Positions 1 to 64,000 of a stretch of 64,000 nt of DNA are shown one piece after another. The position numbers and the translations under genes were made by a program. The first letter of the stretch is position 1. Every line of letters begins with the position of its first letter. Source of the stretch: Gemmatirosa kalamazoonensis (GTDB lineage: Bacteria; Gemmatimonadota; Gemmatimonadetes; Gemmatimonadales; Gemmatimonadaceae); the NCBI RefSeq assembly GCF_000522985.1, contig NZ_CP007128.1:3890220-3954219 (forward strand). Reading direction: 5' to 3'. The notes beneath the pieces were generated by a model that saw only the letters and a program-made list of their open reading frames with translations, was not told the origin of the DNA and searched no databases.

Positions 1-418
1 TGAGCGGGTTGAGGTACGTGAACAGCACGGACGGGATGCGCGGCTTCACGCGTGCGACCAGGTCGAGCGTGCCGTCGAGCGTCATGCCCGCCTCGAGCGC
101 GATCTGCGACGAGCGCTGGATCACCGGGCCGTCGGCCAGCGGGTCGGAGAACGGCACCCCGACCTCGACGATGTCGGCGCCGGCGTCGGCGAGACCGGCG
201 AGCAGCTCCGCCGAGCGCGCGGCGTCGGGATGGCCGGCCGTGATGTACGCGACGAGCGCCTTGCGACCACTCGCGCGCAGGCTCGCGAACTTCTCGTCGA
301 TCGCGTTCGTGCGCGCGAAGCCGTTAGGCGTCACGAGCATGCGTGCTTCGATGCCCACCTCCAATCGCTCGCCGCCGCCGGTCAGCTCGTCGCCCGGTGT
401 GCCGGAAGTCGCGGTCAT
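1..418 (-). CDS. trpA: Tryptophan synthase alpha subunit (partial)
   Basis: TrpA cleaves indole-3-glycerol phosphate to indole and glyceraldehyde-3-phosphate in the cytoplasmic alpha2-beta2 complex with TrpB. About 139 N-terminal residues are visible and the 3' part lies beyond the left edge of the window. The motif [15 protein letters not shown] carries the catalytic Glu and Asp of the family (E. coli Glu49 and Asp60). The protein has roughly 30 extra residues before the usual start of homology, so translation could begin further in. The chosen ATG (416-418) overlaps the trpB stop as ATGA, which supports it and implies coupling. It is the last gene of the trpC-F-B-A run. A copy of the dispersed GTTAGGC motif lies at 323-329. 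Confidence 0.95.
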
Positions 419-1644
419 CGGCCGTTCTCCGTATCGATGTCGGGCAGGTCGCCCATCTCGCTCACCTGCGCGACGTCCTTGTCGCCGCGGCCGCTCAGGC
501 AGATCAGCACCGGCTCGTCCGACTTCCACCGCCCGCACTGCTGCTCCACCCACGCGATCGCGTGCGACGTCTCGAGCGCGGGGATGATCCCCTCGAGTCG
601 GCTCAGCAGCGTGAAGCCGCGCAGCGCGTCGGCATCGGTGACGGCGACGTACTCGGCGCGCTTGCTGTCCTTCAGGAACGAGTGCTCGGGGCCGACGCCC
701 GGGTAGTCGAGCCCCGCCGAGATCGAGTGGGCCGGATGCACCTGACCGCCGGCGTCCTGCAGCAGGTAGCTCAGCGAGCCATGCAGCACACCGGGCGTGC
801 CGCGGGTGAGCGACGCGGAGTGGCGCTCCGAGTCGAGCCCCTCGCCCGCCGCCTCGACCCCGACCAGCTCGACGTCGCGGTCGTCGACGAAGCCGGCGAA
901 GATCCCCATCGCGTTCGACCCACCGCCGACGCACGCGACGACCGTCTGCGGCAGCCGCCCCGCGCGCTCGAGCATCTGCGCGCGCGCCTCGCGCCCGATC
1001 GTCGCCTGGAACTCGCGCACCATGCGCGGATACGGCGCCGGGCCGACCACGGAGCCGATGATGTAGTGGCTCGTGTCGACGTTCGTCACCCAGTCGCGGA
1101 TCGCCTCGCTCGTCGCGTCCTTCAGCGTGCGCGTGCCGCTCGTCACCGGCTCGACGGTCGCGCCCATGAGCCGCATGCGCCACACGTTCAGCGCCTGCCG
1201 CCGCATGTCCTCCTCGCCCATGTAGACGACGCACTCGAGGCCGTAGCGCGCGCACACCGTGGCCGTGGCGACGCCGTGCTGCCCCGCGCCCGTCTCGGCG
1301 ATGATGCGCTTCTTCCCCATGCGCTGCGCGAGCAGCACCTGGCCCACCGTGTTGTTGATCTTGTGCGCGCCCGTGTGGTTCAGATCCTCGCGCTTGAGCC
1401 ACACCGGTGCGCCCACGCGCGCGCCGAGTCGCGGCGCCGCGGTGAGCGGCGACGGCCGGCCGACGTAGTTGCGCAGCATGTCGTCGAGGTCCGCGCGGAA
1501 CGCGGGATCGCGCAATGCGGCGTCGAGCGCCGCCTCCAGCTCGTCGAGCGCGGGGACGAGCGTCTCGGGCACGTACCGGCCCCCGAAGGCGCCGAAGCGA
1601 TCGTTAGGCGCGGCGGCCGTGGCCGCGTCGATGGGCGTCGTCAC
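415..1644 (-). CDS. trpB: Tryptophan synthase beta subunit
   Basis: TrpB is the PLP-dependent subunit that condenses indole with L-serine to give tryptophan. The 409-residue product has the usual family length. It starts at a GTG ([13 protein letters not shown]) 7 bp after the trpF stop, because upstream codons read into the overlapping trpF frame and look non-native. The PLP-lysine motif HTGAHKINN, the following Gln/Gly-rich segment ([10 protein letters not shown]) and the phosphate-binding loop GGGSNAMG are all present, so it should be active. It belongs to the TrpB1 type that partners TrpA. The stop codon overlaps the trpA ATG. Confidence 0.97.
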
Positions 1645-1651
1645 TGCGAGC

Positions 1652-2374
1652 TCACTGAGATGGTGTACCGGGCTGCGTGCGCGGCGCGACCGCCGCGGCG
1701 CCCTGTGCGAACGCGCGCATGAGCGCGTGGTCCTTCTGCCCCGGCGCCTCTTCCACCCCCGACGACACGTCGACGACGTCGGGGTGCATCGCCTCGGCGG
1801 CACGCGTGACGTTCCCCGGCGTGAGCCCGCCCGCGAGCACGAGCCGCGTCGCGCCACGTACCGCAGCGGCCGCGTCGTGCAGCGCGAGCCAGTCCAGCGC
1901 CACGCCCGTGCCGCCGAGCTTTCCGTTGACCTTCGCGTCGAGCACCACCGCATCGGCGGCGGCGAACAGCTCGGCCGCGTTAGGCGGCAGCGCGGCGCCC
2001 TCCACGCGGAGCACCGCCCACACCTCGCGCCCCGTCGCCTCGCGCACGCGCTGCACGTGCTCCGGCGTCGGGTCGGCGTGAAGCTGCACCGCGTCGAGGC
2101 TCGCCTCGCCCGCCAGCTCCGCGATCTCCGACGGCGACTGCGTGCCCATGACGCCGACGCACCGCGGCACCGACTGCCACGACAGCGCCGCCGCCGCGCG
2201 GCCGGCCGAGAAGATCTGCGCGGCGCTCGCGGAGCTGACGAGTCGCGGCCCGCCGGCGAAGATCGCGCCGAGGTACCGTGCGCCGAGTCGCGCGCCTTCC
2301 GCCGCGTCCTGCAGGCGGGTGAGGCCGCAGAACTTCACGGCCGGGCCGCGCCGCTCCACCGGGCGCCCGATCAT
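1652..2374 (-). CDS. trpF: Phosphoribosylanthranilate isomerase
   Basis: TrpF performs the Amadori rearrangement of phosphoribosylanthranilate to CdRP, the third step of tryptophan synthesis. The 240-residue TIM barrel carries the catalytic Cys in VKFCGLT and the general-acid Asp in the VVLDAK segment. It ends with the phosphate-binding loops LAGGLTPGN and DVSSGVE typical of the family. The N-terminus has about 12 residues before VKFCGLT. The ATG overlaps the trpC stop by 4 bp (ATGA at 2371-2374). This is a free-standing TrpF, not the TrpC-TrpF fusion of enterobacteria. Confidence 0.95.
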
Positions 2375-3204
2375 GCCGCCACCGACGCGCGTCGGCCGAC
2401 GCGTGCGACGGAGGCGAGCGCGCGCACCGCGGCGGTCGGATCGGCGGACGCGGAGACGCTGGAGCCGACGAGCACGGCGTCGGCACCGGCCGCCGCGGCG
2501 CGCTCGACCTCGGCCGACGTGCTCACACCGCTCTCGAACACCGCGACGCGGTCGGGCGGGATCAGCGGCACCAGCCGCTCGCCGGTCGCGAGGTCGATGG
2601 CGAGCGTCTCGAGGTTCCGGTTGTTGACGCCGATTACTGCCGCCTCGGTCGACAGCGCCGTCTCCAGCTCGCGCTCGTCGCGCACCTCGACGAGCACGTC
2701 GAGGCCGACGTCGGCGGCGAGCGCGGCGAGCGCGCGAAGCTGGGTCGGGCGCAGCGCGCGGGCGATGAGCAGCAGCGCGCTCGCGCCGAGGACGCGGGCC
2801 TCGATCACCTGCGCCGGGGCGACGTGGAAGTCCTTCTTCAGCAGCGGAACGGACACCGCGTCGCGGGCGTCGCGCAGGTCCGCCTCGCTGCCCCCGAAGC
2901 GCGTCGGCTCGGTGAGCACCGAGAGCGCGGCGGCCCCGCCGGCGGCGTAGGCGCGCGCCTGGTCGGCGGCGGAGAGGCCCGGGGCGATGTCGCCCTTCGA
3001 CGGCGAGCGGCGCTTGATCTCGGCGATCACGCCGACCGACGCGCGTCGCAGCGCACGGGCGAACGACGGGACGAGGGGCGCGTCGGCGGCGAGCCGCTCG
3101 AGCTCACCCGCTCGGGGCTCGAGCGCCCGGCCGCGGCGCTCGGCCTCGTCGACGAGCATGCCCAGGGTGCCGGTGGGGGGCGTCCAGTGGGAAAAATCTT
3201 GCAC
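2371..3204 (-). CDS. trpC: Indole-3-glycerol phosphate synthase
   Basis: TrpC closes CdRP to indole-3-glycerol phosphate. The TIM-barrel signature is complete: VIAEIKRRSPSKGDI (catalytic Lys), LLKKDF (Lys), LVEVRDERE, IGVNNRNLETL and VFESGVS. I place the start at a GTG (3202-3204), giving 277 residues beginning VQDFSHWTPPTGTLG. An ATG at 3157-3159 inside that segment is the alternative. A longer open frame runs through the lexA promoter and is unlikely to be translated. If the GTG is right, the coding start abuts the lexA -35 box, so trpC and lexA share one short divergent control region. It is the first gene of trpC-F-B-A. Confidence 0.9.
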   Translation of the reverse strand: MQDFSHWTPPTGTLGMLVDEAERRGRALEPRAGELERLAADAPLVPSFARALRRASVGVIAEIKRRSPSKGDIAPGLSAADQARAYAAGGAAALSVLTEPTRFGGSEADLRDARDAVSVPLLKKDFHVAPAQVIEARVLGASALLLIARALRPTQLRALAALAADVGLDVLVEVRDERELETALSTEAAVIGVNNRNLETLAIDLATGERLVPLIPPDRVAVFESGVSTSAEVERAAAAGADAVLVGSSVSASADPTAAVRALASVARVGRRASVAA

Positions 3205-3246
3205 TTCGGCCGCTGTTCGGCTAACGTGAATTCGGCAGATGTTCGG
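3199..3246 (+). promoter_or_regulatory. lexA promoter with two candidate LexA operators
   Basis: A -35 box TTGCAC (3199-3204) and a -10 box TAACGT (3222-3227) are separated by 17 bp. Two similar 16-bp elements, TTCGGCCGCTGTTCGG (3205-3220) and TTCGGCAGATGTTCGG (3231-3246), occupy the spacer and the predicted transcription start. Each keeps TTC-N8-TTC and closely resembles the alphaproteobacterial SOS box GTTC-N7-GTTC. Position and symmetry fit an autoregulated lexA. That LexA binds here is inference. Confidence 0.6.
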
Positions 3247-3301
3247 GCAACGTCCGATCGCGCGTCCGCGCCGAACGTACCCCACCGGATCGAGGAATCC
3301 C

Positions 3302-3910
3302 ATGCCGCTCACCAAGCGCCAGCGCGAGATCCTGACGTACCTCGGCAGCTACTCCGAGCGCAACGGCTACGCGCCGAGCTTCGAGGAGATCGCCGAGACG
3401 TTCAACTATAACTCTCTGGCGACCGTTCACGAACATCTGACCAACCTGGAACGGAAGGGCTACATCAAGCGCAGCTACAACGAGAGCCGCGCGATCGAGA
3501 TCCTGCCCTCGGACACGTTCCCCCGCGCAGTCGAGCTGCCGCTGCTCGGCGCCGTCGCGGCCGGCATGCCGATCGAGGCCGTCGCCTCCGGCGAGACGCT
3601 CGCGGTGCCCGAGTCGTTCCTCCGCAAGTCGGGCAGCCACTACGTCCTGAAGGTGCGCGGCAACTCGATGATCGACGCGCACATCTCCGACGGCGACTTC
3701 GTCATCGTGAACGAGCGCCACAACGCCGACAACGGCGAGATGGTCATCGCGATGACGAGCGGCACCTCGGCCACGGTGAAGAAGTTCTACCGCGAGAAGG
3801 ACGGCCGCATCCGCCTCCAGCCGGCGAACGAGACGATGGAGCCGATCTACGTCTCGGAGAACGACATCACGATCGAGGGTGTCGTCGTCGGCGTGCTCCG
3901 CCGCTACTGA
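3302..3910 (+). CDS. lexA: SOS repressor LexA
   Basis: LexA represses the SOS regulon and self-cleaves when RecA forms filaments on single-stranded DNA. The 202-residue product has an N-terminal winged helix (residues 1-65: RQREILTYL, then APSFEEIAE) and a C-terminal S24 peptidase fold. The Ala87-Gly88 cleavage bond (VAAG), catalytic Ser122 (GNSM) and Lys160 (ATVKKF) are all present, so it should be inducible. The ATG follows GAGGA (3292-3296) at a good distance; an in-frame codon at 3239 lies inside the operator and is rejected. The gene is monocistronic with its own terminator. Its promoter region is shared with divergent trpC, so SOS induction could also affect tryptophan genes (inference). 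Confidence 0.96.
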   Translation: MPLTKRQREILTYLGSYSERNGYAPSFEEIAETFNYNSLATVHEHLTNLERKGYIKRSYNESRAIEILPSDTFPRAVELPLLGAVAAGMPIEAVASGETLAVPESFLRKSGSHYVLKVRGNSMIDAHISDGDFVIVNERHNADNGEMVIAMTSGTSATVKKFYREKDGRIRLQPANETMEPIYVSENDITIEGVVVGVLRRY

Positions 3911-3933
3911 CCGACCACGCGTCGACGTATTCG

Positions 3934-3966
3934 GGGCGCCCCGCTTCGGGGCGCCCGTCGTGTTTT
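3934..3966 (+). terminator. Intrinsic terminator after lexA
   Basis: A perfect 9-bp stem (GGGCGCCCC at 3934-3942, GGGGCGCCC at 3948-3956) with a 5-nt loop is followed by GTCGTGTTTT on the plus strand. It lies between the convergent ends of lexA and trpD. The T-rich side serves lexA. Confidence 0.8.
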
Positions 3967-3970
3967 CGGA

Positions 3971-5017
3971 TCAGGCGTCGCCGTACGCCGCTCGCATCCG
4001 ATCGAGCGCGCGGAGCCCGTCGCCACGCTCCAGCGCGCGCCTCGCCGCGCCGATCCCGTCCGCGTAGCTGTCGGCGATCCCGGCCACGTAGAGCGCGGCG
4101 GCGGCGTTGAGAACCACCGCCGCCTGCGCGCCCGCCGGTCCGCCGCCGGCGAGCACCTCGAGGATCACGCCCGCGTTCTCCTCCGGGCTGCCGCCGGCGA
4201 GGTCGGACTCGCGCACGCCGGCGAAGCCGTGCTCCGCCGGGTCGATCGTCCACGCCTCGGGCGTCGCGCGGCCACGGCGCACCTCGAGCACGCGCGTCGG
4301 GCCGAGCGGCGAGATCTCGTCGAGGCCAGGCTCGCCGTAGACGACCATCGCGTGCACGCTGCCTAACGAGGCCAGCGCGCCGGCCATCAGCGGCAGGCGG
4401 CCGACCTCGGCCACGCCCACCACCTGCCGCCCCGCCGACGCCGGGTTCGCGAGCGGGCCGACCATGTTCATCACCGTGGGAATGGCGAGCTCGCGCCGCA
4501 CCGGACCGACGTGGCGCATCGCGGGGTGCATGGCCGGAGCGAACATGAACACGATGCCTGCCTGGTCGAGCACGCGGCGCATGCGCTCCGGCGGGCAGTC
4601 GATCGGCACCCCGAGGGCCTCCAGCACGTCGGCGCTTCCGGACCGCGTCGTGTTCGACCGGTTGCCGTGCTTCGCCACCCGGGCGCCGGCGCCGGCGGCC
4701 AGCAGCGCCGCGGCGGTGGAGATGTTGAACGTCTGCACCGTGCCGCCGCCGGTGCCGCACGTGTCGACGAGCGCGTCCGGGTCGTCGACCGGCAGCGGCA
4801 CCATCACGCTGCGCATCGCGCGCACGACCGCGGCGACCACCTCGCCGCTCTCGCCGCGCACGCGCAGGGCGATCAGCAGCCCCGCGATCTGCGCCGGCGT
4901 CGCCTCGCCGCGCATCACGACGTCGAACGCCGCGGTGACGGCGTCCCCGCCTAACGGTTGTCCGGCGGCGAGCAGACGGAGCGCGTCACGCAGCGCGTCG
5001 GGGGCCGGGCCGCTCAT
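3971..5017 (-). CDS. trpD: Anthranilate phosphoribosyltransferase
   Basis: TrpD transfers phosphoribosyl from PRPP to anthranilate. The 348-residue protein has the type III PRT signatures: DTCGTGGGTVQTFN (PRPP loop), KHGNRSNTTRSGSADVLE (anthranilate/PRPP binding) and the GLDEISP segment (Asp-Glu that binds Mg2+). It is separated from the trpC-F-B-A run by the oppositely oriented lexA. It is preceded, with a 10-bp gap, by a GAF/coiled-coil gene that very likely shares its transcript. No trpE or trpG is seen in this window. Confidence 0.96.
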   Translation of the reverse strand: MSGPAPDALRDALRLLAAGQPLGGDAVTAAFDVVMRGEATPAQIAGLLIALRVRGESGEVVAAVVRAMRSVMVPLPVDDPDALVDTCGTGGGTVQTFNISTAAALLAAGAGARVAKHGNRSNTTRSGSADVLEALGVPIDCPPERMRRVLDQAGIVFMFAPAMHPAMRHVGPVRRELAIPTVMNMVGPLANPASAGRQVVGVAEVGRLPLMAGALASLGSVHAMVVYGEPGLDEISPLGPTRVLEVRRGRATPEAWTIDPAEHGFAGVRESDLAGGSPEENAGVILEVLAGGGPAGAQAAVVLNAAAALYVAGIADSYADGIGAARRALERGDGLRALDRMRAAYGDA

Positions 5018-5027
5018 GCGCGCTCGC

Positions 5028-6335
5028 TCATGCGACCGCGATCACGTCGAGCAGCCGCTCCGGCAGCTGCGCGTGCGTGGCGATGAGCGCGATGACGAGC
5101 CCCAGCAGCCGCACGCGCTCCACGTCCTCGTCGGTGTACGCGGAGGCGTTCGCCTTGTTCGTGAGGTTCACGACGCCCACGAGCTCCCCGTGGTAGACGA
5201 GCGGGAAGCTGATGAAGCTCCCGGTCGTGAAGTACTGATCGTGGAGCAGCGGGTGCGTGCCCGCGTCGCGCACGTCGCGCACGAGCAGCGGCACCCTGCT
5301 CTGCGCCACGCGACCCGCGACGCCCTCGCCGAACCGCACGCGTGCGCCGTCCATGACGTGCGGCGCGATGCCGCGCGCGGCGGCGAGGTACAGGTGGTTC
5401 GGCTCCGGCGCGCGCAGCATCAGCGAGCAGCGCTGCGCCTGCATGTCGTCGCCGACGAGCGCGAGCAGCCCGTCGACGAGCTGGCGCGGGTCGTTCGCCG
5501 CCGCGTCGAGCGACAGCACGCGGTCGATGAGGTACAGCGTGCGGCTCGTCTGGCGCAGCGTCTCGCCGCGGCGGTGCAGCTCGAGCTGCGTCTGCTCCAG
5601 CTGCGCGGCGGAGCTGGAGATCTGCTGCTCCAGCATCTCCGCGCGCCGCTCCGCGCGCCGGACCGCCTCCGCCTGCTGCGTCGCCGCCATCTCCATCGCG
5701 ACGGGCGGCGGCGCGATCGCGGGCATGCCCACGGCGGGCGTCGCGCGCACGTCGGCGAGCTGCCGCTCCAGCGCACCGAGCTTGCGCACGTACTCGGCGT
5801 GCACGCGCTGCGTGACCTCCTCGAGCGTGTGCACGGCCTCCTCGCGCGCCTCGCGCTCCCACAGCCGCGCGAACGCCAGCTCGAACAGCGACACGGCGGG
5901 CGCGAAGCGGTCGAGCACCCGCGCGCCGAAGATCTTGCGCGGCTCGGTGAGCGCGAGCACCGCCGGGAGGTAGCCCTCCACGCGCACGCCGCGCAGCGAC
6001 AGCGTTCCCTCCGCCGGCAGCGTCAGCGTGAACAGCCGCGACACCTCCGAGGAGCGGTCGGCGAGGTCGACGAAGCGGCCGCCGCTCATGATGCCGAGTC
6101 GGAGCTGCGTCGGCAGGTGCTCCATGCTCGCGTCGAGCGGCGCGCGGTCGGTGTGGCCGCCCAGCGGGAGCAGGCGCTCGGCCAGCAGCCCGCGCCGCTC
6201 GTCGTAGGTCAGCAGCGCGACGCTCGCGCCGCGGTCGAGCTCCGCGAGCGCCTCCGACAGCGCGACGAGCGCCGCGCCCACGTCGGGTGCGGCGCCAAGA
6301 GCGTGGGCGAGCGAGGCGAGCGTGCGTGGCGGCAT
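5028..6335 (-). CDS. GAF-domain coiled-coil sensor-like protein
   Basis: The 435-residue protein has three parts. An N-terminal alpha/beta region (about 1-155) looks like a divergent GAF domain. A long Ala/Glu/Arg-rich helical region (about 155-265) is probably a coiled coil. A clear C-terminal GAF domain (about 270-425) includes RFGEGVAGRVAQSRVPL and GELVGVVNLTNK. There is no kinase, cyclase, GGDEF or DNA-binding output domain, so it may act by protein-protein contact. It sits 10 bp upstream of trpD, probably in one operon. The ligand is unknown. The ATG at 6333-6335 follows a recognisable promoter by only a few bases; longer open sequence upstream enters divergent truA. Confidence 0.7.
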   Translation of the reverse strand: MPPRTLASLAHALGAAPDVGAALVALSEALAELDRGASVALLTYDERRGLLAERLLPLGGHTDRAPLDASMEHLPTQLRLGIMSGGRFVDLADRSSEVSRLFTLTLPAEGTLSLRGVRVEGYLPAVLALTEPRKIFGARVLDRFAPAVSLFELAFARLWEREAREEAVHTLEEVTQRVHAEYVRKLGALERQLADVRATPAVGMPAIAPPPVAMEMAATQQAEAVRRAERRAEMLEQQISSSAAQLEQTQLELHRRGETLRQTSRTLYLIDRVLSLDAAANDPRQLVDGLLALVGDDMQAQRCSLMLRAPEPNHLYLAAARGIAPHVMDGARVRFGEGVAGRVAQSRVPLLVRDVRDAGTHPLLHDQYFTTGSFISFPLVYHGELVGVVNLTNKANASAYTDEDVERVRLLGLVIALIATHAQLPERLLDVIAVA

Positions 6336-6344
6336 CTGCCGCGA

Positions 6345-6373
6345 AATGTGCCGGGGCGGGTGGCCTCGGTCAA
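6345..6373 (-). promoter_or_regulatory. Candidate promoter for the GAF gene-trpD
   Basis: On the minus strand, TTGACC (6368-6373), a 17-bp spacer and CACATT (6345-6350) precede the ATG at 6335 by 9 bp, so the mRNA would be nearly leaderless. The -10 lacks the canonical first T, so this is a weaker call than the other promoters here. Confidence 0.45.
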
Positions 6374-6420
6374 TCAGCCGAGCGCGGCCGCAGCGCGTCG
6401 TCGTGCGCAGCGGAGCCGCT

Positions 6421-6448
6421 TTGTGTCCCGCGTCACGCCGGCTAGCTT
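6421..6448 (+). promoter_or_regulatory. Candidate truA promoter (leaderless)
   Basis: TTGTGT (6421-6426), a 16-bp spacer and TAGCTT (6443-6448) end 7 bp before the truA ATG (6456). The transcript would start at or next to the start codon. It is divergent from the GAF-trpD promoter about 50 bp away. Confidence 0.55.
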
Positions 6449-6455
6449 CCCGCCA

Positions 6456-7229
6456 ATGTCGCGCACGGTTCAGCTGGTGCTCCACTACGACGGTGCCCGG
6501 TTCGCCGGGTGGCAGCGGCAGGCCGACGCCCGCACCGTGCAGGGCGAGCTCGAGGCGGCGCTGGAGCGAATCTGCGCCACGCACGTGCCGGTCGTCGGCG
6601 CCGGACGCACCGATGCCGGGGTGCACGCCCGCGGACAGGCCGCCGGAGTGCGCGTGGCCGAGCGATGGACGCCCGCCGCGCTGCGTCGCGCGATGAACGC
6701 CGTGCTGCCGGCGGACGTGTGGGTGGCCGACGCGCACGAGATGCGTCCCGAGTTCCACGCGCGGTTCCGCGCCGTCGCGCGCCGCTACTCCTACGTCGTC
6801 GGCACCGACGAGGAGGCGATGTCCCCCTTTCGCCGCGGACGCGAGCTCGCGTTCAGGCGTCCGCTCGCGCGCGAGCTGCTCGACGCCGCCGCGGCCGCGC
6901 TCGTCGGCGACCACTGCTTTCGCGCGTTCGCCGTGAAGGGCACCGCGCCGGCCGACGACCCGCACCGGTGCATCGTGACCGAGGCGTCGTGGCGGGACCG
7001 GCCGGGCGGGCTCGTGTTCGTGGTCGAGGCGAACCGGTTTCTCCATCACATGGTGCGCTTCCTCGTCGGCACGATGCTCGACGTCGCGTCCGGCCGACGC
7101 GATCCCGGCGACGTGGCGCGCTTGCTCGTCGCCGCCGACAATAGCGAGGTTTCAGCGCCGGCTCCGCCGCACGCGCTCTTTCTCGACGGGGTACGCTACC
7201 CCGCTGACCTCTACCTTCCGACCGCATGA
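6456..7229 (+). CDS. truA: tRNA pseudouridine(38-40) synthase
   Basis: TruA isomerises uridines 38-40 in the tRNA anticodon arm. The 257-residue product has the catalytic Asp in GAGRTDAGVHARGQ, the LHYDGARFAGWQ N-terminus and the C-terminal NRFLHHMVRFLVGTM helix of the family. The ATG lies 7 bp after a -10-like TAGCTT, and the open frame upstream of it has no TruA similarity. The stop overlaps the next ATG as ATGA (7226-7229). It opens a 13-gene run to ppdK. Confidence 0.95.
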   Translation: MSRTVQLVLHYDGARFAGWQRQADARTVQGELEAALERICATHVPVVGAGRTDAGVHARGQAAGVRVAERWTPAALRRAMNAVLPADVWVADAHEMRPEFHARFRAVARRYSYVVGTDEEAMSPFRRGRELAFRRPLARELLDAAAAALVGDHCFRAFAVKGTAPADDPHRCIVTEASWRDRPGGLVFVVEANRFLHHMVRFLVGTMLDVASGRRDPGDVARLLVAADNSEVSAPAPPHALFLDGVRYPADLYLPTA

Positions 7230-7897
7230 GAATCCTTCTCGCGTCCGCCTCGCCCGCCGACATCCGATGGGCCGCGGACCACGGGCTCGCCGACGGGATC
7301 GTGACGTCGCCGTCGCTGCTCGCGAACGAGCGCTCGGGCGCGGATCCGCGCGAGCTGCTGGCCGAGATCTGTCGGCAGGTCGGACTGCTTCCGGTGCACG
7401 CGAGCGTCGCCGCAGTCGACCCGAACGACATGTATCGCGACGGCCGCGAGCTGGCGAAGGTCGCCGACTCCATCGTCGTCGAGGTGCCGCTCGTCGACGA
7501 CGCCGTGGTGGCGATCCGCCGGCTTGCGAGCGAGGGCGTGCGCGTCGCGGCGACGCTCGCGTTCAACGCGGCGCAGGCGCTGCTCGCCGCGAAGTCGGGC
7601 GCGTCGTCGGTCACCATCGCGGTGGACCAGCTCCACGAGCTCGGAACCGACAGCATCGTGGTGGTGCAGGAGTCGCGGCGGCTGTTCGACCGCGCGGGCG
7701 CGGAGTGCGATCTCGTCGCCGCCTATCCGCGCGGCTCGGCGGAGTTCATCGCGTGCGGGCTCGCCGGCGCCGACGCGGTCACGGTGGACGTCGAGAACCT
7801 GCGCAGCCTGCTCGTGCATCCGCTCACCGACCGCGGCGTCGATCGCTTCCTGAAGGAGCTCGCGACGCGCCCGAAGCCGCGCATCGCGCCGGTGTGA
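7226..7897 (+). CDS. Transaldolase-fold protein lacking catalytic residues
   Basis: The 223-residue product aligns by eye over its full length with small transaldolases/fructose-6-phosphate aldolase (about 220 residues). Matching features include an N-terminal beta strand, a TxPSLLA loop, an IVVEVPLV strand, EGVRVAATLAFNAAQALLA and a C-terminal LLAGA-type segment (CGLAGADAVTV). The three catalytic positions are changed. Asp6 is Ala (LLASAS), Asn28 is Ser (VTSPS) and the Schiff-base Lys85 is Glu86 (codon GAG at 7481-7483). It is therefore unlikely to be a classical aldolase. It could bind a sugar phosphate or have another chemistry. Its start overlaps the truA stop by 4 bp. Frame and composition look intact and conserved in style, not like a decaying gene. 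Confidence 0.75.
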   Translation: MRILLASASPADIRWAADHGLADGIVTSPSLLANERSGADPRELLAEICRQVGLLPVHASVAAVDPNDMYRDGRELAKVADSIVVEVPLVDDAVVAIRRLASEGVRVAATLAFNAAQALLAAKSGASSVTIAVDQLHELGTDSIVVVQESRRLFDRAGAECDLVAAYPRGSAEFIACGLAGADAVTVDVENLRSLLVHPLTDRGVDRFLKELATRPKPRIAPV

Positions 7898-7905
7898 GCC
7901 TCGTC

Positions 7906-9344
7906 ATGCGCACGGTCCGTCCGCCCGCCGCGCTGGCGATGCTCGTCGTCGTCGGCTGCCAGGGAGGCGCGCCGTCCGACTCCGCGGCGCAGACCCTGCC
8001 CGCGCCGTCGTCGTCGTCGTCGCAGCGGCTCCCCGAGCCGAGCGCGTCGACGACGGTGCCGGCGAGCCGCCGCACGGCGATCGTCACGGCCGTGGAGCGC
8101 GTCGCGCCCGCCGTCGTCACGGTGCAGACCGAGACGGTGGAGCGCACGCCGATCGATCCGTTCGACTACTTCTTCGGGCGCGGCGGCAGCGGCGAGCAGC
8201 GCCGCGCGGGGCTCGGCACCGGCTTCATCGTGCGCGACGACGGCGTGATCGTGACCAACGCGCACGTCATCACCGGCGCGACGCAGGTCATGGTCGCGAT
8301 GCGCGACGGCAAGCGCCTCACCGCGCGCGTCGTCGGCTCCGACGAGACGAACGACCTCGCGGTGCTGAAGGTCGACGCGAAGGGGCTTCCCGTCGCGCCG
8401 TTAGGCACGTCGGACAACCTGCTCATCGGCGAGTGGGCGATCGCGATCGGCAACCCGTTCGGCTTCGTGCTCGGCAACAGCGAGCCGAGCGTGACGGCAG
8501 GCGTCATCAGCGCGACGGGGCGCAACCTCGTCGGCCAGGTCGAGGGCGGTGGGCTCTACCTCGACATGATCCAGACGGATGCCGCGATCAATCCCGGCAA
8601 CTCGGGCGGCCCGCTCGTGAACGCGGACGGCGAGGTGATCGGCGTCAACAGCTCGATCTACTCGCCGAGCGGCGGCTCGGTGGGACTCGGCTTCGCGATC
8701 CCCATCAACCGCGCGCGGCGCGTCGCCGAGGATCTGCTCGCGCACGGCGTCGTTAGGCGCCCGTGGGTCGGCGTGTCGCTCAGCGCGCCGCGCTCGGCGA
8801 CGAGCGCCCTCGACGTCGTCGCCGCCGACGCGGTGGTGCGCGCGGTGACCCCGGGTCGCCCGCCGCGCTCGCCGGCATCCAGGCCGGCGACGTGCTCGTG
8901 CGCGTCGGCAACCGCGTCGTGCGCAACCCGTTCGACTGGGAGGCCGCGCTGCTCGATCTGCGGGTCGGTCAGGACGTGCCGGTGATCGTGCGCCGCGGCG
9001 CCGCCCAGCGCACGCTCACGGTGCGCATCGGCGACCTGCCGGAGGTGAGCGCGCCGAAGGTGACGGTGCTGCGCGAGCTGCAGCTCGTCTCGCTCACGCC
9101 GGCCATCCGGGCCGAGCGCAGCATCCGCTCGCAGGCGGGCGCCCTCGTGTACCAGGCGAGCCAGCGCGTGTCCGAGGAGCTCGGGCTGCAGCCGGGCGAC
9201 GTCATCGTGCAGGTGAATCGCACCGGGGTCGCGACGGCCGACGACGTGGCGCGCGCGATCGACTACTACGCGGGGCGCGGACCGATCCGCCTCTTCTTCG
9301 AGCGCGGTGGACAGCTCGCCTTCACCGACGTCCTGATCAGGTGA
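7906..9344 (+). pseudogene. HtrA/DegP-like serine protease, broken by one frameshift
   Basis: The gene encodes an envelope S1C protease. It has a lipobox-like VVVGC (Cys18), a Ser/Pro-rich linker and a trypsin-like domain with His120 (TNAHV), Asp150 (TNDLAVL) and Ser233 (GNSGGP), followed by PDZ domains. The first frame runs off-register at about 8851-8857 and stops at 8985. The remaining PDZ sequence (SPAALAGIQAGDVLVR and onward) continues in the other frame to 9344. One missing base in CCGGGTCGCC restores a continuous 479-residue protein. No slippery heptamer is visible, so programmed frameshifting is unlikely. The restored stop overlaps the purB start (GTGA), as expected for an intact gene, so a sequencing or assembly error is a real alternative. 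Confidence 0.8.
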
Positions 9345-10789
9345 CCGAACGACATCTCACGTACTCATCCCCGCTCGCCGAGCGCTACGCCTCGCGAGCG
9401 ATGCTGGAGCTGTGGTCGCCGCAGGTGCGGCATGGCCTGTGGCGCCGCCTGTGGCTCGCGCTGGCGGAAGCGGAGCGCGAGCTCGGCGTGCCGATTCCCG
9501 AGGGCGCGCTCGACGAGATGCGCGCGCACGTCGACGACATCGACTTCGCCGCCGTCGCCGCGTACGAGCGCCGCTTCCGGCACGACGTGATGGCGCACGT
9601 GCACGCGTTCGGCGACGTGGCGCCGACGGCGCGACCGTACATCCACCTCGGCGCGACGAGCGCGTACGTCACCGACAACGGTGACCTGATCCAGATGCGC
9701 CGCGGCCTCGGGCTGCTGCGCGACAAGATCGTCGCCGCGCTGCGCGCCCTGGCCGATTTCGCGCGCGAGTGGCGCGACCTCCCGACGCTCGGCTACACGC
9801 ACATCCAGCCGGCGCAGCTCACCACGGTCGGCAAGCGGGCGACGCTGTGGATGCAGGATCTGCTGCTCGATCTGCGCGACGTCGACCATCGCATGTCGAC
9901 GCTGCCGTTCCGCGGCGTGAAGGGCACCACCGGCACACAGGCGTCGTTCCTCGCCATCTTCGACGGCGACCACGAGAAGGTGCGCGAGCTCGATCGGCGC
10001 GTGACGGCGAAGATGGAGTTCGCGACCTCGCTGCCGGTGACGGGTCAGACGTACACGCGCAAGCTCGACGCCCAGGTGCTCGACGTCGTGAGCGGGATCG
10101 CCGCGAGCGCGGCGAAGTTCGCGAGCGACATGCGCGTGCTGCAGGCGTTCGGCGAGATCGAGGAGCCGTTCGAGAAGGAGCAGATCGGCTCCTCGGCCAT
10201 GGCGTACAAGCGCAACCCGATGCGCGCGGAGCGCATCAACGCGCTCGCGCGTTTCGTGCAGAGCCTGGAGCCTAACGCGAACCAGACGCACGCGGTGCAG
10301 TTCTTCGAGCGCACGCTCGACGACTCCGCGAACCGCCGCCTCGCCATCCCCGAGTCGTTCCTCGCCGCCGATGCCATCCTCGTGCTCCTGACGAACGTCG
10401 CCGCCGGGCTCGAGGTGCATCCCGCGCGCATCCGGCGCCGCGTGGACGACGAGCTGCCGTTCATGGCGACCGAGGAGATCATCGTGCGCGCCGTCCGCGC
10501 GGGCGGCGACCGCCAGGCGATCCACGAGGTGATCCGCGGGCACAGCGTGGAGGCCGCGCGGGCCGTGAAGGACGGCGCGCCACGCAACGACCTCCTCGAG
10601 CGCCTCGCCGGCGACGCGGGCTTCGCCGCGCTCGGCGTGTCGCTGGACGATCTGCGCCTCACGCTCGACCCGGCGCGCTTCGTCGGCCGCGCGCCGCGCC
10701 AGGTCGACGAGTTCCTCGCCGAGGAGGTGGGGCCCGTGCTCGCGGCGCACGCCCTCGGCGACGCCGCGCGCGAGGAGGTGCGGGTATGA
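9341..10789 (+). CDS. purB: Adenylosuccinate lyase
   Basis: PurB cleaves SAICAR to AICAR plus fumarate and adenylosuccinate to AMP plus fumarate. The 482-residue product matches the longer, eukaryote-like lyases and not the 430-residue Bacillus type. The fumarase-superfamily signature [14 protein letters not shown] and the loops [27 protein letters not shown] and [10 protein letters not shown] are present. Translation probably starts at a GTG that overlaps the upstream protease stop. The stop overlaps the purC ATG. Purine genes from here to purF form one colinear block interrupted only by psd, pssA and a Zn-ribbon gene. Confidence 0.96.
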
Positions 10790-11730
10790 CGGCGCCCGCG
10801 ATCAGCACTACCGCGCTGCCGCTCACCCTCGCCCGCCGCGGCAAGGTCCGCGACGTATACACCGTAGACGCCGACCGCCTGCTCGTCGTCGCGACCGATC
10901 GGGTGAGCGCGTTCGACGTCGTGATGGCCGAGCCGGTGCCGCACAAGGGCGCCGTGCTCACGCAGCTCACCGCGTGGTGGCTCCGGCATCTGGAGCCGGA
11001 GGTCGAGCACCACATGCTGAGCGCGAACGCCGACGAGATCGCGGCCGCGGTCCCCGCGCTGGCGCCGCACGTCGACGCGCTCCACGGCCGCGCGATGCTC
11101 TGCCGCCGCGCCGACGTGTTCCCCGTGGAGTGCGTGGTGCGCGGCTACATCTCGGGGTCGGCGTGGAAGGAGTACCGCGCGCACGGCACGCTCGCCGGCG
11201 AGCGGCTGCGCGCCGGTCTCCGCGAGAGCGACCGCCTCGACCCGCCGATCTTCAGCCCCGCGACGAAGGCCGAGACGGGGCACGACGAGAACATCACGAT
11301 CGGCCGCATGGGCGAGATCGTCGGCGTCGAGGCGGCGCGCGACCTCGAGCGCCTGTCGCGCACGGTCTACGAGCGTGGCCGCGCGCTCGCCGCCGGGCGC
11401 GGGATCATCATCGCGGACACGAAGTTCGAGTTCGGGCTGCGCGACGGCCGCATCATCCTCGTCGACGAGGTGCTGACGCCCGACAGCTCGCGGTTCTGGC
11501 CCGCCGACGCGTACGAGCCCGGCCGCACGCAGCCGAGCTTCGACAAGCAGCCGCTGCGCGACTGGCTCGACGCCGAGCGACGCGCCGGCCGCTGGAACGG
11601 CGAGGCGCCCCCACCGACCCTGCCGCCGGAGGTCGTGAACGCGACCAGCCTCCGCTATCTTGAGGCGTACCGCCGCATCACCGGCACCGAGCTGGACGTA
11701 CCCACCGCTGCCCCGACTGCTGCGACGTGA
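10786..11730 (+). CDS. purC: SAICAR synthase
   Basis: PurC joins CAIR with aspartate using ATP. The 314-residue product is of the longer type, similar in size to the yeast enzyme. Visible signatures are RRGKVRDVY (ATP loop), [17 protein letters not shown], the SAICAR motif IADTKFEFG and [14 protein letters not shown]. The C-terminal tail is Pro/Ala/Thr-rich. The ATG overlaps the purB stop (ATGA), and its own stop overlaps the psd GTG (GTGA). Confidence 0.96.
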
Positions 11731-12374
11731 GATACGCGAAGGAAGGGATCCCGTTCATCGTCGGCAGCGCCATCCTCGCGCTTCTCGCGCTCGGCGCGGC
11801 CGTGCGGATGGGCGGCGCGTGGTGGATCGTCGCCGTCCTGATCGCCGTCATCGCCGGCTGGGTCGCGTACTTCTTCCGCGACCCCGAGCGCAGCGGCGAC
11901 CGTGGCGAGCACCTCGTCGTCGCGCCGGCCGACGGCAAGGTCGTGCTCATCACCGAGATCGACGAGCCGACGTTCGTCGGCGGCCGCGCGATGCGCGTGT
12001 CGATCTTCATGAACGTGTTCAGCGTGCACGTGAACCGATATCCGGTGAGCGGCGTCGTGCGGCACGTGAAGTACGCGCCCGGGAAGTTCCTGAACGCCGT
12101 GAGCGAGGCGTCGAGCGCGGAGAACGAGCAGACGTCGGTCGGCATCGACACGGGACGCTATCGCGTTCTCGTGCGACAGATCGCGGGGCTCATCGCACGC
12201 CGCATCATCACGTACAGCCGCGAGGGCGATGCGGTCACGCAGGGCGAGCGCATGGGGCTCATCCGGTTCGGCTCGCGCGTCGACGTGTTCGTCCCCGTCG
12301 GGTCCACGCTGCGCACGAAGCTCGGCGAGCTGACGAGCGCGGGCACCACCGTCATCGCCGAGCTGCCACGATGA
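11727..12374 (+). CDS. psd: Phosphatidylserine decarboxylase proenzyme
   Basis: Psd makes phosphatidylethanolamine from phosphatidylserine and carries a pyruvoyl cofactor generated by self-cleavage. The 215-residue product is the short proenzyme type. It has an N-terminal hydrophobic stretch (about residues 9-45) for the membrane, VAPADGKV and [11 protein letters not shown] active-site segments, and the cleavage motif [10 protein letters not shown] in which the Ser becomes pyruvoyl. The start is a GTG overlapping the purC stop. pssA follows after 37 bp, so two consecutive steps of phospholipid synthesis sit inside the purine operon. Confidence 0.93.
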
Positions 12375-12411
12375 GGGTGGCGGCGCGCGACCCGCAGCCG
12401 GACGCCGGGCG

Positions 12412-13386
12412 ATGACGCCGAGACTCCGCCGCCCCGCGCTCCGCCGCCCCGCCCCCGGCCCCTGGCTGCCGAACGGGTTCACGCTCGCGAACCTCGGCTT
12501 CGGCATCTACGCCATCATCAGCGCGTCGCACGGCAACTTCGAGACGGCCGTGCGCTGCATCGTGTTCGGCGGCGTCGCGGATCTGTTCGACGGCGCGGTG
12601 GCGCGGGCGACGCGCACGGGCTCCGAGCTCGGCGAGCAGCTCGACTCGCTCGTCGACGCGATCTCGTTCGGCCTCGCGCCGGCGATGATCGTGTACTACG
12701 CGGTGCTGCCGCAGACGGGCTGGGGCGGCTGGGGGCCCGTGTTCATCTACACGGCGGCGGCGGTGTTCCGGCTCGCGCGCTTCAACGTGACGCAGGCCGG
12801 CGCCTCGAAGGCGTACTTCATCGGCCTGCCGAGCCCCGCGGCGGGCGGCACGCTCGCCACGTACTACTGGTTCACGCAGACCAGCCTGTATCAGGACACG
12901 CGCATCATCGATCTCCCGTGGAAGGAGATCATGCCGATCCTGATGCTGCTACTCGCCTCGATGATGAGCAGCACGGTGCCCTACCCGGCGTGGCCGAAGG
13001 TGGGCGTGCGCTCGTGGCGCGCGGTGGCCGGACTGCTCGGCGTCATCGGCATCGTGACGGCGGCGATTCTCTTCACGAAGTACTTCTTCTTCCTGTTCGG
13101 CGTCGGATACGTTTCGTACGGGCTGCTGCGCGCGCTGGCGCTCGCGCTGTTCGAGTTCCCCGGCGGCGGCGAGCCGCGACGGCGCGCGACGGACTACGTC
13201 GATCCACTGGAGTCCTACGGCATGACGCCGGTCGCGAGCCGCGCGGTCGCCGAAGAGAACGGCGACGAGATCTTGCGCGACGATGGCTCGCTGGCCCGAC
13301 GCCGTCGCCGCCGCCGTCACCGCCGCCCGGGCACGCCGGGCACTCCGGGCACGCCCGGCCAGGGCTCCAGCAGTCCGGACGAATGA
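12412..13386 (+). CDS. pssA: CDP-diacylglycerol-serine O-phosphatidyltransferase
   Basis: PssA makes phosphatidylserine from CDP-diacylglycerol and serine, supplying Psd. The 324-residue membrane protein has the CDP-alcohol phosphotransferase motif DG-x2-AR-x8-G-x3-D-x3-D (DGAVARATRTGSELGEQLDS, then VD). Several hydrophobic helices follow (VFIYTAAAVF, IMPILMLLLAS, GLLGVIGIVTAAIL). An unusual C-terminal tail of about 65 residues is charged, then Arg/His-rich, then a short Pro-Gly-Thr triplet repeat. That tail is absent from typical bacterial PssA and is probably cytoplasmic and disordered. Expected to act in the inner membrane. Confidence 0.93.
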   Translation: MTPRLRRPALRRPAPGPWLPNGFTLANLGFGIYAIISASHGNFETAVRCIVFGGVADLFDGAVARATRTGSELGEQLDSLVDAISFGLAPAMIVYYAVLPQTGWGGWGPVFIYTAAAVFRLARFNVTQAGASKAYFIGLPSPAAGGTLATYYWFTQTSLYQDTRIIDLPWKEIMPILMLLLASMMSSTVPYPAWPKVGVRSWRAVAGLLGVIGIVTAAILFTKYFFFLFGVGYVSYGLLRALALALFEFPGGGEPRRRATDYVDPLESYGMTPVASRAVAEENGDEILRDDGSLARRRRRRRHRRPGTPGTPGTPGQGSSSPDE

Positions 13387-13415
13387 TCGTTAGGCACTCA
13401 ACCCGTCACCCGGGC

Positions 13416-13679
13416 ATGACCGCATATCGCGTCGAGATCCGCGTCGTTCCCCGCAAGGGCATCCTCGACCCGCAGGGGCAGGCCGTCGCCGGCGCGCTGC
13501 ACGCGCTCGGCTTCGACGCCGTCACCGACGTGCGCGTCGGCCGCCACATCGTGCTCGAGACGCGCGCCGCCGACCCCGAGGGGGCCGGACGTGCCGCGCG
13601 CGAGATGTGCGAGCGGCTCCTCGCGAATCCGGTCACCGAGGACTTCGAGATCGAGCAGGTCGTTCCTGCCGCGACGTGA
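13416..13679 (+). CDS. purS: FGAM synthase subunit PurS
   Basis: PurS is the small structural subunit that bridges PurL and PurQ in the three-part FGAM synthase. The 87-residue product has the typical [18 protein letters not shown] start and the conserved [14 protein letters not shown] segment. I choose the ATG at 13416, just before the family start; an in-frame ATG at 13383 would add 11 residues and overlap the pssA stop. purQ follows after 7 bp. A GTTAGGC motif copy lies upstream at 13389-13395, one of only two intergenic copies seen. Confidence 0.93.
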
Positions 13680-13686
13680 GGTCAAC

Positions 13687-14379
13687 ATGAAGTTCGGCAT
13701 CGTCACGTTCCCCGGATCGAACTGCGACTACGACGCGTATCACGCCGTGGTCGACCAGCTCGGCGAGACCGCCGAGTATCTGTGGCACAAGGACCACGAC
13801 CTCCGCGGCAGCGACGTCGTGATCCTGCCCGGAGGCTTCAGCTACGGCGACTACCTGCGGGCCGGAGCCATCGCGCGCTTCAGCCCGATCATGCAGGAGG
13901 TCGTCGCCCACGCCGATCGCGGCGGAGCCGTGCTCGCGATCTGCAACGGCTTCCAGATCGCGTGCGAGGCGGGACTGCTTCCCGGCGCGCTGATGCGCAA
14001 CGCGAACCTCAAGTTCGTGTGCGAGCAGCGGCACCTGCGCGTGGAGAACGTGAACACGGCGTTCACGGCGGAGTATGAGGAAGGACAGGTGATCCGCATC
14101 CCTGTCGCGCACGGCGAGGGGCGTTACGTCGCCGACGACGACGCGCTCGACCGCCTGGACGGCGAGGGGCGCGTCGTGTTCCGCTACTGCAATGCGGCCG
14201 GCGGTACCGACGCGACGTCGAACCCGAACCAGTCGATGCGCGCCATCGCCGGCATCGTCGGCGACGCCGGCAACGTGCTCGGCATGATGCCGCACCCCGA
14301 GCGCGCCGTCGATGCGCTGTTAGGCTCCGCCGACGGGCTCCCGCTGTTCGAGTCCATTCTGGCACGCGTCGGCGCCTGA
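13687..14379 (+). CDS. purQ: FGAM synthase glutaminase subunit PurQ
   Basis: PurQ supplies ammonia from glutamine to PurL. The 230-residue class I glutamine amidotransferase has the nucleophile Cys in AICNGFQ and the catalytic His in [17 protein letters not shown] and [15 protein letters not shown] are also typical. The length is normal. The adjacent purS and small purL confirm the PurSQL system in place of the large fused PurL. Confidence 0.97.
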
Positions 14380-14411
14380 CGCCGGGCCGCCCTCGACCTC
14401 GATCCACGATC

Positions 14412-14726
14412 ATGCAACCCAGCAACCCGAAGCCCAGCAAGAACGAAGAGGAGTACTTCGCACGGCAGAACGCGGAGCGGGTGCAGGCGATGCGCGCGCG
14501 CCTCGATGCCGAGCGCGCAGAGGCCGAGCGCCGGTCGCACATCATGCGGTGCCCCCGCTGCGGCGGGCATCTCAAGGACCAGCTCCATCACCACGTACGC
14601 ATCGAGGTCTGCCCCGACTGCGGCGGCACGTGGCTCGACAAGGGAGAGCTCGAGATGCTGGAGGCGGTGGACAAGAGCAACATCCGCCGCTTCATGCGCG
14701 ACGTCTTCGGCGTCCGCGACGAGTGA
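14412..14726 (+). CDS. Zn-ribbon (TFIIB-type) small protein
   Basis: The 104-residue protein has a charged helical N-terminus (about 1-42). A zinc ribbon follows with two CxxC knuckles: CPRCGG near residue 47 and CPDCGG near residue 68, then the typical TWLDKGELE. This matches the zf-TFIIB family of small bacterial proteins, whose function is not established. Its stop overlaps the purL GTG (GTGA), so it is translationally coupled to purL. A regulatory or chaperone role for FGAM synthase would be speculation. Confidence 0.8.
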   Translation: MQPSNPKPSKNEEEYFARQNAERVQAMRARLDAERAEAERRSHIMRCPRCGGHLKDQLHHHVRIEVCPDCGGTWLDKGELEMLEAVDKSNIRRFMRDVFGVRDE

Positions 14727-17062
14727 GCGCTCCCTTCGCGCCCGCCGCGTCGGGCCCCGTTCCCCGCCCCGGCGATCCGCAGATCACGCCGGCGCTCGTC
14801 GCGGAGCACGGGCTCACGCCGGACGAGTACGACCGCCTCGTCGCGATGCTCGGCCGCACGCCGACGTTCACGGAGCTCGGTGTCGTGAGCGCGCTGTGGA
14901 ACGAGCACTGCTCGTACAAGCACTCGCGTCCCGTGCTCCGCACGCTGCCCACGAAGGCGCCGTGGGTGCTGCAGGGCCCCGGCGAGAACGCGGGCGTGAT
15001 CTCCGTCGGTGACGGGCTCGCGGTCGCGTTCAAGATCGAGTCGCACAACCACCCGTCGGCCGTCGAGCCGTACCAGGGCGCGGCGACCGGCGTCGGCGGC
15101 ATCCTGCGCGACGTGTTCACGATGGGCGCGCGGCCGATCGCGATGCTCGACTCGCTGCGCTTCGGCGCGCTCGACTCGCCGCGCGTGCGCTGGCTGTTCG
15201 GCGGCGTCGTGAAGGGCATCGGCGACTACGGCAACTGCGTCGGCATCCCGACCGTCGCCGGCGACGTGATGTTCGACCCCGCGTACGAGGGCAATCCGCT
15301 CGTCAACGCGATGTGCGTCGGACTGCTGCACGAGCACGAGCTGATGCGCGCCGTCGCGCAGGGCGTCGGCAACCCGATCCTCGCCGTCGGCGCGCGCACG
15401 GGCCGCGACGGCATCCACGGCGCGTCGTTCGCGTCGGAGGAGCTGAGCGAGGCGAGCGAGGCGAAGCGCCCGCGCGTCCAGGTCGGCGATCCGTTCACCG
15501 AGAAGCTGCTGCTCGAGGCGTCGCTGGAGCTGATCCACTCGGGCCACATCGTCGCCATCCAGGACATGGGCGCGGCCGGCCTGACGAGCTCCTCCGCCGA
15601 GATGGCGGCGCGCGGCGACGTCGGCGTCGTGATCGACACGACGAAGGTGCCGCAGCGCGAGACGGGAATGACGCCCTACGAGATCCTGCTCAGCGAGTCG
15701 CAGGAGCGCATGCTCGTCGTCGCGAAGAAGGGCGAGGAGCACCACGTCGTACGCATCCTCGAGAAGTGGGATCTCACGGCCGCCGTCATCGGCGAGGTCA
15801 TCGCCGAGCCGGTGTACCGCGTGACCGAGGGCGAGCGCGTCGTCGCCGAGTTCCCCGGCACGAAGCTCGTCACCGAGTGCCCGGTGTATCACCCCGAGGC
15901 GCGCGAGAGCGACGAGATCCGCGCGCTGCGCGAGCGCGACGTGGTTACGATCGCCGAACGCGCCGAGGAGTCGGACCCCGCGTGGACGCTGCGCGAGCTG
16001 CTCTCGTCGCCGACGATCGCGAGCAAGCGGTGGATCTACCGGCAGTACGACCACATGGTGCGCACGAACACCGTCATCGGTCCGGGCGGCGACGCGGCGG
16101 TCGTGCGACTGCGCGGCACGGACCGCGCGCTCGCGCTGAAGACCGACTGCAACGGCCGCTACGTGTACCTCGATCCACGCACCGGCGGCCAGGCCGCCGT
16201 GGTGGAGGCGGCGCGCAACGTGGCGTGCGCCGGCGGTCGGCCGCGCGCGATCACGAACAACCTGAACTTCGGGAGCCCGAAGCGCCCGGAAGTGTTCTTC
16301 CAGTTCCGCGAGGCGGTCGCCGGCATGGGCGAGGCGTGCAGCGCGCTGGAGACACCGGTGACGGGCGGCAACGTGTCGTTCTACAACGAGAGCCCCATCA
16401 GCTCCGTCTATCCGACGCCGGTCGTCGGCATGGTCGGCATCGTGGAGTCGCTCGCGCACGTCACCCGCGCCACGTTCCGCGACGACGGTGACGCGATCGT
16501 GCTGCTCGGCGAGCCGCGCGACGAGATCGGCGGTAGCGAGTACCTCGCGCGGGTGCACGGCGTCGTCGCGGGGCTGCCGCCGCGCGTCGACCTCGCGGCG
16601 GAGCGCAGGCTCGTCGACGCGCTGCTCGCGGCGATCGGCGCCGGCCACGTCGCGTCGGCGCACGACTGCAGCGACGGTGGCCTCGCGGTCGCGCTCGCGG
16701 AGTGCTGCATGGCCGATCCCGACACGGCGTTCGGCGCCGACGTCGACCTCGCGGCGTGGCGCTCGCTGCCGACGCGCGCGCTCCTGTTCGGCGAGACGCA
16801 CGGACGCGTGATCGTGTCGACGCGCTCACCCGATGCCGTCGTCGCGATCGCGCGCGAGCATGGCGTGCCCGCGCGGCAGATCGGACGCGTGACGGCGGCG
16901 GAGCGCGGGCTCACCATTCGCGCCGGCGATCGCGCGCTGCGCGCGGACGTGCGGTCGCTCGCCGACGCGTACCACGGCGCCATACCACGGATCATGGATT
17001 CTTCACCGGAGTTCGTCGCGCAGGGCAGCATGCTCGGCGAGACGGGCAGCGCGGGAGCCTGA
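14723..17062 (+). CDS. purL: FGAM synthase large subunit PurL (small type)
   Basis: PurL forms formylglycinamidine ribonucleotide from FGAR, ATP and PurQ-derived ammonia. The 779-residue product is the small PurL type that needs PurS and PurQ. ALWNEHCSYKHSRP, the ATP/Mg segment KIESHNHPSAVEPYQGAATG and the repeated half (NNLNFGSPKRPEVF, TGGNVSFYNES) show both AIRS-like halves. Translation most likely begins at a GTG (14723) overlapping the Zn-ribbon stop. Open sequence upstream of that is a shadow of the Zn-ribbon gene. Confidence 0.96.
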   Translation: MSAPFAPAASGPVPRPGDPQITPALVAEHGLTPDEYDRLVAMLGRTPTFTELGVVSALWNEHCSYKHSRPVLRTLPTKAPWVLQGPGENAGVISVGDGLAVAFKIESHNHPSAVEPYQGAATGVGGILRDVFTMGARPIAMLDSLRFGALDSPRVRWLFGGVVKGIGDYGNCVGIPTVAGDVMFDPAYEGNPLVNAMCVGLLHEHELMRAVAQGVGNPILAVGARTGRDGIHGASFASEELSEASEAKRPRVQVGDPFTEKLLLEASLELIHSGHIVAIQDMGAAGLTSSSAEMAARGDVGVVIDTTKVPQRETGMTPYEILLSESQERMLVVAKKGEEHHVVRILEKWDLTAAVIGEVIAEPVYRVTEGERVVAEFPGTKLVTECPVYHPEARESDEIRALRERDVVTIAERAEESDPAWTLRELLSSPTIASKRWIYRQYDHMVRTNTVIGPGGDAAVVRLRGTDRALALKTDCNGRYVYLDPRTGGQAAVVEAARNVACAGGRPRAITNNLNFGSPKRPEVFFQFREAVAGMGEACSALETPVTGGNVSFYNESPISSVYPTPVVGMVGIVESLAHVTRATFRDDGDAIVLLGEPRDEIGGSEYLARVHGVVAGLPPRVDLAAERRLVDALLAAIGAGHVASAHDCSDGGLAVALAECCMADPDTAFGADVDLAAWRSLPTRALLFGETHGRVIVSTRSPDAVVAIAREHGVPARQIGRVTAAERGLTIRAGDRALRADVRSLADAYHGAIPRIMDSSPEFVAQGSMLGETGSAGA

Positions 17063-17065
17063 CGC

Positions 17066-18448
17066 ATGTGCGGCATCTTCGGCGTGCGCGGCACGCCTCG
17101 CGCGGCGGCCCTCACTCACCTCGGCCTCTACTCGCTGCAGCACCGCGGACAGGAGTCGGCGGGCATCGCCGCCGTCGACGAGGCGGGCGCCGCGCACGGC
17201 GTGAAGCGCATGGGGCTCGTGAGCGATGGTCTCGCCGACAGCGACATGCACGCGCTCCGCGGCTCGCTCGCCATCGGGCACACGCGCTACAGCACCGCGG
17301 GCTCGTCGAGCATCGAGAACGCGCAGCCGGTGCTCGCGCGCTCGCGCGGCGGCCACATCGCGCTCGCGCACAACGGCAACCTCACGAACGCCACCGAGCT
17401 GCGGTTCGAGCTCGAGGAAGGCGGGTCCATCTTCCAGTCGTCGATGGACAGCGAGGTGATCGTCCATCGCATCGCACGCTCCTCCGCTCCGACGCCCGAG
17501 GCGCGCGTCGCCGAGGCGCTGGAAGGCGTCGAGGGCGCGTACTGCCTGCTCGTCGCGATCGGCGACACGCTCATCGCGGCGCGCGACCCGCGCGGCTGGC
17601 GTCCGCTGGAGATGGGAGACCTCGACGGCGCCGTGGTGTTCGCGTCGGAGACGTGTGGGCTCGACATCGTCGGCGCGCGGTACGTCCGCGAGGTCGAGCC
17701 GGGTGAGATCGTCGTCGTGGACGGCGACGGCGTGCGGTCGCTGCGGCCGTTCCCGCCCCGCGAGCTGCGGCGCTGCGTGTTCGAGCACGTGTACTTCGCG
17801 CGCCCGGACAGCTCCATCTTCGGCGGCAGCGTCGATCGGGCGCGCCGCGCGCTCGGACGGCGGCTCGCGCGCGAGAGCCCCGCGCCGGGCGCGGACTTCG
17901 TGTTCTCCGTCCCCGACAGCTCCAACTCCGCCGCGCTGGGGTTCGCGGAGGAGGCGGGGATCCCGTTCGAGCTCGCGCTCATTCGCAACCACTACGTCGG
18001 CCGCACGTTCATCCAGCCGTCGCAGGGAGACCGCGACTGGAAGGTGAAGGTGAAGTACAACGCGGTGCGCGAGCTGCTCGACGGCCGGAGCGTCGTGATG
18101 GTCGACGACTCGATCGTGCGCGGCACGACGACGAAGGGGCTCGTCGCGATGGTGCGCGCCGCCGGCGCACGAGAAGTGCACATGCGCGTGAGCTCGTCGC
18201 CGGTCACCGGGCCGTGCTACTACGGCATCGACACGCCCACGCGTGAGGAGCTGATCGCGGCGAACAACACCGTCGACGAGATCGCCGCGCACATCGGCGT
18301 CGACTCGCTCGGCTATCTCTCGCTCGACGGAATGCTGGAATCCGTCCCCACGGGCCCCCAAGGTTTCTGTCATGCGTGCTTCTCCGGGGACTACCCCACC
18401 CCGCCCCCCACAGACCCCGACAAGCTCCGCTTCGGCTGCGGCTGCTGA
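17066..18448 (+). CDS. purF: Amidophosphoribosyltransferase
   Basis: PurF commits PRPP to purine synthesis by replacing pyrophosphate with an amino group. The 460-residue product begins MCGIFG, so removal of Met exposes the N-terminal nucleophile Cys without a long propeptide. The PRPP loop VMVDDSIVRGTT is present. Cysteines at RRCVFEHVYF, GPCYYGID and GFCHACFSG match the four [4Fe-4S] ligands of the Bacillus enzyme, so it is probably an oxygen-sensitive Fe-S form. The last 77 bp are also read, in another frame, as the start of ppdK. Confidence 0.96.
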   Translation: MCGIFGVRGTPRAAALTHLGLYSLQHRGQESAGIAAVDEAGAAHGVKRMGLVSDGLADSDMHALRGSLAIGHTRYSTAGSSSIENAQPVLARSRGGHIALAHNGNLTNATELRFELEEGGSIFQSSMDSEVIVHRIARSSAPTPEARVAEALEGVEGAYCLLVAIGDTLIAARDPRGWRPLEMGDLDGAVVFASETCGLDIVGARYVREVEPGEIVVVDGDGVRSLRPFPPRELRRCVFEHVYFARPDSSIFGGSVDRARRALGRRLARESPAPGADFVFSVPDSSNSAALGFAEEAGIPFELALIRNHYVGRTFIQPSQGDRDWKVKVKYNAVRELLDGRSVVMVDDSIVRGTTTKGLVAMVRAAGAREVHMRVSSSPVTGPCYYGIDTPTREELIAANNTVDEIAAHIGVDSLGYLSLDGMLESVPTGPQGFCHACFSGDYPTPPPTDPDKLRFGCGC

Positions 18449-21194
18449 ATCGACGGACGCGCCGGAGCGGCTCGTCTACTTCTTCGGCGCGGGGGAGGCC
18501 GAAGGCACGAAGGACATGAAGGCGGTGCTCGGCGGCAAGGGCGCGAACCTCGCCGAGATGACCAACCTCGGCGTGCCCGTGCCGCCCGGGTTCACGATCG
18601 CATGTCAGACCTGCATCGCGTTCCTCCGCGATGGACACGCGCCCGACGGCCTGCGCGAGGAAGTGACCCGCAACCTGCGGCGGCTCGAGGAGACCGCGGG
18701 CAAGCGATTCGGCGACGCCGAGCGCCCGCTGCTCGTGTCGGTGCGCTCCGGCGCGCCGGTGTCGATGCCCGGGATGATGGAGACGATTCTCAACCTGGGC
18801 CTGAACGACGAGACGGTCGTCGGCCTCGCGCGCGCGAGCGACAATGCGCGCTTCGCGTTCGACTCGTATCGCCGCTTCATCCAGATGTACGCCGACGTCG
18901 TGCTCGGCGTCCCCGCGTCGCGCTTCGAGCAGCTGCTCGCCGCCAAGCGCCTGACGAACGACGTTGAGACCGACGCCGAGCTGTCGGAGGACGCGCTGCG
19001 GGAGCTCGTCGCCGAGTACAAGCGGCTGGTGCGCAACGCCACTGGCGCGGACTTCCCGAGCGACCCCGAGACGCAGCTCTGGGGCGCCGTGGAGGCCGTA
19101 TGGCGCTCGTGGACGCTGAAGAAGGCCGTCGACTACCGGAAGGTGAACGGCATCGCCGAGGACCTCGGCACCGCCGTGAACGTGGTCGCCATGGTGTTCG
19201 GCAACATGGGCGACGACTCGGGCACCGGCGTGGCGTTCACGCGCGACCCGAGCACGGGCGCGCGGACGTTCTACGGCGAGTTCCTCGTGAACGCGCAGGG
19301 CGAGGACGTCGTCGCCGGCATCCGCACGCCGCTCCGCATCGAGGAGATGGCCGAGCGCCTGCCCGGCGCGTACGAGGAGCTGCTGGAGACGCAGCGGCGC
19401 CTCGAGGCGCACTTCCGCGAGATGCAGGACATCGAGTTCACCGTCGAGCGCGGGAAGCTGTTCCTGCTCCAGACGCGCACCGGCAAGCGCGCCGCCGCCG
19501 CCGCGGTGCGCATCGCGCACGACATGGTGAGCGAGGGGCTGATCACGCGCGACGAGGCCGTTAGGCGCGTGGTGCCGTCGCAGCTCGACCAGCTGCTGCA
19601 TCCGGTGATCGACGCCGGTGTGCGCGCGCGCGAGGTGGCGACGGGCCTCCCCGCGAGCCCCGGCGCCGCGAGCGGCGTCGCCGTCTTCGACCCCGACATC
19701 GCCGAGCAGCGCGCGGCCCGCGGCGAGGCCGTGGTGCTCGTGCGCGAGGAGACGACGCCCGAGGACTTCCACGGCATCGTCGCGGCGCGCGCGGTGCTCA
19801 CGGCGCGCGGCGGCATGACGAGCCACGCCGCGGTCGTCGCGCGCGGCATGGGCAAGTGCGCGGTCGTCGGGTGCAAGGACATCCACGTCGACGCGAACCA
19901 CCGCCGCTTCACCGCCGCGGACACCGTCGTGCACGAGGGCGAGTGGATCACGCTCGACGGCGCGAGCGGCAAGGTGTACGCGGGGCAGCTCCCCACCGTG
20001 CCGAGCGAGATCGTGCGCGTGGTGGGCGGGCAGCTCGACGCGTCGCGCGCGCCGGCCTACCGCGCGTTCGCCGACCTGCTCGGCTGGGCCGACGAGCTGC
20101 GGCGACTGCGCGTGCGCGCGAACGCCGACACGCCGAAGGACGCGCGCATCGCGCGCGCGTTCGGTGCCGAGGGGATCGGGCTCTGTCGCACGGAGCACAT
20201 GTTCTTCGAGGGTGACCGCATCACCGCCATGCGCGAGATGATCGTCGCCCGCGACGAGGGCGGTCGTCGCCGCGCGCTCACGAAGCTGCTCCCCATGCAG
20301 CGCGCGGACTTCGAGGGGATCTTCGAGGCGATGGACGGCTGTCCCGTCACCATTCGTCTGCTCGATCCGCCGCTGCACGAGTTCCTGCCGCACGGCGGCG
20401 AGGAGTCGAAGCTGCTCGCGCGCACGCTGAACCTCTCGCGCGATCAGCTCAACCGCATCGTCGACGAGCTGCGCGAGTCGAACCCGATGCTCGGCCATCG
20501 CGGGTGCCGCCTCGGCATCACCTACCCCGAGATCACCGAGATGCAGGCGCGGGCGATCTTCGAGGCGGCAGTGCGCGCGACGCGCCGCGGGTTCGAGGTG
20601 AAGCCGGAGATCATGATCCCGCTCGTCGCCACCGTGCGCGAGTTCGACAACCAGGCGGCGATCATCCGGCGCGTGGCGCACGAGACGCTCGACGCGATGG
20701 GGATCGACATCGAGTACCTCGTCGGCACGATGATCGAGCTGCCGCGCGCGGCGCTCACCGCCGACGAGATCGCACGCACGGCGGAGTTCTTCTCGTTCGG
20801 GACGAACGACCTCACGCAGACGACGCTCGGTCTGTCGCGCGACGACGCGGGCCGATTCCTCCCGGTCTACATCGAGCGCGGCATCCTCGCCGACGACCCG
20901 TTCCAGGTATTGGACCAGGAGGGCGTCGGGAAGCTCATTCGCCGCGCGGTCTACGACGGGCGCACGTCGCGGCCGAAGCTCAAGGTCGGCGTGTGCGGCG
21001 AGCATGGGGGCGAGCCGCGGTCGGTGCGCTTCTTCCACCGCAGCGGGCTCGATTACGTGTCGTGCTCCCCGTTTCGGGTACCGGTGGCGCGGCTCGCGGC
21101 AGCGCAGGCCGCACTGCAGGGTGAGGACGACAACGAGGAGGCGGGGGCGCTCAGCATCCGGCGCGGGCCGGACGACGAGGGACTCGTGGCGTGA
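18372..21194 (+). CDS. ppdK: Pyruvate, phosphate dikinase
   Basis: PpdK interconverts pyruvate, ATP and phosphate with PEP, AMP and pyrophosphate. The 940-residue product has the nucleotide domain (VLGGKGANLAEM), the phosphohistidine in GGMTSHAAVVARGMGK and the PEP/pyruvate barrel with CRTEHMFF and the catalytic Cys in GVCGEHGGEP. The family normally starts near VYFFGAG. The only start codon I find upstream in frame is the ATG at 18372, giving a 25-30 residue Ala/Pro/Thr/Ser-rich extension and a 77-bp overlap with purF. AAGG lies about 8 bp before it. It ends the long run that began at truA. Confidence 0.93.
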   Translation: MRASPGTTPPRPPQTPTSSASAAAAESTDAPERLVYFFGAGEAEGTKDMKAVLGGKGANLAEMTNLGVPVPPGFTIACQTCIAFLRDGHAPDGLREEVTRNLRRLEETAGKRFGDAERPLLVSVRSGAPVSMPGMMETILNLGLNDETVVGLARASDNARFAFDSYRRFIQMYADVVLGVPASRFEQLLAAKRLTNDVETDAELSEDALRELVAEYKRLVRNATGADFPSDPETQLWGAVEAVWRSWTLKKAVDYRKVNGIAEDLGTAVNVVAMVFGNMGDDSGTGVAFTRDPSTGARTFYGEFLVNAQGEDVVAGIRTPLRIEEMAERLPGAYEELLETQRRLEAHFREMQDIEFTVERGKLFLLQTRTGKRAAAAAVRIAHDMVSEGLITRDEAVRRVVPSQLDQLLHPVIDAGVRAREVATGLPASPGAASGVAVFDPDIAEQRAARGEAVVLVREETTPEDFHGIVAARAVLTARGGMTSHAAVVARGMGKCAVVGCKDIHVDANHRRFTAADTVVHEGEWITLDGASGKVYAGQLPTVPSEIVRVVGGQLDASRAPAYRAFADLLGWADELRRLRVRANADTPKDARIARAFGAEGIGLCRTEHMFFEGDRITAMREMIVARDEGGRRRALTKLLPMQRADFEGIFEAMDGCPVTIRLLDPPLHEFLPHGGEESKLLARTLNLSRDQLNRIVDELRESNPMLGHRGCRLGITYPEITEMQARAIFEAAVRATRRGFEVKPEIMIPLVATVREFDNQAAIIRRVAHETLDAMGIDIEYLVGTMIELPRAALTADEIARTAEFFSFGTNDLTQTTLGLSRDDAGRFLPVYIERGILADDPFQVLDQEGVGKLIRRAVYDGRTSRPKLKVGVCGEHGGEPRSVRFFHRSGLDYVSCSPFRVPVARLAAAQAALQGEDDNEEAGALSIRRGPDDEGLVA

Positions 21195-21287
21195 GGCCTC
21201 GCGGTCGCGGCGTTGCGTGATCTGCCGGGCCCGCGCATGATCGACGACCCACGGCGCGCGCGACCATCGCTGCGACGTGTCATCGAC

Positions 21288-21310
21288 CTGACGGCGGGGC
21301 CCGCCGTCAG
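21288..21310. terminator. GC-rich hairpin after ppdK
   Basis: A perfect 10-bp stem (CTGACGGCGG, 21288-21297; CCGCCGTCAG, 21301-21310) has a 3-nt loop. No T-run follows, so it may be a terminator of the U-less kind or an mRNA 3'-end stabiliser. It lies in the 158-bp gap between ppdK and the next gene; nothing else is evident there apart from the strong ribosome-binding site near 21341. Confidence 0.5.
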
Positions 21311-21352
21311 CGTCGGCCAGCGACGCGCGCGCCTGGACTCAAGGAGGCTCGC

Positions 21353-22357
21353 ATGGGCCGTCGTCGAGATCCACCGCACAGCGCACCCCCGCGCAGCGCA
21401 CCTCCGCACCGCGGAATCCGGAGGGCGCTCCTCGTCGGCATCGCGTGTCTCGTCGCGATTCCGCTCCCCGCGCAGGACGAGCTCACCGGAGACCCCATCG
21501 ACTACGGGTTCGGATCGTCGCGCGTGTGCTGCATCGACGTCGCCGGAGTCAATCTGCTGAAGTACCTCGAGCGGGTCGGCCGGATCACGCCGCCGAGCGC
21601 GAAGCCCTACGGCGAGCAGCAGGAGAACTTCCACAAGATCTGGGACCCCGACTTCAAGTCGCCCGGTCGGACCTCCGCGCAGGACTTCCAGAAGGCGATG
21701 CAGACGTCGCTGGACTCGCGCGGCTACACGGCGAACGTCAAGCTGTTTTCCCGACGCCAGCTGGACTACGCGACGCTCGTGCAGGAGTGGAAGAACCAGG
21801 AGCTGATCGTGCTGTTCCTGGCGTCGGGCCCGGAGATGATCGGCCACGCGGTCTTCCTGTGGGGGCTGGAGCTCGACCTCACCAAGCCGCCGCGGATCAG
21901 CATCGTCGACCCGAACATCCAACCGAACACCGGGTTCACGGATCAGGCGGGGAACTCGCCCACGACGGTGAACGGCAAGCCGTACACCGGCGGCACCGCG
22001 TCGCAGGCGAACCTGAGCATCGGCACGGACCCAAAGACCAAGCTGCCCGTGTGGAAGTTCACGATCGATCAGCCGAAGATCGTTTACGGGTTCGCCGACG
22101 GGAGCACCGAGACGTTCGACGCGAAGCGCTTCGACTATCAGATCGTCGGCTTCGCGAGCGTGTCGGACGTCTGCAAGAAGAAGGAGCCCGACAAGAGTCC
22201 GGGCACGAAGAGCGTGGACACCTCACCCGACCCGGCGTGCAGCGTGTTTCCGGGCGTCCCCGAGCCCGCTCCGGGTCCGCTCGTCGCCGGCGGCGTCGCG
22301 GTGATGGCCATGCTGGCGTCCCGGCGTCGACGCCGGATCCGGCTCGATCACGCCTGA
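21353..22357 (+). CDS. Exported PEP-CTERM protein, papain/C39-like candidate
   Basis: The 334-residue protein has an Arg-rich signal peptide with hydrophobic core ALLVGIACLVAIPLPA (about 25-40). A C-terminal PEP-CTERM sorting signal consists of VPEP (302-305), a hydrophobic helix and RRRRR (324-328). It should be exported and processed by an exosortase, and none is encoded in this window. The body has a Cys pair followed by an Asn-Leu-Leu helix (Cys59-Cys60, VCCIDVAGVNLLKY), then GHAVFLWG (His165) and IVDPN (Asp186). That order and spacing resemble papain/C39-like cysteine peptidases. This assignment is tentative and I know no named family for it. AAGGAGG (21341-21347) is a near-perfect ribosome-binding site, unusual in this window. 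Confidence 0.65.
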   Translation: MGRRRDPPHSAPPRSAPPHRGIRRALLVGIACLVAIPLPAQDELTGDPIDYGFGSSRVCCIDVAGVNLLKYLERVGRITPPSAKPYGEQQENFHKIWDPDFKSPGRTSAQDFQKAMQTSLDSRGYTANVKLFSRRQLDYATLVQEWKNQELIVLFLASGPEMIGHAVFLWGLELDLTKPPRISIVDPNIQPNTGFTDQAGNSPTTVNGKPYTGGTASQANLSIGTDPKTKLPVWKFTIDQPKIVYGFADGSTETFDAKRFDYQIVGFASVSDVCKKKEPDKSPGTKSVDTSPDPACSVFPGVPEPAPGPLVAGGVAVMAMLASRRRRRIRLDHA

Positions 22358-22381
22358 CGAACGCCTGACGATCGACCCGAA

Positions 22382-22422
22382 ACACCGAGGGCCGTCAGCG
22401 CTGAGCTGACGGCCCTCGGTGT
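22382..22422. terminator. Bidirectional terminator hairpin
   Basis: A perfect 18-bp inverted repeat (22382-22399 and 22405-22422) has a 5-nt loop. It separates the PEP-CTERM gene and tmRNA, which converge. Only short T runs flank it, but stem strength and position support termination in both directions. Confidence 0.75.
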
Positions 22423-22430
22423 CTGGCGAG

Positions 22431-22786
22431 TGGAGGTGAGGGGAGTCGAACCCCTGTCCGAGACTAGATCGACCACGGTCTCTACGTGCGTATCCTCTCG
22501 ATTGATGTCTCCGCCGGCTGGCCGAGAGGCCGCCTACCGTCGAATGAGTCTCCTAGAGTTTTGCCCGCCGCCGGAAGACGCACCGACGGGCTAGCCCAGA
22601 TTTGCGTTACTCACGTGCCGCCCCGGGCGGGCTGCCTCGTGAGCACTGCTGGGTAAGGCCTAAGCCTTACGCAGCGAGAGCCAGGTTGTTGTTGGCAGTT
22701 GGAGATTTCCCGAGTGTTTCACCAGGACTCAGGACCTGAGCACGCAACCACGGCTTCACCAACCCCGTCGAAGCCAGGTCACCCCC
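22431..22786 (-). ncRNA. ssrA: tmRNA (ssrA), tag ANNNLALAA
   Basis: tmRNA rescues stalled ribosomes by adding a degradation tag. The 5' end GGGGGTGACCTGGCTTCGAC pairs with the 3' end CACCTCC plus discriminator A. The T arm carries GGGTTCGACTCCCC. CCA is not encoded. The tag reading frame (22696 down to 22667) is GCC AAC AAC AAC CTG GCT CTC GCT GCG TAA, giving ANNNLALAA, with the usual C-terminal ALAA for ClpXP/SspB-type recognition. It is the one-piece form, 356 nt. Several GC-rich inverted repeats downstream of the tag fit pseudoknots. Confidence 0.95.
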
Positions 22787-22795
22787 GTGACATGC

Positions 22796-22824
22796 AGTAT
22801 AGCCGCCCGCGCCCCCGAAATCAA
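22796..22824 (-). promoter_or_regulatory. tmRNA promoter
   Basis: TTGATT (22819-22824), a 17-bp spacer and TATACT (22796-22801) lie on the minus strand. The mature tmRNA 5' end at 22786 is 10 bp downstream of the -10 box. This is the most consensus-like -10 seen in the window. Confidence 0.8.
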
Positions 22825-22888
22825 CCGTCGAGATGGACTTCGGGGCGTGACGCAACTGCCGCGGCCACAACGCGTTCGGCCGCCGACC

Positions 22889-23653
22889 TCAAGCGGCGTC
22901 TGACGTCCGACCGGCGAGCATCCGCGCCGCTGCCATCGCTGCCCCGAAGCCGTTGTCGATGTTCACGACGACGACCCCGGCCGCGCAGCTGTTGAGCATC
23001 GTCAGCAGCGGCGCGAGCCCGCCGAACGCGGCGCCGTACCCGACGCTGGTCGGCACCGCGATCACGGGTCCCGCGACGAGCCCGCCGACGACCGACGGCA
23101 GCGCCCCGTCCATGCCCGCGATCACCACCACGGCGTCGGCCTGGCGAATGGACGCGGTGCGCGCCAGCAGCCGATGCACCCCGGCCACCCCGACGTCCGT
23201 CACCCGCTCGGGCCGCAGCCCGCACGCGAGCAGCGTCTCCGCGCACTCCTCGGCCACCGGCAGATCGGTCGTGCCGGCGGTCACGACGCAGACCGTCGCG
23301 GCCGCGCCGTTCGTGCGGACGCCCAGCCGCACCGTGCGCCCGACGGCGTTCTCGACCGCCGACGGGAAGCGGGCGACGAGCGCCGAGCGGACGGCCGAGT
23401 CCGCTCTGGTGACGAGGAAGCCGGCGCTGCGCTCGACGAGGCGCTCCGCCACGGCCACGCACTGCTCGGCCGACTTCCCCTCCCCGTAGACGACCTCGGG
23501 CCATCCCTGGCGCAGCGCCCGGTGGTGGTCGACCGTGGCGAACTCGCCCACGCTCTCGAACGGCGCCGCCGCGAGCCGCTCGACGACCGCCTCGGGACTC
23601 AGCGCACCGGTCGCGACCTGCCGCAGCAGCGCGAGCACGGCGTCGCGCGTCAC
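22889..23653 (-). CDS. larB: Nickel-pincer cofactor biosynthesis protein LarB
   Basis: LarB is an AIR-carboxylase-like enzyme that carboxylates nicotinic acid adenine dinucleotide, the first step to the nickel-pincer nucleotide of lactate racemase-type enzymes. The 254-residue product has VTAGTTDLPVAEE, DVGVAGVHRLL, AGMDGALPSVVGGLV, VPTSVGYGAAFGGL and the NIDNGFGAA ending typical of LarB. The start is a GTG overlapping the dusB stop (GTGA). No larA, larC or larE is visible here, so the rest of the pathway must lie elsewhere or be absent. Confidence 0.9.
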   Translation of the reverse strand: MTRDAVLALLRQVATGALSPEAVVERLAAAPFESVGEFATVDHHRALRQGWPEVVYGEGKSAEQCVAVAERLVERSAGFLVTRADSAVRSALVARFPSAVENAVGRTVRLGVRTNGAAATVCVVTAGTTDLPVAEECAETLLACGLRPERVTDVGVAGVHRLLARTASIRQADAVVVIAGMDGALPSVVGGLVAGPVIAVPTSVGYGAAFGGLAPLLTMLNSCAAGVVVVNIDNGFGAAMAAARMLAGRTSDAA

Positions 23654-24690
23654 GCCGCCGCGGACTCGAGCTCGGAGGAGTCGTCGGCGCCCGTCGGCGC
23701 GTCGCCGAAGTCGCCGCGCTGCAGCCGCGTCAGGTAGTCGCCGAAGATCCCCTCCACCTCGCCGAACGATTTCACGGCGTGGAGCTTCCGGCGCAGGTCC
23801 GCCGAGTTCGGGAGCCCCTTCGCGTACCAGCCGAGGTGCTTTCGGAACTCGATCGCCGCGCCGACCGGATCGACCTCGTACGCCTCGACCATGCGCGCGT
23901 GGTCCAGCGCGATCGCGAAGCGCTGCTCCACGGCGGGCGTCGCCGGCATCGGCTCGCCCCGGAGCAGGGCCTTCGCCTGGTCGAAGATCCACGGCTGCCC
24001 GAACGAGCCACGGCCGACCATCACGGCGGCGCAGCCGGTCATGCGCTGCATGCGCACGACGTCCTCGGGCGTCTTGATGTCGCCGTTGCCGATCACCGGC
24101 ACGTCCAGCGCGTCGACCACGGCGGCGATCTCCTCCCACCGCGCGTGCCCCGTGTACATCTGCGTTCGCGTGCGCGCGTGCAGCGTGAACGCCTTGGCGC
24201 CGGCGTCCTGCATGTGTAGTGCGATCCCCACGGGATCGCGCGTCTCCTCGCTCCACCCGCTGCGCGTCTTCACGGTGACCGGCAGGTGCGTGCTGCGCGA
24301 CACGGCGCGGATGATGTCCGCGACGAGGCCGAGGTCCTTCAGGCACCCGGAGCCGCCGTTGCGCTTCACGACCTTCTTCACCGGGCAGCCGAAGTTGATG
24401 TCGACGAACTCCGGCTGGAACACGTCCGTCACGAACGCGGCCGCGTCGCCCATCGCCTGCGGATCGGCGCCGAAGATCTGCACGCCGATCGGGCGCTCGT
24501 CCTCGCCGAAGCGGAGCTTGTCCACCGTCGCGGGATTCTCGCGGCGGATCCCTTCGGCGCTCAGGAACTCCGTCACGACGACGTCCGCGCCGTGGCGACG
24601 GCAGAGGCGCCGGAACGGCGACTCCGACACGCCGGCCATCGGGGCGAGGTACAGCGGGATCTCGGCGGCGACGGGGAACGGGAAGCGCAT
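23650..24690 (-). CDS. dusB: tRNA-dihydrouridine synthase (DusB-like)
   Basis: Dus enzymes reduce uridine in the tRNA D-loop using FMN and NADPH. The 346-residue product has LAPMAGVSESPFRRLCR at the start of the barrel, the catalytic Cys in INFGCPVKKV and HARTRTQMYTGHARW. The FMN phosphate loops VIGNGDI and VMVGRGSFG are also present. Which Dus subfamily it belongs to is less certain than the general call. The ATG lies 5 bp after a -10 box, implying a leaderless mRNA. larB follows with a 4-bp overlap. Confidence 0.92.
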   Translation of the reverse strand: MRFPFPVAAEIPLYLAPMAGVSESPFRRLCRRHGADVVVTEFLSAEGIRRENPATVDKLRFGEDERPIGVQIFGADPQAMGDAAAFVTDVFQPEFVDINFGCPVKKVVKRNGGSGCLKDLGLVADIIRAVSRSTHLPVTVKTRSGWSEETRDPVGIALHMQDAGAKAFTLHARTRTQMYTGHARWEEIAAVVDALDVPVIGNGDIKTPEDVVRMQRMTGCAAVMVGRGSFGQPWIFDQAKALLRGEPMPATPAVEQRFAIALDHARMVEAYEVDPVGAAIEFRKHLGWYAKGLPNSADLRRKLHAVKSFGEVEGIFGDYLTRLQRGDFGDAPTGADDSSELESAAA

Positions 24691-24695
24691 GCCTC

Positions 24696-24724
24696 AACCT
24701 AGCGAGACGGGCAACTCGCTGCAA
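24696..24724 (-). promoter_or_regulatory. dusB-larB promoter (leaderless)
   Basis: TTGCAG (24719-24724), a 17-bp spacer and TAGGTT (24696-24701) lie on the minus strand. The dusB ATG starts at 24690, only 5 bp beyond the -10 box, so transcription should start at or next to the start codon. Confidence 0.65.
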
Positions 24725-24744
24725 CGCAGTCAGTTAGACGACGC

Positions 24745-24773
24745 TTGCCTGCGCTCGGCCGCCCGGGTAGTTT
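24745..24773 (+). promoter_or_regulatory. Promoter of the EIIA gene
   Basis: TTGCCT (24745-24750), a 17-bp spacer and TAGTTT (24768-24773) lie on the plus strand, giving a leader of about 60 nt before the ATG at 24842. It is divergent from the dusB promoter. Confidence 0.6.
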
Positions 24774-24841
24774 CGGACGTTCTGCCCGGACGGTAGCGCA
24801 CCCGACCACCGCCAGGGCCATCACGACGATCGAGGACCTCG

Positions 24842-25294
24842 ATGGAACTGCGCGAGTTCTTCTCCGAAGACGCGGTCAAGCTGAATCTGGAGGGCGACAC
24901 GAAGGACGACGTGCTGAAGGAGCTCATCGCGCTCCTGAAGCTCGACGACAAGTCCGAGGGGATGCTCTTCAAGATGCTGAAGCGGCGGGAGAACCTCGGG
25001 TCCACGGGCATCGGACGGGGCATCGCCATCCCACACTGCCGCTCGCTCGTCGTCAACAAGCTGCGCGTCGCGTTCGGGCGGAAGCCGAACGGGGTGGACT
25101 TCAAGGCCATCGACGAGAAGCCGGTCAACTTCTTCTTCCTCATCGTCGCGCCGCCCCTCGAGGTCTCGAACCAGTACCTGCCGGTGCTCGGCAAGATCGC
25201 GCAGTTCAGCAAGGAGCCCGACGTTCCGACGCGGCTGCTGTCCATCAGCGAGCCGCGCGAGTTCATGGACCTGCTGCGCGAGAAAGGGGTCTGA
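24842..25294 (+). CDS. PTS EIIA domain protein (PtsN/fructose type)
   Basis: This is a 150-residue free-standing EIIA of the fructose/nitrogen class. The phosphorylatable His lies in GIGRGIAIPHCR (about residue 63), and the fold is complete from MELREFFSEDAVKL to the C-terminal helix EFMDLLREKGV. No EI, HPr or sugar permease is nearby, which points to a regulatory EIIA(Ntr)-like role over sugar transport. That role is inference. It is monocistronic on the plus strand between two minus-strand runs. GAGGA precedes the start. Confidence 0.85.
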   Translation: MELREFFSEDAVKLNLEGDTKDDVLKELIALLKLDDKSEGMLFKMLKRRENLGSTGIGRGIAIPHCRSLVVNKLRVAFGRKPNGVDFKAIDEKPVNFFFLIVAPPLEVSNQYLPVLGKIAQFSKEPDVPTRLLSISEPREFMDLLREKGV

Positions 25295-25297
25295 CGG

Positions 25298-26845
25298 TCA
25301 CTCCCACTCGATCGTCGCCGGCGGCTTGGAGCTGACGTCGTAGACGACGCGGTTCACGCCGCGCACCTCGTTGATGATCCGGTTCGACACGCGCGCGAGG
25401 ACGTCGTGCGGGAACGGGAACCAGTCGGCGGTCATGCCGTCGGTGCTCGTCACGGCGCGCAGCGCGACGACGTTCTCGTAGGTGCGGTAGTCGCCCATCA
25501 CGCCGACGCTGCGCACCGGCAGCAGCACGGCGAACGCCTGCCAGATCTCGTCGTACAGGCCGGCCTCGTGGATCTCCTCGAGGTAGATCGCGTCCGCCTG
25601 CCGCAGCACGCCTAACGCGTCGCGCGTCACGGCGCCGAGCACGCGGATGGCGAGGCCCGGGCCCGGGAACGGGTGCCGGCCGACCATCTCCTCCGGCAGC
25701 CCGAGCTCGCGCCCGACGTTGCGCACCTCGTCCTTGAACAGCTCGCGCAGCGGCTCGATGAGCCCGAACTTCATGTCGGGCTTCAGGCCGCCCACGTTGT
25801 GGTGCGTCTTGATCGTGACGCTCGGCCCGCCCGTCGGCGACGCGCTCTCGATCACGTCGGGGTAGAGCGTCCCCTGCACGAGGAACTTCACGTCCTCGCC
25901 CACCGACGCCGACGCGTCCTCGAACACGTCGATGAAGGTGTGGCCGATGATCTTCCGCTTCTGCTCCGGATCCTCGACGCCGTCGAGCGCGTCGAGGAAG
26001 CGGTCCGACGCGTCGATCACGCGGAGGTCGATGCCGAGGTGGCGGCGGAAGGTGCGCTCCACCTGGTCGCGCTCGTGCAGCCGCAGCAGCCCGGTGTCCA
26101 CGAAGATGCACGTGAGCTGATCGCCGATCGCGCGGTGGACGAGCGCGGCGGCGACGGCCGAGTCCACGCCGCCCGACAGGCCGCAGATCACGCGCGAAGT
26201 ACCGACCTTCGCGCGGATCTTCGCGACCTCGTCGTCGATGAACGCGCCCGGCGTCCAGTCCGGCTTCGCGCCGCAGACGTCGAACAGGAAGTTGGCGAGG
26301 ATCTCGCCGCCGCGCGGCGAGTGCGCCACCTCGGGATGGAACTGCACGCCGAACAGCGGTCGGTCGCGGTGGCGGAACGCGGCCACCGGACTGCCCACGC
26401 TGCGCGCGAGCACCTCGAGATCGTTAGGCAGCTCGGTCACCTGGTCGCCGTGGCTCATCCACACCGGCGTCTTCTCGCCGCGGCCGAAGCCGGAGAACAG
26501 CGACGACGACTCGAGCACCTCGACCTCGGCGCGGCCGTACTCGCGCTGCGTGCCGGGGGCGATGCGGGCGCCGTGGAGCTGCGCGAGCAGGTTCATGCCG
26601 TAGCACACGCCGAGCACCGGGGCCACGTCCACGATGCCCGACGGCGTCGACGGCGCGCCGTTGTCGTAGACCGAGTTCGGCCCGCCGCTCAGGATGATGC
26701 CCGTCGGCTTCCACGCGCGGATCCACTCGAGCGACCGCGTCGGCGGGTGGATCTCGGAGTACACCCGCGCCTCGCGCACGCGCCGCGCGATGAGCTGCGT
26801 GTACTGCGAACCGAAGTCGATGATGAGGATGCGGTCGTGTGTCAC
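25298..26845 (-). CDS. guaA: GMP synthase (glutamine-hydrolysing)
   Basis: GuaA aminates XMP to GMP. The 515-residue product has the glutaminase domain ([18 protein letters not shown], nucleophile Cys81 in [15 protein letters not shown]), the ATP pyrophosphatase P-loop [12 protein letters not shown] and the dimerisation domain ending KPPATIEWE. The likely start is a GTG (26845) overlapping the upstream phosphodiesterase stop. Open sequence further upstream is out-of-family. It converges with the EIIA gene with only 3 bp between the two stops. Confidence 0.97.
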
Positions 26846-27354
26846 GAGCGGCTCGCCCAGTCGTCGAGCGTCACGCGCTGTACCTCGCGCGTCGCGAGGT
26901 CGAGGATCGCCGCGCTCGGCGTGCCGCTCAGCCAACCGCACCCTTCCCCTGGATTCACCATCAGCGTCTCGCCGCGCGTGCGCGTCTCGGCCTGGTGCGA
27001 GCAGCCGTGGATGACGATCGCGTGCGCGTCGAGGGAGCGCGGCAGCACGTCGCTCACGTCGTGCACGACGAGGATCGTCTGTCCGTCGACGGTGAAGCTG
27101 TGCGGCGACTCGAACAGCTCGCCCCCGGCCGGCAGCGCCGCCGCCGCGGCGAGCAGTCCCTCGCGGTCGCCGTCGTTGCGACCGAACACGCCGGCGAGCG
27201 GCAGGCTCGCCTCGCGGAACGGCCGGAGCGCGAACGGCGCGCTGTAGTCGCCGGCGTGCAGCACGAGCGTCACGCCCGCTTGTTGGAAGCGGTGCAGCAG
27301 CTCCGCGATCGCCGGCAGGCGGTCGTGGGTGTCGGCGAGCAGTCCGATCTTCAC
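26842..27354 (-). CDS. YfcE/MJ0936-type metallophosphoesterase
   Basis: The 170-residue calcineurin-like phosphoesterase has the metal motifs [11 protein letters not shown] (Asp8, His10), HAGDYS and GRNDGDR, followed by a late HGCSH in place of the usual GHTH. Small members of this family hydrolyse phosphodiesters; the substrate here is unknown. The start GTG overlaps the lysA stop, and its own stop overlaps the guaA GTG, so it is tightly coupled between the two. Confidence 0.85.
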
Positions 27355-28631
27355 GCGGTCCTCCAGTCCAGCGCGGCGCGCTCCTGACGCACGAGGTCCT
27401 CGTACCGCTCCCGCTCCGTCACCACGGCATAGCGGTCGCCGTCCACGAGCACCTCGGCGGGGCGCGGCCGCGAGTTGTAGTTCGACGCCATCACGAAGCC
27501 GTACGCGCCCGCCGTGCGGATGCCCAACACGTCGCCCGGGCGCGCGTCGTCCACCACGCGGTTGCGCGCGAGGAAGTCGCCGCTCTCGCACACCGGCCCC
27601 ACGACGTCCGCCACCACGCGATGTCCGCGGGGCCGCGTGGCGACGATCTCGTGGAACGCCTCGTAGTGCGACGGCCGCAGTAGATCGTTCATCCCCGCGT
27701 CGGTGATGACGTACTCCTTGCCGCCGCTCCGCTTGCGGTACAGCACCTTCGTGAGGAGCAGCCCCGCCTCGGCGACGAGGAAGCGACCCGGCTCGAGGAC
27801 GAGCGTCACGTCCAGCGCGCGCGCCGCACGCGCGACGCCCTCCGCGTAGCGCTCCACGTCCGTCGCCGGCTCGTCGCGGTACACGACGCCGAGTCCGCCG
27901 CCGACGTCCAGGTATCGGATGCGGTCGAAGTCGTCCGCGCGCAGCTGCGTGACGAGCGCCGAGACGCGCTCGAGCGCGTCGGCGTACGGCTCGAAGCTCG
28001 AGAGCTGCGAGCCGATGTGCATGTCGATGCCGACCAGCTCCACGTTGGGCAGTGATCGCGTGAGCCGCGCGGCGTCGCGCACGTCGTCGTACGGGATGCC
28101 GAACTTGTGCCCCTTCTCGCCGGTGCGGATGTAGTGGTGCGGACTGTCGACCATCACCTCGGGGTTCACGCGCAGCGCCACCGGCGCCACCATGCCCCGC
28201 GCGCGCGCCACCTCGTCGAGCACCACGAGCTCGCCCTCGCTCTCGACGTTGACGAACAGCACGCCCTCGGCGAGCGCCTCGTCCAGCTCGCGCGCCGTCT
28301 TGCCGACGCCGCTGAACACGATGTCGCGCCCGGCGAATCCGGCCTCGCGCGCGCGATACAGCTCGCCGCCCGAGACGATGTCGACGCCCGCGCCCTCGGC
28401 CTGCAGCAGGCGCAGGATCGCGAGGTTCGAGTTCGCCTTCACGCTGTAGTGCACGCGGTGCGGCACGCCGCCCAACGCCGCGTCGAGGCGCCGGTACTGC
28501 TGCCGCACCACGCCGGCGCTGTACACGTAGGCCGGCGTGCCCACCGCCTCCGCGATGTGTCCCGCCGGCACCGCGTCGCAGTACAGCTCTCCGTCTCGCG
28601 AGGAAAAGCCCGGCTCGAAGTCCGGTCCCAC
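27351..28631 (-). CDS. lysA: Diaminopimelate decarboxylase
   Basis: LysA decarboxylates meso-diaminopimelate to lysine. The 426-residue fold III PLP enzyme has the Schiff-base Lys in HYSVKANSN, the His in DMHIGSQL, the phosphate loop VGGGLGV and the partner-subunit motif [10 protein letters not shown] choose the GTG at 28629-28631, 11 bp after the proS stop. Further upstream the frame runs into proS. It is coupled to the phosphoesterase by a GTGA overlap. Confidence 0.94.
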
Positions 28632-28642
28632 CGCGGCCGCGC

Positions 28643-30109
28643 TCAGTACGCCCTGGCCCACACGACCTCGTGCTTCGCTGGTTCGCCGGTCACCATGCAC
28701 CGCGTCGGCGCGTCGGCGCTGCGGAACTCCTCGTCGGGAATGACGCGGATGGTGGCCTTCGTCTCCTCCTTCACCTGCGCCTCGACCTTCGGGTCGCCGT
28801 TCCAGCCGGCGTACACGAAGCCGCCCGCGTCCATGATCTCCTTGAAGCGGTCGTACGTGATGTCGCCGCGGTAGGAGTTCTTGTCCATGCGGTCGCGCGC
28901 CGCCGAGAGCAGATCCGTCTGCATCTTCTCGAGCGTCTCCTCGATGTCCTCGCCGATCGTGTCGAGCGACACCGTCTGCTTCGCGCGCGTGTCGCGCCGG
29001 ACGAGCACGCACTGATTGCTGGCGATGTCGCGCGGCCCGAGCTCGAGCCGCAGCGGTACGCCGCGCGTCTCCCACTCGTAGTACTTCGCGCCCGGCGTCA
29101 TCCCCTCGCGCAGGTCGACGTGCACGCGCAGCCGCGCTGGCTCGCGCCGCTCCCAGTCGCGCAGCCGGCCGCGCAGCCGGTCGGCCGCCTCGAACACCTG
29201 CGCGCGGTCCTCGTCCTTGCGCCAGATCGGGATGATGACGACCTCGATCGGCGCGAGCAGCGGCGGCGTCACCATGCCGTTGTCGTCACCGTGCGTCATC
29301 ACGAGCCCGCCGATCATGCGCGTGGAGACGCCCCAGCTCGTGTTCCACGCGTGCTCGATCGTGCCGCTCTCGCTCTGGAACTTCAGCTCGAACGCCTTCG
29401 CGAAGTTCTGCCCGAGGTTGTGCGACGTGCCCGCCTGCAGTGCCTTGCCGTCCTGCATCATGGCCTCGCACGCGTACGTGCGCAGCGCGCCGGCGAACTT
29501 CTCGCTCTCCGTCTTCTGGCCGGTGACGACGGGCATCGCCATCCACCCTTCCATGAAGTCGCGGTATACGCCGAGCATCTGCCGCGCTTCGGCCTCCGCC
29601 TCGTCGTGCGTGGCGTGCGCCGTGTGCCCCTCCTGCCAGAGGAACTCCATCGTGCGCAGGAATAGGCGCGTGCGCATCTCCCAGCGCACCACGTTCGCCC
29701 ACTGGTTGTAGAGCAGGGGCAGGTCGCGGTAGCTCTGCACCCACTTCGCGAACATCGAGTAGATGATCGTCTCCGAGGTCGGGCGCACGACGAGCGGCTC
29801 CTCGAGCTGCTTGCCGCCGCCATGCGTGACGACCGCCGTCTCGGGCGCGAATCCCTCGACGTGCTGCGCCTCCTTGTGGAGGTAGCTCTCCGGGATGAAC
29901 AGCGGGAAGTACGCGTTCACGTGCCCGGTCGCCTTGAACATGTCGTCGAGCGCGCGCTGCATGCGCTCCCAGATCCCGTAGCCGTTCGGTCGGATCACCA
30001 TGCAGCCGCGCACCGGCGAGTAGTCCGCCAGCTCCGCACGGAGCACCAGCTCGTTGTACCAGGCGCTGAAGTCGGTGGCGCGGGGGGTGAGCTTCTTGTC
30101 GTCGGCCAT
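28643..30109 (-). CDS. proS: Prolyl-tRNA synthetase, eukaryote/archaeal-like type
   Basis: ProRS charges tRNA-Pro. The 488-residue product is the short class without the editing insertion. The class II motifs ([50 protein letters not shown]) are visible. The C-terminal domain ends in the AY typical of eukaryote-like ProRS. This type occurs in many bacteria with a high-GC or soil lifestyle. It lies 37 bp after hisS and is followed by lysA. Confidence 0.96.
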
Positions 30110-30146
30110 GGAACCCTGGCTTCTCTCTCGTCGGTACGGTGGTCGG

Positions 30147-31484
30147 TCAGTCGATCCCGGTCGGGCCCTGCAGGCCGTCGACCGGCGGGCGCCCTTCGTG
30201 CGCGGCGGTGAGCTGATCCATCCACGCGCTCATGGTCAGCGTCTCCTCCGCCTTGTCGGCGAGTCGCCGCAGCGTCACCGACTGCGACGACGCCAGCGTG
30301 TCGCGCTTGAGCAGCACGGCCGCCACCGCGCCCGCGGAGCGCGCCGCCTTCAGCTGCTTGTCCAGCGACTGCTCGCGCAGCGCGTACTCCACCGCGTAGC
30401 CGAGTCGACGGAGCAGCGTCGCGGTGTGCATCGCCATCGGCAGCAGGGCGGGATCGTCGTATGCCACCCAGTAGTGGATCGCCGGCTCCGACGACGGCAT
30501 CAGCCCGCGCGACCGCAGCAGCTCGCCGAGCACCACGTCGCCCATGCCGAAGCCGAGCGCCGGGAGATCGACCCCGCCTAACGCGGAGAGCAGCGTGTCG
30601 TAGCGCCCGCCGCCGCAGATCGCGCGGAACTCGCCCTGCCGGTCGAAGATCTCGAACACGATGCCCGTGTAGTACGCGAGCCCACGCACGATGGTGAGGT
30701 CGAGCTTCACCCACTTCCGCACGCCGAGCGCGTCGAGCAGCGCGAGATACCGCTCCATGCGATCGACGTGCTCGCTCGCATGCGGGTGCGCGGCGCGCAG
30801 GTCCTCGATCGTCCACGGGCGCGCGAGGTCGAGCACCCGCTCGCCGACGTCGTTCGCGATGCCGGCGTTCGCCAACCGCTCCAGCAGCACCTCGCGCGGG
30901 TCGCGCTCGATCTTGTCGATCGCGGCGTATGCCGCGGGCAGCTGCGCCTCGTCGATCCCGACGCCGGCGAGCAGCGCGGCGAGCAGACGTCGATCGGACA
31001 CGCGCGCGACGACGTCGCCTTCGGCCAGCCCGAACGCGCGCATGATGTCGATCGCGACCGCGAGCAGCTCCGCGTCGGCGCTCACGTCGCTCTCGCCCAC
31101 GAGATCGACGTTGAGCTGGAAGTGCTCGCGCAGCCGGCCGCGCTGCTGGCGCTCGTAGCGGAACAGCTGCGGCACGGAGAACCAGCGCACCGGCTTGCGC
31201 AGCGCGTTCGCCCGGGACGCCACCATGCGCGCGAACGTCGGCGTCATCTCCGGCCGCATCGCGACCGCGCGCCCGCCCTTGTCCTCGAAGTTGTAGAGCT
31301 GTCCGACGATCTCCTCGCCGCTCTTGCGCGTGTACAGCTCGAGCGGCTCGAGCGGCGGACCGTCGTACTCGACGAACGCGTAGCGGCGCGCCACGCTCCG
31401 CCACGTGTTGACGATGTAGGCGCGCTCGGCGAACTCCGCGGGAAAGAAGTCTCGGAAGCCGGGGAGGGGCTTGCTGACGGTCAT
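30147..31484 (-). CDS. hisS: Histidyl-tRNA synthetase
   Basis: HisRS charges tRNA-His. The 445-residue product has motif 2 ([13 protein letters not shown], then [22 protein letters not shown]), the histidine-binding [14 protein letters not shown] and the [11 protein letters not shown] loop. A C-terminal anticodon-binding domain follows. The ATG lies 6 bp beyond a -10-like TAGCTT located at the end of folC, so a leaderless secondary transcript can start here within the operon. A GTTAGGC motif copy lies at 30576-30582. Confidence 0.96.
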
Positions 31485-31490
31485 CGCGAA

Positions 31491-31520
31491 AAGCTATCGG
31501 GCCAGCGGATCGACCTGCAA
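31491..31520 (-). promoter_or_regulatory. Internal hisS promoter (leaderless)
   Basis: TTGCAG (31515-31520), an 18-bp spacer and TAGCTT (31491-31496) lie at the 3' end of folC. The hisS ATG begins 6 bp downstream of the -10 box. Confidence 0.55.
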
Positions 31521-32810
31521 GCGCGCCATCGCGTCGCCGACGGTGTGGAACGAGCCGGCGACGAGCGTCGTTCCCGCATCCTGCGCGGCGCGCGCGAGCG
31601 CGGCGTCGAAGTCCGTCACCAGCTCGGCGGACCAACCGCGCGACGCGGCGAAGCGCTGCGCTTCCGCGGGATCCCAAACACGGTTCGGCGGCGCGGTCGG
31701 CGCCGCCGTGAGCACGAGATGGTCGACCACCGGCGCGAGCTCGGTGAGGATCGCCGCCCAGTCCTTGTCGGCGAGCACCGCGACGAGCGCCGACAGCGGC
31801 CGCGGCAGCGACACCGTACGCAGCGTATCGGCCAGCACGCGCGCGCCGTCCGGGTTGTGCGCCACGTCGAACACCCAGCGTCCCACGCGCTGGAAGCGGC
31901 CCGGCAGCCGCACCGCGCCGAGCGCGCGTGCCGCGTCGTCCAGTGGCAGGCGCCACGCATCGCCCGCCGCATCGAGCATGGTGAGTGCGACGAGCGTGTT
32001 CGCCGCCTGGAAGCGGCCGAGCAGCGGCGTCGCGAGCGCGCCGCGCCCGAGCGCCCCATCGATCGTGAAGCGCGTCCCGTCCGGCGTGACGGCCACGTCG
32101 GACAGCGTCGTCTCGTCGGCGATCACGCGCACGGGAGCAGCGCCCACGGCTTCGCCGAGCGCGGCGAGCGTGTGCCGGATGGTGGCGTCGCGCTCGCCGA
32201 CGACCGCCGGTCGTCCCGCCTTGAACACGCCGGCCTTCTCGCGCGCGATCGCGTCGAGCGTGTCGCCGAGCAGCTCCGTGTGATCGAGCCCGATCGACGT
32301 GACGGCCGACACGAGCGGCTGCACGACGTTGGTCGAATCGAGACGGCCGCCGAGCCCCGTCTCCGCCACCACGACGTCGGCGCCGGCGCGCGCGAAGTGG
32401 TCGAACGCCATCGCCGTCGTGAACTCGAAGAACGTGGATCCGATGCGCTCCGCGTTCGCCGTGTGCGCGTGCACGAACGCCACGACCTCGTCCTCGGTGA
32501 TCGGCCGGTCGTCGACCACGATGCGCTCGCGGAAGTCGACGAGGTGCGGCGACGTGTAGCGGCCCGCGCGCAGCCCCCGCGCGCGCAGCAGCGCGTCGAG
32601 CGTCGCCACCGTGCTCCCCTTCCCGTTCGTGCCGGCGACGTGCAGCACGGGCAACGCGAGATGCGGGTCGCCGAGCGTGGCGAGCAGCGCCCGCGTCCGC
32701 TCCAGACCGTAGCGGCTGCCCCCGGTGGTGCGCGCGAACAGGTGCTCCAGCGCTGCCCGGTAGGCGCCCGTCGCGTGTGGCGCGACGGCGGCGAGCTGCC
32801 CGGCGCTCAG
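31494..32810 (-). CDS. folC: Folylpolyglutamate synthase/dihydrofolate synthase
   Basis: FolC adds glutamate to dihydropteroate and folates. P-loop HVAGTNGKGST, the YTSPHL loop, ETGLGGRLDSTN and VFDVAHNPDGA are present. The conserved N-terminal helix of the family (YGLERTRALLATLGDP) lies upstream of the first TTG codon at 32654, so that TTG cannot be the true start. No ATG, GTG or TTG exists in frame before it. The best candidate is CTG at 32808-32810, which overlaps the accD stop as CTGA, exactly like the ATGA/GTGA couplings elsewhere here. It gives 438 residues, a normal length. A CTG start is unusual and remains inference. Confidence 0.85.
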   Translation of the reverse strand: MSAGQLAAVAPHATGAYRAALEHLFARTTGGSRYGLERTRALLATLGDPHLALPVLHVAGTNGKGSTVATLDALLRARGLRAGRYTSPHLVDFRERIVVDDRPITEDEVVAFVHAHTANAERIGSTFFEFTTAMAFDHFARAGADVVVAETGLGGRLDSTNVVQPLVSAVTSIGLDHTELLGDTLDAIAREKAGVFKAGRPAVVGERDATIRHTLAALGEAVGAAPVRVIADETTLSDVAVTPDGTRFTIDGALGRGALATPLLGRFQAANTLVALTMLDAAGDAWRLPLDDAARALGAVRLPGRFQRVGRWVFDVAHNPDGARVLADTLRTVSLPRPLSALVAVLADKDWAAILTELAPVVDHLVLTAAPTAPPNRVWDPAEAQRFAASRGWSAELVTDFDAALARAAQDAGTTLVAGSFHTVGDAMARLQVDPLAR

Positions 32811-33667
32811 GACGCTGCGGCCCCGACGGCGGCGGGCCGCCCCAACATGTGCCGGAGCAGCTTCTCCAGCGTCCCCTTCAGCTCGCGGCGGTGCACCACG
32901 TCGTCGAGCATGCCGTGGTCGAGGAGGAACTCCGCCGTCTGGAATCCCTCGGGGAGATCCTGCCCCAGCGTCTGCTTGATGACGCGCGGTCCCGCGAAGC
33001 CGATCACGGCGCCCGGCTCGGCCAGGATGATGTCGCCCAGCATCGCGTAGCTGGCGCTCACGCCGCCCGTGGTGGGGTTCGTGAGGATCGACACGTACGG
33101 CACGCGTCGCTCGGCCAGCTGCGACAGCACGGCGGACGCCTTCGCCATCTGCATGAGCGAGAGCACCCCCTCCTGCATGCGCGCGCCGCCCGACGCCGAG
33201 ATGAGGATGAGCGGGTGCTTCTTCTCGAGCGAGCGCTGTCCCGCGCGGGCGATCTTCTCGCCGACCACGGAGCCCATCGAGCCGCCCATGAACGCGAAGT
33301 CCATCACCCCGAGGTTCGCCGGGATGCCGCCGATCGACCCGGAGGCGGTGATGATCGCGTCGCCGTCGCCCGCGTTCGTGTTCGCCTTCTTCAGGCGCTG
33401 CGGGTACTCGGGGAAGCCGAGCGGGTCCACGGAGCGGACGTCGTCGTCGGTCTCCTCCCAGTTCTCGTCCAGGAGGATGTTGACGTACTCGATGGCCCGG
33501 ACGCGGCGGTGGTACTCACAGACCGGGCAGACGTTCAGGTTCCGGACGAACTTCTCCCGGATGTCCGTGTGTCCGCACGCCTCGCACTTCTCCCAGGCAT
33601 CGGGTGGGATCTCGAGACGCTCGCGCCGCGGGACGCGAGGCTTCTTGTCTTTCCGGAACCAGGCCAT
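32807..33667 (-). CDS. accD: Acetyl-CoA carboxylase carboxyltransferase beta subunit
   Basis: AccD pairs with AccA to move the carboxyl group from biotin to acetyl-CoA, the first step of fatty acid synthesis. The 286-residue product begins with a four-Cys zinc ribbon (CEACG and CPVCE, about residues 28-50). It continues with a crotonase-fold core containing ISASGGARMQEG and the acetyl-CoA site NPTTGGVSASYAMLGD. It is distinct from the acyl-CoA carboxylase beta chain at 58855-60402. No accA is visible. It is first in the run leading to folC and hisS. Confidence 0.95.
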   Translation of the reverse strand: MAWFRKDKKPRVPRRERLEIPPDAWEKCEACGHTDIREKFVRNLNVCPVCEYHRRVRAIEYVNILLDENWEETDDDVRSVDPLGFPEYPQRLKKANTNAGDGDAIITASGSIGGIPANLGVMDFAFMGGSMGSVVGEKIARAGQRSLEKKHPLILISASGGARMQEGVLSLMQMAKASAVLSQLAERRVPYVSILTNPTTGGVSASYAMLGDIILAEPGAVIGFAGPRVIKQTLGQDLPEGFQTAEFLLDHGMLDDVVHRRELKGTLEKLLRHMLGRPAAVGAAAS

Positions 33668-33714
33668 GGGGGTGAAATCTGTCGCCAGGCGGCCTCAGAC
33701 GGCACCCCTGTGAT

Positions 33715-34974
33715 CTAGATCGCCAAATGCTCGCCGCGACCCCTTCCCTCCGCGGAGAACCGCACCAGCGCCCCGATCGCCAGCCACGAGATCAGCATGA
33801 ACGAGCCGCCGTAGGAGAAGAACGGCAGCGGGATGCCGGTGATCGGCATCAGGTTCAGCGTCATGCCCACGTTCACCATGACGTGGACGAACCAGCTCGC
33901 GGCCAGCCCGAACGCGGCGAGGGAGCTGAACGAGTCCGTGGCGCGCGACGCGATGCGCGTGCAGCGCAGCAGCAGCACGAGGAACAGCGCGAGCGCGATC
34001 GACACGCCGATGAACCCCATCTCCTCGCCCACGACGGCGAAGATGAAGTCGGTGTGCTGCGCGGGGAGGAACGCCAGCCGCTTCTGCGAGCCGAGCGTCC
34101 ACCCCTTCCCGAACCACCCGCCCGAGCCGATCGCCACCTGCGACTGGATCACGTGGTAGCCCGACGCGCGCGGATCGTTCTGCGGATCGAGAAAGACGAG
34201 CAGGCGCCGCTGCTGGTACGGCTTCAGCTTGTCCCACACGAGCGGCGCGAGCACGCCCATGAACACGTTCGCCACGACGAGCGTCACACCCTCGGCCAGG
34301 TACGGCTTGTACCAGAACAGCAGCGCGAGCAGCAGGAGGAACCACGTCCCCCAGAACGTCGGACTGAACGAGAGCAGCAGGCTCACCACCGGGCTCGCGA
34401 GCAGCACGAGCATCGGCCACGGCACGCCGGCCCAGAACAGCATGGCGAACAGGATGCCGATGAGCACCATGCCGGAGCCGAGGTCCGGCTGCGCCATGAT
34501 GAGCAGCCACGGCACGAACACGACCACCGCGGGCTTCCACAGGTCGAGCAGCGACTTCGGCTCCTCGCCGCGTTGCGCGAGCACGCGCGCGAGCATCAGC
34601 GCCGTGAGCGGCTTCGCGAGCTCCGCCGGCTGGCCGAGGCGGTGCCCGGCGATCGTGAGCCACCCCTTCATGCTCGCCGCGGTCCCGGCGCCGGAGCCGA
34701 ACACCAGCGTCACCGCGAGCAGGAACAGCCCGAACAGGTAGCCGGGCCACGCGATCCATTCCAGCAGCCGCGTCGACGCGCGCGACACGGTGTACGCGCC
34801 GCCTAACGCGATGACGAACCACACGAGCTGCCGCTTCCACGCGCCGGCGACGAATGCGTTCATCACGCTCGGGTCGACCTGGCCCGCGGAGTACACCATC
34901 GCGATGCCGTAGACCGACAGCAGCAGCGCGCACACGACGAGCGGCCAGTCGGCCGCCTGCAGACGGTGCCTCAT
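33715..34974 (-). CDS. rodA: Rod-shape SEDS glycosyltransferase RodA
   Basis: RodA polymerises lipid II during cylindrical wall growth together with PBP2. The 419-residue polytopic protein shows about ten hydrophobic helices, the SEDS motif IMAQPDLGSGMVL, GWTLGSQKRLAFLPAQHTDF and GIPLPFFSYGGSFML. The catalytic Asp of the family is in the AQHTDFIF segment. The ATG overlaps the mrdA stop (ATGA). It is the last gene of mreBCD-mrdA-rodA. Confidence 0.95.
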   Translation of the reverse strand: MRHRLQAADWPLVVCALLLSVYGIAMVYSAGQVDPSVMNAFVAGAWKRQLVWFVIALGGAYTVSRASTRLLEWIAWPGYLFGLFLLAVTLVFGSGAGTAASMKGWLTIAGHRLGQPAELAKPLTALMLARVLAQRGEEPKSLLDLWKPAVVVFVPWLLIMAQPDLGSGMVLIGILFAMLFWAGVPWPMLVLLASPVVSLLLSFSPTFWGTWFLLLLALLFWYKPYLAEGVTLVVANVFMGVLAPLVWDKLKPYQQRRLLVFLDPQNDPRASGYHVIQSQVAIGSGGWFGKGWTLGSQKRLAFLPAQHTDFIFAVVGEEMGFIGVSIALALFLVLLLRCTRIASRATDSFSSLAAFGLAASWFVHVMVNVGMTLNLMPITGIPLPFFSYGGSFMLISWLAIGALVRFSAEGRGRGEHLAI

Positions 34975-36767
34975 CCGCCGTTCGTGACCGCTTCGTCGAC
35001 GGTCGCCTGCGCCTTGAGGTAGAAGCTGATCATCTGCGACGCGATGCGTGCCGAGACCGAGCCGTGGAAGGGCACCTTCTCCAGCATCACCGCGACCACG
35101 ATGCGCGGCTTGTCCGCCGGCGCGAAGCCCGTGAACCACGCGTGGTTCAGCTCCTTGCCGGTGGCCGGATCGAACTGGCCGCTCTGCGCCGTGCCCGTCT
35201 TGCCCGCGATCGCCACGCCCTGGATCGCCGCGCCGGCCGCGGTCCCGCGCTCCGACACGACGCCGGCGAGCGCCTTACGGATGCCCGCGAGCTGGTCCGG
35301 CGGCAGGTTGTACACGCGCTGCCGCGGCGACTGCAGCCGCGCGATCGTCGGACGCGGCATGATGCCGTCGTTCGCGAGCGCGGCGTAGAAGCGCGCCATG
35401 TTGATCACCGTCTGCGCGTTCTCGCCCTGGCCGATCGACATGTTGATCGCCGTCGACGCGGGGACGAAGTTGCGCCCGTACTTCTTCCGGAAGTACTCGC
35501 GCGGGTCGGAGGGGAACAGCGGCCGCATCTCGCTCGGCAGGTCGATCCCCGTGCGGTCGTTCATGTGCAGGCGCAGCCCGCCCGCCACGAGCTCCGACAG
35601 CTGCAGCTTGAGGCCGAGCTGGTAGAAGTAGACGTCGCACGACTTCTCGATGGCCTGGGCGAGGTTCACGTTCCCGTGCCCTCGCTTGTCCCAGCAGCGC
35701 CAGTAGCCGCGGCCGAACGAGAAGCCGCCCGTGCACGGCTGGTCCATGTGCGTGTCGAGATTCACGAGCCCTTTCTCGAGCCCCGCGATGGCCGTGGCGA
35801 GCTTGAACGTCGACCCCGGCGCGTAGCGACCCTGGATCGCCTTGTTGTACAGCGGACGGCGCGGGTCGGTGTTCAGCGAGTCGTAGTACGCCTTCGGGAT
35901 GCCGCCCGTGAAGCGATTCGGGTCGTAGCTCGGCGCGGACACGAGCGCGAGCACGCCGCCGGTCTGCGGATCGATCGCCACCGCGGCGCCCTGCAGCGTG
36001 TCGCCGAACAGCGACTGCGTGAGCTTCTGCAGATCGAGGTCGATGTTCGTGTACAGCGCAGGCGCGGCCTCCGGCTGCTGGTCGTCGCGCGGCGCCTCGC
36101 GCACCACGCGCCCGCGCGCGTCGACCTCCACGAACCGATAGCCCTCGCGGCCGCGCAGCACGTTCTCGTACTGCCGCTCCAGGCCGCCCTTCCCGATGCG
36201 CATGCCCGCCTTGTACGCGCTGAACTCCGGCTTCGTCAGCTCGGCCTCGGAGATCTCGCCCGTGTAGCCGATGATCGACGCGACGGACGGGCCGTCCGGG
36301 TACCAGCGCTTCGGCGTGCTCTGGATGATGAGGCTCGGGAACTCCGTGCGGTGCTCCTCGAGCACCGAGACCTGCGCGAAGTTCGCGTCGGCGAGAATGA
36401 CGGCGGGCCGGTTGGGGGCGCGGTTGAAGCGGCGCACCGCGGTCGCGATGTCGTCGTCCGTGAACGGGATCACCGCGTTCAGGCGGCGCAGCGTCTCGCG
36501 CAGCGAGTCCGGGCTCGGCGACAGCACCGAGACCGTGTAGCCCGGGAGGTTCTCGGCGATGACCTTGCCGTTGCGGTCGTAGATGATCCCGCGCGGCGCG
36601 GGAAGCGGGACCTCCCGCAGCCGGTTCTCCTCGGACTGCATGACGTACTCGGCGTGGTGCAGCACCTGTGCGCGATAGAACGCGCTGCCGAGCAGGACGA
36701 ACGACGCCACGAGGAGAACCCTGGCGCCCCGCGAGCGGCGGGCGATGTCGTTCGGATGGAAGCTCAT
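34971..36767 (-). CDS. mrdA: Penicillin-binding protein 2 (elongation transpeptidase)
   Basis: PBP2 crosslinks peptidoglycan in the elongasome. The 598-residue protein has one N-terminal membrane helix (about residues 16-35), a pedestal domain and the transpeptidase domain with the nucleophile in APGSTFK, a second motif SCD and the third motif KTGTAQ. The APRGIIYDRNGKVIAEN segment is typical of class B PBPs. The ATG overlaps the mreD stop (ATGA). Most upstream in-frame sequence belongs to mreD and is not part of this gene. Confidence 0.95.
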   Translation of the reverse strand: MSFHPNDIARRSRGARVLLVASFVLLGSAFYRAQVLHHAEYVMQSEENRLREVPLPAPRGIIYDRNGKVIAENLPGYTVSVLSPSPDSLRETLRRLNAVIPFTDDDIATAVRRFNRAPNRPAVILADANFAQVSVLEEHRTEFPSLIIQSTPKRWYPDGPSVASIIGYTGEISEAELTKPEFSAYKAGMRIGKGGLERQYENVLRGREGYRFVEVDARGRVVREAPRDDQQPEAAPALYTNIDLDLQKLTQSLFGDTLQGAAVAIDPQTGGVLALVSAPSYDPNRFTGGIPKAYYDSLNTDPRRPLYNKAIQGRYAPGSTFKLATAIAGLEKGLVNLDTHMDQPCTGGFSFGRGYWRCWDKRGHGNVNLAQAIEKSCDVYFYQLGLKLQLSELVAGGLRLHMNDRTGIDLPSEMRPLFPSDPREYFRKKYGRNFVPASTAINMSIGQGENAQTVINMARFYAALANDGIMPRPTIARLQSPRQRVYNLPPDQLAGIRKALAGVVSERGTAAGAAIQGVAIAGKTGTAQSGQFDPATGKELNHAWFTGFAPADKPRIVVAVMLEKVPFHGSVSARIASQMISFYLKAQATVDEAVTNGG

Positions 36768-37252
36768 CCCGGAGAGCGGCCCAGCAGTGGCCGCAGCAAC
36801 AGCAATAGGAGCACGCCGGACAGCGCGGTCACCGTCGCGGCGAGCGGGGACCAGAGCAGCAGCTGCATCACCAGCTCGGGACCCTGCAGGCGCCGCTCTG
36901 ATACCAGGTACAACGCATCGAAGGTCCACTTGCCGACGAAGAAGAACATCGCGCTGAGCGCGATGTTGTCGGCGAAGAACACCGCCTTCAGCCACGACGC
37001 CAGATACGCGACGACGCTCATGCCGAGCGCCCCACTCCCGAACGCGGACGGCGTCAGCGCATCGGACGCGAGCCCGATGATGAAGCCGAGCACCGCGGCC
37101 AGCCCGGGGCGCATGCGTACCGCCACGAGCAGCACCGCGATCACCAGGAAGTCGATCGGCGCGCGCCAGCCGAGCAGCGGGCGCAGCGTGTAGTGCAGCA
37201 GCACGAGCGCGACGAACGCGAGCGCGACCCGCAGACCGGCGCCGAAGCTCAC
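36764..37252 (-). CDS. mreD: Rod-shape determining protein MreD
   Basis: This is a 162-residue, highly hydrophobic protein with about five membrane helices, normal for MreD. The segment PIDFLVIAVLLVAVRMRPG followed by GFIIGLASD is the recognisable family feature. It bridges MreC to the elongasome. It starts at a GTG overlapping the mreC stop (GTGA), and its stop overlaps mrdA. Sequence identity in this family is low, so the call rests partly on position. Confidence 0.88.
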   Translation of the reverse strand: MSFGAGLRVALAFVALVLLHYTLRPLLGWRAPIDFLVIAVLLVAVRMRPGLAAVLGFIIGLASDALTPSAFGSGALGMSVVAYLASWLKAVFFADNIALSAMFFFVGKWTFDALYLVSERRLQGPELVMQLLLWSPLAATVTALSGVLLLLLLRPLLGRSPG

Positions 37253-38487
37253 AGGTGGGCCCCGGGCACGGGTACCGTGGGCCGCGGCACCGTGGGCCGC
37301 GGCACGGTGGGCCTGGCGGTGCGGCCCGCGGTGTCCGCGGTCGCCGGCCGTGGCGCCGGCGTCGTCGACGTGGGCGTGGTGGTCGTCGTCGGGCGCGGCG
37401 GCGCCGCCGAGGGCGCGGCGGCGGCCGGGCGCGGCGCGGCCGACGGCGGAGTCGCGGCGGGCGTCGTCTGCGGCGGCACCGGGCGCGGCGCGGCGGCCGA
37501 GTCGGCGCGCGCCTGCTCACGACCGAGCGAGTCGAGCGCGGCCCGTCGGGCGGCCATCTCCTGCTCGGCCGCGACCCGGGCGAGCGAGTCGCCGCCGGCC
37601 GCGATCGCGCGGGCCGCCGAGTCGGCCGAGGCCTGGCTCATCCAGATCGTCGTCACGCCCTCGTCCGACCGCTTCTTCAGCAGCATGAAGACCGGGCCGA
37701 GGTTCGCGAGCGACGCCGCCGGCTGCAGCAGGTACGTCCGCGCCCACTTCTCCGGCGTCGAGACCTCGCGGATGACCGTACCGACCGGGATGCCGCGCGG
37801 ATAGGTGCCGCCGAGCCCCGAGCTGATGATGAGCTGTCCCGCCTTCAGCGGGGAGCGGAACGGCACGCCGCGCATCTCCAGCAGGCCGAGCTCCTTGCCC
37901 GAGCCGAGCCGCGCCTGCACCACCCCGAACGCCGAGTCGTTCGGCGTCGTCGCGCTCACGCGGAAGTCCGGATGCGCGTACGAGATCGCGATCGACGACG
38001 AGGCGTCGGCCGTCTGCACCATGCCGACCAGCCCGTCGGCGTTGATGACCGGCGTGAACGGCTGGATGCCGGCCCGCGACCCCGCCGTGACGCTGAACGT
38101 CTGCAGGATCTGCCGCGACACGAGGTCGCTCTCGAGCTGCGCCGGCGTCGCCTCGGCGGCCACGAAACCCCAGCTCAGCCGCGATCCGAGGGAGAGCGTT
38201 TTCCGGAGCCGCTCGTTCTCGCTCCGCACGGCCGAGTACTCGATCTGGAGCCGCGTGATCTGCGCGAGCCGATCCATCCGCTCGTCGTACGAGACGAACG
38301 CCGCGCGCATCAGCTCGGCCCGTCGCTGCAGCTCGGCGAACGGTGCGACGATCGTCCGCCGGAGGGCAGCCGCGGAGCGATCGCGCAGCTGCACCGGCAG
38401 GAACAGCAGGATGAGCGACCCCAGGAAGCAGGTACCGAGCAGCGCGTTGTCGATGACGCTGCCTACGCGCGAAGCTCTCGTCGCCAT
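37249..38487 (-). CDS. mreC: Rod-shape determining protein MreC
   Basis: MreC is a periplasmic scaffold of the elongasome. The 412-residue protein has one N-terminal membrane helix (about 13-32), a coiled coil (about 70-105, ITRLQIEYSAVRSENERLRK) and the double beta-barrel core (about 110-275, including LIISSGLGGTYPRGIPVG). The remaining 130 or so residues are a long Ala/Pro/Thr-rich tail not found in most MreC proteins. It ends in three RPTVP pentapeptides encoded by a 15-bp tandem repeat (37271-37315). mreB ends 7 bp upstream. Confidence 0.93.
   Translation of the reverse strand: MATRASRVGSVIDNALLGTCFLGSLILLFLPVQLRDRSAAALRRTIVAPFAELQRRAELMRAAFVSYDERMDRLAQITRLQIEYSAVRSENERLRKTLSLGSRLSWGFVAAEATPAQLESDLVSRQILQTFSVTAGSRAGIQPFTPVINADGLVGMVQTADASSSIAISYAHPDFRVSATTPNDSAFGVVQARLGSGKELGLLEMRGVPFRSPLKAGQLIISSGLGGTYPRGIPVGTVIREVSTPEKWARTYLLQPAASLANLGPVFMLLKKRSDEGVTTIWMSQASADSAARAIAAGGDSLARVAAEQEMAARRAALDSLGREQARADSAAAPRPVPPQTTPAATPPSAAPRPAAAAPSAAPPRPTTTTTPTSTTPAPRPATADTAGRTARPTVPRPTVPRPTVPVPGAHL
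37271..37315. repeat. 15-bp tandem repeat in the mreC tail
   Basis: Three units of 15 bp (37271-37285, 37286-37300, 37301-37315) differ by one to three bases. They encode (A/P)RPTVP repeats at the MreC C-terminus. The unit length preserves the frame, so copy number could vary without disrupting the gene. Confidence 0.8.
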
Positions 38488-38494
38488 CGCGGCC

Positions 38495-39532
38495 TCAGGT
38501 CGTCAGGACCGACCAGTACTTCTCCTCGTCGTCCAAGATACGGCCGGTACCGCGGACCACGCAGGTGAGGGGGTCGTCGTCGACGTGGATCGGCAGCCCG
38601 GTCTCCTGGCTCAGCATCATGTCGAGCCCGCGGATCAGCGCCCCGCCGCCGGTCATCACGATGCCGCGGTCCACGATGTCCGACGCGAGCTCCGGGGGCG
38701 TGATCTCGAGCGCGCGGCGCACGGCGTCGACGATCTGCTGGATCGGCTCCTGGATCGCCTCGCGGATCTCGCTCGAGTGCACGCGCACCGTCTTCGGGAT
38801 GCCCGAGACGAGGTCGCGCCCCTTCACCTCCATCTCCCGCTCGTCGCCGGTCGGGTAGGCCGAGCCGATCGTGATCTTGATCTGCTCCGCCGTCGGCTCG
38901 CCGATGAGGAGGTTGTAGTTCTTGCGCATGAACTGCACGATCGAGATGTCGAGCTCGTCGCCGCCCGTGCGGATCGACGTGTCGCTCACGATGCCGCTCA
39001 GCGCGATGACGGCGATCTCCGTGGTGCCGCCGCCGATGTCGATCACCATGTTGCCGGTCGGACTCTCCACCGGCAGCCCGACGCCGATCGCCGCGGCCAT
39101 CGGCTCGGAGACCATGAAGACCTCCTTCGCGCCGGCGCCCATCGCGGAGTCGCGCACCGCGCGCTTCTCCACCTCGGTGATCCCCGACGGCACGCACACG
39201 ATTACGCGCGGCTTCACCTTGAAGACGTGCTTGTCGATGACGAGCGTGAGGAAGTAGCGGAGCATCTTCTCCGTGACGTCGAAGTCGGCGATCACGCCAT
39301 CCTTCAGCGGCCGGACGGCGATGATGCCTTCGGGCGTGCGGCCGAGCATGCGCTTCGCCTCGAGGCCGACGCCCTTCATCTTCTTTGTCTCGCGATCGAT
39401 CGCGACGACCGACGGCTCGTTCAGGACGATCCCTTCGCCCTTGACGTAGATCAGCGTGTTCGCGGTGCCGAGGTCGACGGCGATCGCATTCGCGGGGAAC
39501 AGCGACCCCGCCTTCGTGAAAGGCCAGCGCAT
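38495..39532 (-). CDS. mreB: Rod-shape actin homologue MreB
   Basis: MreB polymerises under the membrane and organises the elongasome. The 345-residue product has normal length. The actin-fold motifs [16 protein letters not shown] (phosphate 1), [16 protein letters not shown] (phosphate 2) and [12 protein letters not shown] (adenosine) are present. The start is ATG 39532, where homology begins (MRWPFTKAG); the open frame continues another 33 codons into the leader but without family similarity. It is first in the mre operon, with a promoter about 75-100 bp upstream. Confidence 0.97.
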
Positions 39533-39604
39533 CTGTCTCAGTAGGTCGGACTCGGCGAACGTACGAGGCTCAGCGAGTCGAGTCGCGGGGAGGTCCGCCG
39601 GCGC

Positions 39605-39633
39605 GAAGTCTAGCCGGCAGATAGTGCCCATTC
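39605..39633 (-). promoter_or_regulatory. mreB operon promoter
   Basis: TTGAAT (39628-39633), a 17-bp spacer and TAGACT (39605-39610) on the minus strand give a leader of about 65-70 nt before the mreB ATG. Together with the ald terminator, this accounts for most of the 340-bp gap between mreB and ald (39533-39872). I see no gene in that gap. Confidence 0.7.
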
Positions 39634-39738
39634 AAGCAGAAGTCTGCGTCCTGCCTACACCTACGACCATCTCCCGAACGCGTCACATCACTCTCGGCCG
39701 TCGGTCTCGAACGTTGCGCCGCTGCGTCGCGGCGACTG

Positions 39739-39778
39739 AAAAAAAAGTGCGCGTGGGCCTCGTCGCGCCCACGCGCAC
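39739..39778 (-). terminator. Intrinsic terminator after ald
   Basis: A 12-bp stem (39747-39758 and 39767-39778, GTGCGCGTGGGC and its complement) with an 8-nt loop is followed on the minus strand by eight T residues (39746-39739). This is the clearest rho-independent terminator in the window. It isolates ald from the mre promoter. Confidence 0.9.
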
Positions 39779-39872
39779 ACTCGCCGGCCCACCGTGCGAG
39801 GCGCCGCGCGTCGCAGGCGCGCCGCCGTGCAGGTTCGGGGCCGCGCCGTGCGGCCCGTCGCCGGTTCTCCCG

Positions 39873-41006
39873 TCAGCGAGCGAGCGCCGGCTCGCCGAGC
39901 ATCTCTGACGGATCCGTGTACTCCAGACCGAAGGCGTCGGCTACCCCGGGGTACGTCACCCGGCCGTCCACCGCGTTGAGCCCCTTCAGCAGCGCCGGGT
40001 TCTCGCGCAGTGCGCGGCGCCATCCCTTGTTCGCGAGCTGCAGCGCGTAGGGCAGCGTGGCGTTGGTCAGCGCGAGCGTCGACGTACGCGGCACACCGCC
40101 CGGCATGTTCGCCACGCCGTAGTGGATCACGCCGTCGATGACGTACGTCGGGTTCTCGTGCGTCGTCGCGTGGATCGTCTCGATGCAGCCGCCCTGGTCC
40201 ACCGCGACGTCCACGATCACGGCGCCCGGGTGCATCTTCTTGATGTCCTCGCGGCGCACGAGCTTCGGCGCCTTCGCGCCGGGAATGAGGACCGCACCCA
40301 CCACCAGGTCCGCCGTCGAGATCTGCTCGAGGATGTTCTGCCGGTTCGAGTAGATCAGCTGCACGTTCGCCGGCATCACGTCGGATAGGTAGCGCAGGCG
40401 GTCGAGGTTCACGTCGAGCACCACGACCTTGGCGCCCATGCCGGCCGCCATCTTCGCGGCGTTGATGCCGACGATGCCCCCGCCGAGGATCACGACCTTG
40501 GCCGGTGGCACGCCCGGCACGCCGCCGAGCAGCACGCCGCGGCCGCCGTACAGCTTCTCGAGGTACTTCGCCCCCTCCTGCACTGCCATGCGACCGGCGA
40601 CCTCGGACATCGGCGTGAGGAGCGGCAGCTCGCCCGTGGGCAGCTCCACCGTCTCGTACGCGATGCACGTCGCGCCGCTCTCGAGGTGCGCGCGCGTCAG
40701 CCGCTCGTCGGCGGCGAAGTGAAAGTACGTGAAGACCGTCTGCCCGGCGCGCATGCGCTTCCATTCGGGCTCGATCGGCTCCTTCACCTTCATGATCATG
40801 TCGGCCGCGGCCCACACCGCGTCCGCGTCGGGCGCGATCTCCACGCCGACCGCCGTGTAGTCCGCGTCGGTGAAGCCGCTGCCGTCGCCGGCGCCGGTCT
40901 CCACGATCACGCGGTGCCCGTTCGCGACGAGCGCCTCGGCGCCGGCCGGCACGAGGGCCACGCGATTCTCGTTCGTCTTGATCTCCTTCGGAACGCCGAT
41001 GAGCAT
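39873..41006 (-). CDS. ald: Alanine dehydrogenase
   Basis: Ald reversibly deaminates L-alanine to pyruvate using NAD. The 377-residue product has the N-terminal IGVPKEIKTNENRVALVP, the pyruvate-binding Lys (IMKVKEP) and His (YFHFAADE), and the Rossmann motif VVILGGGIVGINAAKMA. The C-terminal NMPGGVPRTSTLALTNATLPY is also typical. It follows the M16 peptidase by 34 bp and is closed by a strong terminator, so it ends the rpsO-pnp-M16-ald run. An own promoter is not obvious. Confidence 0.96.
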   Translation of the reverse strand: MLIGVPKEIKTNENRVALVPAGAEALVANGHRVIVETGAGDGSGFTDADYTAVGVEIAPDADAVWAAADMIMKVKEPIEPEWKRMRAGQTVFTYFHFAADERLTRAHLESGATCIAYETVELPTGELPLLTPMSEVAGRMAVQEGAKYLEKLYGGRGVLLGGVPGVPPAKVVILGGGIVGINAAKMAAGMGAKVVVLDVNLDRLRYLSDVMPANVQLIYSNRQNILEQISTADLVVGAVLIPGAKAPKLVRREDIKKMHPGAVIVDVAVDQGGCIETIHATTHENPTYVIDGVIHYGVANMPGGVPRTSTLALTNATLPYALQLANKGWRRALRENPALLKGLNAVDGRVTYPGVADAFGLEYTDPSEMLGEPALAR

Positions 41007-41040
41007 GGCTCGGAAGGTTCGTTGAGAGTGATGGTCGCGC

Positions 41041-42327
41041 TCAGCCGACGGCTTTGGGGCCGAGGCTGAGCACCGTCTGCTGCTCGGGGGCGAAGAACGC
41101 CGCGCACACGTCGCGCACGTCCTCCGGGTTGATTCGTTCCACGAGCGCGAGCGCGTCGTCGAGCGTGCGGAACGGCTCGCCGAACAGCTCCACGCCCGCG
41201 GCGCGGTACATCCGGTTCGTCACGCTCTCGAGCGACAGCGTGATCTGGCCCTTCAGCTGTCGCTTCCCCGCCTCGAGCTCCTCGTCGGGCAGCGACTCGC
41301 TCGCGAGCCGCGCGAGCTCCTCGCGCACCGAGTCGGCCGCGCGCCGCGCCGTCTCCGGCGCGGACGCGACGTACACGCCGTGCAGCCCGGTGTCGACGTG
41401 GAAGCTCTGGAACGTGTGGACGGCGTACGCGAGCCCCTGCTCCTCGCGCACCTTCTGGAACAGCCGCGAGCTCATGCCGCCGCCGAGCAGCATGCTCACG
41501 AGCGACAGCGCGTAGCGTCGCGGATCGGCGTGGGGCACCGTCGTCGAGCCGAACACGACGTGCGTCTGCGTCAGCTCGCGATCCGGCTCGTGGCGGTACG
41601 CCGGCGCCTGCGGCGTCGGCGGACACGTCGCGAGCGGCGTGGCGTCGCGTCGCGGCTCGCGGTCCCACCCGGAGCGCACGAGCGACTCGACGAGCCGGTC
41701 GTGCTCCACGCGCCCGGCCGCCGCGACCACCACGCGCCCCGGATGATACGCGCGCTCGTGCAGCGCGCGCAGCTCCGCGGTGCCTAACGCGCCGACCGTC
41801 TCGCGCGTGCCGAGGATCGCGTGGCCGTACGGGTGCGATCCCCACAGCAGCTCGTTGTGCAGCTCGAACACGAGGTCGTCGGGGGTGTCCTCCACCATCC
41901 CGATCTCCTCGATCACGACGTTGCGCTCGAGCGCGAGGTCGGCGTCACGGAGCAGCGGCCGGAACACGAGGTCCGCGATGACGTCGGTCGCCACGTCGAG
42001 ATGCTCGTCGAGCACGCGCGCCTGGTACGACGTGTACTCGCGCGTCGTGTACGCGTCGAGCGACCCGCCTAACGTCTCCACCTCGAGCGAGAGCTGGCGC
42101 GCGGTGCGCGTCGGCGTGCCCTTGAACACCATGTGCTCGAGCAGGTGCGAGACGCCCATGCGCTCGCGCGGCTCGTGAATCGATCCCGCCTGCACGAAGG
42201 CCCCGAACGCAACCGACCGCACGCCCGGAATCTCTTCCGAGAGCACGGTCAGTCCGTTGTCGAGCGTCGTGCGGCGGAGCCCCGCCACGTCGAAGCCGAC
42301 GGGCGGGGTCACCAGGGACGGCGCCAC
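41041..42327 (-). CDS. M16-family zinc peptidase (processing peptidase-like)
   Basis: The 428-residue single-unit M16B peptidase has the inverted zinc motif HLLEH (about residues 61-65) with a downstream ALERNVVIEEIGM Glu ligand. It also has an R/Y-containing C-terminal half (GGGMSSRLFQKVREEQGLAY). Members next to pnp are common in bacteria and resemble mitochondrial processing peptidase; the substrate is unknown. I choose the GTG at 42327, 4 bp after the pnp stop. A GTG at 42312 is an alternative, and a longer form starting at 42402 would overlap the pnp tail by 71 bp. Confidence 0.88.
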   Translation of the reverse strand: MAPSLVTPPVGFDVAGLRRTTLDNGLTVLSEEIPGVRSVAFGAFVQAGSIHEPRERMGVSHLLEHMVFKGTPTRTARQLSLEVETLGGSLDAYTTREYTSYQARVLDEHLDVATDVIADLVFRPLLRDADLALERNVVIEEIGMVEDTPDDLVFELHNELLWGSHPYGHAILGTRETVGALGTAELRALHERAYHPGRVVVAAAGRVEHDRLVESLVRSGWDREPRRDATPLATCPPTPQAPAYRHEPDRELTQTHVVFGSTTVPHADPRRYALSLVSMLLGGGMSSRLFQKVREEQGLAYAVHTFQSFHVDTGLHGVYVASAPETARRAADSVREELARLASESLPDEELEAGKRQLKGQITLSLESVTNRMYRAAGVELFGEPFRTLDDALALVERINPEDVRDVCAAFFAPEQQTVLSLGPKAVG

Positions 42328-42331
42328 GCCG

Positions 42332-44626
42332 TCAGCGCTCGCCGCGGTCGTCGCGAGAGCCGCGTCGCGGGCCGCTGCGCGGACGACGCCCCGAGCCGCC
42401 ACCGGCCGCTGCGCCCTCCTCGCGGGGCGCGCGCTCGGCGCGCTCCTCGCCGCCGTTGCTCTCCGCGCGCGGCGGCCGCTCCGAGCGCTCCCCGCGCGGA
42501 CGATCGCCGTTGCCCTCGGCCGGCGCCTCGGGCGCGCCTTCCGGCTTCGGCTCGAGCGCCTTCATGGAGAGACGCAGACGCCCACGCTCGTCGCGGTCGA
42601 TGAGCTTCACCTTCACGCGGTCGCCCTTCTTCACCACGTCCTCGGTCTTCTCGACACGCGCGTGGCGCATCTCGGAGATGTGGAGCAGCGCCTCGGTGCC
42701 CGGCATGATCTCGACGAACGCGCCGAACGCCGTCGTGCTCTTCACCGTCCCCTCGTACGTCTCGCCGACGATCGGCTCGGCGGTGATGGCCATGACCATC
42801 TGCCGCGCGCGCTCCATCGACTCGCCGCCGACGGCGGCGATCGTGACCGTGCCGGTGTCGTCGACGGTGATCTCGGCGCCCGTCTCGTCCTGGATGCCGC
42901 GAATCGTCTTGCCCTTCGGGCCGATCAGGTCCCCGATCTTCTCGGGGCTGATCTGCACCGTCACGATGCGCGGCGCGTACGGCGAGAGCTCCGTGCGCGG
43001 CGTGCCTAACGCCTTCTCCATCTCGCCGAGGATGTGCAGGCGGCCGGCCTTCGCCTGCGCCAGCGCCTCGGTCATGATGCGCAGGTCGAGCCCCTCGATC
43101 TTGATGTCCATCTGGATCGAGGTGATGCCGTTGCGCGTCCCGGCGACCTTGAAGTCCATGTCGCCGAGGTGGTCCTCGGTGCCGAGGATGTCGGTGAGGA
43201 TGGCGTACTTCTCACCCTCCTTGATGAGCCCCATCGCCACGCCGGCGACGGCGGCCTGCATCGGCACGCCGGCGTCGAACAGCGCGAGCGAGCCGCCGCA
43301 CACCGACGCCATCGACGAGGAGCCGTTCGACTCGAGCACATCGGACACGATGCGGACCGTGTACGGGAACTCCTCGAACGGCGGCAGCACGCCCTGCAGC
43401 GCGCGCTCGGCCAGATTGCCATGACCGATCTCGCGGCGGCTCGTGCCGCGCACCGGACGCACCTCCCCCGTGGAGAACGGCGGGAAGTTGTAATGGAGCA
43501 TGAACGTCTTCTCGGTCTCGCCCGCGTCGTCGATCGAGTCGAGGCGCTGCACGTCCTGCGCGGTGCCTAACGTGACCGCGACGAGCGCCTGCGTCTGACC
43601 GCGCGTGAACAGCGCCGAGCCGTGGGCGCGCGGCAGCACCTTCGTGTCGATCGAGATCGGCCGCACCTCGGTGGGCTTGCGGCCGTCCACGCGCAGGCCG
43701 GTGGAGAGCACCTGGCCGCGCAGCGCGTTGTACTCGATGTCGCCGAGGATCGAGCCGAAGTCCTTGCTGTTGTCCGGGAACTCCGGCAGCAGCTGCTCCT
43801 TCACGGCCTTCTTCACGTCCTCGACCGCCTGCACGCGCGTGTGCTTCTCCGGCTGGTTGATCGCCTCGGCGATCTTCCCCTCGGCGAGCTCCTTCACGCG
43901 GGCGCTGACGTTCTCCGGGACCTCGGCCTTCGTCCACGTCATCTTCGCGACGCGGCCGGCCTTGTCGAGCAGCTCCTGCTGCATCGCGATGAGCTCCCGC
44001 ACGCCGCCGTGCGCGACCTGCAGCGCGTTGACGACGTCCTCCTCGCTCACCTCGAGCGCCCCGCCCTCGACCATCACGATCGAGTCCTGCGACCCGGCGA
44101 CGACGAGCTCCAGATCACTGTACTGGAGCTGCTGGAACGTCGGGTTGAGGACCCAGTTCTCCTGCACGCGGCCGACGCGCACGCCGGCGATCGGGCCGAG
44201 GAACGGGATCTTCGACGCGTTCAGCGCGTACGACGCGGCGACGAGCGCCAGCACGTCCGCGTCGTTCTCCTGGTCCGCCGAGATGACGTAGATGAAGACC
44301 TGGACCTCGTTCTTGAACCCCTCCGGGAAGAGCGGGCGGATCGAGCGGTCGATGATGCGGGCGGAGAGGATCTCGGCGTCGTGCGGCCGGCCCTCGCGCT
44401 TGATGAAGCCGCCCGGGATCTTGCCGGCGGCGTAGCTCTTCTCGCGGTACTCGACCGTGAGCGGGAAGAACGGCAGCGGACTCTGAGTGTCGCTGACCGT
44501 CACGGCGGCGAGCACCATCGTGTCGCCGAACTGGACGAGGGCCGACCCGGCGGCCTGCTTCGCCATGCGGCCCGTCTCGATGACGAGCTTACGGCCGGCG
44601 AACGTGCGTTCCACGCGTTGCGTCAT
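42332..44626 (-). CDS. pnp: Polyribonucleotide nucleotidyltransferase (PNPase)
   Basis: PNPase degrades RNA phosphorolytically from the 3' end. The 764-residue product has two RNase PH domains (second site MDFKVAGTRNGITSIQMDIK), a KH domain (ISPEKIGDLIGPKGKTIRGI, about 555-620) and an S1 domain (YEGTVKSTTAFGAFVEIMPG, about 625-700). The last 60 residues are a disordered Gly/Arg/Glu-rich tail (ERSERPPRAE, GSGRRPRSGPRRGSRDD) likely to bind RNA or degradosome partners (inference). It follows rpsO with a terminator hairpin between them, as in many bacteria. Confidence 0.97.
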   Translation of the reverse strand: MTQRVERTFAGRKLVIETGRMAKQAAGSALVQFGDTMVLAAVTVSDTQSPLPFFPLTVEYREKSYAAGKIPGGFIKREGRPHDAEILSARIIDRSIRPLFPEGFKNEVQVFIYVISADQENDADVLALVAASYALNASKIPFLGPIAGVRVGRVQENWVLNPTFQQLQYSDLELVVAGSQDSIVMVEGGALEVSEEDVVNALQVAHGGVRELIAMQQELLDKAGRVAKMTWTKAEVPENVSARVKELAEGKIAEAINQPEKHTRVQAVEDVKKAVKEQLLPEFPDNSKDFGSILGDIEYNALRGQVLSTGLRVDGRKPTEVRPISIDTKVLPRAHGSALFTRGQTQALVAVTLGTAQDVQRLDSIDDAGETEKTFMLHYNFPPFSTGEVRPVRGTSRREIGHGNLAERALQGVLPPFEEFPYTVRIVSDVLESNGSSSMASVCGGSLALFDAGVPMQAAVAGVAMGLIKEGEKYAILTDILGTEDHLGDMDFKVAGTRNGITSIQMDIKIEGLDLRIMTEALAQAKAGRLHILGEMEKALGTPRTELSPYAPRIVTVQISPEKIGDLIGPKGKTIRGIQDETGAEITVDDTGTVTIAAVGGESMERARQMVMAITAEPIVGETYEGTVKSTTAFGAFVEIMPGTEALLHISEMRHARVEKTEDVVKKGDRVKVKLIDRDERGRLRLSMKALEPKPEGAPEAPAEGNGDRPRGERSERPPRAESNGGEERAERAPREEGAAAGGGSGRRPRSGPRRGSRDDRGER

Positions 44627-44650
44627 GTTGCTTTCGTGCCTCGAGGAAAC

Positions 44651-44679
44651 ACAAAACGCGCGGGCGTCATGCCCGCGCG
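44651..44679 (-). terminator. rpsO-pnp intergenic terminator
   Basis: A 9-bp perfect stem (44657-44665, 44671-44679; CGCGCGGGC and complement) with a 5-nt loop is followed on the minus strand by TTTTGTGTTT. It lies between rpsO and pnp and probably lets only part of the rpsO transcripts continue into pnp. Confidence 0.8.
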
Positions 44680-44698
44680 ATTGCGCCCGATGGTCGGG

Positions 44699-44959
44699 TT
44701 AGTGGCGGAGCCCCAGCTCCGAAACAAGCTGCCGGTATTCGTCGACGTTCTCGCGCTTGAGATAGTCGAGCAGGCGCCGACGCTTGCCGACCATCTTGAG
44801 GAGCCCCAGCCGCCCGTGATGGTCCTTGGCGTGAGTCCGGAAGTGCTCCGTCAGATAGTTGATGCGCTCCGTGAGGACGGCGATCTGCACCCGCGGCGAT
44901 CCACTATCCGTCTCGTGGCGCTGGTACTTCGTGATGGTCGGTGCCTTTTCGAAAGCCAT
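44699..44959 (-). CDS. rpsO: Ribosomal protein S15
   Basis: S15 binds the 16S rRNA central domain early in 30S assembly. The 86-residue product has the family core ([47 protein letters not shown]) and normal length. An AT-rich stretch (TATAA) immediately precedes the ATG, with GGAG about 10 bp before it. It heads the rpsO-pnp-M16-ald run and is divergent from a Ser/Thr kinase gene. Confidence 0.97.
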
Positions 44960-45015
44960 GGGTTATATTCTCCGCACGTCCAGTGCGCCAATCGCGCAAT
45001 CGGTGTAAGCACACA

Positions 45016-45044
45016 AACTTACCTCATGTCGGCTGGACTGTAAA
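45016..45044 (-). promoter_or_regulatory. rpsO promoter
   Basis: TTTACA (45039-45044), a 17-bp spacer and TAAGTT (45016-45021) on the minus strand give a leader of roughly 50 nt that could hold an S15 autoregulatory structure. No such structure was modelled. Confidence 0.65.
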
Positions 45045-45093
45045 GGCGTCCCGCACGCTCCCATCGGGGCCGCCGTCACCCTCCGCCGCCCCC

Positions 45094-46746
45094 GTGCCTG
45101 AGCACTCGACGGAGCTCCCCGCGGACCAGTCCGCGGGCCACCTGATCGGACGCTACGTGGTACGCCGCCGGCTCGGCGCCGGTGGGTTCGCGCGGGTGTA
45201 TTGCGCGTGGGATCCGGACCTCGAGATCGAGGTCGCCATCAAGATCCCCAAGCCGCAGCTCGCCGACGACGCGGAAGCGCTCGAGCGGTTCCGCCGCGAG
45301 GCCACCACCGCGGCGCGCCTGCGGCATCCCAACGTCGTCACCGTCCTCACCGTCGGGCGGCTCGAGGAGCCGTTCGACGGCGCCCCGGCCGGTACGCCGT
45401 TCCTCGTGATGGACTTCCTCCCCGAGGCGCTGAGCGGGCGGCTGGCCGCCACGCCGGTGCTGCCGGAGCCCGAATGGCTTCGCATCGGCGAGGAGGTGGC
45501 CCGCGGGCTCGCCTACGCCCACGCCCAGGGCGTCGTGCACCGCGACGTGAAGCCGGACAACATCCTGTTCGGCCGGCACGGCGAGGCCGTCGTCACCGAC
45601 TTCGGCATCGCGCGCGCCGTCAGCGAGCGGCTCGCGCCGACCAGTCGCTCCATCGTCGTCGGCACGCCGGAGTACTTCTCCCCCGAGCAGGCCCGCGGCC
45701 TCCCGCTCGACGGCCGCACCGACGTCTACGCCCTCGGCGTCACGCTCTACCGCATGGCCGTCGGCGCCCTGCCGTTCGAGGGCGACGACTGGTACGCGAT
45801 CATGCGCCAGCACGTCGAGGACGCGCCCCGTCCGCCACGCGAGCTCAACCCCGCCATCACCCCGGCGGCGGAGCAGGTCATCCTCCGCACCCTGGCGAAG
45901 CGGCCCGAGGATCGTTTCCAGACGGCGGCGGAGCTCGCGGCGAGCCTCGCCGCCGTCGCGCATCCGTCCCACGGCCTCGCCATGGGCGACGGGGCCACGG
46001 TGGACCTCGGCCTGTCGCCGATCTCGCCGGTGTCCGGACGTCCGCGGCTCGTCCAGCGCAGCCGGCGCCGCACCGTGGCGCTCGTCGCCGGCGTGATCGT
46101 CGTCGCGGCGGTCGCCGGCGTGTCCGCGGCCGTCGCCCTCGCGCGCCGCGACCAGCTGACGCCGGCGCCGGCGGTCGATCGGGTCACGCTCGACACCGCG
46201 CCCGTCACCGCGCCGCCGCCCGCGCCCGTCGACAGCGCCCCGTCGCAGGTGCAGCTGCCCGAGTCGCTCCCGAAGGCGGTGCCGACCGTCGCGCGCGGGG
46301 GCCTGCGCGTGAGCGCGCCCCCCGAGGCACGCGTCTACGTCGACACGCGATTCGTCGCGTTCGGAAGCTGGCAGGCGGACACGCTGACGGCCGGTCGACA
46401 CGAGGTGCGGGCGGTGCTCTCCGGCGCCACCGACTGCGCGTCGGCCACGAAGTCCACGGTGGTGACCGTGGCGCGTCGGGAGTCGAAGTCCGTGCACCTC
46501 GCGCCCGCGCCGTGCGGCTCGCTGGGCCTGGCCGTGACGCCGCTCCCGGCGACGTACAAGCTGTCCGACGACGGCGATCGCGTGCTGTACGAGGGGAGCC
46601 TGCCGCTCGCCCGCCCGCTCACGCTGCCCGAAGGCGACTACCACCTGGTCGTGACCGCGCGCTACTGCGCCGCGTACGACGACCACGTGCACGTGCAGTC
46701 GGGCGGCACGCAGACGCTGCCGATCAAACTGATCTGCACGGGCTGA
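45094..46746 (+). CDS. Membrane Ser/Thr protein kinase with PEGA-like domain
   Basis: This is a Hanks-type kinase of about 550 residues from the GTG at 45094. The glycine loop is GAGGFARV (about 28-35). Further features are Lys50 (VAIKI), HRDVKPDN (Asp151), DFGIA (Asp169) and GTPEYFSPEQA, so it should be active. A membrane helix (about 327-350) follows. The outer part has a Pro-rich linker and a beta-rich domain starting GGLRVSAPPEARVYVD that resembles PEGA domains. No phosphatase or other kinase partner is adjacent. The open frame extends upstream into the rpsO promoter, so the GTG is the best-supported start, but others are possible. Confidence 0.88.
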   Translation: MPEHSTELPADQSAGHLIGRYVVRRRLGAGGFARVYCAWDPDLEIEVAIKIPKPQLADDAEALERFRREATTAARLRHPNVVTVLTVGRLEEPFDGAPAGTPFLVMDFLPEALSGRLAATPVLPEPEWLRIGEEVARGLAYAHAQGVVHRDVKPDNILFGRHGEAVVTDFGIARAVSERLAPTSRSIVVGTPEYFSPEQARGLPLDGRTDVYALGVTLYRMAVGALPFEGDDWYAIMRQHVEDAPRPPRELNPAITPAAEQVILRTLAKRPEDRFQTAAELAASLAAVAHPSHGLAMGDGATVDLGLSPISPVSGRPRLVQRSRRRTVALVAGVIVVAAVAGVSAAVALARRDQLTPAPAVDRVTLDTAPVTAPPPAPVDSAPSQVQLPESLPKAVPTVARGGLRVSAPPEARVYVDTRFVAFGSWQADTLTAGRHEVRAVLSGATDCASATKSTVVTVARRESKSVHLAPAPCGSLGLAVTPLPATYKLSDDGDRVLYEGSLPLARPLTLPEGDYHLVVTARYCAAYDDHVHVQSGGTQTLPIKLICTG

Positions 46747-46756
46747 GGTGACGGAC

Positions 46757-47167
46757 TCAGAGGCCGCGAATCACCAGCGCGGTCCCCGCGCCCAGCACGC
46801 CGCCCGTGAACACGCCCCACCAGAACGCGCGCTGCGCCAGCGGGCGGCGGCGCGGCGCGTCGAGCAGCGCCACGTGCGTCGCCGTCACGCGCGCCGTCTG
46901 GCCGGTGATGAGCGCCGTCGCCGTGTCGGCCACCCGCGTCTGCACGACGAACCGCGCGACGAGCGCATCTCGGCGGCGCGGATCGACCGCCACGCCGACG
47001 TCGCCGCCGCGCACCCACGGCGTGCCGGCCACGATGAACTTGAACGTGCTGTCGCCGGCGTCGATGATCTCGAAGCGCCGCGCTCCGGCGGGGTCGCGCA
47101 CCGCGGTCACGTGCGGTGGCGCACACGCGCAGCCGACCACCGCGATGAGGTAGGCGAGACGTCGCAT
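46757..47167 (-). CDS. Small putative lipoprotein
   Basis: The 136-residue product has a lipobox (AVVGC, Cys13), a beta-rich middle and a C-terminal hydrophobic helix (about 112-134, FWWGVFTGGVLGAGTALVI). I do not recognise the family. The middle is rich in Val, Thr and Asp, as in small periplasmic domains. It follows rseP by 10 bp and probably ends the cdsA-dxr-rseP operon. It converges with the kinase gene, with 10 bp between the stops. Confidence 0.65.
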   Translation of the reverse strand: MRRLAYLIAVVGCACAPPHVTAVRDPAGARRFEIIDAGDSTFKFIVAGTPWVRGGDVGVAVDPRRRDALVARFVVQTRVADTATALITGQTARVTATHVALLDAPRRRPLAQRAFWWGVFTGGVLGAGTALVIRGL

Positions 47168-47177
47168 CGCGTTCGGC

Positions 47178-48401
47178 TCAGCGGCGGAAGATGTCGCCGA
47201 GGAGCCGCGACAGGTCGTTCCACATCACGGTCACGAACAGCAGCGCGATCGCCACGAGCCCGGCACGCAGGATGTACTCGCGCGTGCGCACGCTGAACGC
47301 GCTGCCCTTGATCGCCTCCAGCACGTTGATGAGCACCTGTCCGCCGTCGAGCACCGGGATCGGCAGCAGGTTCAGCACGGCGATGTTGATGCTGAGGAAC
47401 GCGACGAGCGCGAGCAGCGGCTCGAGCCCGCCCTTTGCCGCGGCGACGGACGTGCGCGCGATGGCGATCGGTCCGCCGAGGTTCGAGACGGCGACGCGCC
47501 CCGCGAACAGGCCGCGCACGACGCCGACGACGGCGCCCGCGGAGTACCACGTCGCCCGCCACCCGTCGCCGAGCGCGTCGCCGAAGCCGACGTGCTCGCG
47601 CATCTCGCGTGCGCGCGGCGCGATGCCGACGCGTCCCACCGTGCGGCGCTCCTGCGTGATCTCGTCCGTCACCTGCTGCGCGCGCGTCGAGACGGAGAGG
47701 TGCATCGGCGTCCCGGCGCGCACGATCGCGAAGTCCACCGTGCTGTTAGGCAGCTGCGACACGCGCTCGAGCAGGTCGCCCCACGTGCGCACCGGCGCGC
47801 CGTTCACCGCGATGATGCTGTCGCCGCGCGCGAGGCCGGCGACCGCCGCCGGCTGCCCCGGCAGCACGGAGTCGATGACCGCGGGGAGATACGGTCGGCC
47901 GTACGCCGCGACGTTCGCGGTGTTCATCACGATCGCGAGCAGCGCATTCATCGTCACGCCGGCGAGCAGGATCAGCAGCCGCGCAGGGAGCGACTTCGAC
48001 TCGAACCAGCGGTGCTCGGGCACCGGGTGCGGGCCGAACGGCGCGAGCGCGTCGGGGTCCCAGTCCTTGCGCAGCCGCGGATCGCCGACGTGGTCGTCCA
48101 CCGCGCGCCCCGCGGCGTTCGCTCCCGTCGTCGGCACCGCGTCCGACGGGTGCTCGCCGCCGCCCTCGATGAACGCCATCGACTCGTCCTCGCGGGACGC
48201 CATGCGCACGTAGCCGCCGAGCGGCAGCGCGGCGAGCACGTACTCGGTCTCGCCGAAGCGCTTGCGCAGCAGGGCCGGCCCGAAGCCGATCGAGAACCGC
48301 GGCGCGTAGACGCCAACCGCCTTCGCCGCGAGGAAGTGCCCGAGCTCGTGCACGAACACGACGAGCCCGAAGACGATGATCGGAGCGAGTAAGGTCAGCA
48401 T
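47178..48401 (-). CDS. rseP: Site-2 protease RseP
   Basis: RseP cleaves transmembrane anti-sigma factors and signal-peptide remnants within the membrane. The 407-residue product has the zinc motif HELGH in the first helix, one recognisable PDZ domain (GLARGDSIIAVNGAPVRTW) and the second metal motif LNLLPIPVLDGG. An acidic insert (EDESMAFIEGGGEHPSD onward) occurs after the first periplasmic strand. The ATG overlaps the dxr stop by 7 bp. The order cdsA-dxr-rseP is the common bacterial one. Confidence 0.95.
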   Translation of the reverse strand: MLTLLAPIIVFGLVVFVHELGHFLAAKAVGVYAPRFSIGFGPALLRKRFGETEYVLAALPLGGYVRMASREDESMAFIEGGGEHPSDAVPTTGANAAGRAVDDHVGDPRLRKDWDPDALAPFGPHPVPEHRWFESKSLPARLLILLAGVTMNALLAIVMNTANVAAYGRPYLPAVIDSVLPGQPAAVAGLARGDSIIAVNGAPVRTWGDLLERVSQLPNSTVDFAIVRAGTPMHLSVSTRAQQVTDEITQERRTVGRVGIAPRAREMREHVGFGDALGDGWRATWYSAGAVVGVVRGLFAGRVAVSNLGGPIAIARTSVAAAKGGLEPLLALVAFLSINIAVLNLLPIPVLDGGQVLINVLEAIKGSAFSVRTREYILRAGLVAIALLFVTVMWNDLSRLLGDIFRR

Positions 48402-49534
48402 GCGAAGCGGTCGGTGACGTGGCGTCGGGCCCCCGCGTCGGCGGCGAGGAGCGCGTCGCGCGAGCCGGCGGGCGCGCCGCCGAGCGCGGCGAGCGCGCTC
48501 TCGATCGCGCGTGGAATGTCGAGCAGCCCGATGCGGCCCTCCAGGAAGAGCGCCACGGCGCACTCGTTCGCGGCGTTGAACACCGCCGGTGCCGCGCCGC
48601 CCGCGCGTCCTGCCTCGACGCCGAGCCGCAGCGCGGGGAACGCGTCGTGGCGCACGCGCTCGAACGTGAGTGGCCCCAGCTCCACCGGGTCGAACGGTGG
48701 TACACCGGCATCCGGCACGCGTTCGGGGTGCGTGAGCGCGTACAGCACGGGCAGCTCCATGCTCGGCACGCCCATCTGCGCGAGCACGCTCCCGTCGACG
48801 AACTCGACGAACGAGTGCACGACGCTCTGCGGGTGCACGACGACCTCGATGCGGTCGTACGGCAGGCCGAACAGGAAATGCGCCTCGATCACCTCGAGCG
48901 CCTTGTTCGCGAGCGTGGCGCTGTCGACGGTGATCTTGCGCCCCATGCTCCACGTGGGATGCTGCAGCGCGTCGGCGAGCGTGGCCCGCTCCAGCTTCTC
49001 GCGCGGCCACGTGCGGAACGGCCCGCCCGACGCGGTGAGCACGATGCGCCGGACCTCCTGCCCCGGACGGCCCGCGATGCACTGCAGGATGGCCGAGTGC
49101 TCGCTGTCCACGGGCACGATCTCGCCGCCGCCCGCGCACGCTGCCTGGTGCGCGAGTTCGCCGGCGACGACGAGCGTCTCCTTGTTCGCGAGCGCGACGC
49201 GCTTGCCGGCGCGCAGCGCGGCCAGCGTCGCGTCGAGCCCCGCCGCGCCGACCACGGCGTTCAGCACGATGTCCGCGTCGTCGCGCGTCGCCGCTTCCAC
49301 GAGACACGCGGGTCCGGTGCACCAGCCCGCGTCGTCGGCGCCGCCGTTAGGCGTCACGAGCCCCACGAACGACGGCCCGAAGCGGTCGGCCTGCGCGCGC
49401 AGCAGCGCGGCGTTGCCGTACGCGGTGAGCGCCGCGACGCGAAAGCGATCCTCCTGCCGCGCCAGCACGCGGAGCGCCGTGGTCCCGATGGATCCCGTGC
49501 TCCCGAGGATCGCGACGCCGCGCACGCCCGTCAC
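48395..49534 (-). CDS. dxr: 1-deoxy-D-xylulose 5-phosphate reductoisomerase
   Basis: Dxr makes methylerythritol phosphate, the committed step of the MEP isoprenoid pathway. The 379-residue product has the NADPH motif LGSTGSIGTTALRVL, ANKETLVVAG, PVDSEHSAILQC, the flexible loop LTASGGPFR and HPTWSMGRKITVDSATLANK. It starts at a GTG overlapping the cdsA stop (GTGA). With uppS and cdsA it couples isoprenoid and lipid carrier supply. A GTTAGGC motif copy lies at 49346-49352. Confidence 0.97.
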   Translation of the reverse strand: MTGVRGVAILGSTGSIGTTALRVLARQEDRFRVAALTAYGNAALLRAQADRFGPSFVGLVTPNGGADDAGWCTGPACLVEAATRDDADIVLNAVVGAAGLDATLAALRAGKRVALANKETLVVAGELAHQAACAGGGEIVPVDSEHSAILQCIAGRPGQEVRRIVLTASGGPFRTWPREKLERATLADALQHPTWSMGRKITVDSATLANKALEVIEAHFLFGLPYDRIEVVVHPQSVVHSFVEFVDGSVLAQMGVPSMELPVLYALTHPERVPDAGVPPFDPVELGPLTFERVRHDAFPALRLGVEAGRAGGAAPAVFNAANECAVALFLEGRIGLLDIPRAIESALAALGGAPAGSRDALLAADAGARRHVTDRFAC

Positions 49535-50397
49535 CGTCCCGCTCCCGGCGCCGGCAGCACGAGCCAGCCGAGCAGCAGGTAGCTCACCGGCAGCACGAAG
49601 AACAGGCTGTCGAAGCGGTCCAGGATGCCGCCGTGTCCCGGCAGCAGGTGCGAGCTGTCCTTCACGCCCGCCTCGCGCTTGAGCAGCGACTCCGCGAGAT
49701 CGCCGATCTGCGCGGCGACGCTGATGACGAGACCGAACGCCGCCGCCCACCACGGCGCCATCGCGAGCTGCGCGTACGGTCGCAGCACGAAGCGCTCGTA
49801 CAGCAGCGCGACGAGCACCGTGGCGACGAGCGCGCCTAACGCTCCCTCGACGGTCTTGCCCGGGCTCACGCTCGGGATCAGCTTGCGCCGCCCGATCATC
49901 CGACCCACCGCGTACGCGCCGATGTCGCTCGCCCACGTCAGCAGCACGGGGAGCATGATGACCGCGGTCCCCGCGGCGCGTCCGACGGCGTAGTCGTGGT
50001 AGCGCAGCGCGTAGCCGTAGCACAGCGGCACGGCCACGTACAGCACGCCGAAGACGGTAGCCGCCGTCGCGCCTAACGGCTTGCCGGTCACGCCGCGCCG
50101 CCAGATGGCCGCCGCGAGCACGCCGAGCGCGAACAGCACGCCGACGACCGTCGGCGTCGTGAACACGGCGCGATAGTGCGCGTGCACGAGCAGCGGGAGG
50201 ATCGCCGCGGCGACGATGCCCGCACCGGCGAGCGGCTGCGTGCCTCCCGCAGCCGCGATGCGATAGAACTCCCACGCGCCGAGCGCGGCGACGATGCCGA
50301 GCAGCGTGGCCAGCGCGGCGTCGCCGAACCAGACGACGGCGATCGCGAGCGGAGCCGCGACCACCGCGAACGCGATCCGGCGCGCGAGCTCGCTCAC
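49531..50397 (-). CDS. cdsA: Phosphatidate cytidylyltransferase
   Basis: CdsA makes CDP-diacylglycerol, the precursor used by PssA (12412-13386). The 288-residue polytopic protein ends with the family signature: SVSPGKTVEGALGAL, GDLAESLLKREAGVKDSS and PGHGGILDRFDSL. It starts at a GTG (50395-50397) about 20 bp after the uppS stop; the frame reads further upstream into uppS without family similarity. Three GTTAGGC-type motif copies lie in or close to this gene (49834, 50071, 51038). Confidence 0.95.
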   Translation of the reverse strand: MSELARRIAFAVVAAPLAIAVVWFGDAALATLLGIVAALGAWEFYRIAAAGGTQPLAGAGIVAAAILPLLVHAHYRAVFTTPTVVGVLFALGVLAAAIWRRGVTGKPLGATAATVFGVLYVAVPLCYGYALRYHDYAVGRAAGTAVIMLPVLLTWASDIGAYAVGRMIGRRKLIPSVSPGKTVEGALGALVATVLVALLYERFVLRPYAQLAMAPWWAAAFGLVISVAAQIGDLAESLLKREAGVKDSSHLLPGHGGILDRFDSLFFVLPVSYLLLGWLVLPAPGAGR

Positions 50398-50416
50398 GGC
50401 GCCCGCCCGGAGGGGC

Positions 50417-51172
<756 letters not shown>

Positions 51173-51186
51173 GGGGCGTCAGTCCC

Positions 51187-51741
51187 TCAGACTTCCATGA
51201 TCTCGGCTTCCTTCGCCTTCAGCAGCGCCTCGACCTTGGCGATGTAGTCGTCGTGCAGCTTCTGCAGGTCCTTCTCGGCGTGCTTCTTGTCGTCCTCGGA
51301 CACGCCGTCGAGCTTCTTCAGCCGGTCGCGCGCATCGGTGCGCGCATGGCGGATCGCGACGCGCCCTTCCTCGGCGAGCTTGTGCACGACCTTCACGAGC
51401 TCCTTGCGCCGCTGCTCGTTCAGCGCCGGCAGCGGCACCCGGATCACGCCGCCCATGTTCGACGGCTCGAGTCCGAGGTCGCTTTCGCGGATCGCCTTCT
51501 CGATCACCTTCGCCTGCCCCTTGTCGTACGGCGTCACGATGATGAGGCGCGGCTCCGGCGCGGCGACGCTCGCGACCTGGTTGAGCGCCATGCTCTGGCC
51601 GTACACGTCCACGCGCACGACGTCGAGCATGTTCGCCGACGCCTTGCCGGCGCGGATGGAGCCGAACTCGCGCTTCGCGAGCTCCAGCCCCTTCTCCATT
51701 CCCGTCTTACCCTGCTGGAGGAGATCCTTGATCGTGGCCAT
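51187..51741 (-). CDS. frr: Ribosome recycling factor
   Basis: Frr splits post-termination ribosomes with EF-G. The 184-residue product has the three-helix bundle sequence, including REFGSIRAGKASANMLD, PLNQ-like MALNQVASV, PEPRLIIVTPYDK and IRVPLPALNEQRRKELVK. Length and order (pyrH-frr-uppS) are standard. The start ATG is 15 bp after the pyrH stop. Confidence 0.97.
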   Translation of the reverse strand: MATIKDLLQQGKTGMEKGLELAKREFGSIRAGKASANMLDVVRVDVYGQSMALNQVASVAAPEPRLIIVTPYDKGQAKVIEKAIRESDLGLEPSNMGGVIRVPLPALNEQRRKELVKVVHKLAEEGRVAIRHARTDARDRLKKLDGVSEDDKKHAEKDLQKLHDDYIAKVEALLKAKEAEIMEV

Positions 51742-51756
51742 GGCGAGCGGGTTCGT

Positions 51757-52512
51757 TCAGCTGACGAGGGTGCCGACACGCTCGCCGCGCACGGCGCGGA
51801 GAACGGCACCCGGTTGATTGATGTTCAGCACGATGAGCGGCAGCGTGTTCTCCTTGCACAGCGTGATCGCCGTGTGGTCCATCACGCGCAGCTCCTCGAG
51901 CATGACGTCCCGATAGCTGATCGTCGGGTAGAACTTGGCGTTCGGATCCTTCTTCGGATCGGCCGAGTAGATGCCGTCGACGCTCGTCGCCTTGATGATG
52001 ACGTCGGCCTGGATCTGGATCGCGCGCAGCACCGCGGCCGTGTCCGTCGAAAAGTACGGATTCCCCGTACCGGCGGCAAAGATGACGATCCGGTTGTTGT
52101 CGAGATGCGCGAGCGCGCGTCGCCGGATGTAGGGCTCCGCGAGCTCCTCCATCCGGATCGCCGTCATGACGCGCGTGTCGAGGCCGCGCTTCTCGAGCAC
52201 GTCCTGCAGCGCGAGCGCGTTGATCACCGTGCCGAGCATGCCCATGTAGTCGGCGCCGACGCGGTCCATCCCCATGCTCGCGAGCTGCGCGCCGCGCACG
52301 ATGTTGCCGCCGCCGATCACGAGGCCCACCTCGGCGCCGGTCTCGACGACCTCCTCGATCTGCTCGGCGAAGAACGTGAGTCGACTCGGGTCCAGGCCGA
52401 AGCGCTGCTCTCCGGCGAGCGCTTCGCCGGAGAGCTTCAGCAGGACGCGGGGATAGCGCAGCGCTTCCCCACCGTCCAACCGTTGGGCGTCCACTTCCGC
52501 GGTCGACGCCAC
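51757..52512 (-). CDS. pyrH: Uridylate kinase
   Basis: PyrH phosphorylates UMP to UDP. The 251-residue amino-acid-kinase-fold enzyme has [43 protein letters not shown] and [17 protein letters not shown]. It starts at a GTG 7 bp after the tsf stop and adds about 20 residues before the family core, so a later start is possible. It is part of rpsB-tsf-pyrH-frr. Confidence 0.96.
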
Positions 52513-52519
52513 GGCGCGG

Positions 52520-53380
52520 TTACTCCGCGCCGAGCTGGAAGCGGGCGAACCGCTTCACGGTGGCGTTGGCCTTCTTCACGAGATCGCCGACGACGACCTT
52601 CGGATCGCGCACCCACACCTGGTGCGTGAGCGCGACGTCCTTGTAGAACGCCTGGATCTTCCCCTCGACGATCTTCTCGATCATCGCCTCGGGCTTCCCC
52701 TCGGCGCGCACCTGCTCGACGAAGATCGCGCGTTCGCGGTCGATGACGTCCTGCGGGACGCTCTCCTTGTCGACGCCCACCGGCGCGGCGGCCGCGATGT
52801 GCTCGGCGAGCTGCTTCGCGAGCGACACGAGCTCCTCGCGGCGCGACGCCGCGTCGGGTGCGTCGACCTCGACGAGCACGCCGATCTTGCCGTTGAAGTG
52901 CACGTACGAGCCGACGACGCCGCTCTTCGCCTGGAAGCGCGCGGCCTTGCGCAGCGACACGGCCTCGCCCGTCTTGCCGGCGACGCCCTTCACGTACTCC
53001 TCGGTGCTGCCGCTGCCGTCGTGCGCGGGCGCGGCGAGCAGCGACGCGGCGTCCGTCGTCGCGGTGGTGTTCAGCGCGTGCTGCGCGAGCGTGCGCACGA
53101 GCGACTGGAACTCCTCGTTGCGCGCGACGAAGTCGGTCTCGGTGTTCACCTCGACCATCGCGCCCGTCGTGGCGTCGTCGCTGATCGCGACCGCGACCGC
53201 GCCCTCGGACGCCGTGCGACCGGTGCGCTTCTCGGCCTTCGCGATGCCCTTCTTGCGCAGCAGGTCGACCGCGGCGCTCATGTCGCCACCCGACTCCTCG
53301 AGCGCCTTCTTGCAATCCATCATGCCGGCGCCAGTCCGCTGGCGCAGCTCCGAAACGTCCTTCGCGGTGATCGTCGCCAT
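52520..53380 (-). CDS. tsf: Elongation factor Ts
   Basis: EF-Ts recycles EF-Tu-GDP. The 286-residue product has the N-terminal [18 protein letters not shown] and the TDFVARN motif that contacts EF-Tu, followed by a duplicated core. Length is normal. It follows rpsB by 93 bp that contains a strong hairpin, as in other bacteria. A -10-like TAGCTT lies at about 53436-53441 in that gap but has no convincing -35. Confidence 0.97.
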
Positions 53381-53405
53381 CGTGCTTTTTTCTATGTTCG
53401 TGAGA

Positions 53406-53432
53406 ACGCCGCCGGCGCACGGCCGGCGGCGT
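53406..53432 (-). promoter_or_regulatory. rpsB-tsf intergenic hairpin
   Basis: A perfect 11-bp GC-rich stem (53406-53416, 53422-53432; ACGCCGCCGGC and complement) has a 5-nt loop and no T-run. It probably attenuates or processes the rpsB-tsf transcript; full termination is less likely. Confidence 0.6.
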
Positions 53433-53473
53433 ATGAAGCTAGCCTCTCGGTTGGGGCGAAACTACCGCCGAGG

Positions 53474-54439
53474 TCACTCGGCCGTTTCGTCTCCGCCCTC
53501 GGTTCCGGCGCCGACACTCTCGCCGCCCTCTGCACCCTCCGCGCCGGGCTTGAGCCGCGCCGCGATCGCATCCGGACGGGCCCGACGGCGACGCGGCCGG
53601 CGCTTGCGATCGCCGCCCTCGCCACCCTGGCCGCCCTGGCCACCACCGCCGCCCTGACCGCGGCCGCCACGCTCGCCACCCGGAGCCGGCTCGGCGCCGC
53701 GGTCGGACGAGTACGTGTACGACTCCGACTCCTCCTCCTCCTGACGCTGCGGCGCCGACAGACGCGCCTCGGCGATCGTGTCGGCGATCGCGTGCGTGAT
53801 CAGCTCCACCGAGCGGATCGCGTCGTCGTTGCCGGCGATCGGCACACTGATGAGATCCGGGTCCGCATTCGTGTCGACGATCGCGACGACCGGGATGCCC
53901 AGCTTGTTGGCCTCGTCGACCGAGATGCGCTCCTTCTTCGAGTCGACGATGAACAGGAGGCCCGGCAGGCGGCCCATGTTCTTGATGCCCGACAGGTTCT
54001 TCGAGAGCTTGTCGCGCTGCCGGGACATCAGCAGCTGCTCCTTCTTCGTGTAGTTCTCGAACTCGCCGCCGGCCTCGGAGCCCGCCTCGAGCTCCTTCAG
54101 CTTGCGCACCTGCTTCTTGACGGTGGCGAAGTTCGTGAGCAGGCCGCCGAGCCAGCGCTCGGTCACGTAGTGCGCGCCGGCACGCTCCGCCTCCGCGCGC
54201 ACGATCGACGCGAGCTGGCGCTTCGTGCAGACGAACAGGACGTTCTCGCCGCGCGAGACGACCTCACGAATGAGCTTCTGCGCCAGCTCGAGCTGACGGA
54301 GCGTCTTCTGGAGGTCGATGATGTGAATGCCGTTGCGCTCGGCGAAGATGAACCGGCGCATCTTGGGATTCCACCGGCGCGTCTGGTGGCCGAAGTGGAC
54401 TCCCGCGGCGAGAAGCTGCTCGAGGTTGGGCGTGGTCAT
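53474..54439 (-). CDS. rpsB: Ribosomal protein S2 with long C-terminal tail
   Basis: S2 joins the 30S subunit late and helps hold S1. Residues 1-228 are a standard S2 (LLAAGVHFGHQTRRWNPKM, ERWLGGLLTNFATV, RLPGLLFIVDSKKE, IPVVAIVDTNADPD). About 93 further residues form a low-complexity tail. It is acidic (EEEESES), then Gly/Gln-rich (about 257-276), then Arg/Lys-rich ([12 protein letters not shown]) and finally acidic Gly/Glu. S2 in most bacteria stops at 230-260 residues. The tail is probably disordered and RNA- or S1-interacting (inference). The start ATG is at 54439; the open frame runs 27 codons further upstream without similarity. Confidence 0.95.
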   Translation of the reverse strand: MTTPNLEQLLAAGVHFGHQTRRWNPKMRRFIFAERNGIHIIDLQKTLRQLELAQKLIREVVSRGENVLFVCTKRQLASIVRAEAERAGAHYVTERWLGGLLTNFATVKKQVRKLKELEAGSEAGGEFENYTKKEQLLMSRQRDKLSKNLSGIKNMGRLPGLLFIVDSKKERISVDEANKLGIPVVAIVDTNADPDLISVPIAGNDDAIRSVELITHAIADTIAEARLSAPQRQEEEESESYTYSSDRGAEPAPGGERGGRGQGGGGGQGGQGGEGGDRKRRPRRRRARPDAIAARLKPGAEGAEGGESVGAGTEGGDETAE

Positions 54440-54484
54440 TGGTACGTGGTACCTGCGTTGGTTGGGTCGTCCGTCGCCGTCCCC

Positions 54485-54527
54485 GTCGCTCGTGACCCCG
54501 GCGTTCGCCAGGGCACCCACGAGCGAC
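54485..54527 (-). promoter_or_regulatory. Large hairpin in the rpsI-rpsB interval
   Basis: An outer perfect 10-bp stem (54485-54494, 54518-54527) encloses a second GC-rich stem (54496-54503 with 54506-54513), forming one long hairpin of 43 nt. It lies 46 bp upstream of the rpsB ATG. It may end the rplM-rpsI message or be the S2-responsive leader of rpsB. No T-run follows. Confidence 0.55.
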
Positions 54528-54555
54528 TCGGGCGACGTGCGTGATGCGAATGCGA

Positions 54556-54945
54556 TTAACGCTTCGAGAACTGGAAGCGCTTGCGGGCCTTCGGGCGGCC
54601 CGGCTTCTTGCGCTCGACCGCGCGGGCGTCGCGGGTGAGCAGGCCGAGCTCACGGAGCCGGCGACGATACGTCTCGTCCGACTTCACGAGCGCGCGGGCG
54701 ATCGCGAGGCGCAGCGCCCCGGCCTGGCCGGTGCTGCCGCCGCCGTCGATGTTCGCCTGCACGTCCCACTTACCGAGGTTGTCGGTCGAGCTGAACGGCA
54801 GCTGGATCGACGAGACGAGCGCCGGACGCGGGAAGTAGTCCCCGATCGTGCGCCCGTTGATCTCCCACTTGCCCGAGCCGGGCTTGAGGTAGACGCGGCA
54901 GACCGCCTCCTTGCGGCGGCCCACGGCGTGAAGCGTGTCGGCCAT
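54556..54945 (-). CDS. rpsI: Ribosomal protein S9
   Basis: S9 contacts the P-site tRNA through its C-terminal tail. The 129-residue product has AVGRRKEAVCRVYLKPG, GGGSTGQAGALRLAIARAL and the conserved C-terminus KKPGRPKARKRFQFSKR. It lies 3 bp downstream of rplM, the standard pair. Confidence 0.98.
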   Translation of the reverse strand: MADTLHAVGRRKEAVCRVYLKPGSGKWEINGRTIGDYFPRPALVSSIQLPFSSTDNLGKWDVQANIDGGGSTGQAGALRLAIARALVKSDETYRRRLRELGLLTRDARAVERKKPGRPKARKRFQFSKR

Positions 54946-54948
54946 GGG

Positions 54949-55401
54949 TTACTTCGCCTCGTTCTTGGAGATGGAGAGCGGCGTCGGCTGCTGCGCGACG
55001 TGCGGATGCTCGGCGCCGGCGTAGACGCGGAGCTTGCGGCGGATGGAGTTGCGGGCCAGCCCGTTCTTCGGGAGCATGCCGAAGACCGCCTTCTCGATCA
55101 CCTGCTCGGGGTGCTTCGCGAGCATGGACGCGAACGGAATCTTCCGGTCGTGGCCCATGTAGCCGGTGTGCTTGAAGTAGGTCTTCTGCTCGGCCTTGCG
55201 CCCCGTCACCCGGACCTTGCTGGCGTTGATCACGATGACGTGATCGCCGGTGTCGATGTGGGGCGTGAAGATCGGCTTGTGCTTGCCGCGGAGGACCTTG
55301 GCGACCTCCGAGGCGAGACGCCCGAGGACCATCCCCTCGGCGTCGACGACGAACCACTTCGGCTCGACGTCGGCGGGCGTCGCGGAATACGTTGCTCGCA
55401 T
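54949..55401 (-). CDS. rplM: Ribosomal protein L13
   Basis: L13 is an early 50S assembly protein. The 150-residue product has [45 protein letters not shown] and [19 protein letters not shown]. The start ATG follows a leader of about 90 nt from a strong promoter. It heads rplM-rpsI and probably the downstream rpsB operon in part. Confidence 0.98.
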
Positions 55402-55494
55402 GTGGTGGGAACGAAACGAAGGTGCTGCGCCTCACCGGTGCGTCATGCAACCCGGGTCTCGGCCGCCCCGCAGGGCGTTGGTGCGCAGTCCTGA

Positions 55495-55523
55495 AGCTTA
55501 GGCAGCACCTAAGTCGTTGTCAA
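55495..55523 (-). promoter_or_regulatory. rplM promoter with internal palindrome
   Basis: A consensus -35 TTGACA (55518-55523), a 17-bp spacer and TAAGCT (55495-55500) form the best sigma70-type promoter in the window. A palindrome CTTAGG-N5-CCTAAG (55497-55513) covers most of the spacer and part of the -10 box, as an operator would. Confidence 0.75.
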
Positions 55524-55537
55524 CCAACGGGGAGCGG

Positions 55538-56038
55538 CTATCCGAGCTCCACCAGCACAGCCCCTTTCTCCACCGCCGTCCCGGGCTCGACACGGATGGC
55601 GGCGACGGTGCCGGCGGTCGTCGCGCGGAGCTCGTTCTCCATCTTCATGGCCTCCATCACCACGAGCCCCTGCCCCGCGTGCACCGCGTCGCCGACGGCG
55701 ACGTTGACGCGCACGACGAGACCGGGCATCGGCGCGACGAGCGGCGCCGGCCCGGCCGCGGCGGCCGACGCCGCGGAGAGGTCGCGGATCGCCCGCGTCC
55801 GCTCGTCGAGCGCCTCCACGGCGAACCGGCGGCAGTCGAGCGAGAGCGTGTACTTGCCGCGCCTGTCTCCGCGCCGCGCGATCAGACGGTAGACCCGATC
55901 GCCGAGCGTGAGCAGGCTCACCGGAGTACCCGGGATGTCGACGAGCCGGGCATGGAGCCGCTCCCCGTCGATCTCCACCTCGTCTCCGGTGACGTCCACC
56001 GTGCGGCGCTCGCCGTCGACCTCCACCACGTAGCGCAT
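55538..56038 (-). CDS. Biotin carboxyl carrier subunit of acyl-CoA carboxylase
   Basis: This 166-residue protein carries biotin between the carboxylase (57309-58841) and carboxyltransferase (58855-60402). The C-terminal biotinyl domain has the modification site MEAMKMENEL (Lys) and APMPGLVVRVNVAVGD. The N-terminal half is a beta-rich segment like the BT domain of propionyl-CoA carboxylase alpha chains. It is separate here instead of fused to the biotin carboxylase. The ATG overlaps the methyltransferase stop by one base. Confidence 0.9.
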   Translation of the reverse strand: MRYVVEVDGERRTVDVTGDEVEIDGERLHARLVDIPGTPVSLLTLGDRVYRLIARRGDRRGKYTLSLDCRRFAVEALDERTRAIRDLSAASAAAAGPAPLVAPMPGLVVRVNVAVGDAVHAGQGLVVMEAMKMENELRATTAGTVAAIRVEPGTAVEKGAVLVELG

Positions 56039-57312
56039 CAGCTACCTCTCGCGGGCCGCAGCTCGCACACGGTCTCCACGTGCGCCGTCTGCGGGAACAT
56101 GTCGTAGGGGGTGACCCGCTCCAGCGACCAAGACGGCAGTCGGGCGAGATCGCGGGCGAGGGTGGCGGGGTTGCAGCTCACGTAGAACAGCGCGCGCGGC
56201 CCGTCCGGCGCCGACGCGGCGTGCTCCAGCAGCTCCGGCACGCGCGAGTGGAGCCCGCCGCGCGGCGGGTTCACGATCACGACGTCGGCGGGGAGCGCGT
56301 CGCCGAGCCGGGCCTCGACCGTTCCTCCGAGGGCCACCGAGCCGTCCGGCAGGCGGCCGCGCGCGAACCGCACCGCCTCGTCGTCCACCTCGATGGCCGT
56401 CACGCGGACGCCGGCCGCCGCGAGCCGCAGCGCGGTGTCTCCGGCGCCGGCATAGCCGTCGATCGCCGACGTCGGCCCGTGCGACAGCACGGCGCGCACG
56501 AGATCGTCGCGCAGCCGCTCGGACACCGCCGGGTTCACCTGCACGAACGACGCGCCGGGAACGTCGTCGGCGCGCCGGTCGAGAAGCAGCAGCCGCCGCC
56601 CGCGCTCCGGCGTCCACCACAGCGCGACGACGCGGGTCACCGCGTCGAAGAACCGGCGCGCCCCGGGCCAGCGCGCCCCGCCCTCGAGCGCGAACGCGGC
56701 GCCCTCGTCGAGCAGCCGCACGGCGCCGCGCAGCTCGGCCGCGTCGTTAGGCAGATGCTCCGACGCCGCGAGAACCTCGCGCCACACGGCCACCACGCGC
56801 TCGTCGGTGATCGGGCAGTCGCGCAGCGCGAACACCAGACCGGGCGCGTCGAACGCGTGCAGGCCGGCGATCCACCGCCCACCGCGACGGCGCAGCGCGA
56901 GCGTGAGCTTGCGGCGATAGCGCCACGGCTCCCCCGCGCTCTGCACAGCGTCCACGTTCGCGTCCCGACGCGCGAGCCGCCGCAGCGCGTCGTCGACGAT
57001 GCGCCGCTTCGCGCCGCGCTGCGCGTCGAGCGACAGGTGCTGGATCTGGCACCCGCCGCAGCGGTCCTCGACATAGTGCGGGCACGGCGGCTCGACGCGC
57101 AGTGTGGACGGCGTGACGATCCGCTCGACGCGGGCGCGCGCGAGCCGCCCCTCCATCGACAGCCGCGCCCGCACGACGTCGCCGGGCGCGGTGCGCGGCG
57201 CGAACACCACCACGCCGCCCGCGCGCCCCACGCCGTCGCCGCCCGCCGCGATGGAGTCGATCGTGACCTCGACCGCGTCGGGCTGCTCGCGGGCGACGCG
57301 ACCGCCGCTCAC
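56038..57312 (-). CDS. TrmA/RlmD-family RNA m5U methyltransferase
   Basis: The 424-residue enzyme methylates uridine C5 in tRNA or rRNA. It has an N-terminal TRAM domain (about 10-75), an Fe-S cluster motif CPHYVEDRCGGCQ with a further Cys in RDCPI, the SAM region AIDGYAGAGDTALRLAAAG, VNPPRGGLHSR and the catalytic Cys in VSCNPATLARDLARL. Which uridine it modifies cannot be decided by eye. The start is a GTG overlapping the biotin carboxylase stop. It is an odd insertion between carboxylase subunits. Confidence 0.87.
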   Translation of the reverse strand: MSGGRVAREQPDAVEVTIDSIAAGGDGVGRAGGVVVFAPRTAPGDVVRARLSMEGRLARARVERIVTPSTLRVEPPCPHYVEDRCGGCQIQHLSLDAQRGAKRRIVDDALRRLARRDANVDAVQSAGEPWRYRRKLTLALRRRGGRWIAGLHAFDAPGLVFALRDCPITDERVVAVWREVLAASEHLPNDAAELRGAVRLLDEGAAFALEGGARWPGARRFFDAVTRVVALWWTPERGRRLLLLDRRADDVPGASFVQVNPAVSERLRDDLVRAVLSHGPTSAIDGYAGAGDTALRLAAAGVRVTAIEVDDEAVRFARGRLPDGSVALGGTVEARLGDALPADVVIVNPPRGGLHSRVPELLEHAASAPDGPRALFYVSCNPATLARDLARLPSWSLERVTPYDMFPQTAHVETVCELRPARGS

Positions 57313-58841
57313 TGCGACCGCAGCCCCTCGCGCCACGCGGCGCGTCGCCACGCATCGCCCTCGACGACGCGCGTCGTGCCGTTGGGCGCCGCGGATCCCG
57401 TCCGTCGCGTGCCGCGATCGCGCTCCGCGACGAGCGCCGCCGCGATCGCCGCGACGCGACGCTCCTCCCCGCTCGCCGGCGCGCTGACGATCTCCGGCAG
57501 GCGCTGCTCGAGCCACTGGATGGAGATGTCGCCGCGACGGAACTCGTCGTGCTCCATCACGCTCAGGTGGAAGTCGCGCGAGGTGTCGATCCCCTCGACG
57601 GTGAGCTCGCGCAGCGCGCGGTGCATGCGCTCGATCGCCTGCGCGCGGTCCCGCCCGTGCACGATGAGCTTCGCGAGCATCGGGTCGTAGAACAGCCCGA
57701 TCTCGCTTCCCGCCTCGATGCCGCCGTCCCACCGCACGCCGGGCCCGCTCGGCAGGTGCAGGTACGACACGCGTCCGGTCGATGGCAGGAAGCCATTCGA
57801 CGCGTCCTCGCTCGTGATGCGGCACTCGATCGCCCAGCCGCGCGGCACGATCTCCTCCTGCGCGAACGGCAGCCGCTCACCGGCCGCGATGCGCAGCTGC
57901 CACTGCACGAGGTCGATCCCCGTCACGAGCTCGGTCACGGGATGCTCGACCTGGATGCGCGTGTTCATCTCGAGGAAGTAGAACGCCCCCGAGCGGTCGA
58001 GCAGGAACTCGCACGTGCCCGCATTGACGTAGCCCGCCGCGCGCGCCGCCGCGACGGCCGCGGCGCCCATGCGCGCACGCAGCTCGGGATCCACCGCGAC
58101 GCTCGGCGCCTCCTCGATCATCTTCTGGTGCCGCCGCTGCACGGAGCACTCGCGCTCACCGAGATGAAGCATGGTGCCGTGCTGATCGCCGAGCACCTGG
58201 ATCTCCACGTGGCGTGGACCCTCGACGAACTTCTCGACGTAGACCGCGTCGTCGCCGAACGCGTTCTTCGCCTCGCGCTGCGCGGCGGCGAGCGACGGCG
58301 CCATCTCGGCGGGCTCGCGCACGACGCGCATTCCCTTCCCGCCGCCGCCGGCGGCGGCCTTCAGCAGCACGGGATAGCCGAACGTCTCGGCGGTCGCGAT
58401 GGCCTCGGCGGCGTCGCGCAGCGGCTCGGTCGTCCCCGGCACCACCGGCGTGCCGGCCTTGATCGCGAGCTGTCGCGCGGCCGTCTTGCTGCCCATCGCC
58501 TCGATCGCCTCGGCGGGCGGGCCGACGAACACGAGGCCCGCGTCGCGCACGGCGCGCGCGAACCACGCGCGCTCGGAGAGGAAGCCGTAGCCTGGATGCA
58601 CGGCCTCGGCGCCGACGCGTTTCGCCGCCTCCACGATGCGCCCGCCCTGCAGGTAGCTCTCGCTCGACGGCGACGGGCCGATGTGCACCGCCTCGTCGGC
58701 CTCGCGCACGTGCGGCGCCTGCGCGTCGGCGTCGCTGTACACGGCGACCGAGCGCACGCCGAGCTCCTGACAGGCGCGCACCACGCGCAGCGCGATCTCG
58801 CCGCGGTTGGCGACGAGCACCTTGCCGAACGGGGCGCTCAT
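57309..58841 (-). CDS. Biotin carboxylase subunit of acyl-CoA carboxylase
   Basis: The 510-residue ATP-grasp enzyme carboxylates biotin. KVLVANRGEIALRVVRACQ, HPGYGFLSER, the ATP loop KAAAGGGGKGMR, ECSVQRRHQKMIEEAPS and FLEMNTRIQVEHPVTE are complete. The last 55 residues (Ala/Arg-rich) extend beyond the AccC core of about 450, as a linker remnant of alpha chains that elsewhere carry the biotin domain. With the neighbours it forms a propionyl/acetyl-CoA-type carboxylase. accC is possible as a name, but the dedicated context argues for the acyl-CoA complex. Confidence 0.93.
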   Translation of the reverse strand: MSAPFGKVLVANRGEIALRVVRACQELGVRSVAVYSDADAQAPHVREADEAVHIGPSPSSESYLQGGRIVEAAKRVGAEAVHPGYGFLSERAWFARAVRDAGLVFVGPPAEAIEAMGSKTAARQLAIKAGTPVVPGTTEPLRDAAEAIATAETFGYPVLLKAAAGGGGKGMRVVREPAEMAPSLAAAQREAKNAFGDDAVYVEKFVEGPRHVEIQVLGDQHGTMLHLGERECSVQRRHQKMIEEAPSVAVDPELRARMGAAAVAAARAAGYVNAGTCEFLLDRSGAFYFLEMNTRIQVEHPVTELVTGIDLVQWQLRIAAGERLPFAQEEIVPRGWAIECRITSEDASNGFLPSTGRVSYLHLPSGPGVRWDGGIEAGSEIGLFYDPMLAKLIVHGRDRAQAIERMHRALRELTVEGIDTSRDFHLSVMEHDEFRRGDISIQWLEQRLPEIVSAPASGEERRVAAIAAALVAERDRGTRRTGSAAPNGTTRVVEGDAWRRAAWREGLRSQ

Positions 58842-58854
58842 TCGGGTGTGTGCC

Positions 58855-60402
<1,548 letters not shown>

Positions 60403-60410
60403 AGGCGCGG

Positions 60411-60440
60411 AAGGTAGCCGGGCCGCGGGGGCGGAGCCAA
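60411..60440 (-). promoter_or_regulatory. Acyl-CoA carboxylase promoter (leaderless)
   Basis: TTGGCT (60435-60440), an 18-bp spacer and TACCTT (60411-60416) lie on the minus strand. The start codon begins 8 bp downstream of the -10 box. Confidence 0.5.
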
Positions 60441-60465
60441 GCCGCGCGACGGGCCCGACGCCCGG

Positions 60466-60492
60466 TTGACGCCGACGGTCCGGCGATAGATT
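60466..60492 (+). promoter_or_regulatory. Pentapeptide-protein promoter (leaderless)
   Basis: TTGACG (60466-60471), a short 15-bp spacer and TAGATT (60487-60492) end 7 bp before the ATG at 60500. It is divergent from the carboxylase promoter. Confidence 0.5.
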
Positions 60493-60499
60493 GGGCGCC

Positions 60500-61282
60500 A
60501 TGCCACTCCGGTCCCGCTCGCATCGTCGCGCGCTGCTCGCCCTCTCGACGGGCGTCGCGCTGGCCGTCGTACGACGCGCGCTCGGTCAGAGCCCGACGCC
60601 GGCCGGCGCGTCGTCGTGGACCGATTGGCTCCAGAACTTCTCCAACGCCGGGCAGCTGCTGCAGACCGCGGCGTTCCTGTTCAGCGCCTACCAGTTCTGG
60701 GCGAATCGCAACGAACGGCGCGCGGCGGACGAGGCGTCGGCGGTGCAGGCGAAGAAGGACTCGAACTACCAGGCGTGGCAGGTCATCAACAGCGCGCAGG
60801 GCAAGGGCGGCAGCGGCGGCCGCCCCGACGCGCTGCGGGACCTGAACCGCAACGGGATCTCGCTCGCCGGCGTGAACCTCGACGGCGCGTGGCTCGAGCA
60901 GGTCGACCTGCGCGGCGCGATGCTGCCGATGGCGTCGTTCGAGAACGCGAACCTGCACGGCGCGCAGCTGCAGAACGCGACGCTGACCGGCGCGAACTTC
61001 CGCGGCGCGTCGCTCGTCACGGCGTCGCTCAGCGGCGCGTCGCTGCAGGGCGCGGACTTCACCGGTGCGCGGCTGTCGGCGGCGGATCTCTCCGACGCGG
61101 ACCTGTACAACGCGAAGGGGCTGCGCGAGTGCACGCTCTCGTACACGAACATCGAGGGCGTGCGTCGCGGGCCATCGGGATTCCGCGAGTGGGCGCTCGA
61201 GCAGGGCGCGGTGAACCAGGCGACGGAGCAGACGGAGATCCCGAGCGACCACAGTCACTCCACCGTGTTCCGGCGGCTGTGA
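60500..61282 (+). CDS. Membrane-anchored pentapeptide-repeat protein
   Basis: The 260-residue protein has an N-terminal hydrophobic segment (about 11-25) that could be a signal or anchor, and a second hydrophobic patch near 50-66. A charged linker follows. At least 16 pentapeptide repeats of the A(D/N)LxX type (about 117-205) should fold as a right-handed beta-helix. Examples are [18 protein letters not shown] and ADFTGARL. Some pentapeptide proteins mimic DNA and protect gyrase, but most have unknown roles, and the membrane segment here argues against the Qnr type. The gene is monocistronic. The ATG (60500) is preferred over a TTG at 60491 because of the promoter position. Confidence 0.75.
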
Positions 61283-61293
61283 CCTGAAGCATC

Positions 61294-61369
61294 GAACCGC
61301 AGAGGACGCAGAGGGACGCAGAGGGATTCAAGTGCAGTCCTCTGCGTCCCTCCGCGTCCTCTGCGGTTC
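61294..61369. repeat. Long imperfect inverted repeat, CGCAGAGG type
   Basis: Two 31-bp arms (61294-61324 and 61339-61369) match with one mismatch and flank a 14-nt centre. Each arm contains repeated GGACGCAGAG/CTCTGCGTCC units. It lies between the convergent ends of the pentapeptide gene and rpsA. Similar ...CTCTGCGTCCTCTGCGG... elements are scattered in many soil bacterial genomes (from memory, not checked). It may act as a terminator or be a small mobile palindrome. Confidence 0.75.
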
Positions 61370-61375
61370 AAACGA

Positions 61376-61408
61376 CGAAGGCCCCAGTCATGTCGACCGG
61401 GGCCTTCG
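61376..61408 (-). terminator. Terminator hairpin after rpsA
   Basis: A 10-bp perfect stem (CGAAGGCCCC at 61376-61385, GGGGCCTTCG at 61399-61408) with a 13-nt loop lies 24 bp downstream of the rpsA stop on the minus strand. A short TTT follows after TCG. Confidence 0.6.
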
Positions 61409-61431
61409 CGCCTAACGGGATCCGAGCGGGC

Positions 61432-63243
61432 TCAGATGCCCGGCTCGCCCTCGCTGGAGTGCACCGTCGACGGCGTCTCGGGCCGCGGCGGCTGCTCCTC
61501 GGGGATGTTCGTCACCGCGAGCACGATCCGGCGGTGGATCGGATCCACCTCGAGGACGCGGAGGTCGAGGAGCATGCCCTCGTACGCCACGTCGGCCGGG
61601 TTCTGGACGATCTTGCCCGTGATGTTGAGCTGCGACAGCGGCACGAAGCCCTCGATGTCGTTGCCGACGTCGACGACCACGCCCTTGTCCATCAGGCGCA
61701 CGATCGGGCGGTTCTGCAGCTCGGTGCCGACCGGGTAGGTCTCACCGATGCGGAGCCATGGATCCTCCTCGGCCTGCTTGAGGCCGAGCGAGATGCGCTT
61801 GTTGTCGCTGTCGATGTTGAGGATCACGACGTCGACCGTGTCGCCCTTCTTCACGACCTCCGACGGATGCTGGACGCGCTTCGTCCAGCTCATGTCGGAG
61901 ATGTGAATGAGGCCGTCGATGCCGGGCTCGATCTCGACGAACGCGCCGAAGCTCGTGAGGTTGCGGACCTTGCCGGTGATGCGCGTACCCACCGGGTACT
62001 TGAGCGGCAGCACCGTCCACGGATCCGTCTCCGTCTGCTTCATGCCGAGGGAGATCTTCTCCTCCTCCGGATCGACCTTCAGCACCACCGCCTCGATCGT
62101 CTCGCCGATGGAGACGAGCTTCGACGGGTGCCTAACGTTCCGCGTCCACGACATCTCGGAGATGTGGACGAGGCCCTCGATCCCGGGCTCCAGCTCGATG
62201 AACGCGCCGTAGTTCGTGATCGAGACGACCTTGCCCTGCACCCGCGTGCCGACGGGATACTTCTGGACCACGTCCTTCCACGGGTACGCCTGGAGCTGCT
62301 TGAGGCCGAGCGAGATGCGCTCGCGCTCCCAGTCGATGTCCAGGACCTTCACCTCGAGCTCCTGCCCGATCTGGACCATCTCGCTGGGGTGCGAGATGCG
62401 CCCCCACGACATGTCCGTGATGTGGAGCAGGCCGTCGACGCCGCCGAGGTCGATGAAGGCGCCGAAGTCCGTGATGTTCTTCACCACGCCCTTCCGCACC
62501 TGATCCTTCTCGAGCTCCTTCATCAGCTTCTCGCGCTTGCCGGCGCGCTCCTGCTCGAGGATCACTCGGCGGGAGACGACGATGTTGCGGCGGCGCTTGT
62601 TCAGCTTGATGATCTTGAACTCGTAGCGCTGGCCGAGCAGCTCGTCGATGTTCGGCACGCGGCGGAGCGCGATCTGCGAGCCCGGGAGGAACGCGTCGAC
62701 GCCCATGAGGTCGACGACCACGCCGCCCTTGATCTTCTTGACGAGCGTGCCCTCGACGGGCTGGTCGTTCTCGTAGGCGAGACGGATGCGCTCCCAGACG
62801 CGCATGAAGTCCGCCTTCTTCTTCGAGAGGACGACGGAGCCTTCCTGGTCCTCGAGGTGCTCCAGGAGAACCTCGACCTCGTCGCCAGGCTTGAGGTCGG
62901 GCATGTCCTTGAACTCCTCGAGCGGCACGGTCCCCTCGGACTTGAAGCCGATGTCGAGGACGACCATGTTCTCGCGGATCTCGAGGACCTTGGACTTCAC
63001 GATCTCCCCCTCCTCGATGGAGGCGAGGGTACCGTTGTACATGTCCATCATCGCCTCGAACTCGTCCGACGAGTACTCGTCCTCGTCGTAGAGCTCGGGG
63101 CGGCGGTTCGCGAGGGGACGCAGAACGCTCTTCTGCTTGTCGCGCTTCTGGCGCTCGGTCAGCGCCGTCGGGGTGGTCGACGCGTCGAAGTCAGCGTCGA
63201 GCGTGGGGTTCTCGAGCTCGGCCATACCGGAGGGGGTCTCCAT
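61432..63243 (-). CDS. rpsA: Ribosomal protein S1
   Basis: S1 unfolds and recruits mRNA to the 30S subunit. The 603-residue product has an acidic N-terminal extension of about 75 residues and six S1 domains (starting near 78, 163, 249, 334, 421 and 505). The last four carry the clear GxVxxITxFGAFI(D/E)L and VHISEMSW-type motifs. The first two are the divergent ribosome-binding pair. The family usually has 550-590 residues. An ATG at 63225 is an alternative start. It follows cmk as in many bacteria but has its own strong promoter. A GTTAGGC motif copy lies at 62130-62136. Confidence 0.97.
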   Translation of the reverse strand: METPSGMAELENPTLDADFDASTTPTALTERQKRDKQKSVLRPLANRRPELYDEDEYSSDEFEAMMDMYNGTLASIEEGEIVKSKVLEIRENMVVLDIGFKSEGTVPLEEFKDMPDLKPGDEVEVLLEHLEDQEGSVVLSKKKADFMRVWERIRLAYENDQPVEGTLVKKIKGGVVVDLMGVDAFLPGSQIALRRVPNIDELLGQRYEFKIIKLNKRRRNIVVSRRVILEQERAGKREKLMKELEKDQVRKGVVKNITDFGAFIDLGGVDGLLHITDMSWGRISHPSEMVQIGQELEVKVLDIDWERERISLGLKQLQAYPWKDVVQKYPVGTRVQGKVVSITNYGAFIELEPGIEGLVHISEMSWTRNVRHPSKLVSIGETIEAVVLKVDPEEEKISLGMKQTETDPWTVLPLKYPVGTRITGKVRNLTSFGAFVEIEPGIDGLIHISDMSWTKRVQHPSEVVKKGDTVDVVILNIDSDNKRISLGLKQAEEDPWLRIGETYPVGTELQNRPIVRLMDKGVVVDVGNDIEGFVPLSQLNITGKIVQNPADVAYEGMLLDLRVLEVDPIHRRIVLAVTNIPEEQPPRPETPSTVHSSEGEPGI

Positions 63244-63299
63244 GATCGCGGAGTTTAGGCTCGCCGCGCCGAGTCATGGGGTGGTGGATCACACGACAG

Positions 63300-63375
63300 G
63301 CCCCGGCAGCCGGATGCCGCCTGGGGCGAGCGAGTGCGAACCCACCAGTTTAGACAGGTAAGTCGCGAGAGTCAA
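63300..63375 (-). promoter_or_regulatory. rpsA promoter and leader hairpin
   Basis: TTGACT (63370-63375), a 17-bp spacer and TAAACT (63347-63352) form a strong promoter on the minus strand. The leader of about 95 nt contains a GC-rich hairpin (63300-63327, GCCCC/GGGGC outer stem with an inner near-perfect stem). S1 represses its own translation in E. coli; a similar role here is inference. Confidence 0.7.
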
Positions 63376-63412
63376 CCGGCGCCGCACACCGAAGTTGCGC
63401 CGCCATCGCGAG

Positions 63413-64000
63413 TTACGCGCTCTCTCCCGAGCCCCCGACTCGTGCCTCGCCGGCGTCCGCCGCGTCCGACGCCAGCACCCGCGACCGCGCCCGCGCCAGC
63501 GCCACGATGCGGTCCACCTGCTCCGCCTGCGTGAGGAACGTCGTGTCGATCAACACGGCGTCGCGCGCCTGCACCGTCTGGGTCGCGTCCTTGGAGTCGC
63601 GCAGGACGAGGTGCTCGGTCTCCTCCGCGATCTCGTCCTCCTGCGGGTGCCGGCCGAGCCGCTGGATGAGCCGACGGCGGGCCCGCTCCCACGGGTCGGC
63701 GACGAGGAAGATCTTCAGCGGCGCTTCCGGGAAGACGACGGTCCCGATGTCGCGGCCGTCGACCACGACGTCGTGAGAGCCCCCCGCCGCCCGGACGCGC
63801 TCGTTCACCCACGTCCGCACCGACCCGAGCTGCGCGACTCGCGAGACGTTGCGCGTGACGTCCGTGCCGCGGATCGCCTCCCCGACCGCCGCCCCGTCGA
63901 CGAGCGGCTCGAACCCGGCCGCGGTCGGCGACAGCGCCACGCGCTCGGCGAGCGCTCGCACCGCCTCCTCCCGCCAGCCGGCGGGGTCGCCGGCCTCGCT
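63413..64000 (-). CDS. cmk: Cytidylate kinase (partial)
   Basis: Cmk phosphorylates CMP and dCMP. About 195 C-terminal residues are visible. The P-loop end lies beyond the right edge. VVVDGRDIGTVVFPEAPLKIFL (CMP-binding), the Arg-rich lid segment ERARRRLIQRLGR and the VLIDTTFLTQAEQVDRIV tail are characteristic. The frame stays open to the edge. It ends 170 bp upstream of rpsA in the standard cmk-rpsA order. Confidence 0.93.
   Translation of the reverse strand, partial: SEAGDPAGWREEAVRALAERVALSPTAAGFEPLVDGAAVGEAIRGTDVTRNVSRVAQLGSVRTWVNERVRAAGGSHDVVVDGRDIGTVVFPEAPLKIFLVADPWERARRRLIQRLGRHPQEDEIAEETEHLVLRDSKDATQTVQARDAVLIDTTFLTQAEQVDRIVALARARSRVLASDAADAGEARVGGSGESA

Follow-up and report, generated by a model that had tools for sequence, protein, structure and literature searches.

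A putative exosortase substrate with a candidate papain-like Cys-His-Asp triad encoded between ppdK and the tmRNA gene of Gemmatirosa

Two described systems can be compared with the gene analyzed here. The first is that of the PEP-CTERM/exosortase substrates (PF07589, TIGR02595; Haft et al. 2006), with which its protein shares a signal-peptide-like N-terminus, a PEP motif, a hydrophobic helix and a C-terminal Arg cluster, as well as an exosortase encoded in the same genome. According to Haft et al. 2006 (PMC1569441), recognisable homology is lacking in most PEP-CTERM proteins, Pfam matches are found in less than 10% of them, and enzyme homologues are rare; the lack of homology found beyond the tail of our protein is typical in that sense. 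The second system is Peptidase_C39_2 (PF13529) with related papain-like peptidases, and here the likeness lies in the order Cys ... His ... Asp, in the H-x5-G and DP contexts, and in the placement of His165 and Asp186 in register with a profile of 74 sequences. We read the protein as an exosortase substrate, so far specific to its species, with a papain-like triad that is suggestive but unproven.

The window, i.e., the whole stretch of 64,000 nucleotides that was analyzed, corresponds to positions 3890220-3954219 of contig C2, in a genome of 7,479,215 bases and four contigs. The gene is located at 21353-22357 on the plus strand, where the open reading frame listing gives a protein of 334 amino acids from an ATG start, and these are exactly the coordinates assigned to it in the first-pass annotation. 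Its coding nature is supported by the GC content by codon position, 0.62/0.49/0.90, to be compared with 0.72/0.48/0.94 in the neighboring ppdK; the gene is real. A Shine-Dalgarno box, AAGGAGG, is found at 21341-21347 (+), 5 nt before the ATG, and we regard it as strong for this window because the full motif precedes a possible start in only two of 48 window genes, a crude set that includes this one, in line with the strong ribosome-binding site claimed before.

At the N-terminus, a basic stretch leads into a hydrophobic core, with a 15-residue hydropathy of 2.46 for the windows that start at residues 25 and 26. Residues 1-40 (21353-21472, +) are thus a probable signal peptide, with a plausible cleavage site after A40 as judged by eye. 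The C-terminus carries the motif V302-P-E-P305 (22256-22267, +), followed by a hydrophobic segment at residues 307-323 (22271-22321, +) and by the Arg cluster RRRRR at residues 324-328 (22322-22336, +), as the first-pass annotation had described it. The curated models scored this tail slightly under their cut-offs, which are detection thresholds and not biological features: 11.9 bits with PF07589 (cut-off 20.7), 15.2 bits with TIGR02595 (cut-off 16), and 15.8 bits with the MYXO-CTERM model of NCBIfam (cut-off 20). The tail also differs from that of other PEP-CTERM/exosortase substrates in the APGP that follows the motif and in the six further residues past the Arg cluster. A search of the whole genome with PF07589 gave 47 places, 36 of them above the cut-off (two of them only when neighbors were within the frame), and our gene was absent from the 47. 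We nevertheless kept the assignment, despite the missed cut-offs, because the tail matches the PEP-CTERM tails of this genome much better than expected by chance: a genome-specific profile, built from 30 of the 36 tails with our gene left out and used to score the last 45 residues, gave 24.1 bits, while the highest of 2000 shuffles reached 7.9 and the best of the 221 other window ORF tails reached 5.6 bits. Sorting of this protein by the PEP-CTERM route is therefore considered highly probable.

The first-pass annotation had proposed that the exosortase gene of this genome be located, and it was found as a single match above the cut-off, with 144.1 bits for TIGR02602 (cut-off 105.55), about 1.0 Mb from the PEP-CTERM gene. 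The general NCBIfam exosortase models scored above their cut-offs, and the subtype models listed scored below theirs. By eye, the region carries CSG, NGVR and HITEG, which fit the Cys-x-Gly, Asn-x-x-Arg and His-x-x-x-Gly motifs given in Haft 2006 (PMC1569441). The protein would be secreted via its probable signal peptide. By analogy with the family, the exosortase would then recognise the VPEP-helix-Arg tail, cleave it and transfer the protein either to exopolysaccharide or to the outer surface; both the tail and a gene for an exosortase are present in this genome.

To place this protein among the other PEP-CTERM proteins of the genome, 30 of the 36 above the cut-off were scanned with Pfam. 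Enzyme domains were detected in three of these sisters, two of them trypsin-like (L036, G000:C2:1944672; L059, G000:C2:2854809) and one a GDSL lipase (L055, G000:C2:4244619). The earlier remark that such domains are less commonly described in PEP-CTERM proteins agrees with Haft 2006. The trypsin-like sisters resemble our protein, with its candidate papain-like domain, in having a peptidase-type domain on a PEP-CTERM tail, so that a surface peptidase with this tail would have a precedent in the genome, but theirs is a serine peptidase family recognised by Pfam, whereas our protein matches no peptidase family. One further sister has a CHRD domain and another collagen repeats; L056 has a match to DUF4394 below the cut-off, L064 no family at E ≤ 0.001, and 23 of the 30 show the tail alone, so that 25 (L056 and L064 among them) have no Pfam domain above the cut-off besides PEP-CTERM. 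This last proportion, together with the scarcity of recognisable homology reported in Haft 2006, speaks for a different explanation of our protein, which we hold to be possible but unlikely: the mature part would not be papain-like at all, but an orphan PEP-CTERM domain with a structural or adhesive role in the surface matrix, its Cys, His and Asp being coincidental. Conversely, the loose triad pattern described below was absent from all 30 sisters. Among the papers listed in a literature search that had most subscription journals outside its reach, there was none on a PEP-CTERM protein with a papain, cysteine peptidase or C39 domain, and none on a gemmatimonad exosortase.

The residues on which a papain-like reading depends are the pair Cys59-Cys60 (21527-21532, +), taken as candidate nucleophiles, His165 in GHAVFLWG (21845-21847, +) and Asp186 in IVDPN (21908-21910, +), the last two aligned to the catalytic His and Asp columns of the C39 profile. 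All four stand at the positions named in the first-pass annotation, and in that order. Cys60 is the likelier nucleophile candidate from its context, C-x3-A-x2-N-x3-YL. A loose triad pattern, which was written after the protein had been seen, was present in 14 of 20,000 shuffles of the core. None of the 30 sister PEP-CTERM proteins had it, and of 138 window ORFs of at least 230 amino acids the frame of the gene itself was the one that did. A CxPTAxxNSxxYL motif may occur in C39-like proteins of the PEP-CTERM kind; a search for such a motif found nothing, and the point was given no weight.

Searches with known families did not place the protein. An HMM search against the C39 and C70 families had been proposed, and no peptidase family was matched in Pfam or NCBIfam at a limit of E 10, with the proviso that HMMER filters drop most matches above 0.1; Peptidase_C70 (PF12385) was not among the Pfam families listed at that limit. 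Among PDB sequences there was neither a peptidase match nor a relative. This lack of a family match for the mature part adds to the case for an orphan domain. Two single-sequence AlphaFold models were of low confidence, with mean pLDDT of 36.6 and 38.8; in favor of the papain-like reading, both have a helix that begins near the Cys pair, at residue 58 in one and 64 in the other, and a strand that begins at 165 or 164. A Foldseek search with the first model, which is of too low quality to be informative, returned no match at E ≤ 0.001. A module preceding the tail and common to our protein, L047 and L063 was considered and rejected, as nothing significant was left once the tail had been removed.

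The protein was compared with a C39_2 profile that had been built independently of it from 74 proteins, four from Gemmatimonadota and 70 from Planctomycetota. With hhalign, residues 40-274 aligned to this profile with a score of 18.96 and a probability of 1.85%. The alignment, which is local and leaves the Cys outside its aligned part, placed four elements opposite their counterparts in the C39 domain: the RGY segment, the LIVLFLA strand, His165 and Asp186. The score alone was reached by none of 100 shuffles and none of 30 sister proteins in a first small draw, by nine of 600 shuffles and one of 128 ORF chunks in another, and by 15 of 800 shuffles, four of 307 ORF chunks and none of 30 sisters in the largest. 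The position of the residues was examined under a criterion that was written after the alignment had been seen and that required a Cys 50-150 residues upstream: none of 800 shuffles put His and Asp on the catalytic columns, with the Cys upstream, at a score equal to or higher than that of the gene, and at any score His and Asp fell on these columns with a Cys upstream in one of 800 shuffles and none of 307 ORF chunks, while no sister protein (0 of 30) had His and Asp on these columns. We consider this a fair test for the residues because they had been named before the C39 profile existed. The register result also stands against the orphan-domain explanation, which in turn draws support from the shuffles or sister proteins that equal the weak alignment scores.

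HMMER with the 74-sequence profile gave -1.8 bits, a value that 93 of 1000 shuffles and 18 of the 30 sisters also reached. Plain pairwise C39 scores were no better than those of controls: for the first 150 residues, the mean of the ten best pairwise C39 scores was reached by 10 of 100 shuffles. The top pairwise score was 59, to L183, and was reached by none of 2000 shuffles for that single pair; against the best of all 74 sequences, it was reached by four of 300 shuffles and three of 30 sisters, and for this reason it was given no weight. An alignment of four C39 sequences used as a profile found no match to the protein. As a control, 16 C39 members, hand-picked mostly from the low end of the score list, were compared with profile rows less than 22% identical to them, and all 16 had scores of 66-106 and probabilities of at least 97%. 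L183 was also noted for its own features: positions 390-1127 of this locus (genome G486, in the phylum of a Phycisphaerales genome) encode a protein of C39_2 type with QSCWAACA, GHFVVLYGYD and IHDP motifs, and by eye it ends in a Cys-containing linker, a hydrophobic helix and an Arg-bearing end, so that its papain-like domain would carry a tail resembling a sorting signal.

The claim of a possible papain/C39-like triad therefore stood in one part and not in the other. The residues are in order, and His165 and Asp186 fall on the catalytic C39 columns, with no control equal at that score; membership in the family was not borne out, with no peptidase family matched, a score of 18.96 against 66-106 for C39 members, and no oxyanion Gln. 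Apart from the score, which is not significant, and the absent Gln, the protein differs from Peptidase_C39_2 in an extra C-terminal region with the PEP-CTERM tail, and in the Cys60-His165 spacing, which is 105 residues here and 85 columns in the profile used. The statement that the protein is a C39 peptidase did not pass these tests, and that it works like a papain-type domain is a fair guess. A papain-like fold of the mature part seems moderately probable from these data, and the reading that we prefer, at slightly better than even chances, is a probably exported PEP-CTERM protein, sorted by exosortase, in which the mature part is papain-like and of C39 type but has diverged very far. Its core would run from the Cys helix to a strand with the His and then to a strand with the Asp, and at the cell surface Cys60-His165-Asp186 may bind or cleave a peptide bond or one similar to it.

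Whether such a domain would be catalytic is a separate matter, and an active enzyme appears doubtful. The oxyanion Gln found six columns before the Cys in 72 of 74 C39 sequences is absent six residues before either Cys of our protein, where F53 and G54 stand; because this usual residue is missing, the enzyme may be weak or dead. Other papain-fold families use different oxyanion residues. A pseudoenzyme with a papain-like fold, serving as a ligand-binding domain at the surface after loss of the Gln, is accordingly a possible but unlikely variant that is contained within our preferred reading and is not to be added to it; the missing Gln and the undetectable family match are compatible with it, but Cys, His and Asp are all retained, although an inactive enzyme would have no need of them. 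A transglutaminase-like domain (C-x-D-x-A ... HA ... DP) in place of a C39-like one was also weighed, since CIDVA, HAV and DP resemble, by eye, local motifs of Transglut_core members. We regard it as very improbable: there was no Pfam match to Transglut_core (PF01841), and hhalign against 23 transglutaminases of Gemmatimonadota scored 11.5, which 51 of 100 shuffles reached, and aligned the protein away from the triad. Should the divergent papain-like reading be true and the domain be a surface-anchored cysteine peptidase, the exosortase system of Gemmatimonadota would gain a testable biochemical role; the protein also illustrates a common situation, in which a known sorting tag accompanies a lineage-specific domain and a motif is all that allows a guess at its function.

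Related proteins with the same N-terminal domain, which the first-pass annotation had proposed to look for, were not found. Searches with the mature domain (residues 40-290) gave no relative among 59 related genomes (own included), 395 genomes drawn from the phylum, 392 Planctomycetota genomes and three further genomes, and among 179 family genomes the own genome was the sole match at E ≤ 0.02; these sets overlap. Peptide patterns matched 16 stretches of genome_contigs, none a relative, and no relative was found with peptide patterns on viral_contigs or with tblastn on plasmids and phages; a DNA pattern of the His-Asp region matched five loci of genome_contigs, none of them a relative, and pattern scans of both kinds would miss distant relatives. 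The weak matches (E about 0.002-10; L010-L032 and L070-L084) were realigned, and the alignments read were short, compositional or with unrelated proteins, and lacked the triad; L078 was rejected as a relative of the mature domain, being another PEP-CTERM protein. In the genomes covered by these searches, the gene is thus so far restricted to its own species.

The gene stands between ppdK (18372-21194, +), named by recognition of its product, and the tmRNA gene (22430-22786, -). A ppdK match was found in 35 of 40 genomes, own included, and 30 loci were examined, i.e., our own and those of 29 relatives (L086-L114). The examined stretch after ppdK, very short in some of them, showed no tmRNA in 25 of these relatives, and a tmRNA was found in the remaining four (G015, G023, G011 and G041). 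The distance between ppdK and the tmRNA gene was 145 nt in G015, 64 nt in G023 and 116 nt in G011, too short for the PEP-CTERM gene, which is therefore absent from these three spacers; the DNA of the window and of G015 aligns on both sides of the gene with 84-85% identity. In G041 (L107), the spacer contains a different ORF, acetyltransferase-like by eye. These observations fit either acquisition of the gene in the lineage of Gemmatirosa or losses in other lineages, and suggest that the spacer, 21195-22429, is a site of gene turnover. A bolder proposal, which we rate as rather unlikely, is that the protein represents a novel papain-fold hydrolase family that exosortase delivers to the cell surface and that works with a Cys-His-Asp triad in the absence of the usual oxyanion Gln; it would so far be seen in a single species, encoded in a ppdK-tmRNA spacer that holds no gene in relatives. 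An inverted repeat at 22382-22422, between the gene and the 3' end of the tmRNA gene, has 18-bp arms that pair perfectly around a loop of 5 nt; no T run follows it and the terminator scan did not call it, and from its sequence it is possibly a shared terminator. The corresponding spacer of G015 contains a different hairpin (AAAAGGGGCGTCGC / GCGACGCCCCTTTT).
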